Shown piece after piece: positions 1 through 64,000 of a stretch of DNA of 64,000 bases. Origin of the DNA: Sphingomonas jejuensis (GTDB taxonomy: Bacteria > Pseudomonadota > Alphaproteobacteria > Sphingomonadales > Sphingomonadaceae); the NCBI RefSeq assembly GCF_011927695.1, contig NZ_JAATJE010000002.1, positions 234,001-298,000 of the forward strand, given 5' to 3'. The notes under the pieces are model-generated. The model did not search any database and was not told the DNA's origin. It saw nothing but the letters and a program-made list of their open reading frames with translations. Position 1 is the stretch's first letter; each line of letters starts with the position of its first letter. The translations under genes and the position numbers were made by a program.

Positions 1-15
1 CCCTATCCCGCGGCC

Positions 16-324
16 ATGGTCATCCGCCCCGCCCTGTTTGCCGGACTTGCCGCGCTCCTGCTCTCGCCGCAGCCTGCCGATGCGCAGTCGCGCCGCCGGG
101 ACGAGCAGCGTGGCGCCTACGAGGCGGCCCGCGCGGGCGAGCTTCGCCCCTTTCCGGAAATCGTCGCTGCCGGTCGGCGGGAAGCGGGCGGCGCTGCCAT
201 GATCGGCGGCACCGAGTTCGACCGGGAGGCAGGCATCTACCGTCTGAAGTTCATGCGCGACGGATCGGTGTTCTGGATCGACGTCGACGGGCGCACCGCG
301 CAGGTGATCGGGCGCTCCAACTGA
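16..324 (+). CDS. PepSY-like small secreted protein
   Basis: A 102-residue protein with a clear signal peptide (residues 1-23, cleavage expected after ADA). The mature part has the single PepSY-like pattern: a helix with EIVAAGRREAGG, then strands ending in FWIDVDGRTAQVIG. Such proteins are usually exported and often sit beside two-component systems. It lies 96 bases upstream of a response regulator in the same direction, which fits that arrangement. The family call is by pattern only. Only 15 bases precede the start, so its promoter lies outside the window or very close to the edge. Confidence 0.7.
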   Translation: MVIRPALFAGLAALLLSPQPADAQSRRRDEQRGAYEAARAGELRPFPEIVAAGRREAGGAAMIGGTEFDREAGIYRLKFMRDGSVFWIDVDGRTAQVIGRSN

Positions 325-420
325 TCGGTCGCGCCGGATCATTGTTCAGCCCCGCGACAGCCGCTTCCCTCCACCGCCCGACCTGCTAACGAAGGCGGCA
401 GCAGCCGAGGAAGGAAGCCG

Positions 421-1095
421 ATGCGCGTATTGATCGTCGAGGACGAGCCGAGCCTGGGTCGCCAGCTCAAGGCCACGCTCGAGGGTGCGGGCTATGCCAT
501 CGATCTCGCCACCGATGGCGAGGACGGGCTCTTTCTCGGCCAGACGGAAACCTACGACGCGGTGATCCTCGACCTCGGCCTGCCGGAGATCGAGGGGCTG
601 ACCGTGCTCGATCGCTGGCGCAAGGACGGCCGCACCATGCCGGTTCTGGTGCTCACCGCGCGGGACAGCTGGTCCGACAAGGTCGCCGGGCTGGACGCTG
701 GCGCCGACGACTATCTGGCAAAGCCGTTCCAGTCCGAAGAGCTGATCGCGCGTCTTCGCGCCCTCATTCGCCGCGCGTCCGGCAACAGCTCGTCGGAGCT
801 GATCGCCGGCGACGTGCGGCTCGACACGCGCTCGGGCAAGGTCACGCTGGCGGGCGAGCCGGTGAAGATGACCGCGCAGGAATACAAGCTTCTCAGCTAC
901 CTCCTCCACCACAAGGGCAAGGTGGTCAGCCGGACCGAGCTGATCGAGCATATCTACGATCAGGATTTCGACCGCGATTCGAACACGATCGAGGTGTTTG
1001 TGACGCGGATCCGGAAAAAGCTCGGCCCCGACGTCATCACCACCATCCGCGGGCTCGGCTACAGCCTTGAGGAGCCGGACGCCCGGACCGCCTGA
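421..1095 (+). CDS. OmpR/PhoP-family response regulator
   Basis: A 224-residue regulator with an N-terminal receiver domain (about 1-115) and a C-terminal winged-helix DNA-binding domain (about 125-218, ending in FVTRIRKKLG and IRGLGYSL). Receiver landmarks are visible: acidic pocket E7-D8, phospho-acceptor D51 in ILDLGLP, T79, and K101 in LAKPF. The stop codon shares its last base with the ATG of the next gene, a histidine kinase, so the pair is translationally coupled. The upstream PepSY-like protein suggests an envelope signal, but the target genes are unknown. Confidence 0.95.
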   Translation: MRVLIVEDEPSLGRQLKATLEGAGYAIDLATDGEDGLFLGQTETYDAVILDLGLPEIEGLTVLDRWRKDGRTMPVLVLTARDSWSDKVAGLDAGADDYLAKPFQSEELIARLRALIRRASGNSSSELIAGDVRLDTRSGKVTLAGEPVKMTAQEYKLLSYLLHHKGKVVSRTELIEHIYDQDFDRDSNTIEVFVTRIRKKLGPDVITTIRGLGYSLEEPDARTA

Positions 1096-2639
1096 TGGCG
1101 GTCGTTGACCCGGCGGCCGAGCGCGGCCGGGGCTGGCTGCGACGCTGGCCGGACGGCGTGCTCGCCGTCACCGCCTTTGCGCTGCTCGTGTCCGTGCTGT
1201 TCCAGCCGGTCGGCCAGCTTTCGCGGTCGCTGTGCGTGCTCGCAGCCGGCGTGCTTGTCCTCGGCCGGATCGTCTGGGCCCTGTTCTTCCGGCCGCCGGG
1301 CGCCCGCTCCACCGGGTCGCTCGCCCGCCGGATGATCGGCATCGCGGCGGTGTGGATCACCGTGCTGCTGATCGGCGGCGGCATCGGCCTGGACCGCATC
1401 CTCACCTCCGCCATCACCCAGAATTTTGATGATCAGCTCGATTATGTGCTGACCGCCATGATCGCCTCGGCCGAGATCGGCGCGGACGGAGAGGTGGTGC
1501 TCAACCGCGCGCTCGGCGACCAGCGCTTCCTGGAGCCTTATTCGGGCCTCTACTATCAGATCAGCGGCGACGGCTTTGAAGCCTTTCCGTCCCGCTCTTT
1601 GTGGGACCGGCAGCTCGCGGTTGGCCCTCCGCATCCGGAACCCACGCTCTACGTCTACGACAGCCGCCAATTTCCCGATGAGCATCTCCGCATTGCGGAG
1701 CGCGACGTCACGCTGCCCGGCTCCCCGATCAAGTGGCGGTTCCAGCTCGCACAGACCCGCGAAGGGCTCGACCAGCAGATCCTCACCCTTCGCCGCACCA
1801 TCGTCCGCTCCTTTGCGCTGCTCGGCATCGGGCTGATCCTCTTGGCGGCGTTTCAGACGCTCTACGGCCTGTGGCCGCTCCGCCGCGTGCAGGCAGCGCT
1901 CAAGAAGATGCGCTCGGGCGAGGCGTCGCGGATCGAAGCGGCCATGCCCAACGAGGTGCAACCGATGGTGGACGAGCTGAACGGCCTCCTGATGCACAAC
2001 GAACAGCAGGCGGCGGAGGCGCGCACCCATGCCGGCAACCTTGCCCATGCGCTCAAGACCCCGCTCACGGTGCTCATGAACGCCGCCACCGCCAATGATC
2101 CCGATCTCGGCCAGACGGTGGTGCGCGAGGCCCGCACGATGCGCCGGCAGGTCGACCATCATCTCGCCCGCGCCCGCGCGGTCGGCCGGCGCGGCTCCAC
2201 CCACAGCCGCGCGGACGTCTGGCCAAGCCTCGCCGCCGTCGAGCGCGCGGTGGCGACGCTCTACCCGGATGCGCGGATCGACATGACCGGCGACAAGACC
2301 CTGGCCGTCCGTGTCGAGCGGCAGGACCTGGACGAGCTGATCGGCAATCTGGTCGAGAACGCCGCAAAATATGGCGGCGGCAGCGTGTTCGTCACCGTCG
2401 GTCAGGCCGACGGCATGGCCACGCTCGCGGTGGAGGACGACGGCCTCGGCATTCCGGAGGCGGAGCGCGAGCGGATCTTCGATCGCGGCGTCCGGCTCGA
2501 CAGCGGCAAGCCCGGGACCGGTCTCGGCCTCGCCATCGTCCGCGACGTGGTCGAGATCTATGGCGGCACCGTCACGCTCGAGGAGAGCGAGGATCTGGGC
2601 GGCCTCCTGGTCTGCATGCGGCTTCCGCTCGCCGCATGA
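1095..2639 (+). CDS. Membrane sensor histidine kinase
   Basis: A 514-residue inner-membrane kinase, cognate partner of the preceding regulator. Hydrophobic segments lie at about 21-60, 81-99 and 239-257, with a periplasmic sensing part between about 100 and 238. A HAMP-like linker follows. The H-box is LAHALKTPL with phospho-acceptor H318, then the N-box NLVENAAKYG, the G1 box DDGLGI and the G2 box GTGLGLAI of a HATPase domain. The 3' end overlaps the fdhD start by four bases (ATGA), so the kinase, fdhD and mobA are probably one transcript. The signal sensed is not evident. Confidence 0.93.
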   Translation: MAVVDPAAERGRGWLRRWPDGVLAVTAFALLVSVLFQPVGQLSRSLCVLAAGVLVLGRIVWALFFRPPGARSTGSLARRMIGIAAVWITVLLIGGGIGLDRILTSAITQNFDDQLDYVLTAMIASAEIGADGEVVLNRALGDQRFLEPYSGLYYQISGDGFEAFPSRSLWDRQLAVGPPHPEPTLYVYDSRQFPDEHLRIAERDVTLPGSPIKWRFQLAQTREGLDQQILTLRRTIVRSFALLGIGLILLAAFQTLYGLWPLRRVQAALKKMRSGEASRIEAAMPNEVQPMVDELNGLLMHNEQQAAEARTHAGNLAHALKTPLTVLMNAATANDPDLGQTVVREARTMRRQVDHHLARARAVGRRGSTHSRADVWPSLAAVERAVATLYPDARIDMTGDKTLAVRVERQDLDELIGNLVENAAKYGGGSVFVTVGQADGMATLAVEDDGLGIPEAERERIFDRGVRLDSGKPGTGLGLAIVRDVVEIYGGTVTLEESEDLGGLLVCMRLPLAA

Positions 2640-3412
2640 CGGCAATCGTCCCCGCCCCCTTCCGCCGCCACGCCGCGGCGGGCGGATCGGACGAGATCAG
2701 CCGCCCGCTCGCCGTGGAGGCGCCGGTCGCCATCGAATTTGGCGGGATCGGCTACGCGGTGCTGATGGCGACACCCGTCGACCTCGACGATCTCGCCACC
2801 GGCTTCGCCCTGGCGGAGCGGCTGGTCGACGATGCGGGCCAAGTGGTCGCGGTCGACGCGCACGCCACGCCCGTGGGCACGATCCTGCGCGTCACCCTCG
2901 ATCCCGCCTGCATGGTTCGCGTGCTGGACCGCGTCCGCCACCGCGTGTCCGAGAGCGGCTGCGGCCTGTGCGGGATCGAGAATCTCGAACAGGCGCTCCG
3001 CCCGCTCCCGCGCGTGACCGGGCGGAGCGACGCCACACCTGCTGCCCTTTTCGCCGCGCTGGAGCGGCTGCGCGATCACCAGCCCCTCGCGCGCGAGACG
3101 GGCGCGGTTCATGCCGCGGCGCTGTGCGATGCCGCCGGCGCCATCCGCCTGGTTCGGGAGGACGTCGGCCGCCACAATGCCTTCGACAAGCTCATCGGCG
3201 CGATGATGCGGGCCGGGCTCGGCTGGGACGGCGGCTTCGCGCTGCTCAGCTCGCGCTGCTCGTTCGAGCTTGTGGAGAAGGCCGCACTCGCCGGCTGCCC
3301 GCTGCTCGCCACCATCTCCGCCCCCACCGACCTTGCCGTCGCCCGCGCGCGGGAGGCTGGCCTGCGCCTCGTCGCGCTCGCCCGACCCGACGCCTATCTC
3401 GAGGCCCGATGA
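2636..3412 (+). CDS. fdhD: Formate dehydrogenase accessory sulfurtransferase FdhD
   Basis: FdhD passes sulfur from a cysteine desulfurase to the molybdenum cofactor of formate dehydrogenases. This copy has 258 residues, a usual length. The two sulfur-carrying cysteines are seen in SGCGLCGIEN (C109 and C112). The C-terminal half has the conserved REDVGRHNAFDKLIG and SSRCSFELV blocks. It starts inside the end of the histidine kinase (ATGA) and ends inside the start of mobA (ATGA). Its place directly before mobA and an FdhF-like gene agrees with maturation of that enzyme. Confidence 0.95.
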   Translation: MTAIVPAPFRRHAAAGGSDEISRPLAVEAPVAIEFGGIGYAVLMATPVDLDDLATGFALAERLVDDAGQVVAVDAHATPVGTILRVTLDPACMVRVLDRVRHRVSESGCGLCGIENLEQALRPLPRVTGRSDATPAALFAALERLRDHQPLARETGAVHAAALCDAAGAIRLVREDVGRHNAFDKLIGAMMRAGLGWDGGFALLSSRCSFELVEKAALAGCPLLATISAPTDLAVARAREAGLRLVALARPDAYLEAR

Positions 3413-3948
3413 GGCTCCTGGGCGCGATCCTGGCGGGCGGGGAAGCACGCCGGTTCGGCAGCGACAAGGCGCTGGCACCCGTCGGCGACCGCGCGATGAT
3501 CGATCATGTCGCCGATCGGCTCCGCCCGCAGGTGGCCGCGCTGGTGGTGGTCGGCCGCGACCACGGCGCCTTCACCCGCATTTACGATGCGCCTGCGCCC
3601 GGCCTCGGGCCGCTCGGGGCGCTGCTCGGCGCGCTCCGCCATGCGGCGGAAGGCGGCTATCATGCCGTCCTCTCCGCGCCGTGCGACATGCCGCTGCTCC
3701 CCCCCGATCTGGCCGATCGGCTGCGCCCCGCGCCCGCTTATGTTGCGCAGCATCCGGTGGTTGGCCTGTGGCCGGTGGAGGCGGCGCCCCTGCTCGCCAC
3801 CATCCTCGGGTCGGACAATCGGGCGGTTCGCGCCTTTGCGGATCGCTGCGGCGCGCGCGCCGTCGGCATCGATGGCTTGATCAACATCAATCGACCCGGC
3901 GACCTTGAGCGATTGGGCCCGATCGGCCACTCAACCGTTGAGCGCTGA
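3409..3948 (+). CDS. mobA: Molybdenum cofactor guanylyltransferase MobA
   Basis: MobA adds GMP to molybdopterin to form the guanine dinucleotide cofactor used by formate dehydrogenase-type enzymes. The 179-residue protein opens with the nucleotidyltransferase signature LAGGEARRFGSDKAL, followed by a metal-binding SAPCDMPLLP. It is a little shorter than the E. coli protein. The ATG at 3409 is chosen because it overlaps the fdhD stop (ATGA) and places the signature at residue 8. It precedes the oxidoreductase gene by 15 bases. Confidence 0.93.
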   Translation: MRLLGAILAGGEARRFGSDKALAPVGDRAMIDHVADRLRPQVAALVVVGRDHGAFTRIYDAPAPGLGPLGALLGALRHAAEGGYHAVLSAPCDMPLLPPDLADRLRPAPAYVAQHPVVGLWPVEAAPLLATILGSDNRAVRAFADRCGARAVGIDGLININRPGDLERLGPIGHSTVER

Positions 3949-3963
3949 AGGCAGGAGATCGAC

Positions 3964-6276
3964 ATGGAAGAACAGAAGACCCCGGACCTGACGCCGTTCA
4001 CCGGCCCCGCCGGCGGTTGGGGGTCCGTCCGGTCGCTTGCCGAGATCCTGCCGCGCGAGCAGCTCGGCCCCGTCGATCTCGCCCAGCTCGCGCGCCAGAA
4101 CAAGCCCGGCGGGTTCCAGTGCGTCAGCTGCGCCTGGACCAAGCCGGCCGAGTATCATCCCGCCGAATTCTGCGAGGAAGGCGCCAAGGCGACCGCGTGG
4201 GAGCTGACCGCCCGGCGTACCACCCCCGATTTCTTCGCCACCCACACGCTCGCCGACCTGCGCACCTGGTCGGACTATCATCTGGAAGAGCATGGCCGGC
4301 TCACCCACCCGCTCAAATATGATCCGGCGACCGACAAATATCAGGCGGTCGGCTGGGGCGAGGCGTTCGACGACATCGCCACGCGGCTGAAGGCGCTCGA
4401 TCCCAAATCCACCGTCTTCTACGCGTCGGGCCGCGCGTCCCTGGAGACGAGTTACATGTATGCGCTGTTCGCGCGCATGTACGGGCACCAGAACCTGCCC
4501 GACAGCTCCAACATGTGCCATGAATCGACCAGCGTCGGGCTGAAGAAGGTGATCGGCGCGCCGGTCGGCACCTGCCTGCTCGAAGATTTCGATCATTGCG
4601 ACCTGATCCTGTTCTTCGGCCAGAATGTCGGCACCAACGCGCCGCGCATGCTGCACACGCTGCGGTCCGCCAAGAAGCGCGGCTGCACCGTCGTCACCTT
4701 CAATCCGCTGCGCGAACGCGGGCTTGAACGCTTCACCGATCCGCAGAACCCGATCGAGATGGCGACGCTCGGCGAGACGCAGATTTCCGACCATTATCAT
4801 CAGGTGAAGGCGGGCGGCGACCTCGCGGTCCTCACCGGCCTGACCAAGTGGCTGGTCGAGGCGGACGACGCCGCGCGCGCCGCCGGGAAGCCCGCGATCC
4901 TGGACCATGATTTCATCGCCGAACACACCACCGGGTTCGAGGATGTTGCGCAGCATGCCCGCAGCACGAGCTGGGACGAGATCGAGCGGAATTCCGGCCT
5001 GACGCGCCTCGCAATCGAGCAGACGGCGCGGATCTATGCCGACGCCAAGGCCACGATCGGCGTCTACGGCATGGGTCTTACCCAGCATGTGCTGGGCGTC
5101 CAGAACGTCACCTCCTACGTCAATCTTCTGCTGCTGAAGGGCAACATCGGGCGCAAGGGCGCGGGCACCTGCCCGGTGCGCGGCCACAGCAACGTCCAGG
5201 GGCAGCGCACCGTCGGCATCACGGAGAAGACGGAGCTCGCCCCGGTCGACAAGTACCGCGAGCTCTACCATTTCGAGCCGCCGACGGAGAAGGGTCACGA
5301 CACCGTCTCCACCTGCGAGGGGATCATCGACGGCAGCGTCCGTGCCTTCATCGGCCTGGGCGGCAATTTCCTGCGCGCAGTGCCCGATCACCGCGTGATC
5401 GAGCCGGCCTGGGGCGGGCTCGACCTTCACGTCCAGGTTGCGACCAAGCTCAACCGCAACCACCTATTCCCCGCGAAGGCGAACGGCGCCACCTATCTCC
5501 TCCCCTGCCTCGGCCGGATCGAGGAGGATCTTGACGCGCAGGGCAACCACAAGGCCGTGACGATGGAGGACAGCCTCAGCTGCATCCACGGCTCGGTCGG
5601 CAAGGTGAAGCCGGCGTCGCCCGCGCTGCTGTCGGAGCCGCGCATCGTCGCGGAGCTCGCACTCCGGGTCGTCGGCGACAATCCGCATGTGCCCTGGATG
5701 GCGTGGGCGGGCGACTACGGCCTCGTTCGCGATGCGATCGAGCGCACCTATCCAGAGGAGTTCAAGGACTTCAACAAGCGCCTGTTCACCCCCGGAGGCT
5801 TCTGGAAGGGCAACAAGGCGCGGGAGCGCGAGTGGCAGACGGAAAGCGGCAAGGCGCAGTTCACCGTCCCCACCAAACTGTCGGCCACCGGCTTCGATGA
5901 CGAGGACGGCGTGTGGCGGCTGATCACGCTGCGGTCGAACGATCAGTTCAACACCACCGTCTACGGCTATGACGATCGCTTCCGCGGCATTCGCGGCACG
6001 CGCGACGTCATCCTGATGAACGCCAACGACATCCGCGAACGCGGCCTGCGCGAAGGCGATCTGGTGACGCTGGAATCAACGGTCGAGGACGGTGTCGAGC
6101 GCAAGGTCGAAAACCTGCGCATCCACGCCTACTCGATCCCGCTCGGCTGCATCGCCGGCTATTATCCGGAGCTGAATCCGCTGATCGCGCTGGCGCACCA
6201 CGCGGAGGAAAGCCACGTCCCCGCGGCCAAGTCGGTGCCGGTCAGGATCCTGGGCCCGACCGGCCACGCGCGCTAG
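3964..6276 (+). CDS. FdhF/YdeP-family molybdopterin oxidoreductase
   Basis: A 770-residue molybdopterin-dependent oxidoreductase of the FdhF/YdeP group, expected in the cytoplasm because no signal peptide is seen. Near the N-terminus GFQCVSCAW (C53, C56) and EFCEEGAKA (C70) match the iron-sulfur region of the family. The centre holds cofactor-binding blocks such as FFGQNVGTNAPRM and LLKGNIGRKGAGTCPVRGHSNVQG. The C-terminal part (about 640-760) looks like the dinucleotide-binding domain, with YGYDDRFRGI. An AGGAG ribosome site precedes the ATG. fdhD and mobA immediately upstream supply maturation. The true substrate of YdeP-like enzymes is not established, so formate is an inference. Confidence 0.92.
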   Translation: MEEQKTPDLTPFTGPAGGWGSVRSLAEILPREQLGPVDLAQLARQNKPGGFQCVSCAWTKPAEYHPAEFCEEGAKATAWELTARRTTPDFFATHTLADLRTWSDYHLEEHGRLTHPLKYDPATDKYQAVGWGEAFDDIATRLKALDPKSTVFYASGRASLETSYMYALFARMYGHQNLPDSSNMCHESTSVGLKKVIGAPVGTCLLEDFDHCDLILFFGQNVGTNAPRMLHTLRSAKKRGCTVVTFNPLRERGLERFTDPQNPIEMATLGETQISDHYHQVKAGGDLAVLTGLTKWLVEADDAARAAGKPAILDHDFIAEHTTGFEDVAQHARSTSWDEIERNSGLTRLAIEQTARIYADAKATIGVYGMGLTQHVLGVQNVTSYVNLLLLKGNIGRKGAGTCPVRGHSNVQGQRTVGITEKTELAPVDKYRELYHFEPPTEKGHDTVSTCEGIIDGSVRAFIGLGGNFLRAVPDHRVIEPAWGGLDLHVQVATKLNRNHLFPAKANGATYLLPCLGRIEEDLDAQGNHKAVTMEDSLSCIHGSVGKVKPASPALLSEPRIVAELALRVVGDNPHVPWMAWAGDYGLVRDAIERTYPEEFKDFNKRLFTPGGFWKGNKAREREWQTESGKAQFTVPTKLSATGFDDEDGVWRLITLRSNDQFNTTVYGYDDRFRGIRGTRDVILMNANDIRERGLREGDLVTLESTVEDGVERKVENLRIHAYSIPLGCIAGYYPELNPLIALAHHAEESHVPAAKSVPVRILGPTGHAR

Positions 6277-6286
6277 ATCAGCTGAT

Positions 6287-6305
6287 CGGGCCGCTATTCG
6301 GCCCG
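6287..6305. terminator. Hairpin between convergent genes
   Basis: A 7-base-pair GC stem (CGGGCCG / CGGCCCG) with the loop CTATT lies between the convergent oxidoreductase and Crp/Fnr genes, and the loop contains the stop codon of the latter. There is no T-run on either side, so termination is only a guess. Confidence 0.35.
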
Positions 6306-7013
6306 GCGCTCGAGATAGAGGTAGGCCGGGTCGAACTCGGCCGCCTTGCGCAGGCCGGCAGCGTCGATGATCGTCACCCGGCCTTCGCGGAAGGTCAGGA
6401 GCTCGCGCTCCCGCATTTCGCGCAGCGTCCGGTTCACATGGACGGGGGTCAGCCCCATGCACTCGGCCAGGTCGGCCTGCGTCAGGTCGAGATCATATCC
6501 GCCCTCATCCGACAGCCCGACGAGGCCGAGGCGGACCTGCAGCTCGCAGAACAGGTTGGCGAGCCGGCCGAGCGCGGTGCGCCGGCCGAGGGAAAGCACC
6601 CACTCGCGGTGGATGGCGGCGTCCAGGTTGGTCGAAAACCAGTAGACGCGACCCAGGTGCGGAAACGCCTCCACCAGTTCCTTCACGCGGTCGTGCGGCG
6701 CGACGCCGACCTTCACCTTGGTCAGGGCAAGCAGGCTGTGGTCCAGCCGCTTCAGCGTAAAGCCGTGCAGGTCGATGAAGTCGCCCGCGACGTTCAGTTC
6801 GGTGATCTGCCGCTGCCCGTCGCGCATGTCTTTGGCGCGGCATGCCAGCCCGTCCAGCAACAGGGTGCAGGCGGTTGTCTCGGTGCCCGCCCGCACGATC
6901 GTCCGATGCGCGCCGATCTCGCGCGTCTCGGTGATGACGGACCGGATGGCGGCTTCTTCTTCGGCACTGATCGTGTCACGCGCCCGCAGGCGCATAAGGT
7001 GGCGCTCGATCAT
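6294..7013 (-). CDS. Crp/Fnr-family transcriptional regulator
   Basis: A 239-residue regulator with a cyclic-nucleotide-binding-like barrel (about 15-130), a long dimer helix, and a C-terminal winged helix-turn-helix whose recognition part reads LTQADLAECMGLTPVHVNRTL. No Fnr-type cysteine cluster is present at the N-terminus, so it is unlikely to carry an oxygen-sensing iron-sulfur centre. Its ATG overlaps the TAA of the broken upstream DUF6894 reading frame (TAATG). It converges on the molybdoenzyme gene; whether it controls that operon cannot be told. Confidence 0.88.
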   Translation of the reverse strand: MIERHLMRLRARDTISAEEEAAIRSVITETREIGAHRTIVRAGTETTACTLLLDGLACRAKDMRDGQRQITELNVAGDFIDLHGFTLKRLDHSLLALTKVKVGVAPHDRVKELVEAFPHLGRVYWFSTNLDAAIHREWVLSLGRRTALGRLANLFCELQVRLGLVGLSDEGGYDLDLTQADLAECMGLTPVHVNRTLREMRERELLTFREGRVTIIDAAGLRKAAEFDPAYLYLERRAE

Positions 7014-7264
7014 TATCGGCTATCGTCCCGGATCACTGTGATGGCCTCGTCGAAACGGACCGAGCGCATCACCTGCCCGCCCGCGTCCGCAATGTCCAAT
7101 CAACCACGAAGATCGACGCATCCGCTGCGCGCCTCCTCCCCCACGATCGACCGGATATTGTCTATCGCACAGCGCACGGCCGCATCGATGTCGAGGAGCA
7201 TCAGCCCCTCCTCGTCCAGCACCGAGCCGAAGCCGTTGTGCACATGCATATAAAAACGTTGCAT
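7013..7264 (-). pseudogene. DUF6894-like gene interrupted by a stop
   Basis: Reading from an ATG at 7264, an 83-residue DUF6894-type protein can be followed: MQRFYMHVHNGFG, then DEEGLMLLDIDAA, and after the break LDIADAGGQVMRSVRF. Codon 55 is TGA (7102-7100) and the frame continues intact to a TAA at 7015-7013. The ancestral codon was probably CGA or TGG, one transition away. As read, only 54 residues would be made. The terminal TAA overlaps the ATG of the Crp/Fnr gene, so the break may reduce translation of that regulator. A sequencing error is the alternative. Confidence 0.65.
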
Positions 7265-7314
7265 TTTTACAGAACGTCGGCCGCAGTGCGTGGTTGCGGC
7301 GCGATCGCTCGGGA

Positions 7315-8106
7315 TCAGCGGCGGCCGACCCCGAAGGTGTAGGTGATCGCCGCACCCGCATTGATCTGCGTCCGCTCGCCGAACTGCCGCGCGAGCGGGG
7401 ACTCGGCGGCGTCGTCCACCAGCCGGTCGACTCCGGCCTGGCCGTACATGCCCCAGCGCGGTGTCAGTTGGTGGAACAGGCCCGCCGCCAGGCCCGCGGC
7501 ATAAAGCCCGCCGTCCGGCCGGAACGAATCGATGCCGTTTGCCTGAGCGGCGGCGTCGCTGACGCCGAAGTAGCGACGGTGGAACCGCCCGTCGCCGAAG
7601 CGGACTCGCGGGCCGACGGTCGCGACGAAGCGATCCGCGTCGCCGCGCACGATGTAATCGGCCGCCAGGTCACCGACGAGGGCGCGGTGCCCGGTCACAC
7701 CGTGGCGCAGCTCCGCGCGCAGGCGCAACGCCGGCGTGACGAAACCCTGGACGAACACCCCGGGCTCGATGCTGAAGGCAACGTTGCCCACCTCCGGCGC
7801 CACGTCACGCTCCCGCCTGCGCCCCTGGAAACCCAGCGTGGGCCCGATGCTCAACCCATCCGCCCGTCCCAGCACACGGACGCTCGGCCCCTGGTCGGGG
7901 GACCGCGCCGGCATCGGCTCGCCCGGGCGCCGGACGCGCGCGAACAGCAGGGGCGCTGCGCGCCGGCCATCGTCGCCGGGAAAGCCCGGCACCGCCTGCA
8001 CGCCGATGCCCACCGTCACGATCCGGGCGGGGCTCGACTGGCCTTGCGCGGCGGCGGGTCCGGCGACAGCGGCGATCAGCACTGCCGCTGCCAAACGGCC
8101 CTTCAA
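7315..8106 (-). CDS. MipA/OmpV-family outer-membrane protein
   Basis: A 263-residue outer-membrane beta-barrel protein of the MipA/OmpV family. It has a signal peptide ending at about residue 20 (AGPAAAQG), alternating hydrophobic strands, and a C-terminal strand closing near ITYTFGVGRR. The start is a TTG at 8106 that overlaps the TGA of the upstream oxidoreductase gene (TTGA); this is the only start that leaves a sensible signal peptide. In E. coli MipA links murein hydrolase and synthase; the role here is unknown. Confidence 0.85.
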   Translation of the reverse strand: MKGRLAAAVLIAAVAGPAAAQGQSSPARIVTVGIGVQAVPGFPGDDGRRAAPLLFARVRRPGEPMPARSPDQGPSVRVLGRADGLSIGPTLGFQGRRRERDVAPEVGNVAFSIEPGVFVQGFVTPALRLRAELRHGVTGHRALVGDLAADYIVRGDADRFVATVGPRVRFGDGRFHRRYFGVSDAAAQANGIDSFRPDGGLYAAGLAAGLFHQLTPRWGMYGQAGVDRLVDDAAESPLARQFGERTQINAGAAITYTFGVGRR

Positions 8107-9092
8107 AGCCGCACCAGCATCTTGCCGACATTGTGCCCGCTGAACAGGCCCAGGAAGGCGTCGGGCATCGACTCGAGGCCGACCTTCACGGTGGTGCGGC
8201 TCTTCATGCGCCCCTCCTTGATCCAGGCGAGCATCTGGCCGTGGAACTCCGGCAGCGCGCGGACATGGTCGGTGTAGAGGAAGCCCTCGATCCGGATGCG
8301 CTGCTGGATGATGCGGAAGAGGCCGTTCAGCGTTGTGCCGCCGCCCCGGTTATACCCTTCGATCAGCCCGCAGATCGCAAAGCGCGCGTTCAGCCGCGCC
8401 GACAACAGCGCAGCGTCCAGATGGTCGCCGCCGACATTGTCGAAATAGATGTCGATGCCGTCGGGTGCCGCCGTCCGCAGCGCCTCGCCGACCGGGCCGG
8501 CCTTGTAGTCGATGGTCGCATCCGCCCCCAGCTCGCGAACCCAGGCGCACTTGTCGGCACCGCCTGCCGATCCGATCACCGTCAGGCCCATGGCCTTGCC
8601 AATCTGCACCACCGCCGATCCGACGGCGCCGGCCGCCGCCGAGACGAACAGGATCTCGCCCGCCTTCGCCTCCGCGATGCGGGTGAGGCCGATCCAGGCG
8701 GTGCCGCCCGTCAGGCCCATGTCATGCAACCAGTGGTCGAGCGGAAGCCCGACATCGGGCAGGCGGGTCGGCCGGTCCGCGGGGGAGAGCACCGCCTCGT
8801 CCCGCCAGCCGGCCATGTGCAGCACCGCCGTGCCGACGGGCAGGTCGGGGTTCCGGCTTTCCACCACCTCGCCGACCGCGCCGCCCTCCATCACCTCGTC
8901 GATCTGGAAGCCGGCGATGTAGTTCTTCGCCTCGCTCATCCGCGCGCGCATGTAGGGGTCGACCGACAGCCACCGGTTCGCCACCCGCACCTCGCCGTCC
9001 GTCAGCGGCCGCCCCGGCAGGGGGCGCAGGGCGAAATCGTCGGGAACCGGCATGCCCTTTGGCCGCCGCGCCAGATGCCATCCGCTTGCCAT
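8103..9092 (-). CDS. NADP-dependent MDR-family oxidoreductase
   Basis: A 329-residue medium-chain dehydrogenase/reductase of the CurA/YncB-like group that reduces double bonds of enones with NADPH and needs no zinc. The Rossmann region is seen in VSAAAGAVGSAVVQIGKAMG, and the family block YFDNVGGDHLDAAL follows. The ATG at 9092 (MASGWHLARRPKG) is preferred over one 60 bases upstream because the family normally begins shortly before the RRPKG block. The gene is coupled to the MipA gene by a TTGA overlap. The substrate is unknown. Confidence 0.88.
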   Translation of the reverse strand: MASGWHLARRPKGMPVPDDFALRPLPGRPLTDGEVRVANRWLSVDPYMRARMSEAKNYIAGFQIDEVMEGGAVGEVVESRNPDLPVGTAVLHMAGWRDEAVLSPADRPTRLPDVGLPLDHWLHDMGLTGGTAWIGLTRIAEAKAGEILFVSAAAGAVGSAVVQIGKAMGLTVIGSAGGADKCAWVRELGADATIDYKAGPVGEALRTAAPDGIDIYFDNVGGDHLDAALLSARLNARFAICGLIEGYNRGGGTTLNGLFRIIQQRIRIEGFLYTDHVRALPEFHGQMLAWIKEGRMKSRTTVKVGLESMPDAFLGLFSGHNVGKMLVRL

Positions 9093-9180
9093 GCCCGCAC
9101 TCCTCTCCGTGGTGTTGGCAGCGGCCTTATCAGGCGCGCCCCCGCCGACCAAAGCAAAGCATGGCCGCGTCCATGCGAAA

Positions 9181-9206
9181 AGGGCCCGGGATCGCTCCCG
9201 GGCCCT
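9181..9206 (-). terminator. Rho-independent terminator
   Basis: A perfect 11-base-pair stem (AGGGCCCGGGA / TCCCGGGCCCT) with a TCGC tetraloop. On the minus strand it is followed by TTTT, as expected for ending the DUF2171 transcript 22 bases upstream. Confidence 0.85.
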
Positions 9207-9227
9207 CGTCAGTGTCAGTGCTGCGGC

Positions 9228-10307
9228 TCAGTAGGTGCCGGAGAAGCTCCGATCCAGGTTGCGCGCACCCTGGTTGTCATCGCCCTGGTTGCCCGACAGC
9301 GGCTGGCGCTGCTCCTCGTCCTTCCAAGCCTTCTTGGCGTCGGCCGCGGACTTGGTCAGCTTCACCTTGTCGTCGACGGTGTCGATCCACGACGACGAGA
9401 AGCTGTGGTGGTGACCCTCGGGATCGTCATTCTTGGTGAGGATCACGCGGTCGCCGCGCACCTTGTCGACCTTGCCGATCGTCTCACCGTCTGAGCCGAC
9501 CACCTCCATATGCTCCTGGATGCGCTCCAGGTGCTGGCGCTGGCCCTGCCGCTTGTCGCGCCACGAGCTGAACTCGCTCTGGAAGCGCGACTGGTTCTCC
9601 CGACGATACTCGTCATAGTCGCGATCGAGCGAGTCGATCTGCTGGTTGCGCCAGTTGCCATAATCGTCGTCATGCTGCCCGCGGCCGGACGAGGATTGGT
9701 TGTATCCGCCGCGACCATAGTCGCTGTCGCCGTAGCTCGACCGGCCCGATCCGGACTGCGAATAGCCCGAGCTCTGCGAGCCATAGCTGCCGCGGTCGCC
9801 ATAGCCCTGGCCATAGGTACCGCCGCCGCCGCCATAGTTGCCGCCGCCGTAGCCGCCGCGCCCACGCTCCTGGCTGCCGTAGCTGCCGCGACCATAATCG
9901 TCAGACCCGAAGTTGCCGCGCCCGCGATCGTCGCTGCCGTAGCGGTCGTTGTCCGACCGGCCATAGCTGCCGCTGCCGTACGAGCTGCCATAGGACCCGC
10001 CGCCGTAGGACCCACGGCCATAGCCGCCCGACTGGCTGGCGCCATAGTCGGAGCCGTAGGACCGCCGACCCTGATCGTTCGACGACGACCAGCGGTTCTG
10101 GTCGCGGTTGCCCTCGTAGCCGCGCTGGCGATCGTCGTTGCGCTCGTCGTACCGGCGGCGGCGCTCGGCCTCCTCGTCGCCGAACCAGGAACGGACCTCG
10201 TCGCTCGCCCGATCAAAGAAGCCACGGTCATCGTCGCGGTCACGGTTCCAGCGGTTCTGGTCGCTTCGGTAATTGCCGTCGCGGCGGTTGTCCCGATCGT
10301 AGCCCAT
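9228..10307 (-). CDS. SYG/RG-rich protein with DUF2171 domain
   Basis: A 359-residue protein in two parts. Residues 1-90 are charged and rich in Arg, Asp, Asn and Trp. Residues about 80-220 are low-complexity Gly/Ser/Tyr/Arg repeats such as GSYGSSYGSGSYGRSD and YGRGSYGSQ. The C-terminal part (about 265-345) is a DUF2171 domain: MEVVGSDGETIGKVDKVRGDRVILT, with HHHSFSSSWIDTV. DUF2171 is a PRC-barrel-like fold common in stress genes of sphingomonads. No signal peptide or membrane segment is seen. A GAGGAGAG ribosome site precedes the ATG, and an EcfG-like promoter lies 67 bases upstream. Confidence 0.85.
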   Translation of the reverse strand: MGYDRDNRRDGNYRSDQNRWNRDRDDDRGFFDRASDEVRSWFGDEEAERRRRYDERNDDRQRGYEGNRDQNRWSSSNDQGRRSYGSDYGASQSGGYGRGSYGGGSYGSSYGSGSYGRSDNDRYGSDDRGRGNFGSDDYGRGSYGSQERGRGGYGGGNYGGGGGTYGQGYGDRGSYGSQSSGYSQSGSGRSSYGDSDYGRGGYNQSSSGRGQHDDDYGNWRNQQIDSLDRDYDEYRRENQSRFQSEFSSWRDKRQGQRQHLERIQEHMEVVGSDGETIGKVDKVRGDRVILTKNDDPEGHHHSFSSSWIDTVDDKVKLTKSAADAKKAWKDEEQRQPLSGNQGDDNQGARNLDRSFSGTY

Positions 10308-10373
10308 GGTGTCTCTCCTCTCGATCTACGGGGGCGCGGCGGGCGCATCGGCCTCAACCGCACTGTTGACTAA

Positions 10374-10399
10374 AACCGGCCGATCCCGATCCGGGTTCC
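10374..10399 (-). promoter_or_regulatory. Candidate EcfG-type stress promoter
   Basis: On the minus strand the bases read GGAAC, 17 bases, GGTT, close to the alphaproteobacterial general-stress sigma factor consensus (GGAAC-N16/17-CGTT, one mismatch). It points at the DUF2171 gene that starts at 10307. The remainder of the 227-base gap up to the tRNA shows nothing else recognisable. Confidence 0.55.
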
Positions 10400-10534
10400 G
10401 CAGCAAAGTGGATGATGACGGCCAGCGGCGGCGCTGCCGCGACGACCGGATCGATGATCGGCGTTGCATCGCCCGAACGCCGTGGCTATGGACGCCGCTC
10501 GCGATCACCCGACGGGCCGGTCGCGCGCTGGCGC

Positions 10535-10610
<76 letters not shown>

Positions 10611-10715
10611 CCCCGCCAGCATCCGCATGATCGGCTTGCCGCGACCCGGGTCTCCGGACCGACGATCGCCCGCCACGCCTGAGCGCATTTCCCGGTTGGC
10701 GCGTTGCACCGCTCG

Positions 10716-11510
10716 ATGAACATGGAACATGCACCGGCCGAGGACAGCGCGGCCATCCACGCCGCGACGCTGATCCTGGTGCGCGATCGCCCCGATGGCG
10801 CACCCCACCTTCTTCTGGTCGAACGCGCGGCCGGGCTTGCGTTCGCGGGCGGCGCGGTGGTGTTTCCGGGCGGTCGCGTCGATCCGGGCGACATCGTGCT
10901 CGCCGCCGATCCGGCGCTGGTCGTTCACGCACCCGCGGACGCGTCCGATGCGGTCGGCCGGGTCGCCGCCATTCGCGAGACGCTGGAGGAAGCCGGCATC
11001 GCCGTGGGCTTTGCGACCCCGCCCGATCCCCGCTCGGTCGCGGCGATGCGAACGGCGCTGCATGCCGGCGGGGGCTTTGCCGAGGTGCTCCGGTCGCACG
11101 GAGCGCGGCTGGACCTTTCGGTGCTGCGTCCATGGGCGCGCTGGCGACCCAATTTCAAGGAAACGCGCACCTTCGACACGCGCTTCTATCTCGCTGCCGA
11201 TCCTCCCGGCTCGGGCGAGCCCGGCAGCGACGGCGGCGAGACCGTGCGCGCGTTCTGGGCATCGGCGGCAGACGTGCTTGCACGCGCGGACCGCGGCGAT
11301 GTGTCGATCATCTTTCCCACCCGTCGCAATCTGGAGCGCATCGCGCCCCACCGCAGCCATGCCGCGCTCGATGCGCATGCCGCCGCCCATCCGCCCCGCC
11401 TGATCGTCCCCGCGGTCGAGGATCGGGACGGCGTTCCCACGCTGACCATCCCGAACGACCTCGGCTACCCCGTCACGGCGGAGCCGATGTCGACGGTGCG
11501 GCGGCGATGA
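10716..11510 (+). CDS. NUDIX hydrolase
   Basis: A 264-residue NUDIX-superfamily hydrolase that cleaves nucleoside diphosphates linked to another group; similar long proteins include CoA and ADP-ribose pyrophosphatase relatives. The Nudix box is split over GGRVDPGD and [16 protein letters not shown], with the metal-binding glutamates in RETLEEAG. The ATG at 10716 is chosen; a TTG 12 bases earlier is possible. The stop overlaps the start of the extensin-like gene (ATGA). The exact substrate is not evident. Confidence 0.9.
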
Positions 11511-12241
11511 TCGGCTGGCTTCACCGCGCTCTGCGGCTGGTTGTCGTGCTGGCATTGCTCGCGGCCGGCGCGCTCGCGCTCTATGCCTTCGGCCGCTCCC
11601 GTCCCGGCGACGTGCCCTGGACGCCGCTTGACCTCGCCGATCAGCCGGGGATGTTCACCGGCCGCAAGCTCGCCGGTCTTCGGGACGATGCGCCCCGCTG
11701 CCAGGCGCTGCTCGACAAGGCGGGCGTCCGCTACACGGCCCTGCCGCCGCGTGGCGGCGACCAGTGCGGCTATGATGATGCCGTCCGCCTGACGGGCGGC
11801 GGCGCGCTGTCGGTTGGCTGGCGACCGGACCGGCCGGGCGTCGCCTGCCCGGTCGCGGCCGCGCTCGCGATGTTTGAATGGCGCGTGCTGCAACCGGCCG
11901 CGCAGGTCCATCTGGGGACCAGCGTGACGGCGATCGACCATTTCGGCAGCTACAGCTGCCGCCGGCTCTACGGCCGCGATGCCGGCGCCTGGAGCGAGCA
12001 TGCGACCGCCAACGCGATCGACATCGCCGGCTTCCGCACGGCCGACGGCCGCAGGATCACGCTGGTGAACGACTGGGCGGGCGGCACGGCGGAGGAACAG
12101 GCATTCCTGCGCGCGATCAGGGACGGCGCCTGCCGGCTGTTCGCGACCGTGCTCAGCCCGGACTACAACGCCGCGCACCGCGACCACTTCCACCTCGATC
12201 AGGCAGCCCGCGGCGCTCTTGGCGGGCGGGCCTGCCGCTGA
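11507..12241 (+). CDS. Extensin-like family protein (M15-like fold)
   Basis: A 244-residue protein with an N-terminal membrane anchor or signal (residues 8-28) and an extensin-like C-terminal domain. The domain shows CPVAAALAMFEWRVLQPAA, a histidine and aspartate pair in SEHATANAIDIAGF, and a late DHFHLD. These match the zinc ligands of D-Ala-D-Ala carboxypeptidase-like peptidases, so a cell-wall role is likely. Four cysteines (in RCQALL, DQCGYD, YSCRRL and DGACRLF) fit a periplasmic location. It is translationally coupled to the NUDIX gene. Confidence 0.85.
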   Translation: MIGWLHRALRLVVVLALLAAGALALYAFGRSRPGDVPWTPLDLADQPGMFTGRKLAGLRDDAPRCQALLDKAGVRYTALPPRGGDQCGYDDAVRLTGGGALSVGWRPDRPGVACPVAAALAMFEWRVLQPAAQVHLGTSVTAIDHFGSYSCRRLYGRDAGAWSEHATANAIDIAGFRTADGRRITLVNDWAGGTAEEQAFLRAIRDGACRLFATVLSPDYNAAHRDHFHLDQAARGALGGRACR

Positions 12242-12250
12242 GGCAGTCGG

Positions 12251-12793
12251 TCAGGCGTTGCCTTCGATCTTGTCGACCCACTCGGGAAAGAAGCTCGGCG
12301 CCCGGCTCGACCATCCGGCCGCGGTTGCCGCAGCCTCGCTGATCGACTGGAGGAGGATGCGCCGCTTGTCGGGGTGAAGGTGCGGCAGCGCCGCCGCCGC
12401 GCAGAACGCACCGGGCAGCCACGGACGGACGGTGGGGCCGATCAGCCGCTCGTAGAGAAAGCGGTAGCTCGCGAAATTGTCGAGCCGCCCCTGGCCCAGG
12501 TCGAAGGCCGACATCGACACCAGCGGCGCCATGAATGGCTCGATGGCATCCAGGCCGCTGTCGTCGGGAACCAGGCGCCGCACCGCGCCCAGCCGGTCAT
12601 AGACGTGGCGCTGCGCACGGATGCTGGCGGCCTCCACCATGTCGCGCGACCACAGCCGGATCGCGTCGCGACGGTCGAGACCCACGTCGAGCGAGCGGCG
12701 GATATAGCGCTGCGTGGACGAGGTGAAGCCTGCGAACTCCTTCATCTCCGCCAGCGCCATCGCGCCCGCTGCAGGCTGCATCCGTGTTCCCAT
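12251..12793 (-). CDS. Conserved hypothetical helical protein
   Basis: A 180-residue protein, mostly helical, without signal peptide or membrane segment. It contains MALAEMKEFAGFTSSTQRYIRRSL at the N-terminus and PFMAPLVSMSAFDLGQGRLDNFASYRF in the middle. I do not recognise the family. The ATG at 12793 is chosen because AAGGAGG lies 9 bases upstream; a start at 12862 is possible but lacks one. It converges on the extensin-like gene with a 9-base gap. Confidence 0.65.
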   Translation of the reverse strand: MGTRMQPAAGAMALAEMKEFAGFTSSTQRYIRRSLDVGLDRRDAIRLWSRDMVEAASIRAQRHVYDRLGAVRRLVPDDSGLDAIEPFMAPLVSMSAFDLGQGRLDNFASYRFLYERLIGPTVRPWLPGAFCAAAALPHLHPDKRRILLQSISEAAATAAGWSSRAPSFFPEWVDKIEGNA

Positions 12794-12973
12794 CGTCCAA
12801 CGCCTCCTTGTTTCGCCATCGGTATAAAAGCTGCCGTCTTTCGACGACGTTAACCGACGCAACGAAATGGATCAGAGGACATGCTGCGATGCAACGGAAT
12901 TGCGCCGTGTTGCCGATTGGCTTGGCGGAAGTGGCGTCGCCGTGGCGCAGCCGCCACAGTGACGCCCTTGCGA

Positions 12974-13222
12974 TCAGGCCGCGCCGCCCCGCTCGGCGTC
13001 CTCGTCATAGCCCGATGATTCTGCCGGTTCGTCATGGCCCGGGGCCGTCACCGACGGCGGATCGGACGCATCCATCGATTCATCGCTGCCACGGTCCAGC
13101 TTGGCATCGGCGTCGTCGGGCGACCGGCGCAACCGCTCCGTGATCGACCGGTCGTGCCCGGCATCCTGCCGGCCGGGCATGGTGCTCTCGTCCGGGTCCT
13201 GCTTGTTGTGGTCGTCGGCCAT
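12974..13222 (-). CDS. Small acidic hydrophilic protein
   Basis: An 82-residue, highly charged and probably disordered protein beginning MADDHNKQDPDESTMPGRQD, with serine, aspartate and proline throughout. The AAGGAGAG ribosome site 7 bases before 13222 fixes the start. An EcfG-like promoter lies 27 bases upstream. It resembles other small hydrophilic stress-type proteins in this window (31999-32331 and 32823-33128). No function can be assigned. Confidence 0.65.
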   Translation of the reverse strand: MADDHNKQDPDESTMPGRQDAGHDRSITERLRRSPDDADAKLDRGSDESMDASDPPSVTAPGHDEPAESSGYDEDAERGGAA

Positions 13223-13248
13223 GACTCTCTCCTTTGGTCGCCTCAGCA

Positions 13249-13274
13249 ACCCCGTGCCATCGCTCCCGGTTCCG
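13249..13274 (-). promoter_or_regulatory. Candidate EcfG-type stress promoter
   Basis: Minus-strand GGAAC, 17 bases, GGTT, the same arrangement as before the DUF2171 gene. It ends 27 bases before the ATG of the small acidic protein gene at 13222. Confidence 0.55.
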
Positions 13275-13345
13275 CGTCGACAGGTGCATCCCCTGCTTCG
13301 ACGAGCGCCGTTGGCCGCGTCCCCGCGCTCAAGCTATGGAACCGC

Positions 13346-14461
13346 ATGGGAAGCGGGGAACAGCGCCGGCACGCGATCGGGGCCGAGGTGGCGATCTACA
13401 CCATCCTCGGCTTCTGGCTTTTCTATGTCGTGGTGGTGTCGCTGCGCGGGGCCGTGATGGGCTTCCCGTCGCCGGCCGAATTCGCGCAGCGCCGCGCGGC
13501 CGTCACCGTCATCGGCATCGGCATCACCTATCTGCTCTACATGCTGCTGCGGCAGGTGGACGGCCGGCCGCTCGGCCACCGCGTCGCGGTCGCCTTCCTG
13601 GGTGCGGTGCCGGCATCGTTCGCGATCGCGCTGTTCAACTACTGGGTGTTCAACATCTACGACCCCACCAGCCTGTTCGAAACGAGCGGCATCGGGCCAC
13701 AGGCTCCGGCGGAAGGCGAACCCACGATGATCCAGGAGATCGTCGAATTCGCGCTCACCCGCTATTTCTTCCTGATCGCCTGGGCGGGGCTCTACCTCGC
13801 CATCTCCTTCGCGGCGGAGGTCCGGGAGGCCGAACGCCGCGCCGCCGCCTACGCCCGCGCCGCGCAGGAGGCGGAAATCCGGTCGCTCCGCTACCAGGTC
13901 AACCCGCACTTCCTGTTCAACACGCTCAACTCGCTGTCCGCGCTCGTCATGACCGAGCGCGCGACCGAGGCCGAGACGATGATCATGAACCTGTCGACCT
14001 TCTTCCGCACCAGCCTCGCGAGCGACCCGACCGAGGACGTGGTGCTGGCGGAGGAGGTGCGGATGCAGCGCCTCTACCTCGATATCGAGGCCGTGCGCTT
14101 CCGCGACCGGCTGCGGGTGGAGATGGATCTCGCCCCAGGGCTGGAGCGCGCCTGCGTGCCCGCGCTCATCCTGCAGCCGCTGGTCGAAAACGCCATCAAG
14201 TACGGCGTGTCGCCGCTGTCCCGCCCCGTCACCATCCGAATCGCCGCGCGCACCGCGCAGGGGCGCCTGACGCTCACCGTCACGGACGACGGGCTCGGCG
14301 AGGCGGCAGCCAAGGCGCCGGGCGAACGTGTCGGCCTTGCCAATGTCCGCGACCGGCTCGTCGCCCGCTACGGGCCCGGCGCCGGCGTCGTCACGACCAT
14401 GCCGCCGGGGGGCGGTTTCGTTGCCACGCTCACCCTGCCGGAGGTCTATAATGACTGCTGA
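13346..14461 (+). CDS. LytS/YehU-type sensor histidine kinase
   Basis: A 371-residue membrane kinase of the internal-region (HisKA_8) type. Four hydrophobic segments lie at about 15-34, 51-68, 80-102 and 138-156, followed by a helical linker. The signature QVNPHFLFNTLNSL gives phospho-acceptor H188. The ATPase domain shows PLVENAIKYG, DDGLG and VGLANVRDRL. The ATG at 13346 is chosen because it gives a normal N-terminus before the first membrane segment. The last 11 bases overlap the LytTR regulator, its cognate partner. Confidence 0.9.
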   Translation: MGSGEQRRHAIGAEVAIYTILGFWLFYVVVVSLRGAVMGFPSPAEFAQRRAAVTVIGIGITYLLYMLLRQVDGRPLGHRVAVAFLGAVPASFAIALFNYWVFNIYDPTSLFETSGIGPQAPAEGEPTMIQEIVEFALTRYFFLIAWAGLYLAISFAAEVREAERRAAAYARAAQEAEIRSLRYQVNPHFLFNTLNSLSALVMTERATEAETMIMNLSTFFRTSLASDPTEDVVLAEEVRMQRLYLDIEAVRFRDRLRVEMDLAPGLERACVPALILQPLVENAIKYGVSPLSRPVTIRIAARTAQGRLTLTVTDDGLGEAAAKAPGERVGLANVRDRLVARYGPGAGVVTTMPPGGGFVATLTLPEVYNDC

Positions 14462-15212
14462 CGACCGCACCGCGCCGCTCCGCACGCTCATCGCCGACGA
14501 CGAGCCGCTGGCGGTGGAGCGCCTGCAGCTGCTGTGCGCGCGCGAACCGCAGATCGAGGTCGTAGGCACCGCCGTCGACGGCGATGCCGCGCTTCGCCTC
14601 GTCGGCGCGCTCTCGCCCGACCTGCTGCTCCTGGACATCTCCATGCCGCAGCGCGACGGCATCGACGTGGCGCGCAGCCTCGCCGGGCTGGAGCGGGCAC
14701 CCGCCATCATCTTCGTGACCGCCTACGACAATTTCGCGGTGGAGGCGTTCGACCTCGCCGCCATCGACTATCTGCTGAAGCCGGTGGCGCCGGATCGGCT
14801 GGCGCGCGCCGTGCAGCGGGTCGTTGAACGGCGGGCGGAGGCGAGCGGCGACCAGGCCGCGCCCGCGCCGGCGGCGTCGGGCTATGCGGAGGAATTCTGG
14901 GTCCCGCACCGCTCGCAGGTGATCCGCATCGGGGTCGCCGACATCGACCGCATCGATGCGGAGCGCGATTACATGCGCCTCCACGTCGGCGACCGCTCCT
15001 TCCTGCTCCACCAGACCATCAGTGCGCTGGAGGCGCGGCTGGACCCCGCCTTCTTCATCCGGGTGCATCGCTCCACCATTGTCCGGCGGGACCGCATCGT
15101 GGCGCTGCGCCATGATGGCACCGGGGGCTGGCAGGCCGATCTCGGCGAAGGCGGGCTGGCCCGCATCGGGCGGACCTATGTGAATGCGGTAAAGGCGCTC
15201 ACCGGGCGCTGA
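14451..15212 (+). CDS. LytTR-family response regulator
   Basis: A 253-residue regulator. The receiver domain (about 10-125) has acidic DDE (residues 16-18), phospho-acceptor D62 in LLLLDISMP and a lysine in LLKPVAP. A linker rich in alanine and proline leads to a LytTR DNA-binding domain (about 148-253) with IDRIDAERDYMRLHVG and FIRVHRSTIV. It overlaps the kinase gene by 11 bases. The final codons lie within a 27-base tandem repeat. Confidence 0.92.
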   Translation: MTADDRTAPLRTLIADDEPLAVERLQLLCAREPQIEVVGTAVDGDAALRLVGALSPDLLLLDISMPQRDGIDVARSLAGLERAPAIIFVTAYDNFAVEAFDLAAIDYLLKPVAPDRLARAVQRVVERRAEASGDQAAPAPAASGYAEEFWVPHRSQVIRIGVADIDRIDAERDYMRLHVGDRSFLLHQTISALEARLDPAFFIRVHRSTIVRRDRIVALRHDGTGGWQADLGEGGLARIGRTYVNAVKALTGR

Positions 15213-15274
15213 GACCATCGCCGGCTCGCCGGGCGCTGAGACCATCGCTCGATCCCGGGCGCCAGGGCCATCGC
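15202..15274 (+). repeat. Short tandem repeat, about 27 bases
   Basis: The 20-mer CCGGGCGCTGAGACCATCGC occurs at 15202-15221 and again at 15229-15248, and a decayed third copy lies at 15255-15274. The first copy covers the stop codon of the LytTR gene. It looks like a local duplication of the gene end. Confidence 0.75.
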
Positions 15275-15310
15275 CGGGGCCGATCGGCTCCGGCGATGGC
15301 GGCGGCGCGA

Positions 15311-15595
15311 TCAACGCCGCCCGTTGATGGCGGCGCGCGCGTTGCTGAGGGCGGTGTTGCGGCAGCGGACACCGCCCAGATCGTCGCGGTTCGGTCCCAG
15401 GCGACGGCAGACGTTGCGGGCGGCGGTGCGAAGCCGCTGGTCCATCTCGGCGGCGTGTTCCGGCTGGCTGAGGTCGAGATCGCCGTAGAACACTTCTTCG
15501 GATGCACTGTTGACGATCGGCCGGGCCGCGGCCGGTGCGGCGGTGGCAAGCAGGGCGGCGGCGCACATGGCCGCCGTGGTGATGAACTTCGTCAT
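15311..15595 (-). CDS. UrcA family protein
   Basis: A 94-residue exported protein. It has a signal peptide (residues 1-25, ending in APAAARP), then the UrcA pattern VFYGDLDLSQPEHAAEMDQRL and two cysteines (in RNVCRRLG and VRCRNTAL) likely to form a disulfide. UrcA proteins are small periplasmic proteins of unknown role in sphingomonads and caulobacters. A GGGAG ribosome site precedes the ATG at 15595; the 223 bases upstream, up to the PEP-CTERM gene end, show nothing clear. Confidence 0.85.
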   Translation of the reverse strand: MTKFITTAAMCAAALLATAAPAAARPIVNSASEEVFYGDLDLSQPEHAAEMDQRLRTAARNVCRRLGPNRDDLGGVRCRNTALSNARAAINGRR

Positions 15596-15817
15596 GAACT
15601 GCGCTCCCTTGGCTCTGCGCCGCCGGCCGCTTGCGGGGGATCGCTTCGGTCGGTGGCGCATCCCCTGGCTAGGGCGCGCCGGCGGGCCGGTCAGCCGCGC
15701 TTCGTCGGGCGGCGCGGCACGTCGGCAAGGGGCGCGGCCGCATCGACAAACGCCATGCCGCCGCCGGCCACGGGGGCGCGACGGCGGCCTGGGTGCTCGT
15801 CGAAGGGCGACTCGCGG

Positions 15818-16471
15818 TCAGGCGGCGACGGTTGCCGCCTCGCTGCGCTGCCGGCGACGCACGGCGATTCCGACCACGCCGAACCCGGCGATCAGCATCG
15901 ACCAGGTCGCCGGCTCCGGCACCGCCGTCACGCCCGCCACCGTGTAGTCGTAGATCACGCGGAAGCGCGCCTGCATCGATGCCGCCGCCGGCGGCTCGGA
16001 CCATCCGCCCATGCCGCTGAAATTGGTGAAGGTGAGCGCCGCCGGCGCCGACCCCGTGGCATGGATGCCCAGCTGCCCGGTCCCCACGAACGGCGAGAAG
16101 CCGTCCGCCGCGATCTGCGTCACGCTGTGGCCCGTGCCCTCGACGGCAAAGCTGCCGCGGCTGCTGGTGGAGGACGAGATCGCCCCCTGGTAGGCGGCGC
16201 TGCCGATGTTGGTCTGCAGCGTCCCCGCCAGTGCGGCATCGACGCTGACCGGGCCGGACATCGATGTCAGCCAGTATCCGCGCATCACGCTGGCATCCAT
16301 CTCCACCGTGATCGCGTTGAGCGCGCCCAGGGTCGGGTCGAACTTCGCGATCGATCCGGACCCGACGTTGGACCAGTTGCCCGTGACGATCAGGGTTGCC
16401 GCCGCCGCCGGCTGTGCGGATGCGAGGCCGACAACCATGGTGGTGAGGGCGAGGGGCGTGTTGAGGCGCAT
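15818..16471 (-). CDS. PEP-CTERM sorting-domain protein
   Basis: A 217-residue secreted protein with a signal peptide (1-24, ending AQPAAAA) and a C-terminal PEP-CTERM signal: VPEPATWSMLIAGFGVVG, a membrane-spanning stretch, then RRRQR. Such tails are cut by exosortase, and the proteins are often linked to exopolysaccharide or biofilm. No exosortase gene is in the window. The body (25-185) is beta-rich without a recognised domain. A GGAAGGAAG ribosome site precedes the ATG. Confidence 0.88.
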   Translation of the reverse strand: MRLNTPLALTTMVVGLASAQPAAAATLIVTGNWSNVGSGSIAKFDPTLGALNAITVEMDASVMRGYWLTSMSGPVSVDAALAGTLQTNIGSAAYQGAISSSTSSRGSFAVEGTGHSVTQIAADGFSPFVGTGQLGIHATGSAPAALTFTNFSGMGGWSEPPAAASMQARFRVIYDYTVAGVTAVPEPATWSMLIAGFGVVGIAVRRRQRSEAATVAA

Positions 16472-16568
16472 GAACTTTCTTCCTTCCCGCTCCGGCCGCA
16501 GCTTGGCCGGCCCCGCGTCTGCGGTGATCGGGCGTCCTTACCGCGTTATCCGTTAAACCTTGCCTTAC

Positions 16569-16601
16569 GACGCCCCCGCTCCGGCGTGAGCCGGGGGCGT
16601 C
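16569..16601 (-). terminator. Strong hairpin after S9 peptidase gene
   Basis: A perfect 10-base-pair stem (GACGCCCCCG / CGGGGGCGTC) with a 13-base loop, 16 bases after the peptidase stop. No T-run follows on the minus strand, so it may stabilise the mRNA rather than terminate by itself. Confidence 0.5.
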
Positions 16602-16616
16602 TCGCCGCGAAGCGGG

Positions 16617-19115
16617 TCAGCGCGCGGCGGTGGCGATGGCGGTGGCGGCGGCAGGGGCGGCGGCGGTGCCATCGGCGGCGGGCGGTGCCTTCACATGCTG
16701 GTCCAGCCAGCGCGTCATCTCCCACAAGGTGTGGCCGACCGATTCCCGCGCGCGATATCCATGCGCCTCCAGCGGCAGCACGACATAGCGTGCGGTGGCA
16801 CCCTGCCCTTTCAGCGCGGCATAGAAGCGCTCCGTCTGCACGGGAAAGGTGCCGCTGTTGTCGTCGGCCTGCCCGTGGATCAGCAGGATCGGCTCGTTGA
16901 TGCGGTTGGCGTAGGTGAAGGGCGACATTCGCGTGTACACGTCCGTCGCCTCCCAATAGCTGCGCTGCTCCGCCTGGAAGCCGAACGGCGTCAGTGTCCG
17001 GTTGTAGGCGCCCGACCGCGCGATGCCGGTGCGGAACAGGTCGGTGTGCGCCAAGAGGTTGGCCGTCATGAACGCGCCGTAGCTGTGGCCGCCGACGGCG
17101 ATCCGGTCGCGGCTCGCCACGCCCATGTCGACCACCGCCTTCACCGCCGCCTCTGCATTGGCGGTCAGCTGCTCGATATAGCTGTCGTTCGGCTCCGCCC
17201 CGCCCACGCCGACGATCGGCATGGATGGGTTGTCGAGGATGGCGTAGCCCTGCGTCAGCAGGAACAGGTGGCTGGATCCGCCCGGCCGCACGAACCGGTT
17301 CTGCACGTCCACCGTCTGTCCCGCGACGGCGGCATCGGTGAACTCCGCCGGATAGGCCCACATTAGCAGCGGCAGCGGCCCGTCGCGATCCTTGTTGTAC
17401 CCCGCTGGCAGGTAAAGCGTGCCGGACAGCTTGACGCCGTCCGCGCGGGTGTAGGTGATCAGCTGGCGCGTGGCGTCCGCCAGCTGCGGCGCCGGATCGG
17501 GGAACCGGGTCAGCACGGTGGTCTGCCCGCCGCCCAGGTCCCGCAGCAGCAGGTTGGGCGGATCGACCCGCGTTTCGCGCCGCGTCACCGCGCGGGTGCC
17601 GGCCGCGTCGACAAAGCCCACCAGCGTCTCGTAATCGCTGTCGGCCGATGTCCACAGCCGTTCGGTTTGGCCGCTTCCGGTGTCCACCGCCGCGATGAAC
17701 GGGAACTCGCCGCGCGGCGTCGCCCCCGCGCCTGTCATCAGCACGCGGCCGCGCCCGTCGAACCGCGCCACCGGAAAGCCGGCCGCATTGTCTTCGGTGA
17801 TCGGCTCGCCCGGATCATTGTACCGATCCTGGTAATTGCGCTCGAGCAGGATGCGCGACTGCCCGGTCGACGGGTCGACGACATACCGGGTCTCGTGCCG
17901 GGTCTGGAACCACTGGGTCGATACCAGTGCCAGGTCGTCGCGACCCCACGTCACCCCGCCATAGCGCTCACCCATGTCGAGCATCCGGCGCGGCGCGCCA
18001 CGGAACGGCGCCGCCAGCGTCAGCAGCCGGTCGCGCACCGCGGCCTGGTTCCGCGGGTTGCCGCCGTCCTGCGCTTCCACCCAGGCGAGCGTGGCCGGCG
18101 CGTCCGATCGCCATTCGACCTGCCGCGGCCCGACCGGCACCGCATCGAAGGCGGTGGGGATGTCGTCGCGCAGCGGCAGGTCGGCGACCCGGTGTTCCAC
18201 CCGGCCGTTCATGTCGGTCACCACGATATCGGTGGGGAACAGCCGGGCCGGCACGGCATAGCTGTAGGGCTGCTTCACCGTGGTCAGCAGCAGGTGGCGC
18301 CCGTCGGGCGACACGTCCGCGCCCAGGTGCACGCCCGCCGCGCCGATCGCGCGGGGCGCGCCGTCCAGCGGCACCAGCGTCGGCTGCGATGTGAAGTAAT
18401 GGGTGAACAGCACCTCGTCCGTCCGGTTCTGCAGCAGGTCCTGATAGGTGCGGACCGGCGCCGTGCGGCCGGCGGTTTCCTCCACGATCGGCCCCGCGGG
18501 CGTGCCCGTCGCCGCTGGGATGGCTCCGCGATCCGCCGGCACGGCGCGGACCAGCAGCCCGCGGCTGTCGGGCAGCCAGCTGTACCCGCCGCCCGCCGCC
18601 ATGTTTACCTGCACCCGCTCGATCGGCCGCGGCCGCCCGCTCGCCACATCCACGGTCCACAGCGACAGGCCGGTCTCGCCATCGACCACCATCGCCAGCG
18701 TCCTGCCGTCGGGCGAAAAGGACGGCGCGGTGAACCGTATGCCGTCGGGCAGCGCGATGCGCCGCGGCGTGCCGCCGGTCACGTCCTGCAGCGACAGCCC
18801 GGTCAGCCACGCGACGCGGCTCTCCGCCGGTCCGTTGTTGCGCGGATTGATGCGATACCCGCCCAGTCGCAGCATCGGCTCGGCCAGCGAGGCGATCGAC
18901 GGCAGGCTGGCCCGGTCGAAGATCGCCAGCGTCCGGTGGTCGGGCGACATCGCCACCCCCGGTGTCGGCGATGCGTCCAGGATCTCCGCGATCGGTGCAG
19001 GCGGCTGCTGATAGGCGAACGGTGCCGGGTTCTCCGATGGCGCAGGCGGCGTCTGCGCGGCACCAGTCTGGCACAGCAGGGTGGAGGCAAGCAGGACGGC
19101 AAGGGATCGGGTCAC
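16617..19115 (-). CDS. Secreted S9 prolyl-oligopeptidase-family peptidase
   Basis: An 832-residue serine peptidase with a signal peptide (residues 1-20). The N-terminal two thirds form a beta-propeller with repeats such as VAMSPDHRTLAIFD and APSFSPDGRTLAMV. The C-terminal alpha/beta-hydrolase domain carries the triad S678 (GGHSYGAFM), D751 (GQADDNS) and H785 (LEAHGYR). The GGHSYGAFMTANLL block is closest to the S9D glutamyl-endopeptidase group. The GTG at 19115 is chosen since it begins the signal peptide; upstream in-frame sequence has no such feature. Probably periplasmic peptide degradation. Confidence 0.88.
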   Translation of the reverse strand: MTRSLAVLLASTLLCQTGAAQTPPAPSENPAPFAYQQPPAPIAEILDASPTPGVAMSPDHRTLAIFDRASLPSIASLAEPMLRLGGYRINPRNNGPAESRVAWLTGLSLQDVTGGTPRRIALPDGIRFTAPSFSPDGRTLAMVVDGETGLSLWTVDVASGRPRPIERVQVNMAAGGGYSWLPDSRGLLVRAVPADRGAIPAATGTPAGPIVEETAGRTAPVRTYQDLLQNRTDEVLFTHYFTSQPTLVPLDGAPRAIGAAGVHLGADVSPDGRHLLLTTVKQPYSYAVPARLFPTDIVVTDMNGRVEHRVADLPLRDDIPTAFDAVPVGPRQVEWRSDAPATLAWVEAQDGGNPRNQAAVRDRLLTLAAPFRGAPRRMLDMGERYGGVTWGRDDLALVSTQWFQTRHETRYVVDPSTGQSRILLERNYQDRYNDPGEPITEDNAAGFPVARFDGRGRVLMTGAGATPRGEFPFIAAVDTGSGQTERLWTSADSDYETLVGFVDAAGTRAVTRRETRVDPPNLLLRDLGGGQTTVLTRFPDPAPQLADATRQLITYTRADGVKLSGTLYLPAGYNKDRDGPLPLLMWAYPAEFTDAAVAGQTVDVQNRFVRPGGSSHLFLLTQGYAILDNPSMPIVGVGGAEPNDSYIEQLTANAEAAVKAVVDMGVASRDRIAVGGHSYGAFMTANLLAHTDLFRTGIARSGAYNRTLTPFGFQAEQRSYWEATDVYTRMSPFTYANRINEPILLIHGQADDNSGTFPVQTERFYAALKGQGATARYVVLPLEAHGYRARESVGHTLWEMTRWLDQHVKAPPAADGTAAAPAAATAIATAAR

Positions 19116-19292
19116 GGGCTTCTCCGCTGATGGTGGCAACACCTTAGCTCCCGCCCGCCCCCTGCCAACAGCAAAGCGGGCAGGCGGAAAACGTCGCGGG
19201 TCCACCCTCCGGCGCGCGGCCACGCCGCGGCCGGCAACAACCATGCGCGCTGTTCGTAGTCCCCCGGCGCACAGGCAGGAAGGACGGCAGCG

Positions 19293-20063
19293 GTGGCAAA
19301 CGGCCGGGTGGTTGTGGTGACGGGTGCGGAATCGGGCATCGGCGCCGCGTGCGCCCGCGCCTTCGGAGGCAACGGGGACCGTGTCGCGATCCTCTATCAC
19401 GGCGATGCGACCGCCGCCGGGGACAGCGCCGATGCGGTGCGCGCGGCCGGCGGCGATGCGATCTGCCTCCAGGCGGACGTCGCGGCCGAGGCGTCGGTGG
19501 ACGCGGCGTTCGGCGCGGTGGAACAGCGCTGGGCGCCCGCCGACGTGCTGGTCAACTCCGCCGGGCTCAACATGACCGGCGTCGCCGTGCGCGACATGGC
19601 GCTGGCGCAGTGGCAGCGCCTGATCGACACCGACCTGACCGGCGCCTTTCTAACCTCGCGCCGGTTCCTGCGCGGGCGCGGCACGGTGCGGGCGGATGCG
19701 GCGATCATCCACATCTCGTCGATCCACGCCTATGCGGTGCGGGCCGGCGGCGCCGACTATTGCGCGGCCAAGGGCGGCCTCACCAACCTCGTCGAGACGC
19801 TCGCGATCGAGGAAGCGCCCCGCCTCATCCGCGTCAATGCGATCGAGCCCGGCATGATCCTGACGCCGATGAACGCGCGCGCCAGCACCGACGCGGACTA
19901 TCGCCGCACGCTTGAAGGCAACATCCCGCTGGGTCGTGCCGGCGGGGCTGGCGAGGTCGCCGATCTTGCGCTGTTCCTCGCGTCGGATCGCGCGCGCTAC
20001 ATCACCGGCGCGCGGGTCGTGATCGATGGCGGCCTGTCCCTCATGCAGGCGCTCGGCGCATGA
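19293..20063 (+). CDS. SDR-family oxidoreductase
   Basis: A 256-residue short-chain dehydrogenase. The NAD(P)-binding motif TGAESGIG lies at residues 10-17, the catalytic YCAAKGG follows a serine in ISSIHAYA, and the C-terminus reads ITGARVVIDGGLS. It starts with GTG. The stop overlaps the ATG of a GH130-like gene, suggesting joint action on a sugar, for example a glucose-dehydrogenase-type step. The substrate is unproven. Confidence 0.88.
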   Translation: MANGRVVVVTGAESGIGAACARAFGGNGDRVAILYHGDATAAGDSADAVRAAGGDAICLQADVAAEASVDAAFGAVEQRWAPADVLVNSAGLNMTGVAVRDMALAQWQRLIDTDLTGAFLTSRRFLRGRGTVRADAAIIHISSIHAYAVRAGGADYCAAKGGLTNLVETLAIEEAPRLIRVNAIEPGMILTPMNARASTDADYRRTLEGNIPLGRAGGAGEVADLALFLASDRARYITGARVVIDGGLSLMQALGA

Positions 20064-21022
20064 CCGCACGCTTCCAGCCCGGACCCGCTCAAGCCGACAT
20101 GAAGGAGCAGGTGGAGCCCGCTCCCATCGCGCTCGACTTCAACGTCAAGGCGATCGAGCCGGTGCTGCTGGACGGCCCGCCGGAGCTCGCCGACCGCGAC
20201 CTGATGAGCCCCTTTGTCTGGCGCGAAGCGGACAGCCGGTACGGCATCATGGTCCGCGCCGTTCCCCGCGCCGGGACCACGCCCACCGACACCGGCGTCA
20301 TCTGGGCGGGCTGGAGCGAGGATGGCCGCCGCTTCGCCATGAACGATGCCCCCGCCATCGTCCCCGGCCCCGACCCGCACGACGCCGGCGGGGTGGAGGA
20401 TCCGACTGTGGTGCGCACGGCGGACGGCTATCTTGTATACTACACCGGCGTGCTGGCCGACCACGCGCATGGCGAGCTGTCCTACGCCACCGGCCCCTCG
20501 CTCGACCGGCTTGAAAAGAGCGGCGTCGCGCTCGCCTCGTCGAAATCGGAAGGCAACACCAAGGAAGCCACCGTTGACCGCACGGCGGATGGCCGGTGGC
20601 GCCTGTTCTACGAATATGCCGCGGATCAGGCATCCCGCGTCGGCCTCGCCTTCGGCACCGGCATGGCCGGACCCTGGCAGGAACAGCCCACCCCGTTCAT
20701 GCCGCGCGAGGACAGCTGGGACGACTGGCACCTGTCGACCGGTCCGCTGCTGACCGACGACGCGGCGACGCCGGTGATGTTCTACAACGGCGCCACCCGT
20801 GACGCGCGCTGGCGGATCGGCTGGGTGGCGTTCGACCGCGACTACACGCGCGTCGTCGCGCGCGGCGTCCAGCCGCTCGTCACACCCCCGCCGGTCGCCG
20901 AACGCACCGCCACCGACATCGCCTTTGCCGCGTCCGTGGTGGTGGAAGGCGACGGCACCATCTGGCTCTACTACTCGCTGGAGGACCGCCGCCTGGCGCG
21001 AGCGCGCATTCGGCGGAGCTGA
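20060..21022 (+). CDS. GH130/GH43-like glycosidase or phosphorylase
   Basis: A 320-residue five-bladed-propeller glycoside enzyme. The block GGVEDPTVVRTADGYLVYYTG holds the acid that the family uses as catalytic residue, and later SWDDWHLSTGPLL and MFYNGATRD agree with GH130-like proteins. No signal peptide is visible, so it is probably cytosolic, like phosphorylases of mannosides. It overlaps the SDR gene by four bases. Assignment to GH130 rather than GH43 is by pattern only. Confidence 0.72.
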   Translation: MTARFQPGPAQADMKEQVEPAPIALDFNVKAIEPVLLDGPPELADRDLMSPFVWREADSRYGIMVRAVPRAGTTPTDTGVIWAGWSEDGRRFAMNDAPAIVPGPDPHDAGGVEDPTVVRTADGYLVYYTGVLADHAHGELSYATGPSLDRLEKSGVALASSKSEGNTKEATVDRTADGRWRLFYEYAADQASRVGLAFGTGMAGPWQEQPTPFMPREDSWDDWHLSTGPLLTDDAATPVMFYNGATRDARWRIGWVAFDRDYTRVVARGVQPLVTPPPVAERTATDIAFAASVVVEGDGTIWLYYSLEDRRLARARIRRS

Positions 21023-21061
21023 AGGGTAATCAGCGTCACCGCGAGCGAGGAGAGCAGGCTC

Positions 21062-22777
21062 TCAGAGGAGAGCAGGCTGCCGGGCACTCGCCTCCCGCCC
21101 AGCCTTCCGGAAGGCTGCGGTCGCGTCGACGAAGGGAATGTCCGGCTTCTTGCCTTGGAACAGCTCGGCCAAAGTCATGATCTGCAGCCGCGGATAACTC
21201 CGCCCGGTCGCCTCCGCATGGAAGCGACCGACCGCCGCGGCCTCTTTCTCCATCACGCTGGTCGGCAGCGCCTTAGTGATGAACACGCCGATCGGCGCCT
21301 TTTCACGCTCCATGGTGGAATGGAGGTCACGAATCATCTGCACGCCGACATTGTCGCCGCCCTTTACCGAAACGAGCGCCTTGTCCGTCCGCTTGCCGTC
21401 CGGCTTGAAGTAAATGATCCCATCGACTCCGCCGTCGGCACCTTTCTTCTTCCCGCCAAATGGCATCGCGTCCACCATCGACACCACCCACCACTGGAAC
21501 TGATACTTGTCCCGTCGCGCCAGATCCTCAGCGGACGCGAGGTCCTTCGGCGTTCCCTCCACCGTGAACGCGGCACCCGGAAACGCCGCCTGCATCCGCT
21601 TCTCGATCAGGCTGATGGCAAGGTGCGTCACATCGATCCCGATCCAATGCCGCGCCAGCTTCTGCGCCGCATGGATCGCCGTGCCGCAGCCGCAGAACGG
21701 ATCGAGCACCACATCGCCCTCGTTCTACGACGCAGCGATGATACGCTCGAGCAGGCCAATAGGCTTCTGCGTTGGATAACCTAACCTCTCTTCATCGCCT
21801 TGCGCTGTAAGCCAACGGACATCCTCATCGATGCCTTCTTGAGACCCGTGTAGCGTCCCACGAGTATGAGGTTGATAAGCCCAGATGTCTTGCAGCAGCA
21901 GGCCGGGGCTCCGATCCAAATACTGCCGGTATGTTGGCAACGCTCCCGACCCAACCGGAGGAAAATCGATCACGCCGAGGTCTGCCAGAGCATCGAGTTT
22001 TGCATGTTGTGGTAGGTCGGGATCGACGCCCAAGGCTGTCACTAAATCGCTTGGAACCGCCCAATGGCGCTTCGCCGCCGTAGGATCATAACCTCGCCAA
22101 ACCTTGCCGGACTCACCGTTCCGTGTTCCAGCTCCATGGATCGAGTTTGTCCAGAAATATCCTCGCCGGTCTTCCTTCTTGAAGTAGCTCTCCACATGGC
22201 CGCGAGTGTACGGTCGGAACACTGGGCGGTGGCGATAAGCCGCAGACTTCCTATAAAAGTGGATCACATCGTGAACCGGGCCAAATCGCTTGGCATTGTT
22301 GTGCGAGCCCGTCCTTCGCCAAATCACCTCGTTTAACCAGTTATCTGCCCCAAACACCCCATCCAGCAGCAGCTTCAAGTAGTGGCTCGCCGTAGGGTCG
22401 CAGTGGAGATATAGGCTGCCGGTCGGCTTCAGCACCCGGTGCAATTCGACCAGGCGGATCGCCATCATTGACAGGTACGCCATCACGTCGTTCTCGCCCA
22501 GGAACGACCGCATTGCGTTCAGCAGGTCGAACGCCTTGCTATTGCCGCTGCGGGCGACCTGATCGAAGGCGTCCTCCGCCGTATCGTTCCAGTGCCAGGT
22601 GTCCTCGAACGCCTCGATCTGCGCGTCGGCCTGCGTGCCGGCAGGCGACTTGAACAGGATGTTGTAGTTGGCGTTCGAATTGAACGGCGGGTCCAGGTAG
22701 ACCAGGTCGACGCTTTCGCTCGCCACATGCTCACGCAGCACGTCGAGATTGTCGCCGTAGAAAAGCCGATTGGTCAT
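21062..22777 (-). pseudogene. DNA methyltransferase with nuclease-like domain, amber-interrupted
   Basis: Read through one stop, this frame encodes 571 residues. The N-terminal part has the beta-class methyltransferase order: catalytic motif IV LVYLDPPFN, then a target-recognition region, then motif I LDPFCGCGTA. The C-terminal 150 residues resemble an Mrr-type restriction domain: GADGGVDGIIYF, ALVSVKGG, and GVFITKALP. Codon 351 is TAG (21727-21725) between RIIAAS and NEGDVV, exactly where the SAM-binding half begins, so the product would be inactive unless read through. The middle (about 21760-22330) is clearly less GC-rich than both ends. No separate restriction gene is nearby. Confidence 0.8.
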
Positions 22778-22789
22778 CTTTGCTCCAAG

Positions 22790-22804
22790 GAACGCACCGG
22801 GAAC
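22790..22804 (-). promoter_or_regulatory. LexA-like box before methyltransferase
   Basis: GAAC-N7-GAAC, which is GTTC-N7-GTTC on the minus strand, the alphaproteobacterial LexA pattern, 13 bases before the methyltransferase ATG. Its right half-site is also the -35 element of a promoter for the opposite gene, so the match may be partly coincidental. Confidence 0.4.
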
Positions 22805-22824
22805 ACCAGCACAGCTTGGACGTT
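22800..22824 (+). promoter_or_regulatory. EcfG-type stress promoter
   Basis: An exact match to GGAAC-N16-CGTT: GGAAC at 22800-22804 and CGTT at 22821-22824. It ends 37 bases before the ATG of a small lysine-rich protein gene, which is thus likely part of the general stress response. Confidence 0.68.
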
Positions 22825-22861
22825 AGACATGACGCGTGCATCTTTCCAGAAGGAACCGACG

Positions 22862-22999
22862 ATGGCGGACAAGAAGACCTCATCTGAAGCGGCAAGGTCA
22901 GCCTCAAAGACGTTGCGTGATGGTCGAACGTCGAAAGATTCGAAAGCAGCGGCGGGCTCTGCTTTGAGCCAGAAGGAAGGTAGCAAGAAGAAGTCGTAG
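22862..22999 (+). CDS. Small Lys/Ser-rich conserved protein
   Basis: A 45-residue protein rich in lysine, serine and alanine, with the block SASKTLRDGRTSKDSKAAAG followed by SALSQ. Similar short proteins of unknown function are widespread in bacteria. An AAGGA ribosome site precedes the ATG, and an exact EcfG-type promoter lies upstream. It is divergent from the methyltransferase gene and upstream of uvrA in the same direction. Confidence 0.75.
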   Translation: MADKKTSSEAARSASKTLRDGRTSKDSKAAAGSALSQKEGSKKKS

Positions 23000-23088
23000 C
23001 GTCCCCGCCAAACAATGCCGAGCGCGGGCGCGCCTCACCTCGCAACATGCGCCCGGCTTCCCTATCTCCCGCTCTGGCCTGCCAACCG

Positions 23089-23103
23089 GAACGGACGTAG
23101 AAC
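23089..23103 (+). promoter_or_regulatory. LexA (SOS) box of uvrA
   Basis: GAAC GGACGTA GAAC, an exact GTTC-N7-GTTC palindromic-repeat site on the other strand. It ends 6 bases before the uvrA ATG. uvrA is a standard SOS gene in alphaproteobacteria, so repression by LexA at this site is very likely. Confidence 0.85.
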
Positions 23104-23109
23104 ACCCCT

Positions 23110-26031
<2,922 letters not shown>

Positions 26032-26103
26032 ATTAGCGCCTTGAGATTCCATTCACATCAAATCTAAGCTGTGCTTGCCTAGCGATATTGGCTACGAAGA
26101 AGC

Positions 26104-27033
26104 ATGAACGACGCCGATGCCTACCTTGATCTATCTGAGAAGGTAATTCGGGCTTTAAGGCGTCCAGCCTCCACGCGCGACATACTTAGAGAAGCTACTC
26201 TTCGGGACCTAATACCTCCCCACCTGCACGGTAGAACCCAGCACAAAACAATTGGCGCGAGATTGAGTGAAGATATTCTTGCGAAGCGGGAACGCTGCCG
26301 GTTTTTCAGGGTCAGACCCGGAAGGTTTTTCCTGAGATCATTTATCGACGATCCAACAATCCCAAAGGATTTTAAAACCCCGATTGTAGCACGACGCCGT
26401 TCTCGGCAGCTTCAGCGGGAATGCGCGGCTTACATTCACGCCGATAAACTGCCCTCGGCTTATTCTGCTAGCGACAGAATGCGAGCGTCCGATTTTCGCA
26501 AGCTCGTTCGACTTGAGAATATTGAGTACTATAGCGGGGTGCACTCTGATCCTCTAGCCATTCCGATTTACACAGCTGCATATGTAAAACGCGGTTCGCG
26601 TCTATTGGTTTACCGGCGCGGATCGTTTGCGGAGTCGAGGCTTGGCTTTAAGGGATTACGGACAGCCCTGTTTGCATCGCCCCTTGCTCAAAGTGATCGC
26701 ACGTTATTTGATCTCTTTGACCATGGCGCAGTCACTACGTCCTTAATGGCGCTCGCAACCGACTTGGATCTCTATCTTTCTCCTCATTTACCGGGCTTCG
26801 AGGAAAGCGCAAGATTAACAGGAGCTGTGGTATTTACAGATCCTATGAAGAGCCTCGTGGGCTTTGTAGAGGTTGTTCCACCACCAGATTATACGCCCTA
26901 CTCTCGCAAGCTATCGATTGGCGGGTTTGAATGGGCCCCGATCAGTACCCTTACGTCTAATATAAATGAGTTTGATCCTTGGACAGTTTCGATTATTCGT
27001 CACTTAGATAGCGGAGCAATCAAGGCCTCATGA
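26104..27033 (+). CDS. HARE-HTH protein with NUDIX-like C-terminus
   Basis: A 309-residue protein from an AT-rich insert. Residues about 8-80 look like a HARE-HTH winged helix (VIRALRRPASTRDILREA, then HKTIGARLSEDILAK and FFRVRPGRFFLRSF), a domain found in restriction and chromatin proteins. Residues about 150-305 follow the order of a NUDIX fold (YVKRGSRLLVYRRG, GAVVFTDPMKSLVGFVEV, GFEWAPISTL), but the catalytic REUXEEXGU box is not present, so it may bind rather than cut a nucleotide. The stop overlaps the next start (ATGA). Both domain calls are by eye. I know no characterised homologue. Confidence 0.6.
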   Translation: MNDADAYLDLSEKVIRALRRPASTRDILREATLRDLIPPHLHGRTQHKTIGARLSEDILAKRERCRFFRVRPGRFFLRSFIDDPTIPKDFKTPIVARRRSRQLQRECAAYIHADKLPSAYSASDRMRASDFRKLVRLENIEYYSGVHSDPLAIPIYTAAYVKRGSRLLVYRRGSFAESRLGFKGLRTALFASPLAQSDRTLFDLFDHGAVTTSLMALATDLDLYLSPHLPGFEESARLTGAVVFTDPMKSLVGFVEVVPPPDYTPYSRKLSIGGFEWAPISTLTSNINEFDPWTVSIIRHLDSGAIKAS

Positions 27034-28481
27034 GGGATAAGCCGTTCACCATTGAGGAAGAACGGTTTATTGCGCAGCAACTGGGCGCCGTTGAAGATCG
27101 TCAGGTTCAAAGAGCTCTCCAGTTTCTTTGTGAACAATACAGACGGGGGCGATTTAGTACGGACTCAGTTCGGTTGCGCACCCTTGTAATTAACTGCCTA
27201 TTTCGAAATTACGAAGGTGTGAAGCGATGGGCACTAAATGCCCTTGTTGAGATAGGGCTCGGCGCCCACCGTGAAACGGTGGTATCAATGGCGCCTAGTT
27301 TTTTAGATCACCCAGACCTTTATGCATCCTTTGTGAGGCTTATCTTCTTTGGTGAGCGCGAGGATAAAGCGCTGCTGACTTTTAGTCGTCTTGGCCTACC
27401 GCTTCATGGGCTGGCATTAATAGCTGGAGCAGAGCACAGTCATCAACTTCGCAGGCGCCTTATCAAGGAACGCATTCCTCTGGAGCGAGCGGACGTTGAT
27501 GAGCTTCGGGCTGCAATTGTATTAACAGGCAGGCAAAAAGCACCTCCCCATATTTTCTTGCCAAACCATTCTAATGAGTTAGCACTAGGAGAGCTGACGC
27601 TTCATGATTCTGACCCAGTAAAGAAATACGCTATTTGGGCGCAAGCTGAACGTAGACTTGGTTTTTCGGCGCTTCGCATTCCTATATCAGATTACGACAG
27701 TAGTGCGCCGCAAGTGAGAAAATGGATACTACGCCTCTTGTTTTCCGATCCCGATGGTCTATCAAAGAACATTGATCTCATAAAGCATGCGCAACTCGAT
27801 GATAATGAGGATGTTCGGCAGGAGGCGGCAATTCAGCTTAGATCGAATTATGTTTTGGACGGATCCCCTTACCTCCAAGATTGGCTTGCCTCAGAAACCC
27901 ACGAGCCTACAAAGCTAGCGCTGCTGGATCATATCACTGCTTTTGCTTACAGAGATCCTAGTTACCTTGCGATCTGCCTGAGTTTTTACAGAGAGGCGCC
28001 GTTAAAATCGGTTTTGCGTACTCGCCTGGAGGCAGCAGCTTCCGGTACCTCTGTGTTCAAAAGGTTGAGAGCTATAGAGCTTGAGGAAGAAAGCGCTTCA
28101 TTATTCTCAAATGATAATGAATGGGAGGGCCGCTCCGTGACTAACCTGACCCAGAACTTCTATGCTCCAGTCGGCTCTGCAACGGGCACAGGAGCTATTA
28201 GTGCGGATACTATATCAGCGATATCAAACGTTAATAACGTACAGTTACAAAGCGCGCTTCTCTCAGCGAGTAGCTTACTTGAGAAACTGAAGGATGAAGA
28301 CATTCGCGCTGAGGGAAAAGTCGCGATCGAGAGTGTGGCAAAGGCCCCATCAAGACTTGGGATCGGCAGGGTAATAGATTGGCTTGGCAAGATAAAGAAT
28401 GGTATGGATACAACATCCGGCTTAATTAGCTCGGCAGACGGACTTATAGAGACCTTCCAGAACATGGATTTTCCTGGATAG
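27030..28481 (+). CDS. HEAT-like repeat protein of AT-rich island
   Basis: A 483-residue protein coupled to the preceding gene. Residues about 15-350 are repeated helix pairs of HEAT type (VKRWALNALVEIGLG; DPVKKYAIWAQAERRLG; DNEDVRQEAAIQLRSN). A junction at about 370-410 reads VTNLTQNFYAPVGSATGTG and then SAISNVNNVQLQS, like the short beta segments before small helical modules in several abortive-infection proteins. The C-terminal helices (about 410-480) complete the protein. No catalytic motif is seen. Codon use is AT-rich, unlike its neighbours. Function unknown; a sensor or scaffold in a defence pair is a hypothesis. Confidence 0.6.
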   Translation: MRDKPFTIEEERFIAQQLGAVEDRQVQRALQFLCEQYRRGRFSTDSVRLRTLVINCLFRNYEGVKRWALNALVEIGLGAHRETVVSMAPSFLDHPDLYASFVRLIFFGEREDKALLTFSRLGLPLHGLALIAGAEHSHQLRRRLIKERIPLERADVDELRAAIVLTGRQKAPPHIFLPNHSNELALGELTLHDSDPVKKYAIWAQAERRLGFSALRIPISDYDSSAPQVRKWILRLLFSDPDGLSKNIDLIKHAQLDDNEDVRQEAAIQLRSNYVLDGSPYLQDWLASETHEPTKLALLDHITAFAYRDPSYLAICLSFYREAPLKSVLRTRLEAAASGTSVFKRLRAIELEEESASLFSNDNEWEGRSVTNLTQNFYAPVGSATGTGAISADTISAISNVNNVQLQSALLSASSLLEKLKDEDIRAEGKVAIESVAKAPSRLGIGRVIDWLGKIKNGMDTTSGLISSADGLIETFQNMDFPG

Positions 28482-28492
28482 GATTATCCAGG
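28473..28492 (+). terminator. Hairpin at end of AT-rich island
   Basis: A perfect 8-base-pair inverted repeat CCTGGATA / TATCCAGG with loop GGAT covers the stop codon of the HEAT-like gene. No T-run follows. It could be a weak terminator or mark the edge of the insert. Confidence 0.4.
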
Positions 28493-28503
28493 ATGATTAC
28501 TTG

Positions 28504-28731
28504 TTACCCATGATACTCCCTGAACACCGCCACCACGATCGCGTCGCGGGCGCCGCACTGGCGGCAGCGGAGACGCTTTTCCGCTTCGCTGACGGAGATC
28601 GGCGGCTGGAACATGTCGTTGAACATCTTGGCCGGGAACACCACCACCCGCTTGCACCCGCGGCACCGCACCTCCGCCGACTGGTGGCGGGTCATGAAGC
28701 CGCTGGTGATCCAGACTCGGAAATTGCCCAT
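28504..28731 (-). CDS. Small zinc-ribbon protein
   Basis: A 75-residue protein with two CxxC pairs, CRGC (residues 23-26) and CRQC (56-59), spaced as in a zinc ribbon, so one structural zinc is expected. It begins MGNFRVWITSGFMTRH. Composition is GC-rich like the core genome, so it is not part of the adjoining island. No function is known to me. Confidence 0.6.
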   Translation of the reverse strand: MGNFRVWITSGFMTRHQSAEVRCRGCKRVVVFPAKMFNDMFQPPISVSEAEKRLRCRQCGARDAIVVAVFREYHG

Positions 28732-28770
28732 GCAGGCATTAGAACGAATGGGGAACGTGTAGGAAAGGCC

Positions 28771-28856
28771 GCCGCGGCAAAGCCGCGTCGTCGGTCGGCG
28801 CTTTCGGCGCCGCCGGCCGGGCGCGCCTCCAGCCTCGATTTAGCGCAGCTAAATCG
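28771..28856 (+). repeat. REP-like repeat, copy 1
   Basis: A 50-base unit (28771-28820) made of two small hairpins, GCCGCGGC...GCCGCG and GGCGC...GCGCC. It is followed 15 bases later by a separate hairpin, CGATTTAGC GCA GCTAAATCG (28836-28856). The 50-mer recurs at 29536 with two differences, and the two copies bracket the SRAP gene. Confidence 0.75.
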
Positions 28857-28871
28857 CTAGGCCGGCGCGCC

Positions 28872-29528
28872 ATGTGCAACGAAGCAGCCCGTCGCATCGC
28901 TCTCGGCCAGCTCCGCGAGGATTTCAGCGACCTTCGCATACCCCTCGTCTTTCCCGAAGGCGCGCCCAACATGGCGCCGCTCGACGGCTTCCGCATCACC
29001 GATCCCACCGTGGTCGTCCGCACCGCCGCCTCCGCTGCCGACGCCCCGCCCGGCGCCGCCGAGTTCGACGCGCAGCGTGCCCCCGGCACGCCGCGTCCCG
29101 CCGAACTTGTCACCCGCCGCTGGAGCTGGCCCGGGCCCGGCGGCCGCCCCGTCTACAACTACCGCTCGGACGGCCGCACGATTGCCAACACTGGCGCAAA
29201 GGGCGGCCGCTGCCTCATCCCGGTCGACGGCTTCTATGAATTCACCGCGCCCGAGGGCGGGGCGAAGCGCAAGACCCGCTGGATCTTCAACCACAGCCGC
29301 GACCCCTGGTTCTGCATCGCCGGCATCTGGCGCGCGGACGCGGGCGTGGGGGAGGCGTTCGCGATGCTCACGGCCGAACCCGGGCCGGACGTCGCGCCCT
29401 ATCACAGCCGCCAGGTCGTGGTGATCGACCGTGCCGACTGGGCCGGCTGGCTCGACGGCACCGCCCCCACCGCCGATCTCTGCCGCCCCGCGCCGGCGGG
29501 CACGCTCCGCGCGACCAAGGTGGGCTGA
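28872..29528 (+). CDS. SRAP (HMCES/YedK) abasic-site DNA crosslinking protein
   Basis: SRAP proteins form a thiazolidine crosslink to abasic sites in single-stranded DNA through cysteine 2, protecting them from error-prone repair. This 218-residue protein starts MCNEAAR, so C2 is in place after methionine removal. Other conserved pieces are VYNYRSDGR with NTGAKGGRCLIPVDGFYEF and the histidine in APYHSRQVVV. It lies near uvrA but is separated from it by the AT-rich island. No LexA box is seen in front. REP-like elements flank it on both sides. Confidence 0.93.
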   Translation: MCNEAARRIALGQLREDFSDLRIPLVFPEGAPNMAPLDGFRITDPTVVVRTAASAADAPPGAAEFDAQRAPGTPRPAELVTRRWSWPGPGGRPVYNYRSDGRTIANTGAKGGRCLIPVDGFYEFTAPEGGAKRKTRWIFNHSRDPWFCIAGIWRADAGVGEAFAMLTAEPGPDVAPYHSRQVVVIDRADWAGWLDGTAPTADLCRPAPAGTLRATKVG

Positions 29529-29535
29529 GGGGGGC

Positions 29536-29618
29536 GCCGCGGCACAGCCGCGTCGTCGGTCGGCGCTTTCCGCGCCGCCGGCCGGCCTTGCCAGATGGAG
29601 GGCAAGCTTGGCTTGCCC
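29536..29618 (+). repeat. REP-like repeat, copy 2
   Basis: A 50-base unit (29536-29585) that differs at two positions from the one at 28771, followed by a hairpin with a different stem, GGGCAAGC TTG GCTTGCCC (29600-29618). It starts 8 bases after the SRAP stop. Confidence 0.75.
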
Positions 29619-29766
29619 TTGATCGCGGCGTTGCCGCTCCCATATGGCTGCGGCTCGCATATCGACGGTCTTTCGGCGCTTTGCGGCTCCAACTTCCTTC
29701 TTTCCCTGCTCGCGGCCCCAGGCGGCCCGACGATCGGGTCGCCCCAACGAAGGAAGGATCCGCCTC

Positions 29767-29979
29767 ATGGCGATCACCGGTACCGTCAAGTTCTTCAACG
29801 CCGACAAGGGCTATGGCTTTATCGCGCCCGATGGCGGCGGCAACGATGCGTTCGTCCACATCTCCGCGGTGGAGCGCGCCGGCATGGGCACGCTCAACCA
29901 GAACGACCGCGTCAGCTATGATCTGGAGGAGGATCGCCGCGGCAAGACCGCAGCCGTCAACCTCCAGCACGCCGAGTAG
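29767..29979 (+). CDS. Cold-shock-domain protein (CspA family)
   Basis: A 70-residue single cold-shock domain that binds single-stranded RNA and DNA and melts RNA structure. RNP1 appears as KGYGFIAP and RNP2 as AFVHISAVE; the N-terminus MAITGTVKFFNADKG is typical. GAAGGAAGGA precedes the ATG as ribosome site. It begins the run of small stress-type genes. Confidence 0.93.
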   Translation: MAITGTVKFFNADKGYGFIAPDGGGNDAFVHISAVERAGMGTLNQNDRVSYDLEEDRRGKTAAVNLQHAE

Positions 29980-30046
29980 CATCGGCCACCGGGCGGCGGC
30001 TCACCCGGGACGTCGCCCCCGTTTCCGCTCACGAGGAGGACCGCTC

Positions 30047-30289
30047 ATGGTCGACGAAGCCAGCCTGTACCGCGAACGCGCCGATGCGGAGCGCCGCAAC
30101 GCCGATGCCGCGACGCTCGACAATGTTCGCATCCGCGCCGAACGGGCCGAGGCGGCATGGGCCGCGATGGCCGACCGGTCGGACCGCACCCGCATCCAGC
30201 GGCAGGAGCGTGAGGCCCAGGCCGTCGCCGCCCGCACCGCGCGCGACGCGGACGCCGCCGCCAACCCGGACTCCGATCCCGCCGGCTGA
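30047..30289 (+). CDS. Small Ala/Arg-rich helical protein
   Basis: An 80-residue protein predicted to be almost wholly helical, rich in alanine, arginine, aspartate and glutamate (LYRERADAERRNADAA), with a disordered end. It has a good GAGGAGGA ribosome site. Low similarity to any family I know; coiled-coil formation is plausible. Confidence 0.6.
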   Translation: MVDEASLYRERADAERRNADAATLDNVRIRAERAEAAWAAMADRSDRTRIQRQEREAQAVAARTARDADAAANPDSDPAG

Positions 30290-30391
30290 TCCCGGCTTGG
30301 CCGCCGCCCGGCGCAAACTTTGTCGGGCGCCGCGCATCCCCGCGCCGCCGGACGCGTTCGTTCCCCGAACCATCTTATGGGGACATGGACC

Positions 30392-30865
30392 ATGAGCATC
30401 TTCGGCAAGATCAAGCACGCCATCTTCGGCGACAACGGCCCGCTCGGCGGGCAGTTCGGCGGTGGCGGCGCACGCCCCGCGCCCGCCCCGGCTCCCACGC
30501 CCGCGCAGCCGACGGCGGCACCCCGCCCCGCGGTGCCGGCGCCCGCCCCGGCCGCACCCGCCGCCCAGCCGCAGCCGACCGCGCAGCAGCCGCAACAGCA
30601 GCAGCCGGTCGATGTGGAGGCCGTCCTCACCCGCCTCCAGGAACAGAAGGGTGGCCCGGCGCTCAACTGGCGCACCTCCATCGTCGACCTGATGAAGCTG
30701 CTCGACATCGATTCCAGCCTCGACAACCGCCGCGAGCTCGCGACCGAGCTTGGCTACACCGGTGAGAAGAACGGCTCGGCCGAAATGAACATCTGGCTGC
30801 ACAAGGCCGTGATGCGCGCGCTTGCCGACAATGGTGGCCGCGTCCCCGCCGACCTGCGCGACTGA
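30392..30865 (+). CDS. DUF3597 domain protein
   Basis: A 157-residue protein starting MSIFGKIKHAIFG. Residues about 28-72 are a Pro/Ala/Gln-rich linker, and about 73-157 form a DUF3597 domain (WRTSIVDLMKLLDIDSSL, then RELATELGYTG). DUF3597 is a helical domain of unknown role that occurs with LysM or stress proteins. The gene ends 15 bases before the OsmC gene, so the two may be co-transcribed. Confidence 0.88.
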   Translation: MSIFGKIKHAIFGDNGPLGGQFGGGGARPAPAPAPTPAQPTAAPRPAVPAPAPAAPAAQPQPTAQQPQQQQPVDVEAVLTRLQEQKGGPALNWRTSIVDLMKLLDIDSSLDNRRELATELGYTGEKNGSAEMNIWLHKAVMRALADNGGRVPADLRD

Positions 30866-30880
30866 AAAGGAGCTCCCTCG

Positions 30881-31306
30881 ATGACCACCCGCACCGCAAC
30901 CGCCCGCTACGAAGGCCTGGGGAAGGACGGCAAGGGCCGCTTGACGGCGCCCTCCGGCGTCCTGGACGGCACGCCGTACAGCTTCAACACGCGTTTTGGC
31001 GACGAAAAGGGCACAAATCCGGAAGAATTGATCGCCGCCGCGCACGCCGGCTGCTTCACAATGGCCCTGTCCTTCGCGCTCGCCGGTGCCGGCCACACGG
31101 ACGGCACGCTCGAAACCACGGCAAAGGTGACGCTCGACAAGGACGGCGACGGCTTCAAGGTCACCCGCTCCGAACTCGACCTCAATGGCCAGGTCCCGGG
31201 GCTGTCGGCCGAGGAATTCGACCGTTTTGCGCAGGAAGCGAAGGCCAACTGCCCGATCTCCAAGCTCCTCAACGCCGACATCAGCTTGACACATCGGTTC
31301 GGCTGA
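30881..31306 (+). CDS. OsmC-family peroxiredoxin
   Basis: A 141-residue OsmC-type thiol peroxidase that reduces organic hydroperoxides. The two redox cysteines are in AAAHAGCF and KANCPIS. The N-terminus MTTRTATARYEGLGKDGKG and GTNPEELIAAAHA are typical. AAAAGGAG is the ribosome site. It fits the stress character of the surrounding genes. Confidence 0.93.
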   Translation: MTTRTATARYEGLGKDGKGRLTAPSGVLDGTPYSFNTRFGDEKGTNPEELIAAAHAGCFTMALSFALAGAGHTDGTLETTAKVTLDKDGDGFKVTRSELDLNGQVPGLSAEEFDRFAQEAKANCPISKLLNADISLTHRFG

Positions 31307-31338
31307 CCGGGCGGGCGGGGCCGAAGCGACACGCCTCC

Positions 31339-31363
31339 GGAACGACCCCGCCCCCTGCCCGTT
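31339..31363 (+). promoter_or_regulatory. EcfG-type stress promoter
   Basis: An exact GGAAC-N16-CGTT match (GGAAC 31339-31343, CGTT 31360-31363), 34 bases before the ATG of the histone-H1-like protein gene. Confidence 0.68.
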
Positions 31364-31397
31364 GTCGGCCGGACAAACATCGATTGGGAGTGTCAAC

Positions 31398-31988
31398 ATG
31401 GCCGACAACGACGATACGACCCCGACCGGCCCGGACGCTCCCGCCCGGCGCCCGCGCAAGTCCACCGCGCCCAAGTCCGCCCGCGCCCCCCGCGCCGCCA
31501 AGGCGGATGCCGCCGCGCCGAAATCCACCCGCAGCAAGAAGGCGGCCGACGCGCCCAAGCCCGCACCCCGCCGCAAGGCCGCGGCCCGCAAGGCAACCGC
31601 CAAGGGCCCCGTCGCCACCGCCCGCAAGTCCGCGACCAAGGCCGCGGACCGCGTCGGGAAGAGCGCACGCAACGCCGCCGAGGTGATCGCCGACACCGCC
31701 AAGAAGCCCGGTGTTATCGCCGCCCTCGTTGCCGGTGCAGGCGCCGCGATCGCGGCCGGCGCCGTGCTCTACAGCCGCAGCCGTCCCGCCAAGGGCGGCG
31801 ACGCGTCGACCCGCCCCGGTCAGGAGGGGCATGCCGTGCCCGACCTTGCATCCGACAAGCCCCATAACGGCCCGGCGGACCGCGCGCCCGACGCCTTCCG
31901 CCCGGATCCGACCGCTGGCATCCCGGACGGTGACCGGTCCGCCTTCGCGCCTGCTCTGGTGAAGGACGGTCCTCCCTCCAACCCGTAA
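31398..31988 (+). CDS. Histone-H1-like Lys/Ala/Pro-rich protein with hydrophobic segment
   Basis: A 196-residue protein in three parts. Residues about 15-100 are Lys/Ala/Pro/Arg-rich, like the tail of eukaryotic H1 (RKSTAPKSARAPRAAK; RRKAAARKATAKG), and likely bind DNA or RNA. Residues about 113-133 form a hydrophobic glycine/alanine helix (VIAALVAGAGAAIAAGAVLY). The C-terminal 60 residues are polar and disordered. An exact EcfG-type promoter lies upstream. A nucleoid-compacting stress role is plausible but unproven. Confidence 0.75.
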   Translation: MADNDDTTPTGPDAPARRPRKSTAPKSARAPRAAKADAAAPKSTRSKKAADAPKPAPRRKAAARKATAKGPVATARKSATKAADRVGKSARNAAEVIADTAKKPGVIAALVAGAGAAIAAGAVLYSRSRPAKGGDASTRPGQEGHAVPDLASDKPHNGPADRAPDAFRPDPTAGIPDGDRSAFAPALVKDGPPSNP

Positions 31989-31998
31989 GGGCTGGCGC

Positions 31999-32331
31999 TT
32001 AGCGCTGGCCCACGCCGCCCTCCGCACCGCCACCGCCCGCACCGGCGGTGTCGGCAGGGGTGCCGGACCCCGCATCCGCCGCACCTGCGCCCGTCCCGAT
32101 CGCCTCTCCGAGGCTGGACGGCCGCTCCGCACCGCCAGCCAAAGACCGCTCACCGACAGCGCGCGGATCGCGCGGCGCATCGCCCCCAATCCCCGTCAGG
32201 TCGCCGGCGCCGCCGGGGTCCAGTCCGTCCCGTTCCGGCAGGGTCGCCGCCGGATCGCCGCCGCCCTGCTTCAGGTCCGCAGGTCCCGCAGTGTCGGGCC
32301 CTGTTGCCGGCATCTTGTCGCTGCTGTTCAT
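31999..32331 (-). CDS. Low-complexity Gly/Ala/Asp-rich protein
   Basis: A 110-residue hydrophilic, glycine- and alanine-rich, probably disordered protein (MNSSDKMPATGPDTAGPADL at the start). AAGGAGA lies 7 bases before the ATG. It converges on the H1-like gene with a 10-base gap. A weaker EcfG-like match (GCAAC-N17-CGTT) precedes it. No function can be given. Confidence 0.55.
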   Translation of the reverse strand: MNSSDKMPATGPDTAGPADLKQGGGDPAATLPERDGLDPGGAGDLTGIGGDAPRDPRAVGERSLAGGAERPSSLGEAIGTGAGAADAGSGTPADTAGAGGGGAEGGVGQR

Positions 32332-32391
32332 CAGACGCTCTCCTTTCGCGAGACAACGCCTCAACGGTTCGTCGTGTTGCTCGGGGTTCAT

Positions 32392-32417
32392 GAAACAGGG
32401 CGCAGGGGAGACGCGTT
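32392..32417 (+). promoter_or_regulatory. Possible EcfG-type promoter, one mismatch
   Basis: GAAAC-N17-CGTT, one base off the consensus in the -35 element, 35 bases before the ATG of the glycine-zipper gene. Confidence 0.35.
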
Positions 32418-32452
32418 GGACAAACTGAAACGATCCAGAAAGGACTGTTGTT

Positions 32453-32766
32453 ATGCGTATGATGACCTTTGCCGCTGCGGCGGCCCTGACCATTGCCCCG
32501 ACGATGATCGTCGCGGTTGACAGTGCCGAGGCCCAGCGTGGCCGCGACGGCTGGACGCGTGAGTGGCGCGGTTGTGACGGCCGGACCTATTCCGCAAGAA
32601 CGACGGCACCACCGGCCTCCTGATCGGCGGCGCGGCCGGTGCGCTCGCCGGACGTGCAATCGACACCCGCGGCGATCGCACGCTCGGCACCGTCGGTGGT
32701 GCCGTTGCCGGCGCCCTGCTCGGTCGTGAGGTGGAGCGCGGCACGGATCGTCGTCGCTGCCGATAA
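32453..32766 (+). pseudogene. Glycine-zipper 2TM protein gene with frameshift
   Basis: The ATG at 32453 gives a signal peptide (MRMMTFAAAAALTIAP...AEAQ) and RGRDGWTREWRGCDGRTY, then the frame runs into a TGA. Restoring one base after 32591 (TAT TGC CGC AAG) continues into a normal glycine-zipper domain, TTGLLIGGAAGALAGRAI and TVGGAVAGALLGREVERG, ending at the TAA at 32764-32766. The intact product would be about 104 residues, an envelope protein of the 17-kDa-antigen type. Either a real deletion or a sequencing error. Confidence 0.75.
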
Positions 32767-32791
32767 GGCTTAGGACATCCGTCAGCGATCG

Positions 32792-32817
32792 AGGGGAGGC
32801 GAAAGCCTCCCCTTTTT
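32792..32817 (+). terminator. Rho-independent terminator
   Basis: Stem GGGGAGGC / GCCTCCCC with a GAAA loop, followed by TTTTT. It lies between the glycine-zipper gene and the convergent acidic-protein gene. Confidence 0.92.
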
Positions 32818-32822
32818 CGTAT

Positions 32823-33128
32823 CTACAGCGCGTTGCTGTCATCCTCGTCCTGACCGTCGGTCAGCACGTCGTCGCCGTCCTCGTCGTTGAGGTCGTCGTC
32901 GTCCAGATCGTCGACGGACGCACCGGCCATCTCCTGGAAGCCATCCGGCGCTTCCGGCGCCCGCCCATCCAGTTCCTCGTCCAGGTCGCCGCCGCGATCC
33001 TGCGTCATGTCCGTCTTGATGATCCCGTCGCCAGGACCGCCGCCTTCATATTCATGAACTTCGGCGCGCTGGCTTTCGTCATAACCGTCGCGATCGTTTT
33101 CGGGGTTGAGCGGGGTGCGCGGGCTCAT
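32823..33128 (-). CDS. Small acidic disordered protein
   Basis: A 101-residue, very acidic protein (VDDLDDDDLNDEDGDDVL near the C-terminus) with no hydrophobic core, so probably disordered. AAAGGAT lies before the ATG. A near match to the EcfG consensus (GGAAC at about 33185-33189 on the minus strand, one mismatch in the -10 part) is seen upstream. Unknown function; possibly a charge partner of basic proteins such as the H1-like one nearby. Confidence 0.6.
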   Translation of the reverse strand: MSPRTPLNPENDRDGYDESQRAEVHEYEGGGPGDGIIKTDMTQDRGGDLDEELDGRAPEAPDGFQEMAGASVDDLDDDDLNDEDGDDVLTDGQDEDDSNAL

Positions 33129-33200
33129 GGCCGATCCTTTGGCAAAAGAGGTTGGACCTGCGAAGCGCGTGAGGATCGTGCCCGGTTCCTCTCCCCAGCC

Positions 33201-34454
33201 TTATTCGGCAGCCTCCGGCACACCACGGCGAAACAGCGTTCCCCGTTCCGTTATGAAGGTCAGCAACAGGGATCCCAGACCCGCTACCAGGAAGCCCAAG
33301 TAGAGCGGAACGGCAGTGCCATCAAACGCCTGCCCGATCAGCAATCCCATGACTGCGCCCGCCGTGCTGCCGATGAAGCCCTGCACGCTCGAAGCCATCC
33401 CGGCCATGCGCCCCATGTTCTCCATGGCCATCGCACCGAAGTTCGATCCGGTCAGGCCGAAGCAGGCCATCATCGCCGCCTGCACCGCCACGAACAGCAC
33501 CACCGTCTCGCGTCCCGTCAGTGCAAGCAGCAGATGGACCGCAGCGAACGTAATGAAGCCGATCAGCGCCCAATGCGAGATGAACCGGGTGCCCAGCCGC
33601 AGCACAAGCCGTGCATTGAACCACGACGCAACCGCCATAGCAGTGCCCACGGCCGCAAACACCGGGATCAGCAGGTCGGCGCGCCCGTAAACATCCGTAA
33701 CCACCTGCTGGATCGAGTTGATGAAGCCGTAGAGCGCGGCCAGCAAAAGTGCGAAGGCAGCGGTGTACCCGACCGACATACGGTCCGACAGAGTGCCGCG
33801 GAAACCCTGGATCAGCGCGGCGATGCTCAGCGGCCGCCGGTTTTCTGCCGGCAAGGTCTCCGGCAATCGCCACGCCGCCCACATCAGCAGCATCGCCGCC
33901 GCAGTCGCCAGGGCGGCAAAGATCGCCCGCCAGGGCGCGACCGTCAGGACGAGCTGGCCGAAGATCGGCGCGAGAATGGGCGCCGCCATGAACACGATGA
34001 ACGCCAGGCTCATCACCCGCGCCATTTGCCGCCCGGAATATCGGTCACGCACGATCGACACAGTGAGGACGCGGGACGACGCCACGGCCACGCCGCTTAG
34101 CAGGCGTGCGGCAACCAGCAGCGTGAAGCTCCCCGCCACCGCTGCCGCGATGTTGAAGAGGATGGTAAAGCCAAGGCTTGTCAGCAGCACCGGCTTTCGT
34201 CCGAACCGGTCGGACAAGGGCCCATGCACGATCTGGCCGAGACCAAAACCGATCAGGAAAGACGCGATTACCCATTGGCGATCGTTGTCGGCCACCACCT
34301 GCAGGCTTTCGCCAATCGCGGGCAGCGCCGGCAGCATGGAATCGATCGACAAGGCGGTCATCGCCATCAGCGCGGCGATCAAAGCGACGAATTCGGTGAA
34401 GCCAATGCGATCGTGGCCCATGTCGACCGACGCGAGGGAGCTTTGCTTTAGCAT
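33201..34454 (-). CDS. Bcr/CflA-family MFS drug exporter
   Basis: A 417-residue major-facilitator protein with 12 hydrophobic segments, of the drug:proton antiporter group with Bcr/CflA. Typical features are [16 protein letters not shown] in helix 1 and the loop [14 protein letters not shown] between helices 2 and 3, with [14 protein letters not shown]. It sits alone on the minus strand, divergent from infA with a 195-base gap that holds no clear element. Confidence 0.88.
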
Positions 34455-34649
34455 GGCTGCCAGATGGTTCCTTCTGCACTGCAGCGAAACCCTGCAGGAG
34501 CAGAAAAACCGCTCCGGCGCACAACGACCGGACAGCCACTCCGTTCAAAGCCGGGCCAGACGTCCTATATCGGTGCAGCGAGCTTCCCTTTTGGGCCCCA
34601 TGCGGCTATGGGCGGCGCGCTCTCAGTCCTCCAAGATGAAGGTTGCCGC

Positions 34650-34868
34650 TTGGCGAAGGAAGAACTGCTCGAAATGCGTGGCCAGGTTGTGGAGCTTCTT
34701 CCCAACGCCATGTTCCGTGTGCGCCTTGAGAATGATCATGAGGTTCTCGGTCACACTGCCGGAAAGATGCGCAAGAACCGCATCCGAGTTCTCGTCGGCG
34801 ACGAGGTTCTTGTTGAACTCACGCCCTATGATCTGACCAAGGGTCGGATTACCTATCGCTTCAAGTAA
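34650..34868 (+). CDS. infA: Translation initiation factor IF-1
   Basis: IF-1 blocks the ribosomal A site during initiation. The 72-residue sequence is nearly canonical: [20 protein letters not shown]...[20 protein letters not shown]...[10 protein letters not shown]. The start is TTG at 34650, fixed by the invariant AKEE beginning and by an AAGG ribosome site ending 7 bases upstream; no ATG is suitably placed. maf follows 24 bases later. Confidence 0.95.
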
Positions 34869-34892
34869 GCGCTTGGGAGCCGCAATCGGCCC

Positions 34893-35462
34893 ATGCGTCT
34901 GATCCTCGCATCATCATCGCCACGCCGGCGCGATCTGCTGGCGCGGATCGGCGTTTCTGTCGACCTGGCGGTATCGCCCGACATCGATGAGAGCCCGAAG
35001 ACGGGAGAGCTGCCGCGCGACTACGCGGTGCGTCTCGCGGTGGAGAAAGCGTCGGCCGTCCCCCGGCCCGCGGGCGACATCGTCGTCGCGGGCGACACCA
35101 CCATCGCCCTTGGTCGGCGCATCCTCCCCCCGGCCGGTGACGAAGGCATTCAGCGCCACCTGCTCTGCCTCCTGTCGGGCCGCCGCCACCACGCACTGTC
35201 AGCCGTCTGCGTCATCGATGGAGCAGGCAAGGTGCGAACGCGTCTGTCGGACACGATCGTCGCGTTTCAACGCCTCTCCGACGAAGAGATCGACGCATAT
35301 GTCAGGTGCGGTGAGGGCCTTGAGAAGGCAGGTGGCTACGCCATCCAGGGCCGTGCGGAGGCATTTGTCCGCTTCATGAGCGGAAGTCACTCCGGCGTGG
35401 TCGGATTGCCGCTGATGGAAACGCGGCGGCTGCTCCGTGCGGCCGGCTATCCGCTCGACTGA
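34893..35462 (+). CDS. maf: Maf-family nucleotide pyrophosphatase
   Basis: Maf proteins hydrolyse non-canonical nucleoside triphosphates such as dTTP, UTP or modified forms. The 189-residue protein starts with LILASSSPRRRDLL, has the catalytic AGDTTIALG and the EGLEKAGGYAIQG block. It stands in a compact run with infA, the RNase E/G gene 3 bases later, and yacG. Confidence 0.93.
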   Translation: MRLILASSSPRRRDLLARIGVSVDLAVSPDIDESPKTGELPRDYAVRLAVEKASAVPRPAGDIVVAGDTTIALGRRILPPAGDEGIQRHLLCLLSGRRHHALSAVCVIDGAGKVRTRLSDTIVAFQRLSDEEIDAYVRCGEGLEKAGGYAIQGRAEAFVRFMSGSHSGVVGLPLMETRRLLRAAGYPLD

Positions 35463-35465
35463 CAG

Positions 35466-36467
35466 GTGGCAAGCCGCTGGCTGTTTGAGGACGGCATCGG
35501 CGAGCGGCGCGCCGCCCTGGTCGATGGTGGCTCGATCGTGGAGGCCATGGTCGAGCGCGACGATGATGGGCCCGTCGTCGGATCGATCCTCCCTGCCCGC
35601 CTCCACCAGGTGCTCCAACCCGGGCGCCGCGCGATCGCCATCCTTGACGGCGGCGTCGAGGCGCTGCTGGAGCCCGTGCCGGCAAGGATCACGGAAGGCA
35701 TGGCGTTCGTAGCCGAGGTCGTCCGTGAGGCGCTGCCCGAGGCCGGAGCGCTCAAGCGCGCGCGGGTGCGGATGGCACCTGATGACGCCGCTCTCGGCCC
35801 GGGGCCCGACCTTTTCGCCCGTCTCTCCTCCAGCCCCCATCCCGTTCAGCCTACCCGGCATCACGACAGCGACCTGCTGGAGGCGGCCGGCTGGGGTGAA
35901 GTGCTGGACGCCGCGCGCACGGGCGATCTCGATTTCGACGGCGGACGGCTGCGGATCAGCCCCACACCTGCCATGACGCTGATCGACGTCGATGGCGACG
36001 GGGACCTCGCCGCGCTGGCCATCGCCGGAGCCGCCGCGTCCGCCGCTGCCATCCGCCGCCTTGGCATCGGCGGGTCGATCGGGATTGATCTGCCGACGGC
36101 CGGCCGCAAGGACGCACGCCTGGCGGCGGCGGAAGCGATCGACCGGCTGCTGCCGCAACCGTTCGAGCGAACGGCGGTGAACGGCTTCGGTTTCGTGCAG
36201 ATCGTCCGCCCGCGTGCGCGCGCCTCGCTGATCGAGCGCGTCCGGGAGGATCCGGCGGTCAGCGCCGCGCTCGCACTGCTCCGCCGGGCGGAGCGCACGC
36301 CCGGCGCCGGCCCGCTTCACCTCACCGCGACGCCAGGCGTGCTGGGCCGAATAAGGGAGCGCGGCTGGTCCGGTCTGCTTGCCCGGCGGGTGGGCGCGGA
36401 GGTCGTCTTGCACCCCGATCCCGGCAGACCCATCTGGGTTGGCGATGTCCACCGCCAGCCGCTCTAA
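35466..36467 (+). CDS. Ribonuclease E/G family protein
   Basis: A 333-residue protein of the RNase E/G family but much shorter than RNase E. The catalytic-domain pieces visible are TLIDVDGDGDLAAL (metal-binding aspartates), GGSIGIDLPTA and FGFVQIVRPR. The N-terminal S1 region is only partly recognisable. The GTG at 35466 is chosen because it lies 3 bases after the maf stop. Such short forms occur widely in alphaproteobacteria beside maf and yacG; rRNA or mRNA processing is presumed. Confidence 0.82.
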   Translation: MASRWLFEDGIGERRAALVDGGSIVEAMVERDDDGPVVGSILPARLHQVLQPGRRAIAILDGGVEALLEPVPARITEGMAFVAEVVREALPEAGALKRARVRMAPDDAALGPGPDLFARLSSSPHPVQPTRHHDSDLLEAAGWGEVLDAARTGDLDFDGGRLRISPTPAMTLIDVDGDGDLAALAIAGAAASAAAIRRLGIGGSIGIDLPTAGRKDARLAAAEAIDRLLPQPFERTAVNGFGFVQIVRPRARASLIERVREDPAVSAALALLRRAERTPGAGPLHLTATPGVLGRIRERGWSGLLARRVGAEVVLHPDPGRPIWVGDVHRQPL

Positions 36468-36633
36468 TGCCGCCTGTCCGATCTGCGGCACTGCACCCTC
36501 GCCTGAGTTCAAACCCTTCTGCAGCCGCGGCTGCCGCGACCGCGACCTCCTCAACTGGCTGGGCGACGGTTATCGGCTTCCCGGAAAGCCTGTGCCAAAC
36601 GGGCTGGACAGCGACGCCGACCCCGCCCTATAG
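36445..36633 (+). CDS. yacG: DNA gyrase inhibitor YacG
   Basis: A 62-residue zinc protein with four cysteine ligands in CPICG and FCSRGCRDRDL. YacG binds the GyrB C-terminus and inhibits gyrase in E. coli. The ATG at 36445 starts inside the RNase E/G gene, overlapping it by 23 bases, and gives the usual short N-terminus. Confidence 0.9.
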   Translation: MSTASRSNAACPICGTAPSPEFKPFCSRGCRDRDLLNWLGDGYRLPGKPVPNGLDSDADPAL

Positions 36634-36652
36634 GCCCGCTTCCGCGATGCGG

Positions 36653-36728
36653 GCCCAGGTAGCTCAGTTGGTAGAGCATGCGACTGAAAATCGCAGTGTC
36701 GGCGGTTCGACTCCGTCCCTGGGCACCA
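36653..36728 (+). tRNA. tRNA-Phe (anticodon GAA)
   Basis: A complete 76-base cloverleaf: acceptor GCCCAGG / CCTGGGC, D-arm GCTC...GAGC, anticodon stem TGCGA/TCGCA with loop CTGAAAA, T-arm GGCGG TTCGACT CCGTC, and encoded CCA. Confidence 0.97.
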
Positions 36729-36792
36729 CCCCGCCCTTGCCAACAGATCTGATCAGAGTTTCCGCGGCTGCGTGACTCTGCCGCCGGCAAGC

Positions 36793-37272
36793 CTATTTCT
36801 TGCGGCCGAAGTCCACCGACACGACGTTTGATCCCGGCTCAACCGGCGTCGCCACCGGCGGCTCGTCGTTCTCGGCATCGTCGTGCGGTTCCGGCCCGCC
36901 CTCATCTTGCGCCTTGAACTGCAGCGCGAAGTTGACGCTGGGATCCACGAAGCCCGTCACCGCGGCGAATGGGATCGACAGCTTGGCCGGCACCTGGTTG
37001 AAGCTCAGCCCGACCTCGAAATGCTCGGCTGCGACCTTCAGGTCCCAGAACTTGTGCTGGATGACGATGGTCATCTCGTCGGGAAACCGCTGCAGCAGGC
37101 TGGTCGGCATCTGCACGCCGGCAGAGCGCGTCTTGAAGGTGATGTAGAAATGGTGCGCGCCCGGCAGCACGCCCGTTTCCTCCACCTCGCCCAGCACCCG
37201 ACCCACGACGGCGCGCAGGGCTTCCTGCACGATCTCGTCATAAGGGATGAGGCTGTCGGGCGTGTCGGTCAT
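36793..37272 (-). CDS. sspB: SspB-family ClpXP adaptor
   Basis: A 159-residue SspB-like protein of the alphaproteobacterial type, which delivers ssrA-tagged proteins to ClpXP. The substrate-binding barrel includes HHFYITFKT and [20 protein letters not shown]. The C-terminal tail is acidic and ends [12 protein letters not shown], the usual ClpX-docking tail. It is divergent from hisB, 78 bases away. Confidence 0.9.
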
Positions 37273-37350
37273 GCTCCTTGGCTGGTGAACCCGATGGTCG
37301 CCCCGGTCAAGACGCGTTGCGCGCACTCCGCCGGGCGCTATAGCGACGCG

Positions 37351-37944
37351 ATGCGCACCGGCACCTCCGAACGGACCACCAGCGAAACCGCGCTCCGCGT
37401 GACCGTCGGCCTCGACGGCACCGGGCGCCACGCCATTCGCACCGGCATCGGCTTTTTCGATCATATGCTGGAACAGCTTGCCCGCCACTCGGGCATCGAC
37501 ATCGACGTTGAGGCGAAGGGCGACCTTCACATCGACCAGCATCATACGGTGGAGGACACGGCGCTGGCGCTCGGCGGCGCGCTGGCCAATGCGCTCGGCG
37601 AAAAGGCCGGTGTCGCGCGTTACGGCGAGGCGCACGCGCCGATGGACGAAGCGCTCACCCGGGTCGCGCTGGACCTGTCCGGTCGTCCCTGGCTCCACTG
37701 GCGCGTGCCCTTCACGCAGCCTCGGCTGGGCGAGATGGACACCGAACTGTTCGAGCATTTTGCGCACAGCCTGGCGCAGACCGCTGGCATTACGCTGCAC
37801 GTGGAGCTGCTCTACGGCCGCAACAATCACCACATTGCCGAAAGCGTGTTCAAGGGGCTTGCCCGCGCGCTCGGCCAGGCGGTGGCGCTCGACCCGCGCA
37901 AGGCGGGCGCGATCCCGTCCACCAAGGGCACGCTCGCCGGCTGA
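37351..37944 (+). CDS. hisB: Imidazoleglycerol-phosphate dehydratase
   Basis: HisB dehydrates imidazoleglycerol phosphate in histidine synthesis with two manganese ions. The 197-residue protein shows the metal-binding [24 protein letters not shown] and [10 protein letters not shown], and starts near [10 protein letters not shown]. It is the monofunctional form without a phosphatase domain. It heads the histidine operon of this window. Confidence 0.97.
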
Positions 37945-37955
37945 AGGAGCCTTCA

Positions 37956-38240
37956 ATGATTGTGGTGCTGCTCGACTACAAGGCGCCGATCGAGGAGATC
38001 GACCGTCACCGCGCCGATCATCTCGACTGGCTGCGGCAGGGCGTGGCCGACGGTCGCCTGCTGCTCGCCGGGCGACAGGTTCCGGTCACCGGCGGCATGT
38101 TCCTGGCGCGTGGCACCAAGGAGGATGTCGCCGCCTGGGCCGCGACCGATCCGTTCGCTGTCCACGATCTCTCCGACTATCGCTTCATCGAGGTTGCGCC
38201 GTCGGTTGTCGCGCCGGGGCTGGAGGCGCTGAAGTCTTGA
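37956..38240 (+). CDS. YciI family protein
   Basis: A 94-residue ferredoxin-like fold protein of the YciI group. The conserved histidine and aspartate lie in HRADHLDWLRQG and later in TDPFAVHDLSDYRF. Biological role is unknown in most genomes. Its position between hisB and hisH, 11 bases after hisB and overlapping hisH (TTGA), is unusual for a non-his gene and means it is co-expressed with the pathway. Confidence 0.9.
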   Translation: MIVVLLDYKAPIEEIDRHRADHLDWLRQGVADGRLLLAGRQVPVTGGMFLARGTKEDVAAWAATDPFAVHDLSDYRFIEVAPSVVAPGLEALKS

Positions 38241-38839
38241 CGCTCGCGCTTATCGATTACGGCGCGGGCAATCTTCGCTCTGTCGAGAACGCGCTGCGGA
38301 CGGTGGGCGCGGAGGACATCTGCGTCACCGCCGATCCGGATGTGGTGCGGGCCGCTGATCGGATCGTGCTCCCCGGGGTTGGCGCCTTTGCCGCTGCCGC
38401 GACGGCCCTGCGGGCCGTGCCGGGCCTGGTCGATGCGCTGGACGAGCGTGTCCGCCGCGACGCCCGGCCGTTCCTGGGTGTCTGCGTCGGCATGCAGCTG
38501 ATGGCGTCCGTCGGGGAGGAGCATGGCGACACCGCGGGGCTCGGCTGGCTTTCCGGCCGCGTCCGGCCGCTTTCGCCCGCCGGCGCGCTCAAGGTTCCGC
38601 ACATGGGCTGGAATGACGTCCGGCCCCTTGGGGGAAGCGCGCTTCTAGAACCCGGCGAGGCCTATTTCCTGCACGGGTTCGCCTATGAGGGCGACGGCGT
38701 GCTTGCGACCACAGACCATGGCGGCACCGTCACCGCGGCGGTCGGGCGGGAAACGGCGATCGGCGTGCAATTTCATCCCGAGAAAAGCCAGCGCTACGGC
38801 CTCGCCTTCCTCCGCCGCTTTCTGGACTGGTGCCCATGA
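38237..38839 (+). CDS. hisH: Imidazole glycerol phosphate synthase, glutaminase subunit
   Basis: HisH supplies ammonia from glutamine to HisF. The 200-residue protein has the class-I amidotransferase triad: C83 in FLGVCVGMQLM and the His/Glu of GVQFHPEKSQ. The start is TTG at 38237, overlapping the yciI stop, which gives the normal N-terminus LALIDYGAGN. The stop overlaps the hisA start (ATGA). Confidence 0.96.
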   Translation: MTLALIDYGAGNLRSVENALRTVGAEDICVTADPDVVRAADRIVLPGVGAFAAAATALRAVPGLVDALDERVRRDARPFLGVCVGMQLMASVGEEHGDTAGLGWLSGRVRPLSPAGALKVPHMGWNDVRPLGGSALLEPGEAYFLHGFAYEGDGVLATTDHGGTVTAAVGRETAIGVQFHPEKSQRYGLAFLRRFLDWCP

Positions 38840-39552
38840 TCCTTTTTCCCGCAATCGACCTCAAGGCCGGACAGGTGGTCCGCCTGGCCGAGGGGGAAAT
38901 GAACCGCGCCACCGTCTATGGCGACGATCCGGGCGCCCGCGCGCGCCTGTTCGGAGAGGCTGGCGCCACCCACCTCCACGTTGTCGACCTTGACGGCGCC
39001 TTTGCCGGGACGGCGCGCAACGCCGACGCCGTGGCATCCATCCTGGCGTCCTTTCCGGGGCATGTTCAGCTCGGCGGCGGCATCCGGACCCGCGCCGATA
39101 TCGATCGCTGGCTGGACGCCGGCGTCTGGCGTGTCGTGATCGGCACGGCGGCGCTGGAGCAGCCCGATCTCGTCCGGACCGCCGCGGCCGCCCATCCCGG
39201 CCGGATCGTGGTCGCCGTGGACGCGCGGGGCGGCATGGTCGCCACCCGCGGCTGGGCCAATGTCACGGACGTTGCCGTGGCCGATCTGGCCCGCCGGTTC
39301 GAGGATGCGGGGGTCGCCGCGCTGCTGTTCACCGACGTCGGCCGTGACGGGCTTCTGAAGGGCGTGAACCTCGACGCAACGGTGGCACTTGCCAAGGCGG
39401 TCTCGATCCCCGTCATCGCGAGCGGCGGCGCTGCCGGGATCGAGGATATTCGCGCCGTGGCGGAGGCCGGCCTTGCCGGCGTGATCGTCGGCCGCGCGAT
39501 CTACGACGGCCGGATCGACATGGCCGAAGCGCTGGCGGTCGGCCGGCCATGA
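38836..39552 (+). CDS. hisA: ProFAR isomerase
   Basis: HisA isomerises the aminoaldose ProFAR to the aminoketose PRFAR. The 238-residue TIM barrel has the catalytic aspartates D8 (AIDLKAGQ) and the one in VAVDARGG, plus phosphate-binding QLGGGIRT and [10 protein letters not shown]. The start overlaps the hisH stop. Confidence 0.97.
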
Positions 39553-39559
39553 TCGCCCG

Positions 39560-40327
39560 ATGACGGTCCGCATCCGCGTCATCCCCTGCCTCGACGTCGC
39601 CGGCGGCCGGGTGGTGAAGGGCGTCAATTTCGTCGACCTCAAGGATGCTGGCGATCCCGTCGAGCAGGCGCGCGCCTATGATGCGGCCGGTGCGGACGAG
39701 CTCTGCTTCCTGGATATCGGTGCCAGCCATGAGGCGCGCGGCACCATGGTCGATGTGGTGGCCCGCACGGCGGCGGTCTGCTTCATGCCACTCACCGTCG
39801 GCGGCGGCGTCCGGTCGGCCGATGATGCCCGCGCGCTCCTGCTGGCGGGCGCGGACAAGGTTGCGGTCAACTCCGCCGCGGTCGCCCGCCCGGAACTCGT
39901 CGGCGACATCGCCAGCCGCTTCGGAAGCCAGTGCGTGGTTGCCTCGGTCGACGCTCGGGCAGTGGCACCGGGTCGCTGGGAGGTCTTCACCCATGGCGGA
40001 CGCCGCGCAACCGGCATCGATGCGCTCGACCATGCCCGCCGCCTCGCCGCCCTCGGCGCGGGCGAGTTGCTCGTGACCTCAATGGACCGGGATGGAACCC
40101 GCGACGGCTATGACCTTGCGCTCACACGCGCGGTGGCCGATGCGGTGGACGTGCCGGTGGTGGCGAGCGGGGGCGTCGGGTCCCTTGATCATCTTGTCGC
40201 AGGGGTCGTGGATGGCGGCGCCAGCGCGGTGCTCGCCGCGTCCATTTTCCACTTCGGCGAAGCCAGCGTCGGGGACGCGCATCGTGCGCTGCGAACGGCG
40301 GGCCTTTCCACACGGGAGCCGGCATGA
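39560..40327 (+). CDS. hisF: Imidazole glycerol phosphate synthase, cyclase subunit
   Basis: HisF condenses ammonia from HisH with PRFAR to give imidazoleglycerol phosphate and AICAR. The 255-residue TIM barrel is close to his[38 protein letters not shown] and [13 protein letters not shown]. It follows hisA by 7 bases and overlaps hisE by four. Confidence 0.97.
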
Positions 40328-40641
40328 CCACGCTTGAACGTCTCGATGCCGTGATTGCCGATCGCCTGTCAGGTGATCCGGCCAAGTCCTATGTCGCGCG
40401 CCTGGCTGCCGGCGGGGCGCCGCTTGCCGCGCGCAAGCTCGGCGAGGAAGCGGTGGAGACGCTGGTCGCGGCGCTGGACGACGATCCCGCAGCCCTGACG
40501 GCCGAGGCCGCCGACCTCTTGTTCCACCTCCTCGTCCTCCTCCGCCTGAAGCACGTCGCGCTGGCCGACGTGATGGCGGAGCTTGACCGCCGGGAAGGTG
40601 TCTCGGGTCTGGACGAAAAGGCCGCCCGCACGGCAGGATGA
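40324..40641 (+). CDS. hisE: Phosphoribosyl-ATP diphosphatase
   Basis: HisE removes pyrophosphate from phosphoribosyl-ATP. The 105-residue all-helical protein has the MazG-like [14 protein letters not shown] and [13 protein letters not shown] blocks that bind magnesium. It is separate from hisI, as in most alphaproteobacteria. It overlaps hisF and the HIT gene. Confidence 0.95.
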
Positions 40642-41024
40642 CGCGCATGCCCGTCGACATCACGCAGCCCTATGACCCGAACAACATCTTCGCCCGCATC
40701 CTGCGCGGTGAGATCCCCGCCAGGCGGGTCTGGGAAGACGATCATGCCGTCGCGTTCGAGGACATCGCCCCGCAGGCTCCGACCCACGTCCTGGTCATTC
40801 CGCGCGGCGCCTATGTCTCGTGGGACGACTTCTCCGATCGGGCGAGCGACAAGGAGATTGCCGGCTTCGTCCGGGCGGTCGGCACTGTTGCCCGCATGCT
40901 AGGCCTGGATGCGAATGGATACCGGCTGCTCGCCAACATCGGCAGCCATGGCGGGCAGGAGGTGCCTCACCTTCACGTCCACCTGTTCGGCGGCCGGCCG
41001 CTCGGCACCATGCTCGCCGGCTGA
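40638..41024 (+). CDS. HIT-family nucleotide hydrolase (HinT-like)
   Basis: A 128-residue histidine-triad protein; HinT hydrolyses adenosine phosphoramidates. The triad HLHVHLF (H111, H113, H115) is preceded by NIGSHGGQEVP, and the N-terminal IFARILRGEIPARRVWEDD is typical. The start at 40638 overlaps hisE (ATGA). It is the last gene of the his transcript; a weak GC hairpin (41033-41053) follows without a T-run. Confidence 0.93.
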   Translation: MTRMPVDITQPYDPNNIFARILRGEIPARRVWEDDHAVAFEDIAPQAPTHVLVIPRGAYVSWDDFSDRASDKEIAGFVRAVGTVARMLGLDANGYRLLANIGSHGGQEVPHLHVHLFGGRPLGTMLAG

Positions 41025-41120
41025 CCGAACCAGCCGGGGATTGCGCCCCCGGCGATTGCCGCTACGCTCCCACTCTGATCAGGAACGCGGCGCCCAAGCG
41101 CCCAAGGGGATTACAACCAA

Positions 41121-42689
41121 ATGGCAACCAGCCCACCGCGGCGTGGCGTGATCGAGCGGATGTTTGCTCGCAAGTCAATCGCACAGGTTCAGCATGAAAC
41201 GGCCTCCAGCGAGCTCAAGCGGACGCTCGGCAAGTGGAACCTGCTGCTGCTGGGCGTCGGCTGCATCATCGGCGCAGGCATCTTCGTGCGCACCGGCAGT
41301 GCCGCCGCTCTGCATGCAGGCCCTGCCGTTCTCCTGTCGTTCGTCGTTGCCGGCATCGTCTGCGCCTTTGCCGGACTCTGCTATGCCGAGCTTTCCTCCA
41401 CGCTTCCGGTGTCCGGATCGGCCTACACCTACGGCTACACCACGCTTGGCGAATTCGTGGCCTGGACAATGGGTGCACTGCTGCTGCTCGAATATGGCCT
41501 GGCTGCGTCCGTCGTTGCCGTCGGGTGGGGAGGCTACGTGGTCAGCCTGCTTGCAGATTTCGGATTGCAGATCCCGCTCCAGCTAACCGGCCCGGCCGGA
41601 TACACACTGATGCGCGACGGCGTGCCCGTTCTCGTCGACGGGCAACCGGTGACCACCATTTTCAACCTTCCCGCTTTTCTGATCTGCCTCGCACTCGCGG
41701 CGCTCCTGGTGCGTGGCGTCTCGGAATCCGCGAAGGTCAACAACGCCATCGTTGCCATCAAGGTCAGCGTGTTGGTCGCCTTCATCGTGGTTGGCGGCCT
41801 GATTGTTCTTGCCAATCTGTCTGACCTCGTGGCCACCAACTGGACCCCCTTCATCCCGGCCAACGAAGGAGAGGGGCGGTTCGGAGCGGAAGGCATCATG
41901 CGCGCGGCCTCGATCGTCTTCTTCGCCTATATTGGCTTCGAAGCAGTCTCGACGGCCGGGCAGGAAGCCAAGAATCCGCAAAAGGACATGCCCTTCGGGA
42001 TCATCGGGTCGCTGGTGGTGTGCACCGTCATCTACATGCTGGTCGCGGCCATCATGACGCTGCTGGTGCCCTACGCCTCGCTGAACGTGCCCGATCCGGT
42101 CGCGGTCGTTGTGGACAGCTTCGGCCCGACGTGGAGCTGGCTGGCCAAGATCATCAAGATCGGCGCGATCATCGGCCTGACGTCTGTCGTGCTGGTCCTG
42201 ATGTATGGCCAGACGCGCATCTTCTATACCATGGCGCGCGACGGCCTGCTGCCGCGCGTTTTCGCGACCGTCCATCCGCGCTTCAAGACGCCCTACATCA
42301 ACACGATGTTGGTCGGCGTGATTACCGCCGTTGCGGCCGGCTTCTTCGACATCAACGTTCTGGGCGACATGACATCGGTCGGGACGCTGGCGGCCTTCGC
42401 CATCGTCTGCCTGTCCGTCATCTACCTTCGCCGGACGGCGCCCGACCTGCCCCGCGGCTTCTCTGTGCCGCTGTATCCGGTGCTGCCGCTGCTCGGAATT
42501 CTATCGTGCGCTTACCTGATCACCACCGTTCCCTGGGCCGTGCTCCAGTTCTTCCTGTGGTACATGCTTGGCGCCGTGATCCTCTATTTCGTCTACGGCA
42601 TGCACAATTCGAACCTGCAGCGGGGGCGAGGGCAGGACGATGCGCCCGACATGGGCGAATATGTCGCTCCGGTTGGTGAGCAGCCCTGA
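41121..42689 (+). CDS. APC-family amino-acid permease
   Basis: A 522-residue inner-membrane transporter with about 12 to 14 hydrophobic segments. The first helix carries LLLGVGCIIGAGIFVRTG, a substrate-binding signature of the APC superfamily, and FFAYIGFEAVSTAGQEAKNP lies in helix 6. Closest in style to cationic amino-acid permeases of the YfnA type. It stands alone and ends at a strong terminator. Confidence 0.9.
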   Translation: MATSPPRRGVIERMFARKSIAQVQHETASSELKRTLGKWNLLLLGVGCIIGAGIFVRTGSAAALHAGPAVLLSFVVAGIVCAFAGLCYAELSSTLPVSGSAYTYGYTTLGEFVAWTMGALLLLEYGLAASVVAVGWGGYVVSLLADFGLQIPLQLTGPAGYTLMRDGVPVLVDGQPVTTIFNLPAFLICLALAALLVRGVSESAKVNNAIVAIKVSVLVAFIVVGGLIVLANLSDLVATNWTPFIPANEGEGRFGAEGIMRAASIVFFAYIGFEAVSTAGQEAKNPQKDMPFGIIGSLVVCTVIYMLVAAIMTLLVPYASLNVPDPVAVVVDSFGPTWSWLAKIIKIGAIIGLTSVVLVLMYGQTRIFYTMARDGLLPRVFATVHPRFKTPYINTMLVGVITAVAAGFFDINVLGDMTSVGTLAAFAIVCLSVIYLRRTAPDLPRGFSVPLYPVLPLLGILSCAYLITTVPWAVLQFFLWYMLGAVILYFVYGMHNSNLQRGRGQDDAPDMGEYVAPVGEQP

Positions 42690-42712
42690 GCGGTCGGCTC
42701 CGCTGATCAACA

Positions 42713-42746
42713 AAAAGGCCGGACACCGCGAGGTGCCCGGCCTTTT
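42713..42746. terminator. Bidirectional terminator
   Basis: Stem AAAAGGCCGG-A-CACC / GGTG-C-CCGGCCTTTT with one mismatch and a GCGA loop, with T-runs on both strands. It sits between the convergent permease and sugar-kinase genes. Confidence 0.92.
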
Positions 42747-42765
42747 CACTACGGCAACAGATCTC

Positions 42766-43764
42766 TCATCCGAGGCGGGCTTCGACCAATGCCTTGATGT
42801 CCGCGACCGGCCGCGCACCGATGTGGCTGATCACCTCTGCCGCGCACACGGCGCCGGCAGTCAGGCTCTGCTCCAAGGACAGGCCGCGCGCCTGCCCGTG
42901 CAGGAAGCCCGCGGCGAAGAGGTCGCCCGCGCCGGTCGTGTCCACCACCTGATCGATCGGCTCAGCCTTCACGGTGACGCGTTCGCCGTCCTTCAGCGCC
43001 ATGGCCCCATCGGCCCCGCACGTCACCACCAGCAGCGGGACCCTCGGCGCGATTGCAGCCAGTGCTCCCTCTAGATCATTCTGTTCCGTAAGCGAAATGA
43101 TCTCCGCCTCGTTGGCGAACAGGATGTCCACGTCGCCATTGTCGATCAACGCGACGAAATCTCCTCGGTGGCGCGAGATGCAGAACACGTCCGACAGTGT
43201 CAACGCGACCCTCAACCCGGCCTCGCGGCTCGCCGCGATCGCCGCTCGCATCGCTGCCCTCGGCTCTTCCGGATCCCACAGATATCCTTCCAGATACAGG
43301 ATCGAAGCCGACCGGATCATGCCCAGGTCCAGCGCCGCCTCCGGCAGGAACTGCGACGCGCCGAGATAGGTGTTCATGGTGCGCTGCCCATCCGGCGTCA
43401 CCAGGATCAGACAGCGAGCCGTTGAAGGCTCGCCCGGCCGCGGCTCGGTCGTGAAGTCCACGCCGACCGCCTTGATGTCATGCGCGAAGACATGGCCTAG
43501 CTGATCGTCCGCGACCTGTCCGATGAAGCCCGTCCGACCACCCAGCGCCGAAATCCCGGCAACCGTGTTCGCGGCGGATCCGCCGCTGATCTCGACGCCC
43601 GGCCCCATGGCCGCATAGAGCGCCTCGGCCTCGTCCATCGAGAAAACAAGTTGCATGGAGCCCTTGTTGAGCGCCCGCTCGGCGATGAATGCATCGTCAG
43701 CCTTGGACAGGACATCGACGATCGCGTTGCCGATCGCGACGACGTCATAACGGGTGCTGGTCAA
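42766..43764 (-). CDS. PfkB-family kinase (adenosine kinase-like)
   Basis: A 332-residue ribokinase/PfkB-type kinase that phosphorylates a sugar or nucleoside with ATP. The N-terminal YDVVAIGNAIVDVLS, the GGSAANTVAGISALGG block and the catalytic DTTGAGDLFAAGFLHG match adenosine kinase-like members common in alphaproteobacteria. The start is TTG at 43764, directed by AGGAGG 7 bases upstream and by the usual N-terminus. Confidence 0.9.
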   Translation of the reverse strand: MTSTRYDVVAIGNAIVDVLSKADDAFIAERALNKGSMQLVFSMDEAEALYAAMGPGVEISGGSAANTVAGISALGGRTGFIGQVADDQLGHVFAHDIKAVGVDFTTEPRPGEPSTARCLILVTPDGQRTMNTYLGASQFLPEAALDLGMIRSASILYLEGYLWDPEEPRAAMRAAIAASREAGLRVALTLSDVFCISRHRGDFVALIDNGDVDILFANEAEIISLTEQNDLEGALAAIAPRVPLLVVTCGADGAMALKDGERVTVKAEPIDQVVDTTGAGDLFAAGFLHGQARGLSLEQSLTAGAVCAAEVISHIGARPVADIKALVEARLG

Positions 43765-43865
43765 CAAAAATCCTCCTGAACAAAGTCCGATGCCGCATAG
43801 CGGTTGCGAAAGCGCGGTCAAAGGGCGGCGCTTGACCCTGGCCGACCCGTGGGCGATCGAAGCGC

Positions 43866-44540
43866 ATGGCACGGGCGCTCCTCCTTTCGCTCGCTCAGCT
43901 CGGAGATCGCGCAATCCTGCGGGTTCTCCTGAAATCGCTGCTGGTGACCTTCCTTCTGCTGGCTGCTTTGGTCGCGCTTGCCGCATTCGCCGCCGATCGG
44001 CTGGGGAGCGCCTGGTGGCAGTCTGACGAAGGCCTATTCGCTGTGGCCGGTGCATTGGCGGCGCTGGTGGCGGGCGCGCTGCTGTTTCGGACGTTGGCGG
44101 TGGCGGTTCTCAGCTTTTTCGCCGACGAGATCGTGGCGGCCGTCGAGCGGCGACATTACCCGGCAGCGAACCGGACGCGGCTCGCACTGCCGTTCCGTCG
44201 AGAGATCGGGATGGCTTTGCGTTCGGCGATCCGTGCCGGTGTGGCCAATGCAGTGGCTTTGCCGCTCTACCTGCTTCTCCTGGTGACCGGGGTCGGTGCC
44301 CCGCTGCTCTTCATTGCGGTGAACAGCCTTCTGCTCTCGCGCGATCTGGGGGAAATGGTCGGGTCTCGTCACCTGTCGGAGCCGGCACTGAAGGAATGGC
44401 TTGCGGCCAGCCGCCGGGCGCGCGCGGCGACCGGACTTGTCGCCGCGCTGCTGTTCGTGGTTCCTGTCGTCAACCTGCTGGCGCCCGTCCTTGGCGCTGC
44501 CATCGCAACACACCGGTTCCATGGAGATCGACGAGCGTGA
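43866..44540 (+). CDS. EI24/CysZ-like membrane protein
   Basis: A 224-residue membrane protein with hydrophobic segments at about 23-43, 59-85, 125-150 and 188-212, in the pattern of the EI24 domain. CysZ, the bacterial relative, takes up sulfate, but other members have different roles, so the substrate is open. The stop overlaps the next gene (GTGA). Confidence 0.8.
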   Translation: MARALLLSLAQLGDRAILRVLLKSLLVTFLLLAALVALAAFAADRLGSAWWQSDEGLFAVAGALAALVAGALLFRTLAVAVLSFFADEIVAAVERRHYPAANRTRLALPFRREIGMALRSAIRAGVANAVALPLYLLLLVTGVGAPLLFIAVNSLLLSRDLGEMVGSRHLSEPALKEWLAASRRARAATGLVAALLFVVPVVNLLAPVLGAAIATHRFHGDRRA

Positions 44541-44908
44541 CGCAACGGTACCTGCTCCTCGCGACAGCGTTGCTGGCCATCGGAGGCTGCACGGCGGTGC
44601 CGACGGGGTCGACCACCGCGCCGCCGCGGTTGCCGACGGCCAGCTACACCACCGCCGGGCTGGAGCGGGTGCTGGGCCATGACGCACCCGCGTTGCAGCG
44701 CCTGTTCGGTGAGCCGCAGCTTGATGTGCGGGAGGGACCAGCGCGCAAGCTCCAGTTCGGCGGGGCGTGCGTGCTCGATGCCTATCTGTATCCGAGCCGC
44801 GCCGGCTCGGCGCCGGTTGTGACCCATGTTGACGCCCGACAGGCCGATGGCCGCCCCATCGACAGGGCGGCATGCGTGTCGGCGCTGGCGGGGGCGCGGA
44901 GCCGATAG
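44537..44908 (+). CDS. Putative lipoprotein
   Basis: A 123-residue protein with a lipoprotein signal: LLLATALLAIGGC, so cysteine 18 should be lipidated. The mature part has a short SmpA/BamE-like feel (LGHDAPALQRLFGEP, then ARKLQFGGACVLDAYLY), where a small fold compares a threshold distance, but the match is weak. The GTG start overlaps the EI24 gene stop. Confidence 0.7.
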   Translation: MTQRYLLLATALLAIGGCTAVPTGSTTAPPRLPTASYTTAGLERVLGHDAPALQRLFGEPQLDVREGPARKLQFGGACVLDAYLYPSRAGSAPVVTHVDARQADGRPIDRAACVSALAGARSR

Positions 44909-44995
44909 GATTCCACAAGCAGCGCCCTCCCGCCTTGTGTTGGAGCGCACCGGGCCGCTACCACGCTGTGGGCCGAGACGTGAGGGGGACGACCG

Positions 44996-45913
44996 TTGGG
45001 TGATCGTTTGGCGCTTCATGCCGCCGGGCTGGTGAAGTCGTTCGGAGGACGGCGGGCGGTCGATGGCGTCGACCTGTCGGTGCCGTCGAACATGATCTAC
45101 GGCGTGCTGGGGCCGAACGGCGCCGGCAAGACCACCACCTTGCGCATGCTGCTGGGGATCATCGATCCAGACCAGGGCGACCGCACCGTGCTCGGCTGCC
45201 AGCAGCCGCGCGATGCCGGCGACCGGATCGGCTACCTGCCGGAGGAGCGCGGCCTTTATCCGGCCATGAAGGCGCGCGAGGCGATCGCCTTCATGGGAGC
45301 TTTGCGCGGCCTGCCCTGGCAGCTGGGCCGCAGCCGGGGCGCCGAGATGATGGAAGCGGCCGGCCTGGGCCATGTGGTCGACGAGAAGATCCGCAAGCTG
45401 TCCAAGGGCATGGCGCAGCTGGTCCAGCTGCTGGGATCGCTTGTCCACCAGCCCGACCTGCTCGTGCTGGACGAGCCCTTTTCCGGCCTCGACCCCGTGA
45501 ACCAGGAGCGGCTCGAGAAGATCGTGTTCGCCGAGCGCGACCGCGGCGCCACCGTGCTGTTTTCCACCCATGTCATGGCGCATGCGCAGCGCCTGTGCGA
45601 CCGGCTGGCGATCATCAACCGTGGTCGCCGCAGGTTCGAAGGAACGGTGGACGACGCGCGGTCGACCCTGCCGATGCGCGCCCATCTCGTCCCGCGCGAC
45701 CCAGACGGGGTCCAGACCCTGCTGCCCCCGGATGCCGTCGAGGCGGCGGGAGGCGGGTTCGACTTCACGGTTCCGCCGGAAGGCATCGAGCCGGTCCTGG
45801 CGCGCGTGATCGAGGGCGGGCACGGCGTGGCTGGCCTGTCCGTGGAAAGACCCAGCCTGCACGACGCCTTTGTGTCGATCGTGGGCCAGGATGGGCGGGA
45901 GATGCACCGATGA
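44996..45913 (+). CDS. ABC transporter ATP-binding protein (NatA-like)
   Basis: A 305-residue ATPase of the CcmA/NatA group. Walker A GPNGAGKT is at 39-46, the signature LSKGMAQ, Walker B LLVLDEPFSGLD and the switch histidine in FSTHVMAHAQ follow. The C-terminal 80 residues form the usual extra domain. The start is TTG after GAGGGGGA. It overlaps the permease gene (ATGA); together they resemble sodium or drug exporters of the NatAB type. Confidence 0.93.
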   Translation: MGDRLALHAAGLVKSFGGRRAVDGVDLSVPSNMIYGVLGPNGAGKTTTLRMLLGIIDPDQGDRTVLGCQQPRDAGDRIGYLPEERGLYPAMKAREAIAFMGALRGLPWQLGRSRGAEMMEAAGLGHVVDEKIRKLSKGMAQLVQLLGSLVHQPDLLVLDEPFSGLDPVNQERLEKIVFAERDRGATVLFSTHVMAHAQRLCDRLAIINRGRRRFEGTVDDARSTLPMRAHLVPRDPDGVQTLLPPDAVEAAGGGFDFTVPPEGIEPVLARVIEGGHGVAGLSVERPSLHDAFVSIVGQDGREMHR

Positions 45914-47148
45914 TCGGCCGGTTCCTGCGTCAGACGCTGGTCGTCGCCCGGCGCGACTTCGTCGCGATCGTCTTCACACCGACCTTCCTCATCTTCCTGC
46001 TCGCGCCGTTGCTGATGCTGGGCTTCGGCGCGATCGGTGGAGCGGGCGCGGCGCGGCTTGCCGAGGGCAGCGTGGACCGGAACCGCGTCGTCGTGATCGC
46101 GGATGCCGCGACCGGCCCCCGCGTGACCGCCGCGGATGCCGGCCTGCGCACCGTGTTCCGGTCGGAGGAAGCGCCCCCTGCCCTGGAGATCCGCGCGCCG
46201 GACGCGGACCCGCTGCGCCAGGCGCGCGCCTTGTTCGATGCCGGCGACATCGAGGTGTCGGCGGTTCTGGCCGGCCCGATCGAAACCCCGCAGATCCTCC
46301 ATGGACCACGCGGCGACCGGTCTGCGGCCTATCTGCGGCAGCTGGCGGAACGCGTCGTGCTGGGCGAGCGGGCGGGCGCCGACGGACAGATCGTCACCGC
46401 CACCCTGACGGAGGTCCAGCGGTCGGGCGCCACCAGCAGCTCCCGCCAGGCGGCAGGCTTCTTCGCCGTGTTCGCGATCTTCCTGGTCACCCTGCTGCTC
46501 GCCAGCCAGGCGGTCGGCATGCTGGCGGAGGAGCGCGGCAACAAGGTGATCGAGGTGCTGGCGGCCGCGGTGCCGCTGGAGGCGGTGTTCCTGGGCAAGC
46601 TGCTGGGGCTGTTCGGCGTCGCGATCCTCTTCATCGGCTTCTGGGGTGCGCTGGGCGCCCAGGGCATCATGCTGTTGCCGCCCGAGCTGGCGGTGGCGAG
46701 CGCGCTGCAGCCGGCGATCGGGCTGCCGATGTTCGCGCTGCTGTTCATCGTCTATTTCATCATGGCGTTTCTGATCCTGTCGGCGATCTTCCTGGGCGTG
46801 GGCGCGCAGGCATCGACGATGCGCGAGATCCAGATGCTCTCCCTGCCCATCACCATGCTGCAGCTGGGCATGTTCGCCCTGTCTGCGGCGGCGGCAGGCA
46901 ACCCGGGCGCACCGATCGCGCGTGTGGCCGAGCTGTTCCCGCTGTCATCCCCCTTCGCCATGGCGGCGCGCGCGGCGAACGACGCCAGCCTGTGGCCGCA
47001 TCTGCTGGCCATCGCGTGGCAACTCCTCTGGGTGATGATCGTGATCTGGCTGGGTGCGCGGCTGTTCCGGGTCGGCGTGTTGAAGTCGGGCGGCGGCCTC
47101 AGCCTGCCGTTCCGGCGCAAGAAGCCGGTGGCCGAACCATCCTCTTGA
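45910..47148 (+). CDS. ABC transporter permease (NatB-like)
   Basis: A 412-residue permease of the ABC-2 type. One membrane segment lies near the N-terminus (about 23-45), a large extracytoplasmic domain spans about 50-170, and five further segments lie at about 180-395. The block SQAVGMLAEERGNKVIEVL matches NatB. It works with the ATPase encoded just before it. Substrate unknown. Confidence 0.9.
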   Translation: MIGRFLRQTLVVARRDFVAIVFTPTFLIFLLAPLLMLGFGAIGGAGAARLAEGSVDRNRVVVIADAATGPRVTAADAGLRTVFRSEEAPPALEIRAPDADPLRQARALFDAGDIEVSAVLAGPIETPQILHGPRGDRSAAYLRQLAERVVLGERAGADGQIVTATLTEVQRSGATSSSRQAAGFFAVFAIFLVTLLLASQAVGMLAEERGNKVIEVLAAAVPLEAVFLGKLLGLFGVAILFIGFWGALGAQGIMLLPPELAVASALQPAIGLPMFALLFIVYFIMAFLILSAIFLGVGAQASTMREIQMLSLPITMLQLGMFALSAAAAGNPGAPIARVAELFPLSSPFAMAARAANDASLWPHLLAIAWQLLWVMIVIWLGARLFRVGVLKSGGGLSLPFRRKKPVAEPSS

Positions 47149-47180
47149 AAAAACAGGACCGGCGTCCGACGTCGGTCAGC

Positions 47181-47684
47181 ATGAACACATCGCGAGACGT
47201 GAGCCGTCGTGCCCTGATCGGGCTGGGCGTCCTTGGCGCGGGCGCCGTTGCCGCAAGCCGGCTGGGCCTGGGCGCCGAGCCGGCGCAGGCGCAGACCTAT
47301 CCTTTCCGGCTGTCGGAGGCCGAGTGGCGGCGCCGGTTGTCCCCGGCGGCGTTCAACGTGCTGCGCGAGCAGGGCACGGAGCGCCCCTACAGCAGCCCGC
47401 TGAACGAGGAGCACCGCGCCGGCACCTTCGCCTGCGCCGGCTGCGGACAGCCCGTGTACCGGTCGCGCACGAAGTTCGAGAGCGGGACGGGCTGGCCGAG
47501 CTTCTGGGCGGCGGTGCCGGATGCGGTCGGCACCCGGCGCGACACGTCGTTCGGCATGGCGCGAACCGAAGTGCATTGCAGCCGGTGCGGCGGCCATCTG
47601 GGCCACATCTTCAACGACGGGCCGCGTCCGACCGGCCAGCGCCACTGCATCAACGGCGTGGCGCTGACCTTTCGTCCGGCCTGA
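47181..47684 (+). CDS. msrB: Exported methionine-(R)-sulfoxide reductase MsrB
   Basis: MsrB repairs the R form of methionine sulfoxide. The 167-residue protein has a twin-arginine type signal (SRRALIGLGVLGAGAVAA), so export in folded form to the periplasm is likely. Zinc ligands are C85/C88 and C133/C136, and the catalytic C156 lies in QRHCINGVAL. The GTGWPSFW block is canonical. The ATG at 47181 begins the signal. Confidence 0.92.
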   Translation: MNTSRDVSRRALIGLGVLGAGAVAASRLGLGAEPAQAQTYPFRLSEAEWRRRLSPAAFNVLREQGTERPYSSPLNEEHRAGTFACAGCGQPVYRSRTKFESGTGWPSFWAAVPDAVGTRRDTSFGMARTEVHCSRCGGHLGHIFNDGPRPTGQRHCINGVALTFRPA

Positions 47685-47698
47685 CACTGCCCGCCCCC

Positions 47699-48502
47699 TT
47701 AGTGGACGAAGCGGGCCACCACGTCGCGGTAGGAGCGGCTGACCTTCACCTGCGCGCCTGAGTTGAGCACGAGGAAGCACTCACCATTGGTGTGGGGCTT
47801 CACCTGCTTGACCAGGTCCAGGTTGACGATGGTCGACCGGTGGATCCGCTGAAACCGGCGGGGATCGAGCCGCTTTTCCAGATCCTTCATGGTTTCGCGC
47901 AGTATCAGCGTGTTGTCGCCGGTGTAGATGCACATATAGTCGCCGGCGGCGTCGATCCGTTCGATCGAGTCCACGTCGACGCGGAAGATCTGCCCGCGAT
48001 CCTTGATGTTGATGAGCTTTTCGAAGCGGTTGGAAGACGGGCCGTCCTCCGTTCCGTCGGCCATCGCGTCCGCGGCCTCCGGCGCGACTTCGGCGAGCAC
48101 GCCCTTCAGGCGTTCGACCTCTTCCACGCCGCGCTTTTCCGACAAACGCTGGCGCACGCGGTCGAGCGTGTCGGACAGGCGAGTCTCGTCGACCGGCTTC
48201 ATCAGATAGTCGACCGCCTGCGCCTCGAACGCGCGAATGGCGTGGTCGGAATAGGCGGTGACGAACACGAACAAGGGCGGTTCGACCTCCATCAACCCCT
48301 GCACCACGGAGAAGCCGTCGAAGCCGGGCATCTGGATGTCGAGGAAAACGAGATCGGGCTTGTTGGTCTTGATCGCGCGGATGGCCTCGCGACCGTTTGT
48401 GCAGGTTTCGATGACTTCGATATCGTCATGCGCCTGGAGGCGGAGTTGCAACCCCTGCGTGGCGAGCGGTTCGTCGTCCACGAGGATGGTTCTGATCGTC
48501 AT
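47699..48502 (-). CDS. LytTR-family response regulator
   Basis: A 267-residue regulator with a receiver domain (phospho-acceptor D55 in VFLDIQMPG, lysine in LMKPVDE) and a LytTR DNA-binding domain (about 165-267; ERIDAAGDYMCIYTG and RIHRSTIVNL). It overlaps the stop of its kinase gene (ATGA). This is the second such pair in the window. It converges on msrB with a 14-base gap. Confidence 0.93.
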   Translation of the reverse strand: MTIRTILVDDEPLATQGLQLRLQAHDDIEVIETCTNGREAIRAIKTNKPDLVFLDIQMPGFDGFSVVQGLMEVEPPLFVFVTAYSDHAIRAFEAQAVDYLMKPVDETRLSDTLDRVRQRLSEKRGVEEVERLKGVLAEVAPEAADAMADGTEDGPSSNRFEKLINIKDRGQIFRVDVDSIERIDAAGDYMCIYTGDNTLILRETMKDLEKRLDPRRFQRIHRSTIVNLDLVKQVKPHTNGECFLVLNSGAQVKVSRSYRDVVARFVH

Positions 48503-49596
48503 GCGGCTTCCCTGCTGTGCTGGTCCGTCTGGAAGGGGATGTCGATGGTCACGCCAAAGCCCCCACCGGGTTGCGTCTTCGCCTCGAACCGGTGGTCCGC
48601 GCCATAGGCCTGGGACAGACGGTCCCGAATGTTCGCCAAACCGACGCCGGTGGAATAGCTGGGTAGTTGCGATCGGTCGTTCAACCCCGGGCCCGAATCG
48701 CGCACCGTGAGGAGCACGCGGTCCCCGACGAGCCGCGCGCCCACGGAGATGTCGGCGCCGTCCTCCTGCGGGGTGACGGCATATTTGATCGCGTTTTCGA
48801 CGAGCGGCTGGAGCAGAAGCGAGGGCAGCTGCGCCTGTGCGGCCGCCGCGTCGATGTCGAAGCTGGTGCGAAGGCGGTCCTCGAAGCGCATCTTCTCGAT
48901 CTCGAGATAAAGCTTCAGCGTCTCCACCTCCTGCTCCACCGTCACCTGCGCCGTGGGCTCGTTGACCAAAGTGTAGCGCAGGAAGGACGACAGGCGCGAC
49001 AGCATCGCATTGGCCCTGTCGGTCTGCTTCAGCAGCACCAGCGTGGAGATGGAGTTGAGCGTGTTGAACAGAAAATGGGGATTGAGCTGGTAGCGCAGCA
49101 TCGCAAGCTGCGCCGAGGTGGCCTGCCCTTCCAGATGGGTCAGCTGATCCGCCTGCTCCTCGACGACCAGGTAAAAGTTGATCGCGAAGTAGAGCGCCGA
49201 CCAGGCCGCGATCACGACAAAGTCGAGGAAGATGAGCCCGCTGAGCAGCCGGATGTTGAAGGCCTGACCACTGCCCTGGACCACATTGTAGATCCAGGCG
49301 TCGATCAGCGAGTAGATGGCGGCCGCCAGCAGGATGGTGACGATCGATCCGCCATAGGTGACGAGCGGGCGGCGGTCGCTCAGCACCCGGAAGGCCGCGG
49401 CCATGACCAGCGTGATCGAATAGCCGGTGGCGGTCGACACCAGGATCGGGATGATGAAGCTGGCGGTGAGGCCGTTCGAGAAGCCCGACACGGCGCGCAG
49501 GATCAGATAGCCCGCCCACCCGACCGTCTGCAGGTTCCAGAAGGCGCGGTTCTTGTCATCAAAGAACGGCCGCTGCGTGAACCCGATGGCGCTCAT
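48499..49596 (-). CDS. LytS-type sensor histidine kinase
   Basis: A 365-residue membrane kinase. Four hydrophobic segments lie between about 25 and 145, then a helical linker and the signature QLNPHFLFNTLNS with H174. The ATPase domain has LLLQPLVENAIKYAV and GVGLANIRDRL. The ATG at 49596 is chosen because it gives the usual short start; upstream in-frame sequence is Arg-rich and unlike the family. Confidence 0.92.
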   Translation of the reverse strand: MSAIGFTQRPFFDDKNRAFWNLQTVGWAGYLILRAVSGFSNGLTASFIIPILVSTATGYSITLVMAAAFRVLSDRRPLVTYGGSIVTILLAAAIYSLIDAWIYNVVQGSGQAFNIRLLSGLIFLDFVVIAAWSALYFAINFYLVVEEQADQLTHLEGQATSAQLAMLRYQLNPHFLFNTLNSISTLVLLKQTDRANAMLSRLSSFLRYTLVNEPTAQVTVEQEVETLKLYLEIEKMRFEDRLRTSFDIDAAAAQAQLPSLLLQPLVENAIKYAVTPQEDGADISVGARLVGDRVLLTVRDSGPGLNDRSQLPSYSTGVGLANIRDRLSQAYGADHRFEAKTQPGGGFGVTIDIPFQTDQHSREAA

Positions 49597-49635
49597 GCCC
49601 CATCGTCTAGCGCGAAGGCGCCGCCGCGCAAAGAC

Positions 49636-49669
49636 GAACGGCCGCCCCTCGGGTGAGGGACGGCCGTTC
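49636..49669 (-). terminator. Terminator hairpin after TonB receptor gene
   Basis: Stem GAACGGCCG / CGGCCGTTC with an inner CCCTC / GAGGG, one mismatch and a GGGT loop, 23 bases after the receptor stop. The T-run is short (CTTTG), so strength is uncertain. Confidence 0.6.
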
Positions 49670-49691
49670 AGCATGTTGATCGCGTGGTGGC

Positions 49692-52259
49692 TTAGAAGCC
49701 GAAGCGGATCGAACCCATGAAGGTACGCGGATAGCCGTAGGTTCCGTTCGGATTTCCGGCGGCGTTGATCTGCGTGCTGATGTTGCTGAAGTAACGCTCG
49801 TTGAAGACGTTGAGGACGTTCAGCTGGATGAAGCTTTCCTCAAGACCATAATCGGCGAGGTTGAAGCGCAGATCGACGTCGACGAGTGTGTAGTCGTCAA
49901 AAACGACGTCGTTCACGTCGGTGCCGAAGCGTTCGTCCACCCACTTAGCCTCAACCCCAAGATCCAGGGGACCTGCGGTGAACTGAGCGCGACCACCGAA
50001 CTGCCATTCGGGCGTCTCGGGCACGCGCTTGCCGATGATGCCGGCGTTGGTGGTACCGGTCAGCGGAACGTCGTCCTTGAACTCCGAACTCAGATAGGAG
50101 CCGATCGCCGTCAGGGCGACCCAATCCGTGGGCCGCACGGTAACGGTCGCATCGACACCATAGCTTTCCACCTCGCCGACGTTGCGGTCGAGCGACGTGC
50201 CGAACGTGGGGCTGAGCGGATCGTTGTCGAACGAGGTGATGATGCGGTTCTGGTAGTTGATGTACCAGGCCGACACCTGCGATTGAATGAAGCTATTGTT
50301 GTAGCGCAGGCCGAGGTCGAACGCGTCCGTCTTCTCTGGCTGCACGCCCACAAAGGGGCTGCGGTAGAGGTTGTCGGTCCGGGGAGCCGAGAAGCCCTTG
50401 GCGTAGCTGCCGAAGATGCTGGCGGCATCCGTCACCGCGAAGGTGAAGCCGATGTTCGGCAGCACCGCGTCGTAGTCATAATCTTGTTCGAACGGCGCAT
50501 AATACGGGGTCGCACCGGTCGACGGCACCGGATCGTTCGGACCGATGATTCGAAGCGTCGAGACTGGTTCGCTGGTGCAATAGGCGAAGCCCGACGAGCC
50601 CCGTGCTTCAGTGTAACAGTTCTGGTTCAGCTCACGGTGGAAGAACGGCACGCGAACGCCGATGTCCACGGTCAGAGCGTCATCGAAAAACCGGCCAATA
50701 TACTGGCCAGAGATCTGATGAAGGCTGGCGTAGGATTGACGGTCGCGCTGCTGGAACTGAAAGCCGTCCGCCGTCAGGACCGGGCGTCCGTTGCGGCCCG
50801 AGAAGATGTTCTCCGGGTTGCCGTTTGGCTGGAGATAACCCCACTCGCCGGTCTGGCGGTGATCACCATAGTCAAAGGTATAAGCAAGGCGAACGCGCTG
50901 GCTCTGGGTGAACTCATAGATCAACGAGGCCGTAGCAGTGTAACGATTGGTGTTGGTGATGTTCGGCGTGAAGAAGCGAACGGTGTCGAGGAAATCGCCG
51001 TCGCCATTGTAGTCTACGCCCGGCGCCGTTGGCGTGCCCCCACGAGCCCGCGCGCTGCTCTCGGCCAGCGTCGTTGTTCCGCCGCCGTGCGCCAGCGTAT
51101 ACTGATATCCAGCGTCGGCGGTGAACGTCAGCTGATCGCTGAGCGTCAGGCGGAGATTGGCGCGCACGTTGCCCGTGTTCGACGGGTTGACGCGCAGATT
51201 GTAGTAGTTGGTGCAGGCTGCCGCGTTCAACGGGTTCTGCGTGCCGCCTGCCAGCGTGGGACCGGTGCCGTTCGGACCCGAACCGCCATTGGCATTCTGC
51301 ACGCCCGGACCCGGGACGGTGAGGTTGCACTGTCCCAGATTCTCGAACCGACGAATGAGATCGTACTGGCTGTTCGAGAAGTCGCCGATGCGAATCGGAT
51401 TGTCGGACGTTGCGCCCGCGGTCGCCGGGATCACGGTCGACCCAAGGAGCGAACGAAGGTCGTTCACGGTCAGATTGCGGTAGAAGTTGTTCCGGTTCTC
51501 ATTGTAGTGACCGGAGACGCGGAAGAAGTCGCCGTTGGACCCGATCGGCTGGTAGATGCCGACGTTCGCCTGCCACTTGTCGATCTCGCCCGGACCCTTG
51601 AACTTGTCGTTGCGGGTGCGCGACGCCGAGAGGAAAGCACGCGTTCCGGACGAATTCAGGTTGCCGGTTTCGATCAGGCCAAAGGCGCGCACATAGTCGA
51701 AATCGCCAACGCCTGCGACGGCGGTCGCCGACAAGGTCTCTGAGGGGATGATCGTGCGATAATTGATCGTTCCGCCGGCAGCCGACGCCGTCGGGCTGTC
51801 GATGTCGGTTGTGCCCAGATTCACGTTGATTTCGTCGATCAGCTCGGGGTCGAGCTGCTGATTGGAATAGATGGCGTAATTGCCCGTGTCGTTGAGCGGA
51901 AAACCGTCAAACGTGAGCGAGATGCGGTTGCCGTCGAAGCCGCGGATGCGGATGTTGCCGCCGGAGGAGCCAAACGGATCGCTTTGCGTGAAGTTGACGC
52001 CGGGAACGAGGTTCAGCGCATCGAGCACGGTCTGACCGGGGGCCTGCCGCTCAAGATACTCCTGGTTGAGGATGACCCGAGCCTTGGGGCTGTCGGGGAT
52101 CTCAATGCCTTCCACACCCTGCGTGCGCGTGCCGGTGACGATGATCTCCTCGCCTTCGGTCGTTTCCTCGAAATCGATCGAGCCCGTCGACTGCGCGTGG
52201 GCGGCCGTGCTGATGGTGAGGGCGAAGAGCGCCGCCCCGGCAAAAAGCTGATGTCGCAT
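49692..52259 (-). CDS. TonB-dependent outer-membrane receptor
   Basis: An 855-residue receptor. It has a signal peptide (residues 1-22, ending AAHAQS), a TonB-box-like EEIIVTGTR, and a plug domain (about 50-165; GQTVLDALNLVPGVNF, IRIRGFDGNRI). A 22-strand barrel follows and ends in GSIRFGF with terminal Phe. Substrate could be iron complexes or a carbohydrate; nothing nearby decides. The start is the ATG at 52259. A pair of overlapping inverted repeats lies in its upstream region. Confidence 0.93.
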   Translation of the reverse strand: MRHQLFAGAALFALTISTAAHAQSTGSIDFEETTEGEEIIVTGTRTQGVEGIEIPDSPKARVILNQEYLERQAPGQTVLDALNLVPGVNFTQSDPFGSSGGNIRIRGFDGNRISLTFDGFPLNDTGNYAIYSNQQLDPELIDEINVNLGTTDIDSPTASAAGGTINYRTIIPSETLSATAVAGVGDFDYVRAFGLIETGNLNSSGTRAFLSASRTRNDKFKGPGEIDKWQANVGIYQPIGSNGDFFRVSGHYNENRNNFYRNLTVNDLRSLLGSTVIPATAGATSDNPIRIGDFSNSQYDLIRRFENLGQCNLTVPGPGVQNANGGSGPNGTGPTLAGGTQNPLNAAACTNYYNLRVNPSNTGNVRANLRLTLSDQLTFTADAGYQYTLAHGGGTTTLAESSARARGGTPTAPGVDYNGDGDFLDTVRFFTPNITNTNRYTATASLIYEFTQSQRVRLAYTFDYGDHRQTGEWGYLQPNGNPENIFSGRNGRPVLTADGFQFQQRDRQSYASLHQISGQYIGRFFDDALTVDIGVRVPFFHRELNQNCYTEARGSSGFAYCTSEPVSTLRIIGPNDPVPSTGATPYYAPFEQDYDYDAVLPNIGFTFAVTDAASIFGSYAKGFSAPRTDNLYRSPFVGVQPEKTDAFDLGLRYNNSFIQSQVSAWYINYQNRIITSFDNDPLSPTFGTSLDRNVGEVESYGVDATVTVRPTDWVALTAIGSYLSSEFKDDVPLTGTTNAGIIGKRVPETPEWQFGGRAQFTAGPLDLGVEAKWVDERFGTDVNDVVFDDYTLVDVDLRFNLADYGLEESFIQLNVLNVFNERYFSNISTQINAAGNPNGTYGYPRTFMGSIRFGF

Positions 52260-52407
52260 ATGATCCCCATTGGAGCGGTGGAGCGTCAGGGGGCTCGACC
52301 GCGGCGGGGCCGCTCTGGTCACGCCATGTGTCGGGATTGTGACAAGTTCCGCCAGGCGTTAACGCGCGTTCATAATTGTTTGCCGCGTTGCACAAATGCC
52401 GCAGGTC

Positions 52408-52444
52408 GCAAGGGCGCAACAGCGATTGCAGCCCTTGCAATCGC
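52408..52444. repeat. Two overlapping inverted repeats
   Basis: GCAAGGGC (52408-52415) pairs with GCCCTTGC (52431-52438), while GCGATTGCA (52422-52430) pairs with TGCAATCGC (52436-52444). The two stems cannot form together. They lie just after the lepA stop and about 150 bases before the TonB receptor start, so they may be a lepA terminator, an operator, or an alternating structure. Confidence 0.5.
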
Positions 52445-52450
52445 AGCCAC

Positions 52451-54247
52451 TTAGCTCTCGTCTCCCATGCGCAGCGCGGCGATGAACGCCTCCTGCGGGA
52501 TCGACACCGAGCCGTATTCGCGCATCTTCGCCTTGCCCTTCTTCTGCTTGTCGAGCAGCTTGCGCTTGCGCGTCGCGTCGCCGCCATAGCATTTCGCGGT
52601 CACGTCCTTGCGCATCGCGCTGATCGTCTCGCGGGCGATCACCTTGCCGCCGATCGCCGCCTGAATCGGGATCTTGAACAGGTGCCGGGGAATCAGCTCC
52701 TTCAGCCGCTCCACCATGCCCCGCCCGCGCACCTCGGCGGTGGCGCGGTGGACGATCATGCTGAGCGCGTCGACCGGCTCCTCGTTGACCAGGATGCCCA
52801 TCTTGACGAGGTCGCCTTCGCGGTAGCCGATCTGATGATAGTCGAAGCTGGCATAGCCCTTCGACAGCGACTTCAGCCGGTCGTAGAAGTCGAACACCAC
52901 TTCGTTCAACGGCAGCTCATAGGTCGCCTGCGCGCGGCCGCCGACATAGGTGAGGTTCTTCTGGATGCCGCGGCGATCCTGGCAGAGCTTCAGGATGCTG
53001 CCCAGATACTCGTCCGGCACGTAGATCGTCGCCTCGATCCACGGCTCCGCGATCGTCTCGATGCGGTTGGGATCGGGCATGTCCGCCGGATTGTGGAGGT
53101 CGATCTGACCGCCGCCATGCGTCAGCTCGATCTTGTAGACCACCGACGGCGCGGTGGTGATGAGGTCGAGGTCGTACTCACGCGTCAGCCGCTCCTGGAT
53201 GATCTCCAAATGAAGCAGGCCCAGGAAGCCACAGCGGAAGCCGAAGCCGAGCGCGGCCGACGTTTCCATCTCGAACGAGAAGGAGGCGTCGTTCAGCCGC
53301 AGCTTGCTGATGCTCTCGCGCAGCTTCTCGAAGTCGTTGGCGTCAACGGGGAACAGCCCGCAGAACACCACCGGCTGAACCTCCTTGAAGCCCTCCAGCG
53401 GCTCGGCGGCGGGCCGCTTCGCGTCGGTCAGCGTGTCGCCGACGCGGGCCTGCGCCACGTCCTTGATCTGCGCGGTGATGAAGCCGATCTCGCCCGGGCC
53501 GAGATCGGTCAGCTGCTCGATCTTGGGGCGGAAGCAGCCGACCCGGTCGATCAGGTGGGTGGTGCCCGCCTGCATGAACTTGATCTGCTGGCCCTTCTTC
53601 AGCGTCCCTTCCATGACGCGGACGAGGATCACAACGCCGAGATAGGGGTCGTACCAGCTGTCGACGAGCATCGCCTTCAACGGCGCGTCGGCGTCGCCAG
53701 TGGGCGCAGGGATGCGCTCGACGATCGCATCCAGGATCTCGTCGATCCCGATGCCGGACTTGGCCGACGCCAGCACGGCGTGCGACGCGTCGATCCCGAT
53801 CACGTCCTCGATCTCCGTGCGCACCTTTTCCGGCTCGGCGGCCGGCAGGTCGATCTTGTTGATGACGGGCAGAATCTCGTGATCGTGCTCGATCGACTGG
53901 TAGACGTTGGCAAGCGTCTGCGCCTCCACGCCCTGCGCTGCGTCCACTACCAGCAGCGCGCCTTCGCAGGCGGCCAGCGAGCGGCTGACCTCGTAGGCGA
54001 AGTCGACATGGCCCGGCGTGTCCATCAGGTTGAGGACATGGCCCTTCCATTGGAGGCGCACGGTCTGCGCCTTGATGGTGATGCCGCGTTCCTTCTCGAT
54101 ATCCATGTTGTCGAGCACCTGGGCGGACATCTCCCGCTCGGCGAGGCCGCCGGTGCGCTGGATGAGCCGGTCGGCAAGCGTCGACTTGCCATGATCGATA
54201 TGGGCGATGATCGAGAAGTTGCGGATCTGGGAGAGCGGGGTCGCCAC
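52451..54247 (-). CDS. lepA: Elongation factor 4 (LepA)
   Basis: LepA is a ribosomal GTPase that remodels or back-translocates stalled ribosomes. The 598-residue protein has G1 AHIDHGKS (15-22), G3 DTPGHVDF, G4 NKIDLP and G5 SAKSG. The unique C-terminal domain ends with [20 protein letters not shown]. The start is GTG at 54247. It is divergent from the propeller gene. Confidence 0.97.
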
Positions 54248-54359
54248 TGGATGCTTTCAAGCGCGTTGGAGGATGCTGGCGCCGATAGCAGCAAGCGTGG
54301 GGCTTGCCAAAGCGCGGCTGACCGGCAACGCCGCCGCGCCAGAAGAGGAGCACACCGAC

Positions 54360-55346
54360 ATGAAAGCCGCCGCTGCCATCGCCCTCACCCTTGCTCTCCC
54401 CGCCCCCGCGATCGCCGACACGCTGGTGATCGGCAACAAGGGGGAGAACAGCGTCAGCTTCGTTGACCTGGAAAGCGGGCGCGAGGTGCGCCGGACGCCA
54501 ACGGCGGCGATGCCGCACGAAGTGGCGCTGTCACCCGATGGCGCCCGCGCGGCCGTTGTCGCCTATGGCAGCAACACCATCGACCTGTTCGACGTGGCCA
54601 GCGGCAGAAGGATCGAACGGATCGACATGGGCGCGAACAGCCGCCCGCACGGGCTCGTCTGGCTTCCGGACGGTCGGCTGCTGACCACGGCGGAAGGGAG
54701 CAGCACGCTGGTCACGATCCTGGCGAACGCCCCCGCCGAGACGCCGGACCGCATCTATGCCGTGCCGACCGGCGGCGAGCAGTCGCACATGCTGGCCGTG
54801 CACGAGGGCAGCACCGCCTATGTCGTGAACATGAAGAGCGGCACCGTCAGCGTGATCGACCTGGATGGCCAGCATGACCGGCGCAGCTTTGCCGCCGGCA
54901 CGGAGCCGGAGGGCATCGCGCTGTCGGCCGACGGCCGCCGCATCTGGGTCGCCGACCGCGCCGACGCGGTGGTGCGCGTGTTCGATGCCGAAACGCTGGC
55001 GGAGGTCGGCCGCGTGCCCACCGGCCGGACGCCGATCCGCGTCGCCATCAGCCCCGACGGCACCCGCGCCGTTGTCTCCAACTACGCCAGCGGCGATCTG
55101 ACCGTGATCGACACGGCCGCCATGCGCGCGATCCGGACCATTCCCGTCAGCGGCACGGCCGAGGCCAAGCAGGTCACCTTGTTGTTCGCGCCCGGCGGCG
55201 GCCGGATCTTCGTCGCCGAAACGGGGCATGACCGCATCGCCGAGGTCGATCTGGCCGATGGGACAGTGCTGCGCCGGCTGCCGGCCGGCGACATGGGCGA
55301 CGGACTGGGCCTGTCGCCGGTGAGTGCGCGGGCGAACGCCGAATAG
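54360..55346 (+). CDS. Exported YncE-like beta-propeller protein
   Basis: A 328-residue protein with a signal peptide (residues 1-19) and seven repeats of the YVTN/PQQ-type blade (VALSPDGARAAVVAYGSNTIDLFD; VAISPDGTRAVVSNYASGDLTVID). Such proteins bind ligands or act as scaffolds in the periplasm; some relatives bind DNA or metals. AGAAGAGGAG precedes the ATG. It stands between lepA and tRNA-Pro. Confidence 0.85.
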   Translation: MKAAAAIALTLALPAPAIADTLVIGNKGENSVSFVDLESGREVRRTPTAAMPHEVALSPDGARAAVVAYGSNTIDLFDVASGRRIERIDMGANSRPHGLVWLPDGRLLTTAEGSSTLVTILANAPAETPDRIYAVPTGGEQSHMLAVHEGSTAYVVNMKSGTVSVIDLDGQHDRRSFAAGTEPEGIALSADGRRIWVADRADAVVRVFDAETLAEVGRVPTGRTPIRVAISPDGTRAVVSNYASGDLTVIDTAAMRAIRTIPVSGTAEAKQVTLLFAPGGGRIFVAETGHDRIAEVDLADGTVLRRLPAGDMGDGLGLSPVSARANAE

Positions 55347-55430
55347 GAAGGACGCTTGCGCCCACCGGATCACCCTCCTATAGGCCGTCGCCTTGCCTCC
55401 GGGCGGCCTCGTGCCGTCCTTTGGCCCGGT

Positions 55431-55507
55431 CGGGGAGTAGCTCAGCCTGGTAGAGCACTGTCTTCGGGAGGCAGGGGCCGGAGGTTCGAATCCTCTCTCC
55501 CCGACCA
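55431..55507 (+). tRNA. tRNA-Pro (anticodon CGG)
   Basis: A 77-base cloverleaf: acceptor CGGGGAG / CTCCCCG, D-arm GCTC...GAGC, anticodon stem CTGTC/GGCAG with loop TTCGGGA, T-arm GGAGG TTCGAAT CCTCT, encoded CCA. Reads the CCG codon. Confidence 0.97.
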
Positions 55508-55605
55508 CTTCTTTTCTTCAAGCGTCCTGATTTCTGACGATCGCCGGCTGGGCGCCGGCGGCACTCGTCGCGGTGGCGCCTTTGCCGGCAGCGGATAAGG
55601 TTTGT

Positions 55606-56067
55606 TCAGAAGAGGCGCGGCGCCGCCCGAGCGGAAACGGGGCCAGCGGTGCGGACCGCGCGATCGGTGCCGGTCCTGGCCATGGCGGCCGAGCGCTGCT
55701 CCAGCCGCCAGTTGAGCGCATGCCCCACCGACAGCAGCAGGGCGCCCGCGACCGTCAGGATCGTCTCGACCAAGGCGGTTGGCGCCGCCACCAGCGCGAG
55801 CGCGAGCAGCAGCAGGCCGGGGAGGATGAAGACGGCCGGCGCAGACCGACGATGCCGGCGAAAGCCGACCCAGAGCGCGACCGCGCTGGCCGGCACCGCA
55901 AAGGCAAAGGCCGCGAGGTGAAAACCGGCCGGCACGGTCAGGAAGGCGGCGAGTGCGGGCAGCAGCACGATGAGGATCGGCAGCACCAGGCAGTGCACCA
56001 GGCACAGGAAGGACGCGCCGATCGCGAGGCTGTCGAACAGATGCTGTCCCTGGCGCGGCACGCCCAT
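55606..56067 (-). CDS. MerC-domain membrane protein
   Basis: A 153-residue protein with four hydrophobic segments (about 12-35, 40-65, 78-95, 98-118). The first holds FLCLVHCLVLPIL, the paired cysteines and histidine of the MerC fold. MerC itself moves mercury, but chromosomal copies in alphaproteobacteria are often linked to zinc control. A Zur-like palindrome 48 bases upstream supports that link. Confidence 0.82.
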   Translation of the reverse strand: MGVPRQGQHLFDSLAIGASFLCLVHCLVLPILIVLLPALAAFLTVPAGFHLAAFAFAVPASAVALWVGFRRHRRSAPAVFILPGLLLLALALVAAPTALVETILTVAGALLLSVGHALNWRLEQRSAAMARTGTDRAVRTAGPVSARAAPRLF

Positions 56068-56114
56068 TCTTCTTCTCCGACGCAGAGCGCGACCCGTCCG
56101 TGTCGCGCCGCAAT

Positions 56115-56127
56115 GTTATACTGTAAC
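56115..56127 (-). promoter_or_regulatory. Zur-like operator
   Basis: GTTATACTGTAAC, a near-perfect GTTA...TAAC palindrome resembling Fur/Zur-family boxes, lies in a GC-poor spot 48 bases before the MerC-domain gene. The rest of the 299-base gap up to 56366 shows nothing else I recognise. Confidence 0.5.
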
Positions 56128-56366
56128 CTCAGAGTCAAGCTGCGGGTTCCCGGTAGGTGAGGCCCAAGCTGCGCCGTGACCTTGATTCATCCAGGGCGGG
56201 AACCTGCCCTTCGCCTGTCGTCGCGTCGCTTTGCGTCGTCGTGCGTTGCCGCCGGAAGCCGCCTGTTCGCGTCATCAATCCTGATGTTATGGACAGTCGC
56301 GGGCGTAGGGGGGAGCAGCGAGAGGGCGCATGGTGAGGATGGCGTGGAACGGCAAGCGGGCCGGCG

Positions 56367-57128
56367 ATGTCTGACAGTCCGCTGGAGGCGCGGCTGGCGC
56401 AATACCTGACCCTGACCTTTGCCGAGCGCGACGCACTCCGCTGGCTCGAACGGCGCGAGCGCGCCCTGCCGGCCGGGGAGATCCTGATCCGCGAGGGCGA
56501 GGCGACCGACCGGCTCTACATCGTCGCGCGCGGCTGGCTGCACGGATCGGTGAAGCTGAAGGACGGGGGCCGGCAGATCCTGCGCTTCTACTTCGTGGGC
56601 GACATCAGCACGACCTTCTCCATCGCCTGGGGACAGAGCGCGGCGACGCTGCAGGCGGTGAGCGACACGCAACTGTTCGAGATCGAGAAGGACGCGTTCG
56701 GCCGGCTGTTCCGCAACCACCCGCGGCTTGGGGCGCTGCTGTTCGCGGTGTCGACGTCCGAGCAGGTGGCGATGGCCGACCGCTTGACCTCCATCGGCCG
56801 CACCGACGGCGTGACTCGGATCGCCACGCTGCTGCTCGACATCCGGTCGCGGCTGCGGGTGGTCGACGGGCTCGACGGGTCGGTGTTCTCGCTGCCGCTG
56901 ACGCAGCAGGACCTGGGCGATGCGGTGGGACTGACCAAGACGCATGTGAACCGGTCGCTGAAGGCGTTGGAGGCGACCGGGCTGGTGGAGCGGCAGGGGC
57001 GCGTCATCCGCATTAACGATGTGGAGCGACTGGCCGAGATGGTCGACTTCAAGGACCGGCACGGGTCGGTGGCGACCGACTGGCTGCCCCCGCCAGTCGC
57101 ACGGAGTGACATGGATCACACAGGCTGA
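56367..57128 (+). CDS. Crp/Fnr-family transcriptional regulator
   Basis: A 253-residue regulator with a cyclic-nucleotide-like barrel (about 20-130, with PAGEILIREGEATDRLYIV), a dimer helix and a C-terminal helix-turn-helix (LTQQDLGDAVGLTKTHVNRSLKAL cut to its core: QQDLGDAVGLTKTHVNRSL). Fnr-type cysteines are missing. It lies 131 bases upstream of the inositol-phosphate-synthase cluster in the same direction and may control it, but no binding site can be shown. Confidence 0.87.
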   Translation: MSDSPLEARLAQYLTLTFAERDALRWLERRERALPAGEILIREGEATDRLYIVARGWLHGSVKLKDGGRQILRFYFVGDISTTFSIAWGQSAATLQAVSDTQLFEIEKDAFGRLFRNHPRLGALLFAVSTSEQVAMADRLTSIGRTDGVTRIATLLLDIRSRLRVVDGLDGSVFSLPLTQQDLGDAVGLTKTHVNRSLKALEATGLVERQGRVIRINDVERLAEMVDFKDRHGSVATDWLPPPVARSDMDHTG

Positions 57129-57259
57129 GTCTTTCCGATGACATAGATCATGGCGTCGGGAACAAAATACGTTTCACGCTTTTGCGCAGTGAAACCGGCC
57201 ACGATCGCCATGGTTGAGACCGCACCGGCCCGTTCTGGGCCTTGCGGGGAAGGATCGAC

Positions 57260-58441
57260 ATGGCCGAACGTCTGGGCATCGCCATTGTGGGCGTGGGCGG
57301 GGCCGTTGCCACCACCGCGATCGCCGGCATCGAAATGATCAAGGCGGGGTCGAACAGCCTTGCCGGGCTGCCGCTTGCGGACCGCGACGTCGCCGGGCTG
57401 GTCGCCTATCGCGACCTGGAATTCGGCGGCTGGGACCTGGCCGACGACACGCTCGGCAATTGCGCGCTGAAGCATGGCGTGATCGGCGAGAAGGAGCTCG
57501 CCAATGGCGCCAGCGCGCTTAACGGCATGCGGCCGTGGAAGGCAGCGGGATCCACCGGCTATTGCGCCAACATCGACGGCGACAACAAGCTGTCGGGCGG
57601 TCACCGGGCGGCGGTCGCGCAGATCCAGGCCGATCTCGCGCGGTTCCGCGAGGAAAAGCAGCTCGACCGCGTGGTGGTGGTGAACCTGGCCTCGACCGAG
57701 CGGGTGCCGCACCCCGACGACGCGGCGCTGCAATCGCGCGAGGCGTTCGAGCGCGGGCTCGACAGCGACGACGGCGCGATCAGCCCGGCGATGCTCTATG
57801 CCTATGCGGCGATCGATGCGGATACGCCCTATGCCAATTTCACCCCTTCGGTGGCAGCGGACGTCGCGCCCCTCGCCGCCTTCGCGGCCGAGCGGAACGT
57901 GCCGGTGGCCGGCAAGGACGGCAAGACGGGCCAGACCTTCATGAAGACGGTGATCGCGCCCGCGCTGCGCGATCGCGCGCTGCATGTGGATGGCTGGTTT
58001 TCCACCAACATCCTCGGCAATTCGGACGGGCTCGCGCTCGACGATCCGAAGTCGCTGGCGTCGAAGATCGGGACCAAGGGCAGCGTGCTGGACCAGATCC
58101 TTGGCTATCCGGTCGAGGATCACATCATCATGATCCATTATTACCGCCCGCGCGGCGACGACAAGGAAGCCTGGGACAACATCGACCTGACCGGCTTCAT
58201 GGGTCAGAAGATGCAGCTGAAGCTGAACTTCCTGTGCAAGGACTCGATCCTGGCCGCGCCGCTCGCCATCGAGATCGCGCGGTGCCTGGATCTGGCGCAG
58301 CAGCGCGGCCAGGGCGGCGTGCAGGAGCAGCTCGGCCTGTTCTTCAAGCTGCCGCAGACGGCAGGCGGGCGCCAGCCGATCCACGGCGTGCCCGAGCAGC
58401 AGGCGATCCTCGACCGCTGGCTGGATCGCGTGGAGGCGTGA
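57260..58441 (+). CDS. Inositol-3-phosphate synthase family protein
   Basis: A 393-residue NAD-dependent synthase of the myo-inositol-1-phosphate synthase family, which cyclises glucose 6-phosphate. The Rossmann start IAIVGVGGAVATTAI and the blocks VVVVNLASTERVP, FSTNILGNSDGLAL and MGQKMQLKLNFLCKDSILAAPL support it. GGGGAAGGATC precedes the ATG at 57260. It opens a run of seven coupled genes and overlaps the next by GTGA, so its product probably feeds the pathway encoded there. Confidence 0.9.
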   Translation: MAERLGIAIVGVGGAVATTAIAGIEMIKAGSNSLAGLPLADRDVAGLVAYRDLEFGGWDLADDTLGNCALKHGVIGEKELANGASALNGMRPWKAAGSTGYCANIDGDNKLSGGHRAAVAQIQADLARFREEKQLDRVVVVNLASTERVPHPDDAALQSREAFERGLDSDDGAISPAMLYAYAAIDADTPYANFTPSVAADVAPLAAFAAERNVPVAGKDGKTGQTFMKTVIAPALRDRALHVDGWFSTNILGNSDGLALDDPKSLASKIGTKGSVLDQILGYPVEDHIIMIHYYRPRGDDKEAWDNIDLTGFMGQKMQLKLNFLCKDSILAAPLAIEIARCLDLAQQRGQGGVQEQLGLFFKLPQTAGGRQPIHGVPEQQAILDRWLDRVEA

Positions 58442-59388
58442 CTGGAGCGCTGGCCGATCCGATGTCGGCGGCGGTGCGCGGGCGATTGTCGCCGGCGGCG
58501 CTGCCGCTGTTCCGCGAACTCGGCGACCTGAAGCGGATCCGCTCCGCCGAAGCGGCGGGGTCGATCGCCGAGCGGCTGTTCGTGGCGGCATGGGCGGCGC
58601 TGATCCGCGGCGAGCCGGCCGAAGACGTGATGGCGCGCGTGACCGGTGCCGCGCTGGTGTCGGCCCGGCTGGGCGACATCGACCTGGTCGTGCTCGACCG
58701 GCTTGGGATCGGAACCCGGGCCGAGAGCATCTTGGAGCGTGCCTTCGACGAGCTGGCAGACGAGGGGGTGATCGAGGACGATGCGCTCCGCACGCATATT
58801 CGCGGCGCGTTGCCGCAGGGCCGGCCGCAGATGGGCCCCGTCCCGCCCTTCGTCGGCAAGCTGGCGCGGCAGCCGCGCGCGGGCGTCACCTGTCCGGGGC
58901 GGCCGCGCATCATGCTCCAGCCGCCGGAGAACCACGCCGAGCACTGCCTGATGGTCGCCGTCTACGGCGTGATCGCAAGCCCGTGGCACCGGGCCGATGC
59001 CACGAGAGTCTTCCTGGCCGGGCTGGCCCACCACCTGCACAACGCCGACATGCCCGACAGCGGCTATTCCGGCGAGATGCTGCTGGGCGAGGCGCTGAAC
59101 GATGCCATCGCAAACGCGCGTGCTGCCGCGACCGCGGAGATCGCCGAGATGGCGCCCACCCTGGTCGACCAGGTGGAAGACGCGCTGGCGCCGATCAGCG
59201 GCGACAGTACGGGCGAAGCGCGCGCGTTCCACGTCGCCGACGTGCTCGACCGCGTGCTGGAGATCGAGCAGTTCACCCGCGCAGGCCGGCTGGCCATGGA
59301 CGTGGTGCTGGGCGACTATGGCCTGGTGCATGACGGTCCGGTGAAGGCGTTCCACGACCGCATCCTGGCCGATGCGGGCCTGGCGTGA
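58438..59388 (+). CDS. HD-domain-like protein
   Basis: A 316-residue helical protein. The C-terminal half resembles an HD phosphohydrolase, with ENHAEHCLMVAVYG and GLAHHLHNADMPDSGYSGEM, but the usual His-Asp pair reads His-His, so metal binding may differ. The N-terminal 150 residues have no match I know. The GTG at 58438 overlaps the synthase stop; an ATG at 58462 is possible. The role in the pathway is open. Confidence 0.7.
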   Translation: MTGALADPMSAAVRGRLSPAALPLFRELGDLKRIRSAEAAGSIAERLFVAAWAALIRGEPAEDVMARVTGAALVSARLGDIDLVVLDRLGIGTRAESILERAFDELADEGVIEDDALRTHIRGALPQGRPQMGPVPPFVGKLARQPRAGVTCPGRPRIMLQPPENHAEHCLMVAVYGVIASPWHRADATRVFLAGLAHHLHNADMPDSGYSGEMLLGEALNDAIANARAAATAEIAEMAPTLVDQVEDALAPISGDSTGEARAFHVADVLDRVLEIEQFTRAGRLAMDVVLGDYGLVHDGPVKAFHDRILADAGLA

Positions 59389-60518
59389 GCCTGCTCGACA
59401 CGCTGCGGTCCCCGGTCACGGGCCAATTGCTGGAGCGGGACACGCCGCATTCGCTCGCCGCGCCGGGTGAACGCTGGCCGATCGTCGACGGCATCCCTTA
59501 TCTCAGGACCGAGAGCGAGGGGCTGGTGGCCGTCGCGCTCGACCATCTGGACGCCGACTGCCCCGACGACGCGCTGGTGGCGCTGCTGACCGACCAGGAT
59601 GGCTGGTGGACGGGACCCGCGACCGACCTGGGCGAGCTGAAGCGGCTGGTGCGGGAGCGGGACAGCCTGACCTTGCGCGAGGCGATGGCGCTGCTCCGGA
59701 TGGGGCCGGTCGCGGATTATTTCGCGCATCGCTGGGTCGACCCGACCTATCTGGCCGGCCTTGCCCTGATCGAGGCGCACTGGGCGGCGGCCGGGACCGC
59801 CTTCGAGCTGGCGTGCGGCATCGGCCATTACCTGCGCGAGCTGACCCGCCGAGGGACCGCCTGCCTGGGCGCGGACGTGGTGTTCTCCAAATGCTGGCTC
59901 GCCAAGCACTGGGTGGCGCCGGACGCCGATTATCTTGTGTTCGATGCCGCCGCGCCGTGGCCGATCGCCGGGCAGCGCTTCGACCTCACCATGTGCCAGG
60001 ACGCCTTCTACTTCCTGCCGGAGCAGCAGGAGATCGCACGGCGGCTGCGCGCGGTGACGGAGGCCGACGGGACGCTGCTGGTCGGCCACCTCCACAATTC
60101 CGAGTACTGGAACGGCAGCAAGGGCCCGGCGCGGCCCTGGTCCGACTGGGCGGCGATCTTCCCCGACGCAGCCGTCTATGACGAGGGGGCGCTGCTGCAC
60201 GCCCTGTTGGTCGCCGGGCGCGCGGAGCCCCAGGGGTGGTACGAGGATCGCAAGGTCGAGGCCTGGTCGCTGGCGGAGCCGGCTCGTCCGGCGCGGCCGG
60301 TGGATGGCGGGATCGCGCTGCCGCCGCCCGGCGCGGTGCTTCGCCCCAATCCGCTGGTCGGCGCCGAGGCCGGGCACGAGCATGTGCAATGGCCGTCGCC
60401 GCGCTGGCGCGACGAATATGGGCCGGGCTGCTTCTGGGCGAACCGCGACGACGAGCTGGGCTTCGTGCCCGACCCCGTTCGGTTGCGCCGCGTGGTCGAC
60501 CTGCCGGAGCGGTGGTGA
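59385..60518 (+). CDS. SAM-dependent methyltransferase-like protein
   Basis: A 377-residue protein. Residues 1-45 look like a Trm112-type segment without its cysteines (SPVTGQLLERD, WPIVDGIPYL). The methyltransferase core includes FELACGIGHYLRELTRRG (SAM motif I), DLTMCQDAFYFLPEQQEIARRL and DGTLLVGHLHN. The C-terminal 100 residues are specific to this type. The GTG start overlaps the previous stop. Confidence 0.78.
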   Translation: MSLLDTLRSPVTGQLLERDTPHSLAAPGERWPIVDGIPYLRTESEGLVAVALDHLDADCPDDALVALLTDQDGWWTGPATDLGELKRLVRERDSLTLREAMALLRMGPVADYFAHRWVDPTYLAGLALIEAHWAAAGTAFELACGIGHYLRELTRRGTACLGADVVFSKCWLAKHWVAPDADYLVFDAAAPWPIAGQRFDLTMCQDAFYFLPEQQEIARRLRAVTEADGTLLVGHLHNSEYWNGSKGPARPWSDWAAIFPDAAVYDEGALLHALLVAGRAEPQGWYEDRKVEAWSLAEPARPARPVDGGIALPPPGAVLRPNPLVGAEAGHEHVQWPSPRWRDEYGPGCFWANRDDELGFVPDPVRLRRVVDLPERW

Positions 60519-61516
60519 TGCGCTGGGGGATCGCCGGCTATGGCTGGGTCGCACGCGACCACATGGCGCCCGGGATCGGGGCGGCCGGCGGCCGCGTGAC
60601 GGCGATCGCCGATCCCTCCCCCGCCGCGCGTGCCCGCGCCGAGGCGCGCGGCATCGAGGCCTTCGACAGCGTGGAGGCGATGGCGTCGGCCGGCGCCTGC
60701 GACCTTGTCTATGTCGCGACGCCGAACGACGCCCATGCCGGTCCCGTGCTTGCAGCGGTGGGTGCTGGCCTGCCCGTGCTGTGCGAGAAGCCGGTGGCGG
60801 CCTCCCTCGCCGAGGCGGAGTTGATGGCGGCCGGCGTCGAGGCAGCCGGCGTGCTCTACGGCACGGCGTTCGACCAGCGTCACCATCCCGCGCACCGCGC
60901 GATGGCGGAGGCGATCGGCAGCGGCGCCATCGGTCGTCCGATCGGCGTCAGAATCGTCTACGCCTGCTGGGTCGACCCGCTGTGGACGCCGGACGGCGAC
61001 GCGCATGACAACTGGCGCGCCGATCCCGCGCGGGCGGGCGGCGGCGCGGTGATCGACCTGGCGCTTCACGGGCTGGACCTCGCCCAGCGGGTGCTGGGCG
61101 AGCCAGTGGACGCGCTCTCCATCGTCCTGCAGCAGCGGATCCACGATTATGCCGTTGACGATGGCGGCATGCTGATGGGGCGGACGGCGTCGGGCGTGCT
61201 GTTCCAGAGCCATGTCGCCTATAACTGTGCCGAGGTGCTGCCGCGACGCCGGCTGGAGGTGCTGGGCGAGCACGGCATGATCGTCGCCACCGACACCATG
61301 GGTCAGACGGCGGGCGGCACGCTCGTGCGGCGATGCGGGCGGAGCGGCGAGGAACAACCTATTGCCTTTGATGCCGACACCAGCCCCTTTGCCGCGCAGG
61401 CAGCCGCCTTCATGGCGGCGGCGCGGGGCGACGCCCATGATTTTTCGGTGCATCGCGACCTGTCGCTGATGCGCGTCTTCGACCGAGCCTATCGAGAGGC
61501 GATTGCATGCCGTTGA
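60518..61516 (+). CDS. Gfo/Idh/MocA-family oxidoreductase
   Basis: A 332-residue NAD(P)-dependent dehydrogenase. The nucleotide fold begins MRWGIAGYGWVARDH, the EKP signature is LCEKPVAASLAEAE, and GGGAVIDLALHGLDLA follows. Relatives oxidise inositol or sugars, which suits a cluster with an inositol-phosphate synthase. The ATG is coupled by TGATG to the methyltransferase gene. Confidence 0.9.
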   Translation: MRWGIAGYGWVARDHMAPGIGAAGGRVTAIADPSPAARARAEARGIEAFDSVEAMASAGACDLVYVATPNDAHAGPVLAAVGAGLPVLCEKPVAASLAEAELMAAGVEAAGVLYGTAFDQRHHPAHRAMAEAIGSGAIGRPIGVRIVYACWVDPLWTPDGDAHDNWRADPARAGGGAVIDLALHGLDLAQRVLGEPVDALSIVLQQRIHDYAVDDGGMLMGRTASGVLFQSHVAYNCAEVLPRRRLEVLGEHGMIVATDTMGQTAGGTLVRRCGRSGEEQPIAFDADTSPFAAQAAAFMAAARGDAHDFSVHRDLSLMRVFDRAYREAIACR

Positions 61517-62322
61517 GCCATTTCGCCTGCGCCAACTGCGGCTTCTGGCAGCATCATTTCGCCCCGCCGGATTGCCCGGTGTGCAGCGATGTGCGCAACG
61601 ATCTGCCGCCCGACGGCTGGCACTTCCTGCCAGAAGCTGAGGTCACCGCGACGCACCAGGGCGATGCGCGGGAGGTCGCGCCCGGGCTGTGGGCCTTCAC
61701 GACCCGCCCGGCGCTGGGGCTGGCCGGTACGGGCTGGCTGATCGTGCGCGACAGCGGCAACATCGCGTTCGAGGCGGCACCCTATTACAGCGCCGCGATG
61801 ATCGCGCAGATCGATGCGCTCGGCGGGATCGCGATCCTGTCGGCGAGCCATGCCCATGGTTATGGCGCGCTGTTCCAGCTCCAGCGGCACTTCGACCCGG
61901 CGGTGGTCGCGATCCACCGCGACGACCTGAAGATGACCAAGGCGTTCCGCGTCACGGCCCCGTTCGACGACATGCTGGAGTTGGCCCCCGGATACACGCT
62001 GCACCATGTCGGCGGCCATTATGAAGGGCAGGCGTGCCTCCACGATGCACTCGGAGGCCGGCTGTTCTGCGGCGACATGTTCAAGATCGACCAGCACCCC
62101 GACGGGCGGTCGCATGCGATCTCCAGCCACAAGGCATTCCACAAGGATATTCCGCTGACCCACGCCGAGCTTCGCCGCTACCGCGACGTGATCGCCCCGC
62201 TGTCCTTTGACGCGGTGCTGACCCCCTTCGAATATGCGCCGGACATCGGCCGCGACACGGCACTGGCCGCGCTGGAGGACGGATTGTCGCGCGCGCCGGG
62301 TGTCAGGAGGATGCCGCTGTGA
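61507..62322 (+). CDS. Zinc-ribbon metallo-beta-lactamase-like protein
   Basis: A 271-residue protein with a rubredoxin-like zinc ribbon at its N-terminus (C8/C11 and C23/C26) and a metallo-beta-lactamase-type fold. The usual HxHxDH motif reads SHAHGYGAL, keeping HxH but losing the Asp-His pair; GGHYEGQ and FCGDMF correspond to later strands. It may hold one metal or none. It overlaps the dehydrogenase gene by 10 bases. Confidence 0.78.
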   Translation: MPLSHFACANCGFWQHHFAPPDCPVCSDVRNDLPPDGWHFLPEAEVTATHQGDAREVAPGLWAFTTRPALGLAGTGWLIVRDSGNIAFEAAPYYSAAMIAQIDALGGIAILSASHAHGYGALFQLQRHFDPAVVAIHRDDLKMTKAFRVTAPFDDMLELAPGYTLHHVGGHYEGQACLHDALGGRLFCGDMFKIDQHPDGRSHAISSHKAFHKDIPLTHAELRRYRDVIAPLSFDAVLTPFEYAPDIGRDTALAALEDGLSRAPGVRRMPL

Positions 62323-63809
62323 GGTCCGGCCTGCCGACCGATCTGGGTGCCGCCGCGCGCGCCTACCTCGATGCCTTTCCGAAGGGCGACGTGGTGGCGT
62401 TTCCGATCCACCCGCTCGATCGGCTGGGCCTGCCGGTCTGGGTCGTCGCCCTGTTCCCGGAGGACGAGGCGCTGTCCGGCATCATGCCTTATGGCGTGGG
62501 GTACGGCGCGACTGACGAGGCCGCGGTGCTCGGCGGGCTCGGCGAGATCGCTGAGATGGTGTGGCCGACACTGACGCTGGGCAGCCGTGCAAAGACGCGC
62601 GGCAGCTTCACGACGCTTGTCGCCACGCTTGGCGAGCGATCGGTGGCCGATCCGCTGACGCTCTGCCTGCCGGCCGGATCCCCCGTCGACCGGGACACGG
62701 TGCTGGAATGGGTGGAGGCGAAGCGCTGGACCGACGGATCGACCGTGCTGGTGCCGATCGACCTGGCCGCCTACTCCGCCAAGGAGCTGTCGCCCGGGTA
62801 CCGCCCGTTCACGACGATCATCTCGAACGGCATGGGGGCCGGGCCGGACCTCGACTGGGCGATCGGGCATGGCTTGTGCGAGATCCTGCAGCGCGACGGC
62901 AATGGCCTGTTGTTCCGCGCGCTCGACCGCGGCGTGTCGCTGACGCTGAACGCGGACGTGCCTGCGTCCAGCCGGGCGATCCTCGACCGGTTCGATGCCG
63001 CCGGCATCCGCGCCATGCCGAAGTTCGCGACCGACCAATATGGCATGCCGAACCTTTACTGCGTGGGCATCGACACACGCGACGCGCCGGCCGCGCCCAT
63101 CATGGTCACGGCCTGCGGCGAGGCGTGCAACGCCGACCGCGAGGCTGCCCTCAACAAGTGCCTGACCGAGTTCGCGGCGAGCCGCGCGCGCAAGGCGTTC
63201 GCGCATGGTCCGGCCGACCTTGTCGCGCAGGTTGCACCCGACGGCTATGTCGCGCGCTTCATGGCGCAGGCGGGCGGAGCTGCGAAATCCAGCGACGGAC
63301 GCGCCTTTGCGGCCATGCAGGACTGGACGCGGCGCGATGCGGGCGAGCTGCGCGACTGGCTGGCCGGCAGCGTCCTTTCCGAACGGTCGCGCCACGATTT
63401 CAGCGCGCTGCCGTCGCGACCGGTGGCCGACGGCCATGCCCGCGCTCAGGCCGCGCGCGCCGCGGTGGAAGCGGCCGGATTCGACATCCTCTATGTCGAC
63501 ATGTCGCCGCCGGACCGCGCCGTCACCGTCGCCAAGGTGATCGTGCCGGGGATGGAGGTGGAGACGATGAGCTACTACCGGATCGGCACGCGCAACACGG
63601 AAAAGCTGCTGGCGCTCGGCTCGCCGCTGATCCGGTTCGGCGAGGAGACCGACACGCTGCGCCGCATCCGCCTGCCGGAGCTGGATGCCGAGCGGCTTGG
63701 CCACCCGCTGTTCGACACGGAGGCCGCCGACCGGCTGGTGGGGCCGCTCTATCCTCTCTACCGCGAGCCCGAGGCGCATCATGTGGCTTGGGCGGAGGCG
63801 CAGGGATGA
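62319..63809 (+). CDS. YcaO-like family protein
   Basis: A 496-residue YcaO-domain protein. YcaO enzymes use ATP to activate amide oxygens, making azolines, thioamides or amidines, mostly in peptides. Visible pieces are AVLGGLGEIAEM, ISNGMGAGPDLDWAIGHGLCEILQRD and LNKCLTEFAASRARKAF. The usual ER of the ATP-binding motif E-x-x-E-R is QR here. No TfuA, E1-like partner or precursor peptide is near. The GTG start overlaps the previous stop (GTGA). Confidence 0.82.
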   Translation: MRSGLPTDLGAAARAYLDAFPKGDVVAFPIHPLDRLGLPVWVVALFPEDEALSGIMPYGVGYGATDEAAVLGGLGEIAEMVWPTLTLGSRAKTRGSFTTLVATLGERSVADPLTLCLPAGSPVDRDTVLEWVEAKRWTDGSTVLVPIDLAAYSAKELSPGYRPFTTIISNGMGAGPDLDWAIGHGLCEILQRDGNGLLFRALDRGVSLTLNADVPASSRAILDRFDAAGIRAMPKFATDQYGMPNLYCVGIDTRDAPAAPIMVTACGEACNADREAALNKCLTEFAASRARKAFAHGPADLVAQVAPDGYVARFMAQAGGAAKSSDGRAFAAMQDWTRRDAGELRDWLAGSVLSERSRHDFSALPSRPVADGHARAQAARAAVEAAGFDILYVDMSPPDRAVTVAKVIVPGMEVETMSYYRIGTRNTEKLLALGSPLIRFGEETDTLRRIRLPELDAERLGHPLFDTEAADRLVGPLYPLYREPEAHHVAWAEAQG

Positions 63810-64000
63810 GCCTTCGGTTTGCCTACAACACCAACGGCGCGGCCAATCACCGGCTCGACGATGCGCTGCGGCTGATCGCCGATGCCGGCTATGACGGTGT
63901 GGCGCTGACGCTCGACCACCATCACCTCGATCCGTTTGCGCCCGACTGGCAGCGGGAAGCGGAGCGGGTCGGGCGGCTGCTGAACACGCTGTGGCTGGGC
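63806..64000 (+). CDS. Sugar phosphate isomerase/epimerase, N-terminal part
   Basis: The first 65 residues of a TIM-barrel protein of the AP-endonuclease-2 (xylose isomerase-like) superfamily: LRFAYNTNGAANHRLDDAL, then IADAGYDGVALTLDHHHLDPF. Such proteins isomerise or epimerise keto sugars and inosose. The start overlaps the YcaO stop. The gene runs past the window end. Confidence 0.85.
   Translation, partial: MSLRFAYNTNGAANHRLDDALRLIADAGYDGVALTLDHHHLDPFAPDWQREAERVGRLLNTLWLG

What the first reader, a model, noticed from the sequence alone, without database searches (positions are those of the whole stretch)
57260..64000. Coupled inositol-phosphate-synthase and YcaO cluster without a peptide precursor
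Seen: seven genes with GTGA, TGATG, 10-base or ATGA overlaps encode an inositol-phosphate synthase, HD-like protein, methyltransferase, Gfo/Idh/MocA dehydrogenase, zinc-ribbon MBL-like protein, YcaO and a TIM-barrel isomerase. Known: YcaO acts mostly on peptides, inositol synthase makes a cyclitol, Gfo/Idh oxidises cyclitols. Inference: a pathway for a cyclitol- or sugar-derived metabolite where YcaO may act on a non-peptide amide. It recalls ebo-type clusters, but that likeness is not proven.
Basis: partly seen in the sequence, partly recalled or inferred. Interest (0 to 1): 0.78.

Follow-up and report, generated by a model that had tools for sequence, protein, structure and literature searches.

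The report
Nine-gene YcaO–inositol operon, no peptide
A tight block of nine genes, largely kept in the same order in bacteria of three phyla, looks like a pathway for an unknown small molecule built from inositol and an amino sugar, in which an enzyme normally known from peptides (YcaO) probably works on something else.

Summary
All 50 loci fetched through YcaO keep order and strand; 38 match all nine. Hosts are Sphingomonas, Erythrobacteraceae, Methylobacterium (MBL unlinked) and Streptomyces, plus Roseomonas and Hymenobacter plasmids. YcaO occurs in 108 of 111 Methylobacterium-genus genomes. HD was found in 7 of 396 actinobacterial genomes, all seven with YcaO. None of 913 short flanking ORFs is conserved in three lineages, so a RiPP is unlikely. 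These YcaOs share an unusual Glu-to-Gln change (65 of 65). Best reading: biosynthesis of a non-peptide, probably intracellular cyclitol/amino-sugar metabolite, YcaO activating a small-molecule carbonyl. The product is unknown; all reactions are inferred. Boldest reading not excluded: an inositol-derived UVA absorber, perhaps Methylobacterium's methylobamine (0.25). Tests did not support an ebo, canonical mycothiol or RiPP cluster. The listings of ten paper searches showed no description.

The parts
56367..57128 (+). Crp/Fnr-type regulator directly upstream; possible regulator in part of the sphingomonads
   Evidence: cNMP_binding and HTH_Crp_2; directly upstream of Ino1 in 21 of 47 loci with at least 1.2 kb of upstream DNA; not found in the 9 Methylobacterium, 6 Streptomyces and 11 Sphingomonas-type loci among these 47
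57260..58441 (+). Gene 1: inositol-3-phosphate synthase (Ino1)
   Evidence: PF01658/PF07994; nearest solved structure 7nwr, 269 bits; below the mycothiol_INO1 cut-off, 37.9 against 638 bits
58438..59388 (+). Gene 2: HD-domain protein, probably a phosphohydrolase
   Evidence: PF13023; AlphaFold model pLDDT 89; VIA-align matches YfbR 5'-deoxynucleotidase Z 11.0 (2pau, rmsd 2.5 over 132) and OxsA Z 10.3 (5tk7, rmsd 3.9 over 146); best Foldseek E only 0.1
59385..60518 (+). Gene 3: SAM methyltransferase; not found in the Hymenobacter cluster
   Evidence: PF08241; no match in L109
60518..61516 (+). Gene 4: Gfo/Idh/MocA dehydrogenase
   Evidence: PF01408, PF22725; nearest solved relative 1,5-anhydro-D-fructose reductase, 141 bits; EKP and GGGA..DLA.HGLDL stretches conserved in 47 rows
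61507..62322 (+). Gene 5: zinc-ribbon plus metallo-beta-lactamase fold; one metal site altered (SHxHGYG)
   Evidence: four Cys, H115, H117, H171 and D190 invariant in 28 rows; MBL fold by Foldseek (model pLDDT 74, low at 1-35, 37-39, 116-119 and 136-152)
62319..63809 (+). Gene 6: YcaO-family protein of an unusual subfamily (motif [LIVM]QRDGN)
   Evidence: PF02624 3e-48; nearest solved relative MJ1094; Q191 in 65 of 65
63806..64000 (+). Gene 7: xylose-isomerase-like TIM barrel (IolE/IolO/tagatose-epimerase type), continues to 64636 beyond the window; followed by gene 8 (GT4, 64633-65844) and gene 9 (PIG-L, 65841-66530)
   Evidence: PF01261 1e-37; genes 8 and 9 PF00534 and PF02585

Best explanation
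A nine-gene biosynthetic operon for a non-peptide, probably intracellular metabolite that joins an inositol-derived ring with an amino sugar. Proposed steps (inferred from families): Ino1 makes inositol phosphate from glucose 6-phosphate; the HD protein removes phosphate; the Gfo/Idh enzyme oxidises a ring or sugar hydroxyl and the TIM-barrel enzyme epimerises or dehydrates the ketone; the methyltransferase methylates; the GT4 enzyme adds an N-acetyl-hexosamine and the PIG-L enzyme frees its amine; YcaO uses ATP to activate a carbonyl oxygen of this small molecule (an amide, or a vinylogous acid or amide) so that an amine, hydroxyl or sulfur can attack. Shown: gene content, order, conservation and co-occurrence. 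Inferred: every reaction. My guess for the product class is a stress or light protectant; sub-probability of a UVA absorber 0.25.
For: Nine overlapping genes. 50 of 50 loci keep order and strand. All nine on a Roseomonas plasmid, and eight (no methyltransferase) on a Hymenobacter (Bacteroidota) plasmid. YcaO in 108 of 111 genomes of the Methylobacterium genus, but in 3 of 385 of a class-wide draw, own included. HD in 7 of 396 actinobacterial genomes, all among the 11 with YcaO; 3 of 3 Methylobacterium without YcaO lack HD and 4 of 4 tested with YcaO have it. 0 of 913 short flank ORFs conserved in three or more lineages. No E1-like, TfuA or RRE family among the nine. GT4 resembles MshA over residues 141-374 and BshA over 9-375; PIG-L resembles glycopeptide deacetylases. 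The HD model resembles small-molecule phosphatases including OxsA, of oxetanocin biosynthesis. No transporter or resistance family among the nine. Pairwise distances of the nine proteins correlate at 0.70-0.89 over up to 22 representatives (no species-tree control).
Against: No product, expression or enzyme data. The first 140 residues of GT4, the acceptor half, do not align to MshA in the matches seen, so an inositol acceptor is not shown. A glutamate of MJ1094, LynD and MusD is Gln in all 65 YcaOs, so normal YcaO ATP chemistry cannot be assumed. MBL is unlinked in Methylobacterium and kept in two genomes without YcaO; the methyltransferase is missing in Hymenobacter, so not all nine need belong to one route. 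A second lineage has this YcaO without an HD match, beside a CE4-type deacetylase and, in two genomes, a sugar-importer-like set, which could hint at another or a catabolic role. In Methylobacterium only YcaO, MBL and (7 genomes) HD were surveyed, not all nine.
Confidence: 0.72

Rival explanations
1. A low-molecular-weight redox buffer: a mycothiol or bacillithiol analogue in which YcaO replaces the cysteine ligase or adds sulfur to the amino-sugar inositol scaffold.
For: Ino1 plus MshA/BshA-like GT4 plus PIG-L is the mycothiol scaffold set at family level; no exporter among the nine; YcaO near-universal in one genus.
Against: No cysteine ligase, acetyltransferase or sulfur carrier family among the nine; equivalog cut-offs of MshA, mycothiol Ino1 and BshB2 far from met; also present in Streptomyces, which make mycothiol (recalled).
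Confidence: 0.13
2. An antibiotic of the kasugamycin or aminoglycoside kind, with YcaO making an amidine or oxazoline on the amino-cyclitol.
For: Cyclitol, glycosyltransferase, deacetylase and methyltransferase genes; present in Streptomyces and on plasmids.
Against: No resistance, export or aminotransferase family among the nine; YcaO in 108 of 111 genomes of one genus is unlike a competitive antibiotic.
Confidence: 0.1
3. A catabolic operon that breaks down an imported inositol glycoside or amino-sugar conjugate.
For: Gfo/Idh with an IolE-like TIM barrel is a common catabolic pair (recalled); in G948 and G1071 this YcaO follows a sugar-binding protein gene (PF01547) and two permease-like ORFs, with glycosidase-like ORFs nearby that I read by eye and did not scan.
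Against: Ino1 and a glycosyltransferase build, and the nine hold no transporter or kinase family; no flank ORF of 130 codons or more is shared by all lineages compared (19 loci).
Confidence: 0.07
4. A RiPP cluster with an overlooked or distant precursor peptide, or a YcaO that modifies a host protein, as E. coli and methanogen YcaOs do.
For: YcaO is best known from peptides and proteins (e.g. the start of the abstract of PMC5589413, listing); the nearest solved relative is MJ1094.
Against: 0 of 913 short flank ORFs conserved in three or more lineages; no partner protein family; sugar genes travel with it. Short ORFs in the inter-gene gaps of other lineages, and the rest of the genomes, were not examined.
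Confidence: 0.05

Closest known systems
Mycothiol / bacillithiol biosynthesis (MshA-MshB, BshA-BshB)
   Same: Ino1 (mycothiol), GT4 and PIG-L enzymes (family level)
   Different: No cysteine ligase or acetyltransferase family; YcaO, Gfo/Idh, TIM barrel, methyltransferase, HD and MBL genes instead; scores far below the equivalog cut-offs
YcaO enzymes of RiPP and protein thioamidation pathways (SagD, LynD, MJ1094)
   Same: YcaO domain over residues 61-413; MJ1094 nearest in the PDB by sequence
   Different: No precursor or partner found; Gln where MJ1094, LynD and MusD have Glu in the ERD motif
Mycosporine and gadusol sunscreens
   Same: Works-like idea only: a cyclitol oxidised, enolised and O-methylated to a vinylogous acid (postulated gadusol route, passages of PMC4426668), then an ATP-dependent amine addition (recalled for MysC/MysD)
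   Different: No dehydroquinate-synthase-like cyclase and no ATP-grasp family among the nine; the ring would come from Ino1
ebo clusters
   Same: A TIM-barrel enzyme in a cluster for an unknown metabolite (recalled)
   Different: No UbiA prenyltransferase or dehydroquinate-synthase family among the nine
Kasugamycin-type pseudo-disaccharide antibiotics
   Same: Cyclitol plus deacetylated amino sugar, by analogy (recalled)
   Different: YcaO and HD genes; no resistance or export family among the nine; gene-level comparison not made

Membership tests
RiPP biosynthetic cluster | YcaO-family modifying enzyme | tested here: met
   PF02624 3.1e-48
RiPP biosynthetic cluster | Precursor peptide beside the cluster | tested here: not met
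   0 of 913 ORFs of 20-150 aa in the 2.5 kb flanks of 19 clusters have relatives (BLAST E 1e-4) in two or more other lineages; ten match one other lineage. All eight junctions of the window's operon overlap. Gaps inside other clusters, highly variable peptides and distant precursors are not excluded
RiPP biosynthetic cluster | Partner protein (E1-like/ThiF, TfuA) or RRE domain | tested here: not met
   no such Pfam family in any of the nine proteins at E 0.1; rest of the genome not searched for them
Mycothiol biosynthesis | MshA equivalog glycosyltransferase | tested here: not met
   77.7 bits against a cut-off of 462.5
Mycothiol biosynthesis | Mycothiol-type Ino1 equivalog | tested here: not met
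   37.9 bits against 638
Mycothiol biosynthesis | MshC cysteine ligase in the same unit | tested here: not met
   no tRNA-synthetase-like family among the nine; rest of genome not searched
ebo cluster | EboC-type UbiA prenyltransferase and EboD-type cyclase | tested here: not met
   no UbiA or dehydroquinate-synthase family among the nine proteins
Mycosporine-like amino acid pathway | DHQ-synthase-like cyclase and ATP-grasp ligase | tested here: not met
   neither family among the nine
Mycosporine-like amino acid pathway | UV-absorbing cyclohexenone or cyclohexenimine product | not testable with these tools
   needs extracts and a deletion mutant
YcaO enzyme with canonical nucleotide site | E..ER motif and the Q of the third motif | tested here: not met
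   E..QR in 65 of 65 rows; 0 of 65 have Q at the third-motif position (54 Ala). MJ1094, LynD and MusD have E..ER, and MJ1094 has the Q. Which residues bind Mg-ATP is recalled

The most novel reading that the evidence does not exclude
The operon makes an inositol-derived, amino-sugar-bearing UVA-absorbing protectant, a new route to the mycosporine or gadusol type of chromophore, in which YcaO phosphorylates a vinylogous acid or amide oxygen and so does the job of the ATP-grasp enzymes of mycosporine synthesis. In Methylobacterium this would be the source of methylobamine. As far as I know it would be the first YcaO working on a carbohydrate-derived small molecule.
Probability: 0.25. Interest if true: 0.9.

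Novelty: new variant of a known kind. Interest (0 to 1): 0.72.

Why it matters
If the inference holds, YcaO chemistry, known from peptides and proteins, extends to carbohydrate-derived metabolites, and a pathway whose YcaO gene is found in 108 of 111 genomes of a leaf-dwelling genus gets its first description. Laboratory strains of Methylobacterium can be manipulated (recalled), so one deletion and an extract spectrum would test whether the UVA-absorbing compounds reported from this genus come from it. The [LIVM]QRDGN signature gives a handle for finding the pathway elsewhere.

Tried and rejected
RiPP precursor search: nothing conserved in three or more lineages. ebo likeness: no supporting family. 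Phage origin: no PHROGs match for YcaO, HD or MBL. MIOX- or PhnZ-type diiron oxygenase for the HD protein: considered because of its many conserved His; Foldseek listed PhnZ and TmpB only weakly (E above 3), and the top of the VIA-align list holds phosphohydrolases and unnamed HD proteins, which does not exclude an oxygenase. Inositol acceptor for GT4: not settled, as MshA aligns only from about residue 141. Conserved flank genes across all lineages: none among ORFs of 130 codons or more in 19 loci; the Crp/Fnr gene is shared only by part of the sphingomonads. A spore photoproduct lyase pair beside the Roseomonas copy and a uracil-DNA-glycosylase-family gene beside L079 and L080 are suggestive for UV, but they are few cases and no enrichment was tested. 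The original papers on Methylobacterium UVA compounds (Yoshida 2017; Kamo 2018, methylobamine) are not held; I saw them only as citations and in secondary sentences, and the structure of methylobamine is unknown to me. The MBL model points only to the MBL superfamily in general; its zinc ribbon and two loops near the active site are low confidence.

Rows dropped before counts: L011, L018, L045 and L053 of the 50 loci were left out of the conservation alignments (47 rows with the window, 37 for MBL). L045 and L053 were left out of the 65-row YcaO count, which holds many near-identical relatives and one broken copy, L082. A1 used 34 of 47 available HD rows, A2 28 of 37 MBL rows, A3 23 of 47 YcaO rows.
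Full report
WHAT IS THERE. The window is G000:C2:234001-298000 of a 2.96 Mb genome. Reading on shows that the TIM-barrel gene ends at 64636 and is followed, again with four-base overlaps, by a GT4 glycosyltransferase (64633-65844) and a PIG-L deacetylase (65841-66530). The next gene lies on the other strand (I read it as a TesA-like esterase, not scanned). So the unit has nine genes. Upstream, on the same strand, is a Crp/Fnr regulator (56367-57128).

FAMILIES. Pfam and NCBIfam give Ino1, HD_3, Methyltransf_11, GFO_IDH_MocA (best NCBIfam model inositol 2-dehydrogenase, 91 bits, cut-off 355), a sub-threshold MBL with a sub-threshold rubredoxin-like N-terminus, YcaO (SagD-type model 91.9 bits, cut-off 219), a xylose-isomerase-like barrel (5-keto-L-gluconate epimerase 42 bits, cut-off 300; myo-inosose dehydratase 30, cut-off 290), GT4 (MshA 77.7, cut-off 462.5; BshA 72.6, cut-off 273.7) and PIG-L (BshB2 22.2, cut-off 195). 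No NCBIfam cut-off is reached among the hits shown, so no function can be read off a name. Nearest solved relatives by sequence: MJ1094 for YcaO; Tll1590, MshA and BshA for GT4; glycopeptide deacetylases such as Dbv21 for PIG-L; inositol-phosphate synthase 7nwr for Ino1; 1,5-anhydro-D-fructose reductase for Gfo/Idh.

FOLDS. The HD model (pLDDT 89) has no Foldseek match at E 0.001; the best is HDDC2 at E 0.1. VIA-align places it with small HD proteins: 1xx7 Z 12.2, HDDC2 11.6, YfbR 11.0, OxsA 10.3; for a mostly helical protein these values are supportive, not proof. The MBL model (pLDDT 74) matches the MBL superfamily. In its alignment H115, H117, H171 and D190 are invariant, while SHxHGYG stands where HxHxDH is usual (the usual motif is recalled).

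CONSERVATION. A scan of one-genome-per-species contigs with YcaO peptides gave 50 loci: Sphingomonas, Erythrobacteraceae-type genera, Methylobacterium and Streptomyces. In 50 of 50 the cluster genes present keep order and strand; 38 of 50 match all nine. Ten Methylobacterium loci lack MBL at the site, two loci are cut by contig ends, and two of the 38 (L045, L053) match some genes only in part. Many positions are invariant across these lineages. A plasmid search added Roseomonas haemaphysalidis with all nine and Hymenobacter volaticus, a Bacteroidota strain from air, with eight: the methyltransferase is missing, Gfo/Idh is in two pieces and GT4 reads only 318 aa.

HOW COMMON. YcaO of this type: 15 of 296 genomes in an order-wide draw at E 1e-3 with the window protein, of which 8, own included, are strong; with profile A3, 4 of 59 relatives at 1e-3, 3 of them strong, own included; 3 of 385 in the class at 1e-20, own included; 11 of 396 in the phylum of Streptomyces at 1e-20; 108 of 111 genomes of the Methylobacterium genus at 1e-20. 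So it is patchy in most groups and near-universal in one genus.

CO-OCCURRENCE. The HD gene was found in 7 of the same 396 actinobacterial genomes, all seven with YcaO. Of the four with YcaO but no HD, three (G948, G980, G1071) carry a different arrangement, and one (G1052) is a weak match (6e-23). In Methylobacterium the three genomes without YcaO also lack HD, and four of four others tested have it. MBL behaves differently: 110 of 111 genomes match at 1e-20, 109 of them strongly and G1124 only through a distant paralogue. Two genomes, G1118 and G1141, have strong MBL but no YcaO or HD, and G1170 has YcaO and HD but no MBL match. In the four genomes checked MBL lies on another contig than YcaO. 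So in this genus MBL has a life of its own.

YCAO. In 65 of 65 proteins the ERD motif reads QRD, and 0 of 65 have Gln at the third-motif position; MJ1094, LynD and MusD have ERD, as does a generic YcaO from the same order (L062). By the alignment the changed residue is LynD E551; that it is a metal ligand is recalled. The subfamily is coherent, but its ATP chemistry is untested.

NO PEPTIDE. All eight junctions of the window's operon overlap, so no precursor fits between its genes. Among 913 ORFs of 20-150 codons in the 2.5 kb flanks of 19 clusters, none had relatives in two or more other lineages; ten matched one other lineage. No YcaO partner family is present among the nine. A RiPP is therefore unlikely, though gaps inside other clusters and the rest of the genomes were not searched for precursors.

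A SIDE LINEAGE. In G948, G1071 and G980 the same YcaO subfamily is followed by a protein that in the two cases scanned (L101, L106) matches polysaccharide deacetylases (PF01522); a sugar-binding protein gene (PF01547) and two permease-like ORFs precede YcaO in G948 and G1071, while G980's contig starts at YcaO. No HD match was found in these genomes; the other cluster genes were not searched genome-wide there. That YcaO again sits beside a deacetylase, of another family, suggests an amino-sugar conjugate as substrate; this is inference.

WHAT IT MAKES. The set can build an inositol, oxidise and isomerise or dehydrate it, methylate it, add a hexosamine and free its amine. YcaO needs a carbonyl to activate. 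The absence of transporter and resistance families among the nine and the near-universal YcaO in Methylobacterium favour an intracellular protectant over an antibiotic. Methylobacterium is reported to hold UVA-absorbing compounds: a 2025 review sentence citing Yoshida 2017 (PMC12573535, passages), a 2020 review sentence likening the compound to avobenzone (PMC7769811, passages), and a paper naming methylobamine and citing Kamo 2018 (PMC9664959, passages). The original papers are not held, and I do not know the structure. Gadusol shows that a cyclitol can become a vinylogous-acid chromophore, by a postulated oxidation, enolisation and O-methylation (PMC4426668, passages). YcaO's recalled chemistry, phosphorylation of an amide oxygen followed by nucleophile attack, resembles the ATP-dependent amine additions of mycosporine synthesis (recalled). 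I therefore name an inositol-derived UVA absorber as the boldest reading, at 0.25. Against it: no spectrum or mutant, a copy without the methyltransferase, and an untested link with habitat.

LITERATURE. Ten full-text searches were made. Two had no paper at all: YcaO with inositol, glycosyltransferase and Sphingomonas, and YcaO with Methylobacterium extorquens. In the others I saw listings of the best 1 to 25 papers, capped in most, and no listed title or abstract start describes this cluster. Subscription journals are mostly missing, so it may be described there.

Noticed in passing
L101 8691-11315, L106 7975-10539, L107 1-2556 (genomes G948, G1071, G980): Same YcaO subfamily followed by a polysaccharide-deacetylase-like protein (scanned in L101 and L106), with a sugar-binding protein gene and permease-like ORFs before it in L101 and L106; no HD match in these genomes.
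   Followed up: partly
L083 6575-7435, L085 6300-7157; 109 of 111 Methylobacterium-genus genomes strongly: The zinc-ribbon MBL protein is near-universal in Methylobacterium, on another contig than YcaO in the four genomes checked, and kept in two genomes without YcaO (G1118, G1141); 15 genomes also or only match through a distant paralogue.
   Followed up: partly
L110 18269-21940: On the Roseomonas plasmid the nine genes are followed by an MdoH-annotated glucosyltransferase and two genes annotated as spore photoproduct lyase family (one scanned), close to the plasmid partition genes.
   Followed up: no
L079 12671-13411; L080 2273-2944: A uracil-DNA-glycosylase-superfamily gene borders the cluster in two genomes, on different sides.
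   Followed up: no
L082 about 9294-10764; L053 9290-10001; L045: Broken copies: YcaO is matched in two overlapping pieces in G271, Gfo/Idh and MBL matches are partial in L053, and several genes match only in part in L045.
   Followed up: no
NZ_CP095062.1 17875-18256 and NZ_CP007130.1 81872-82243: DNA matches to the Ino1 part of the window on another Hymenobacter volaticus plasmid and a Gemmatirosa plasmid; context not examined.
   Followed up: no
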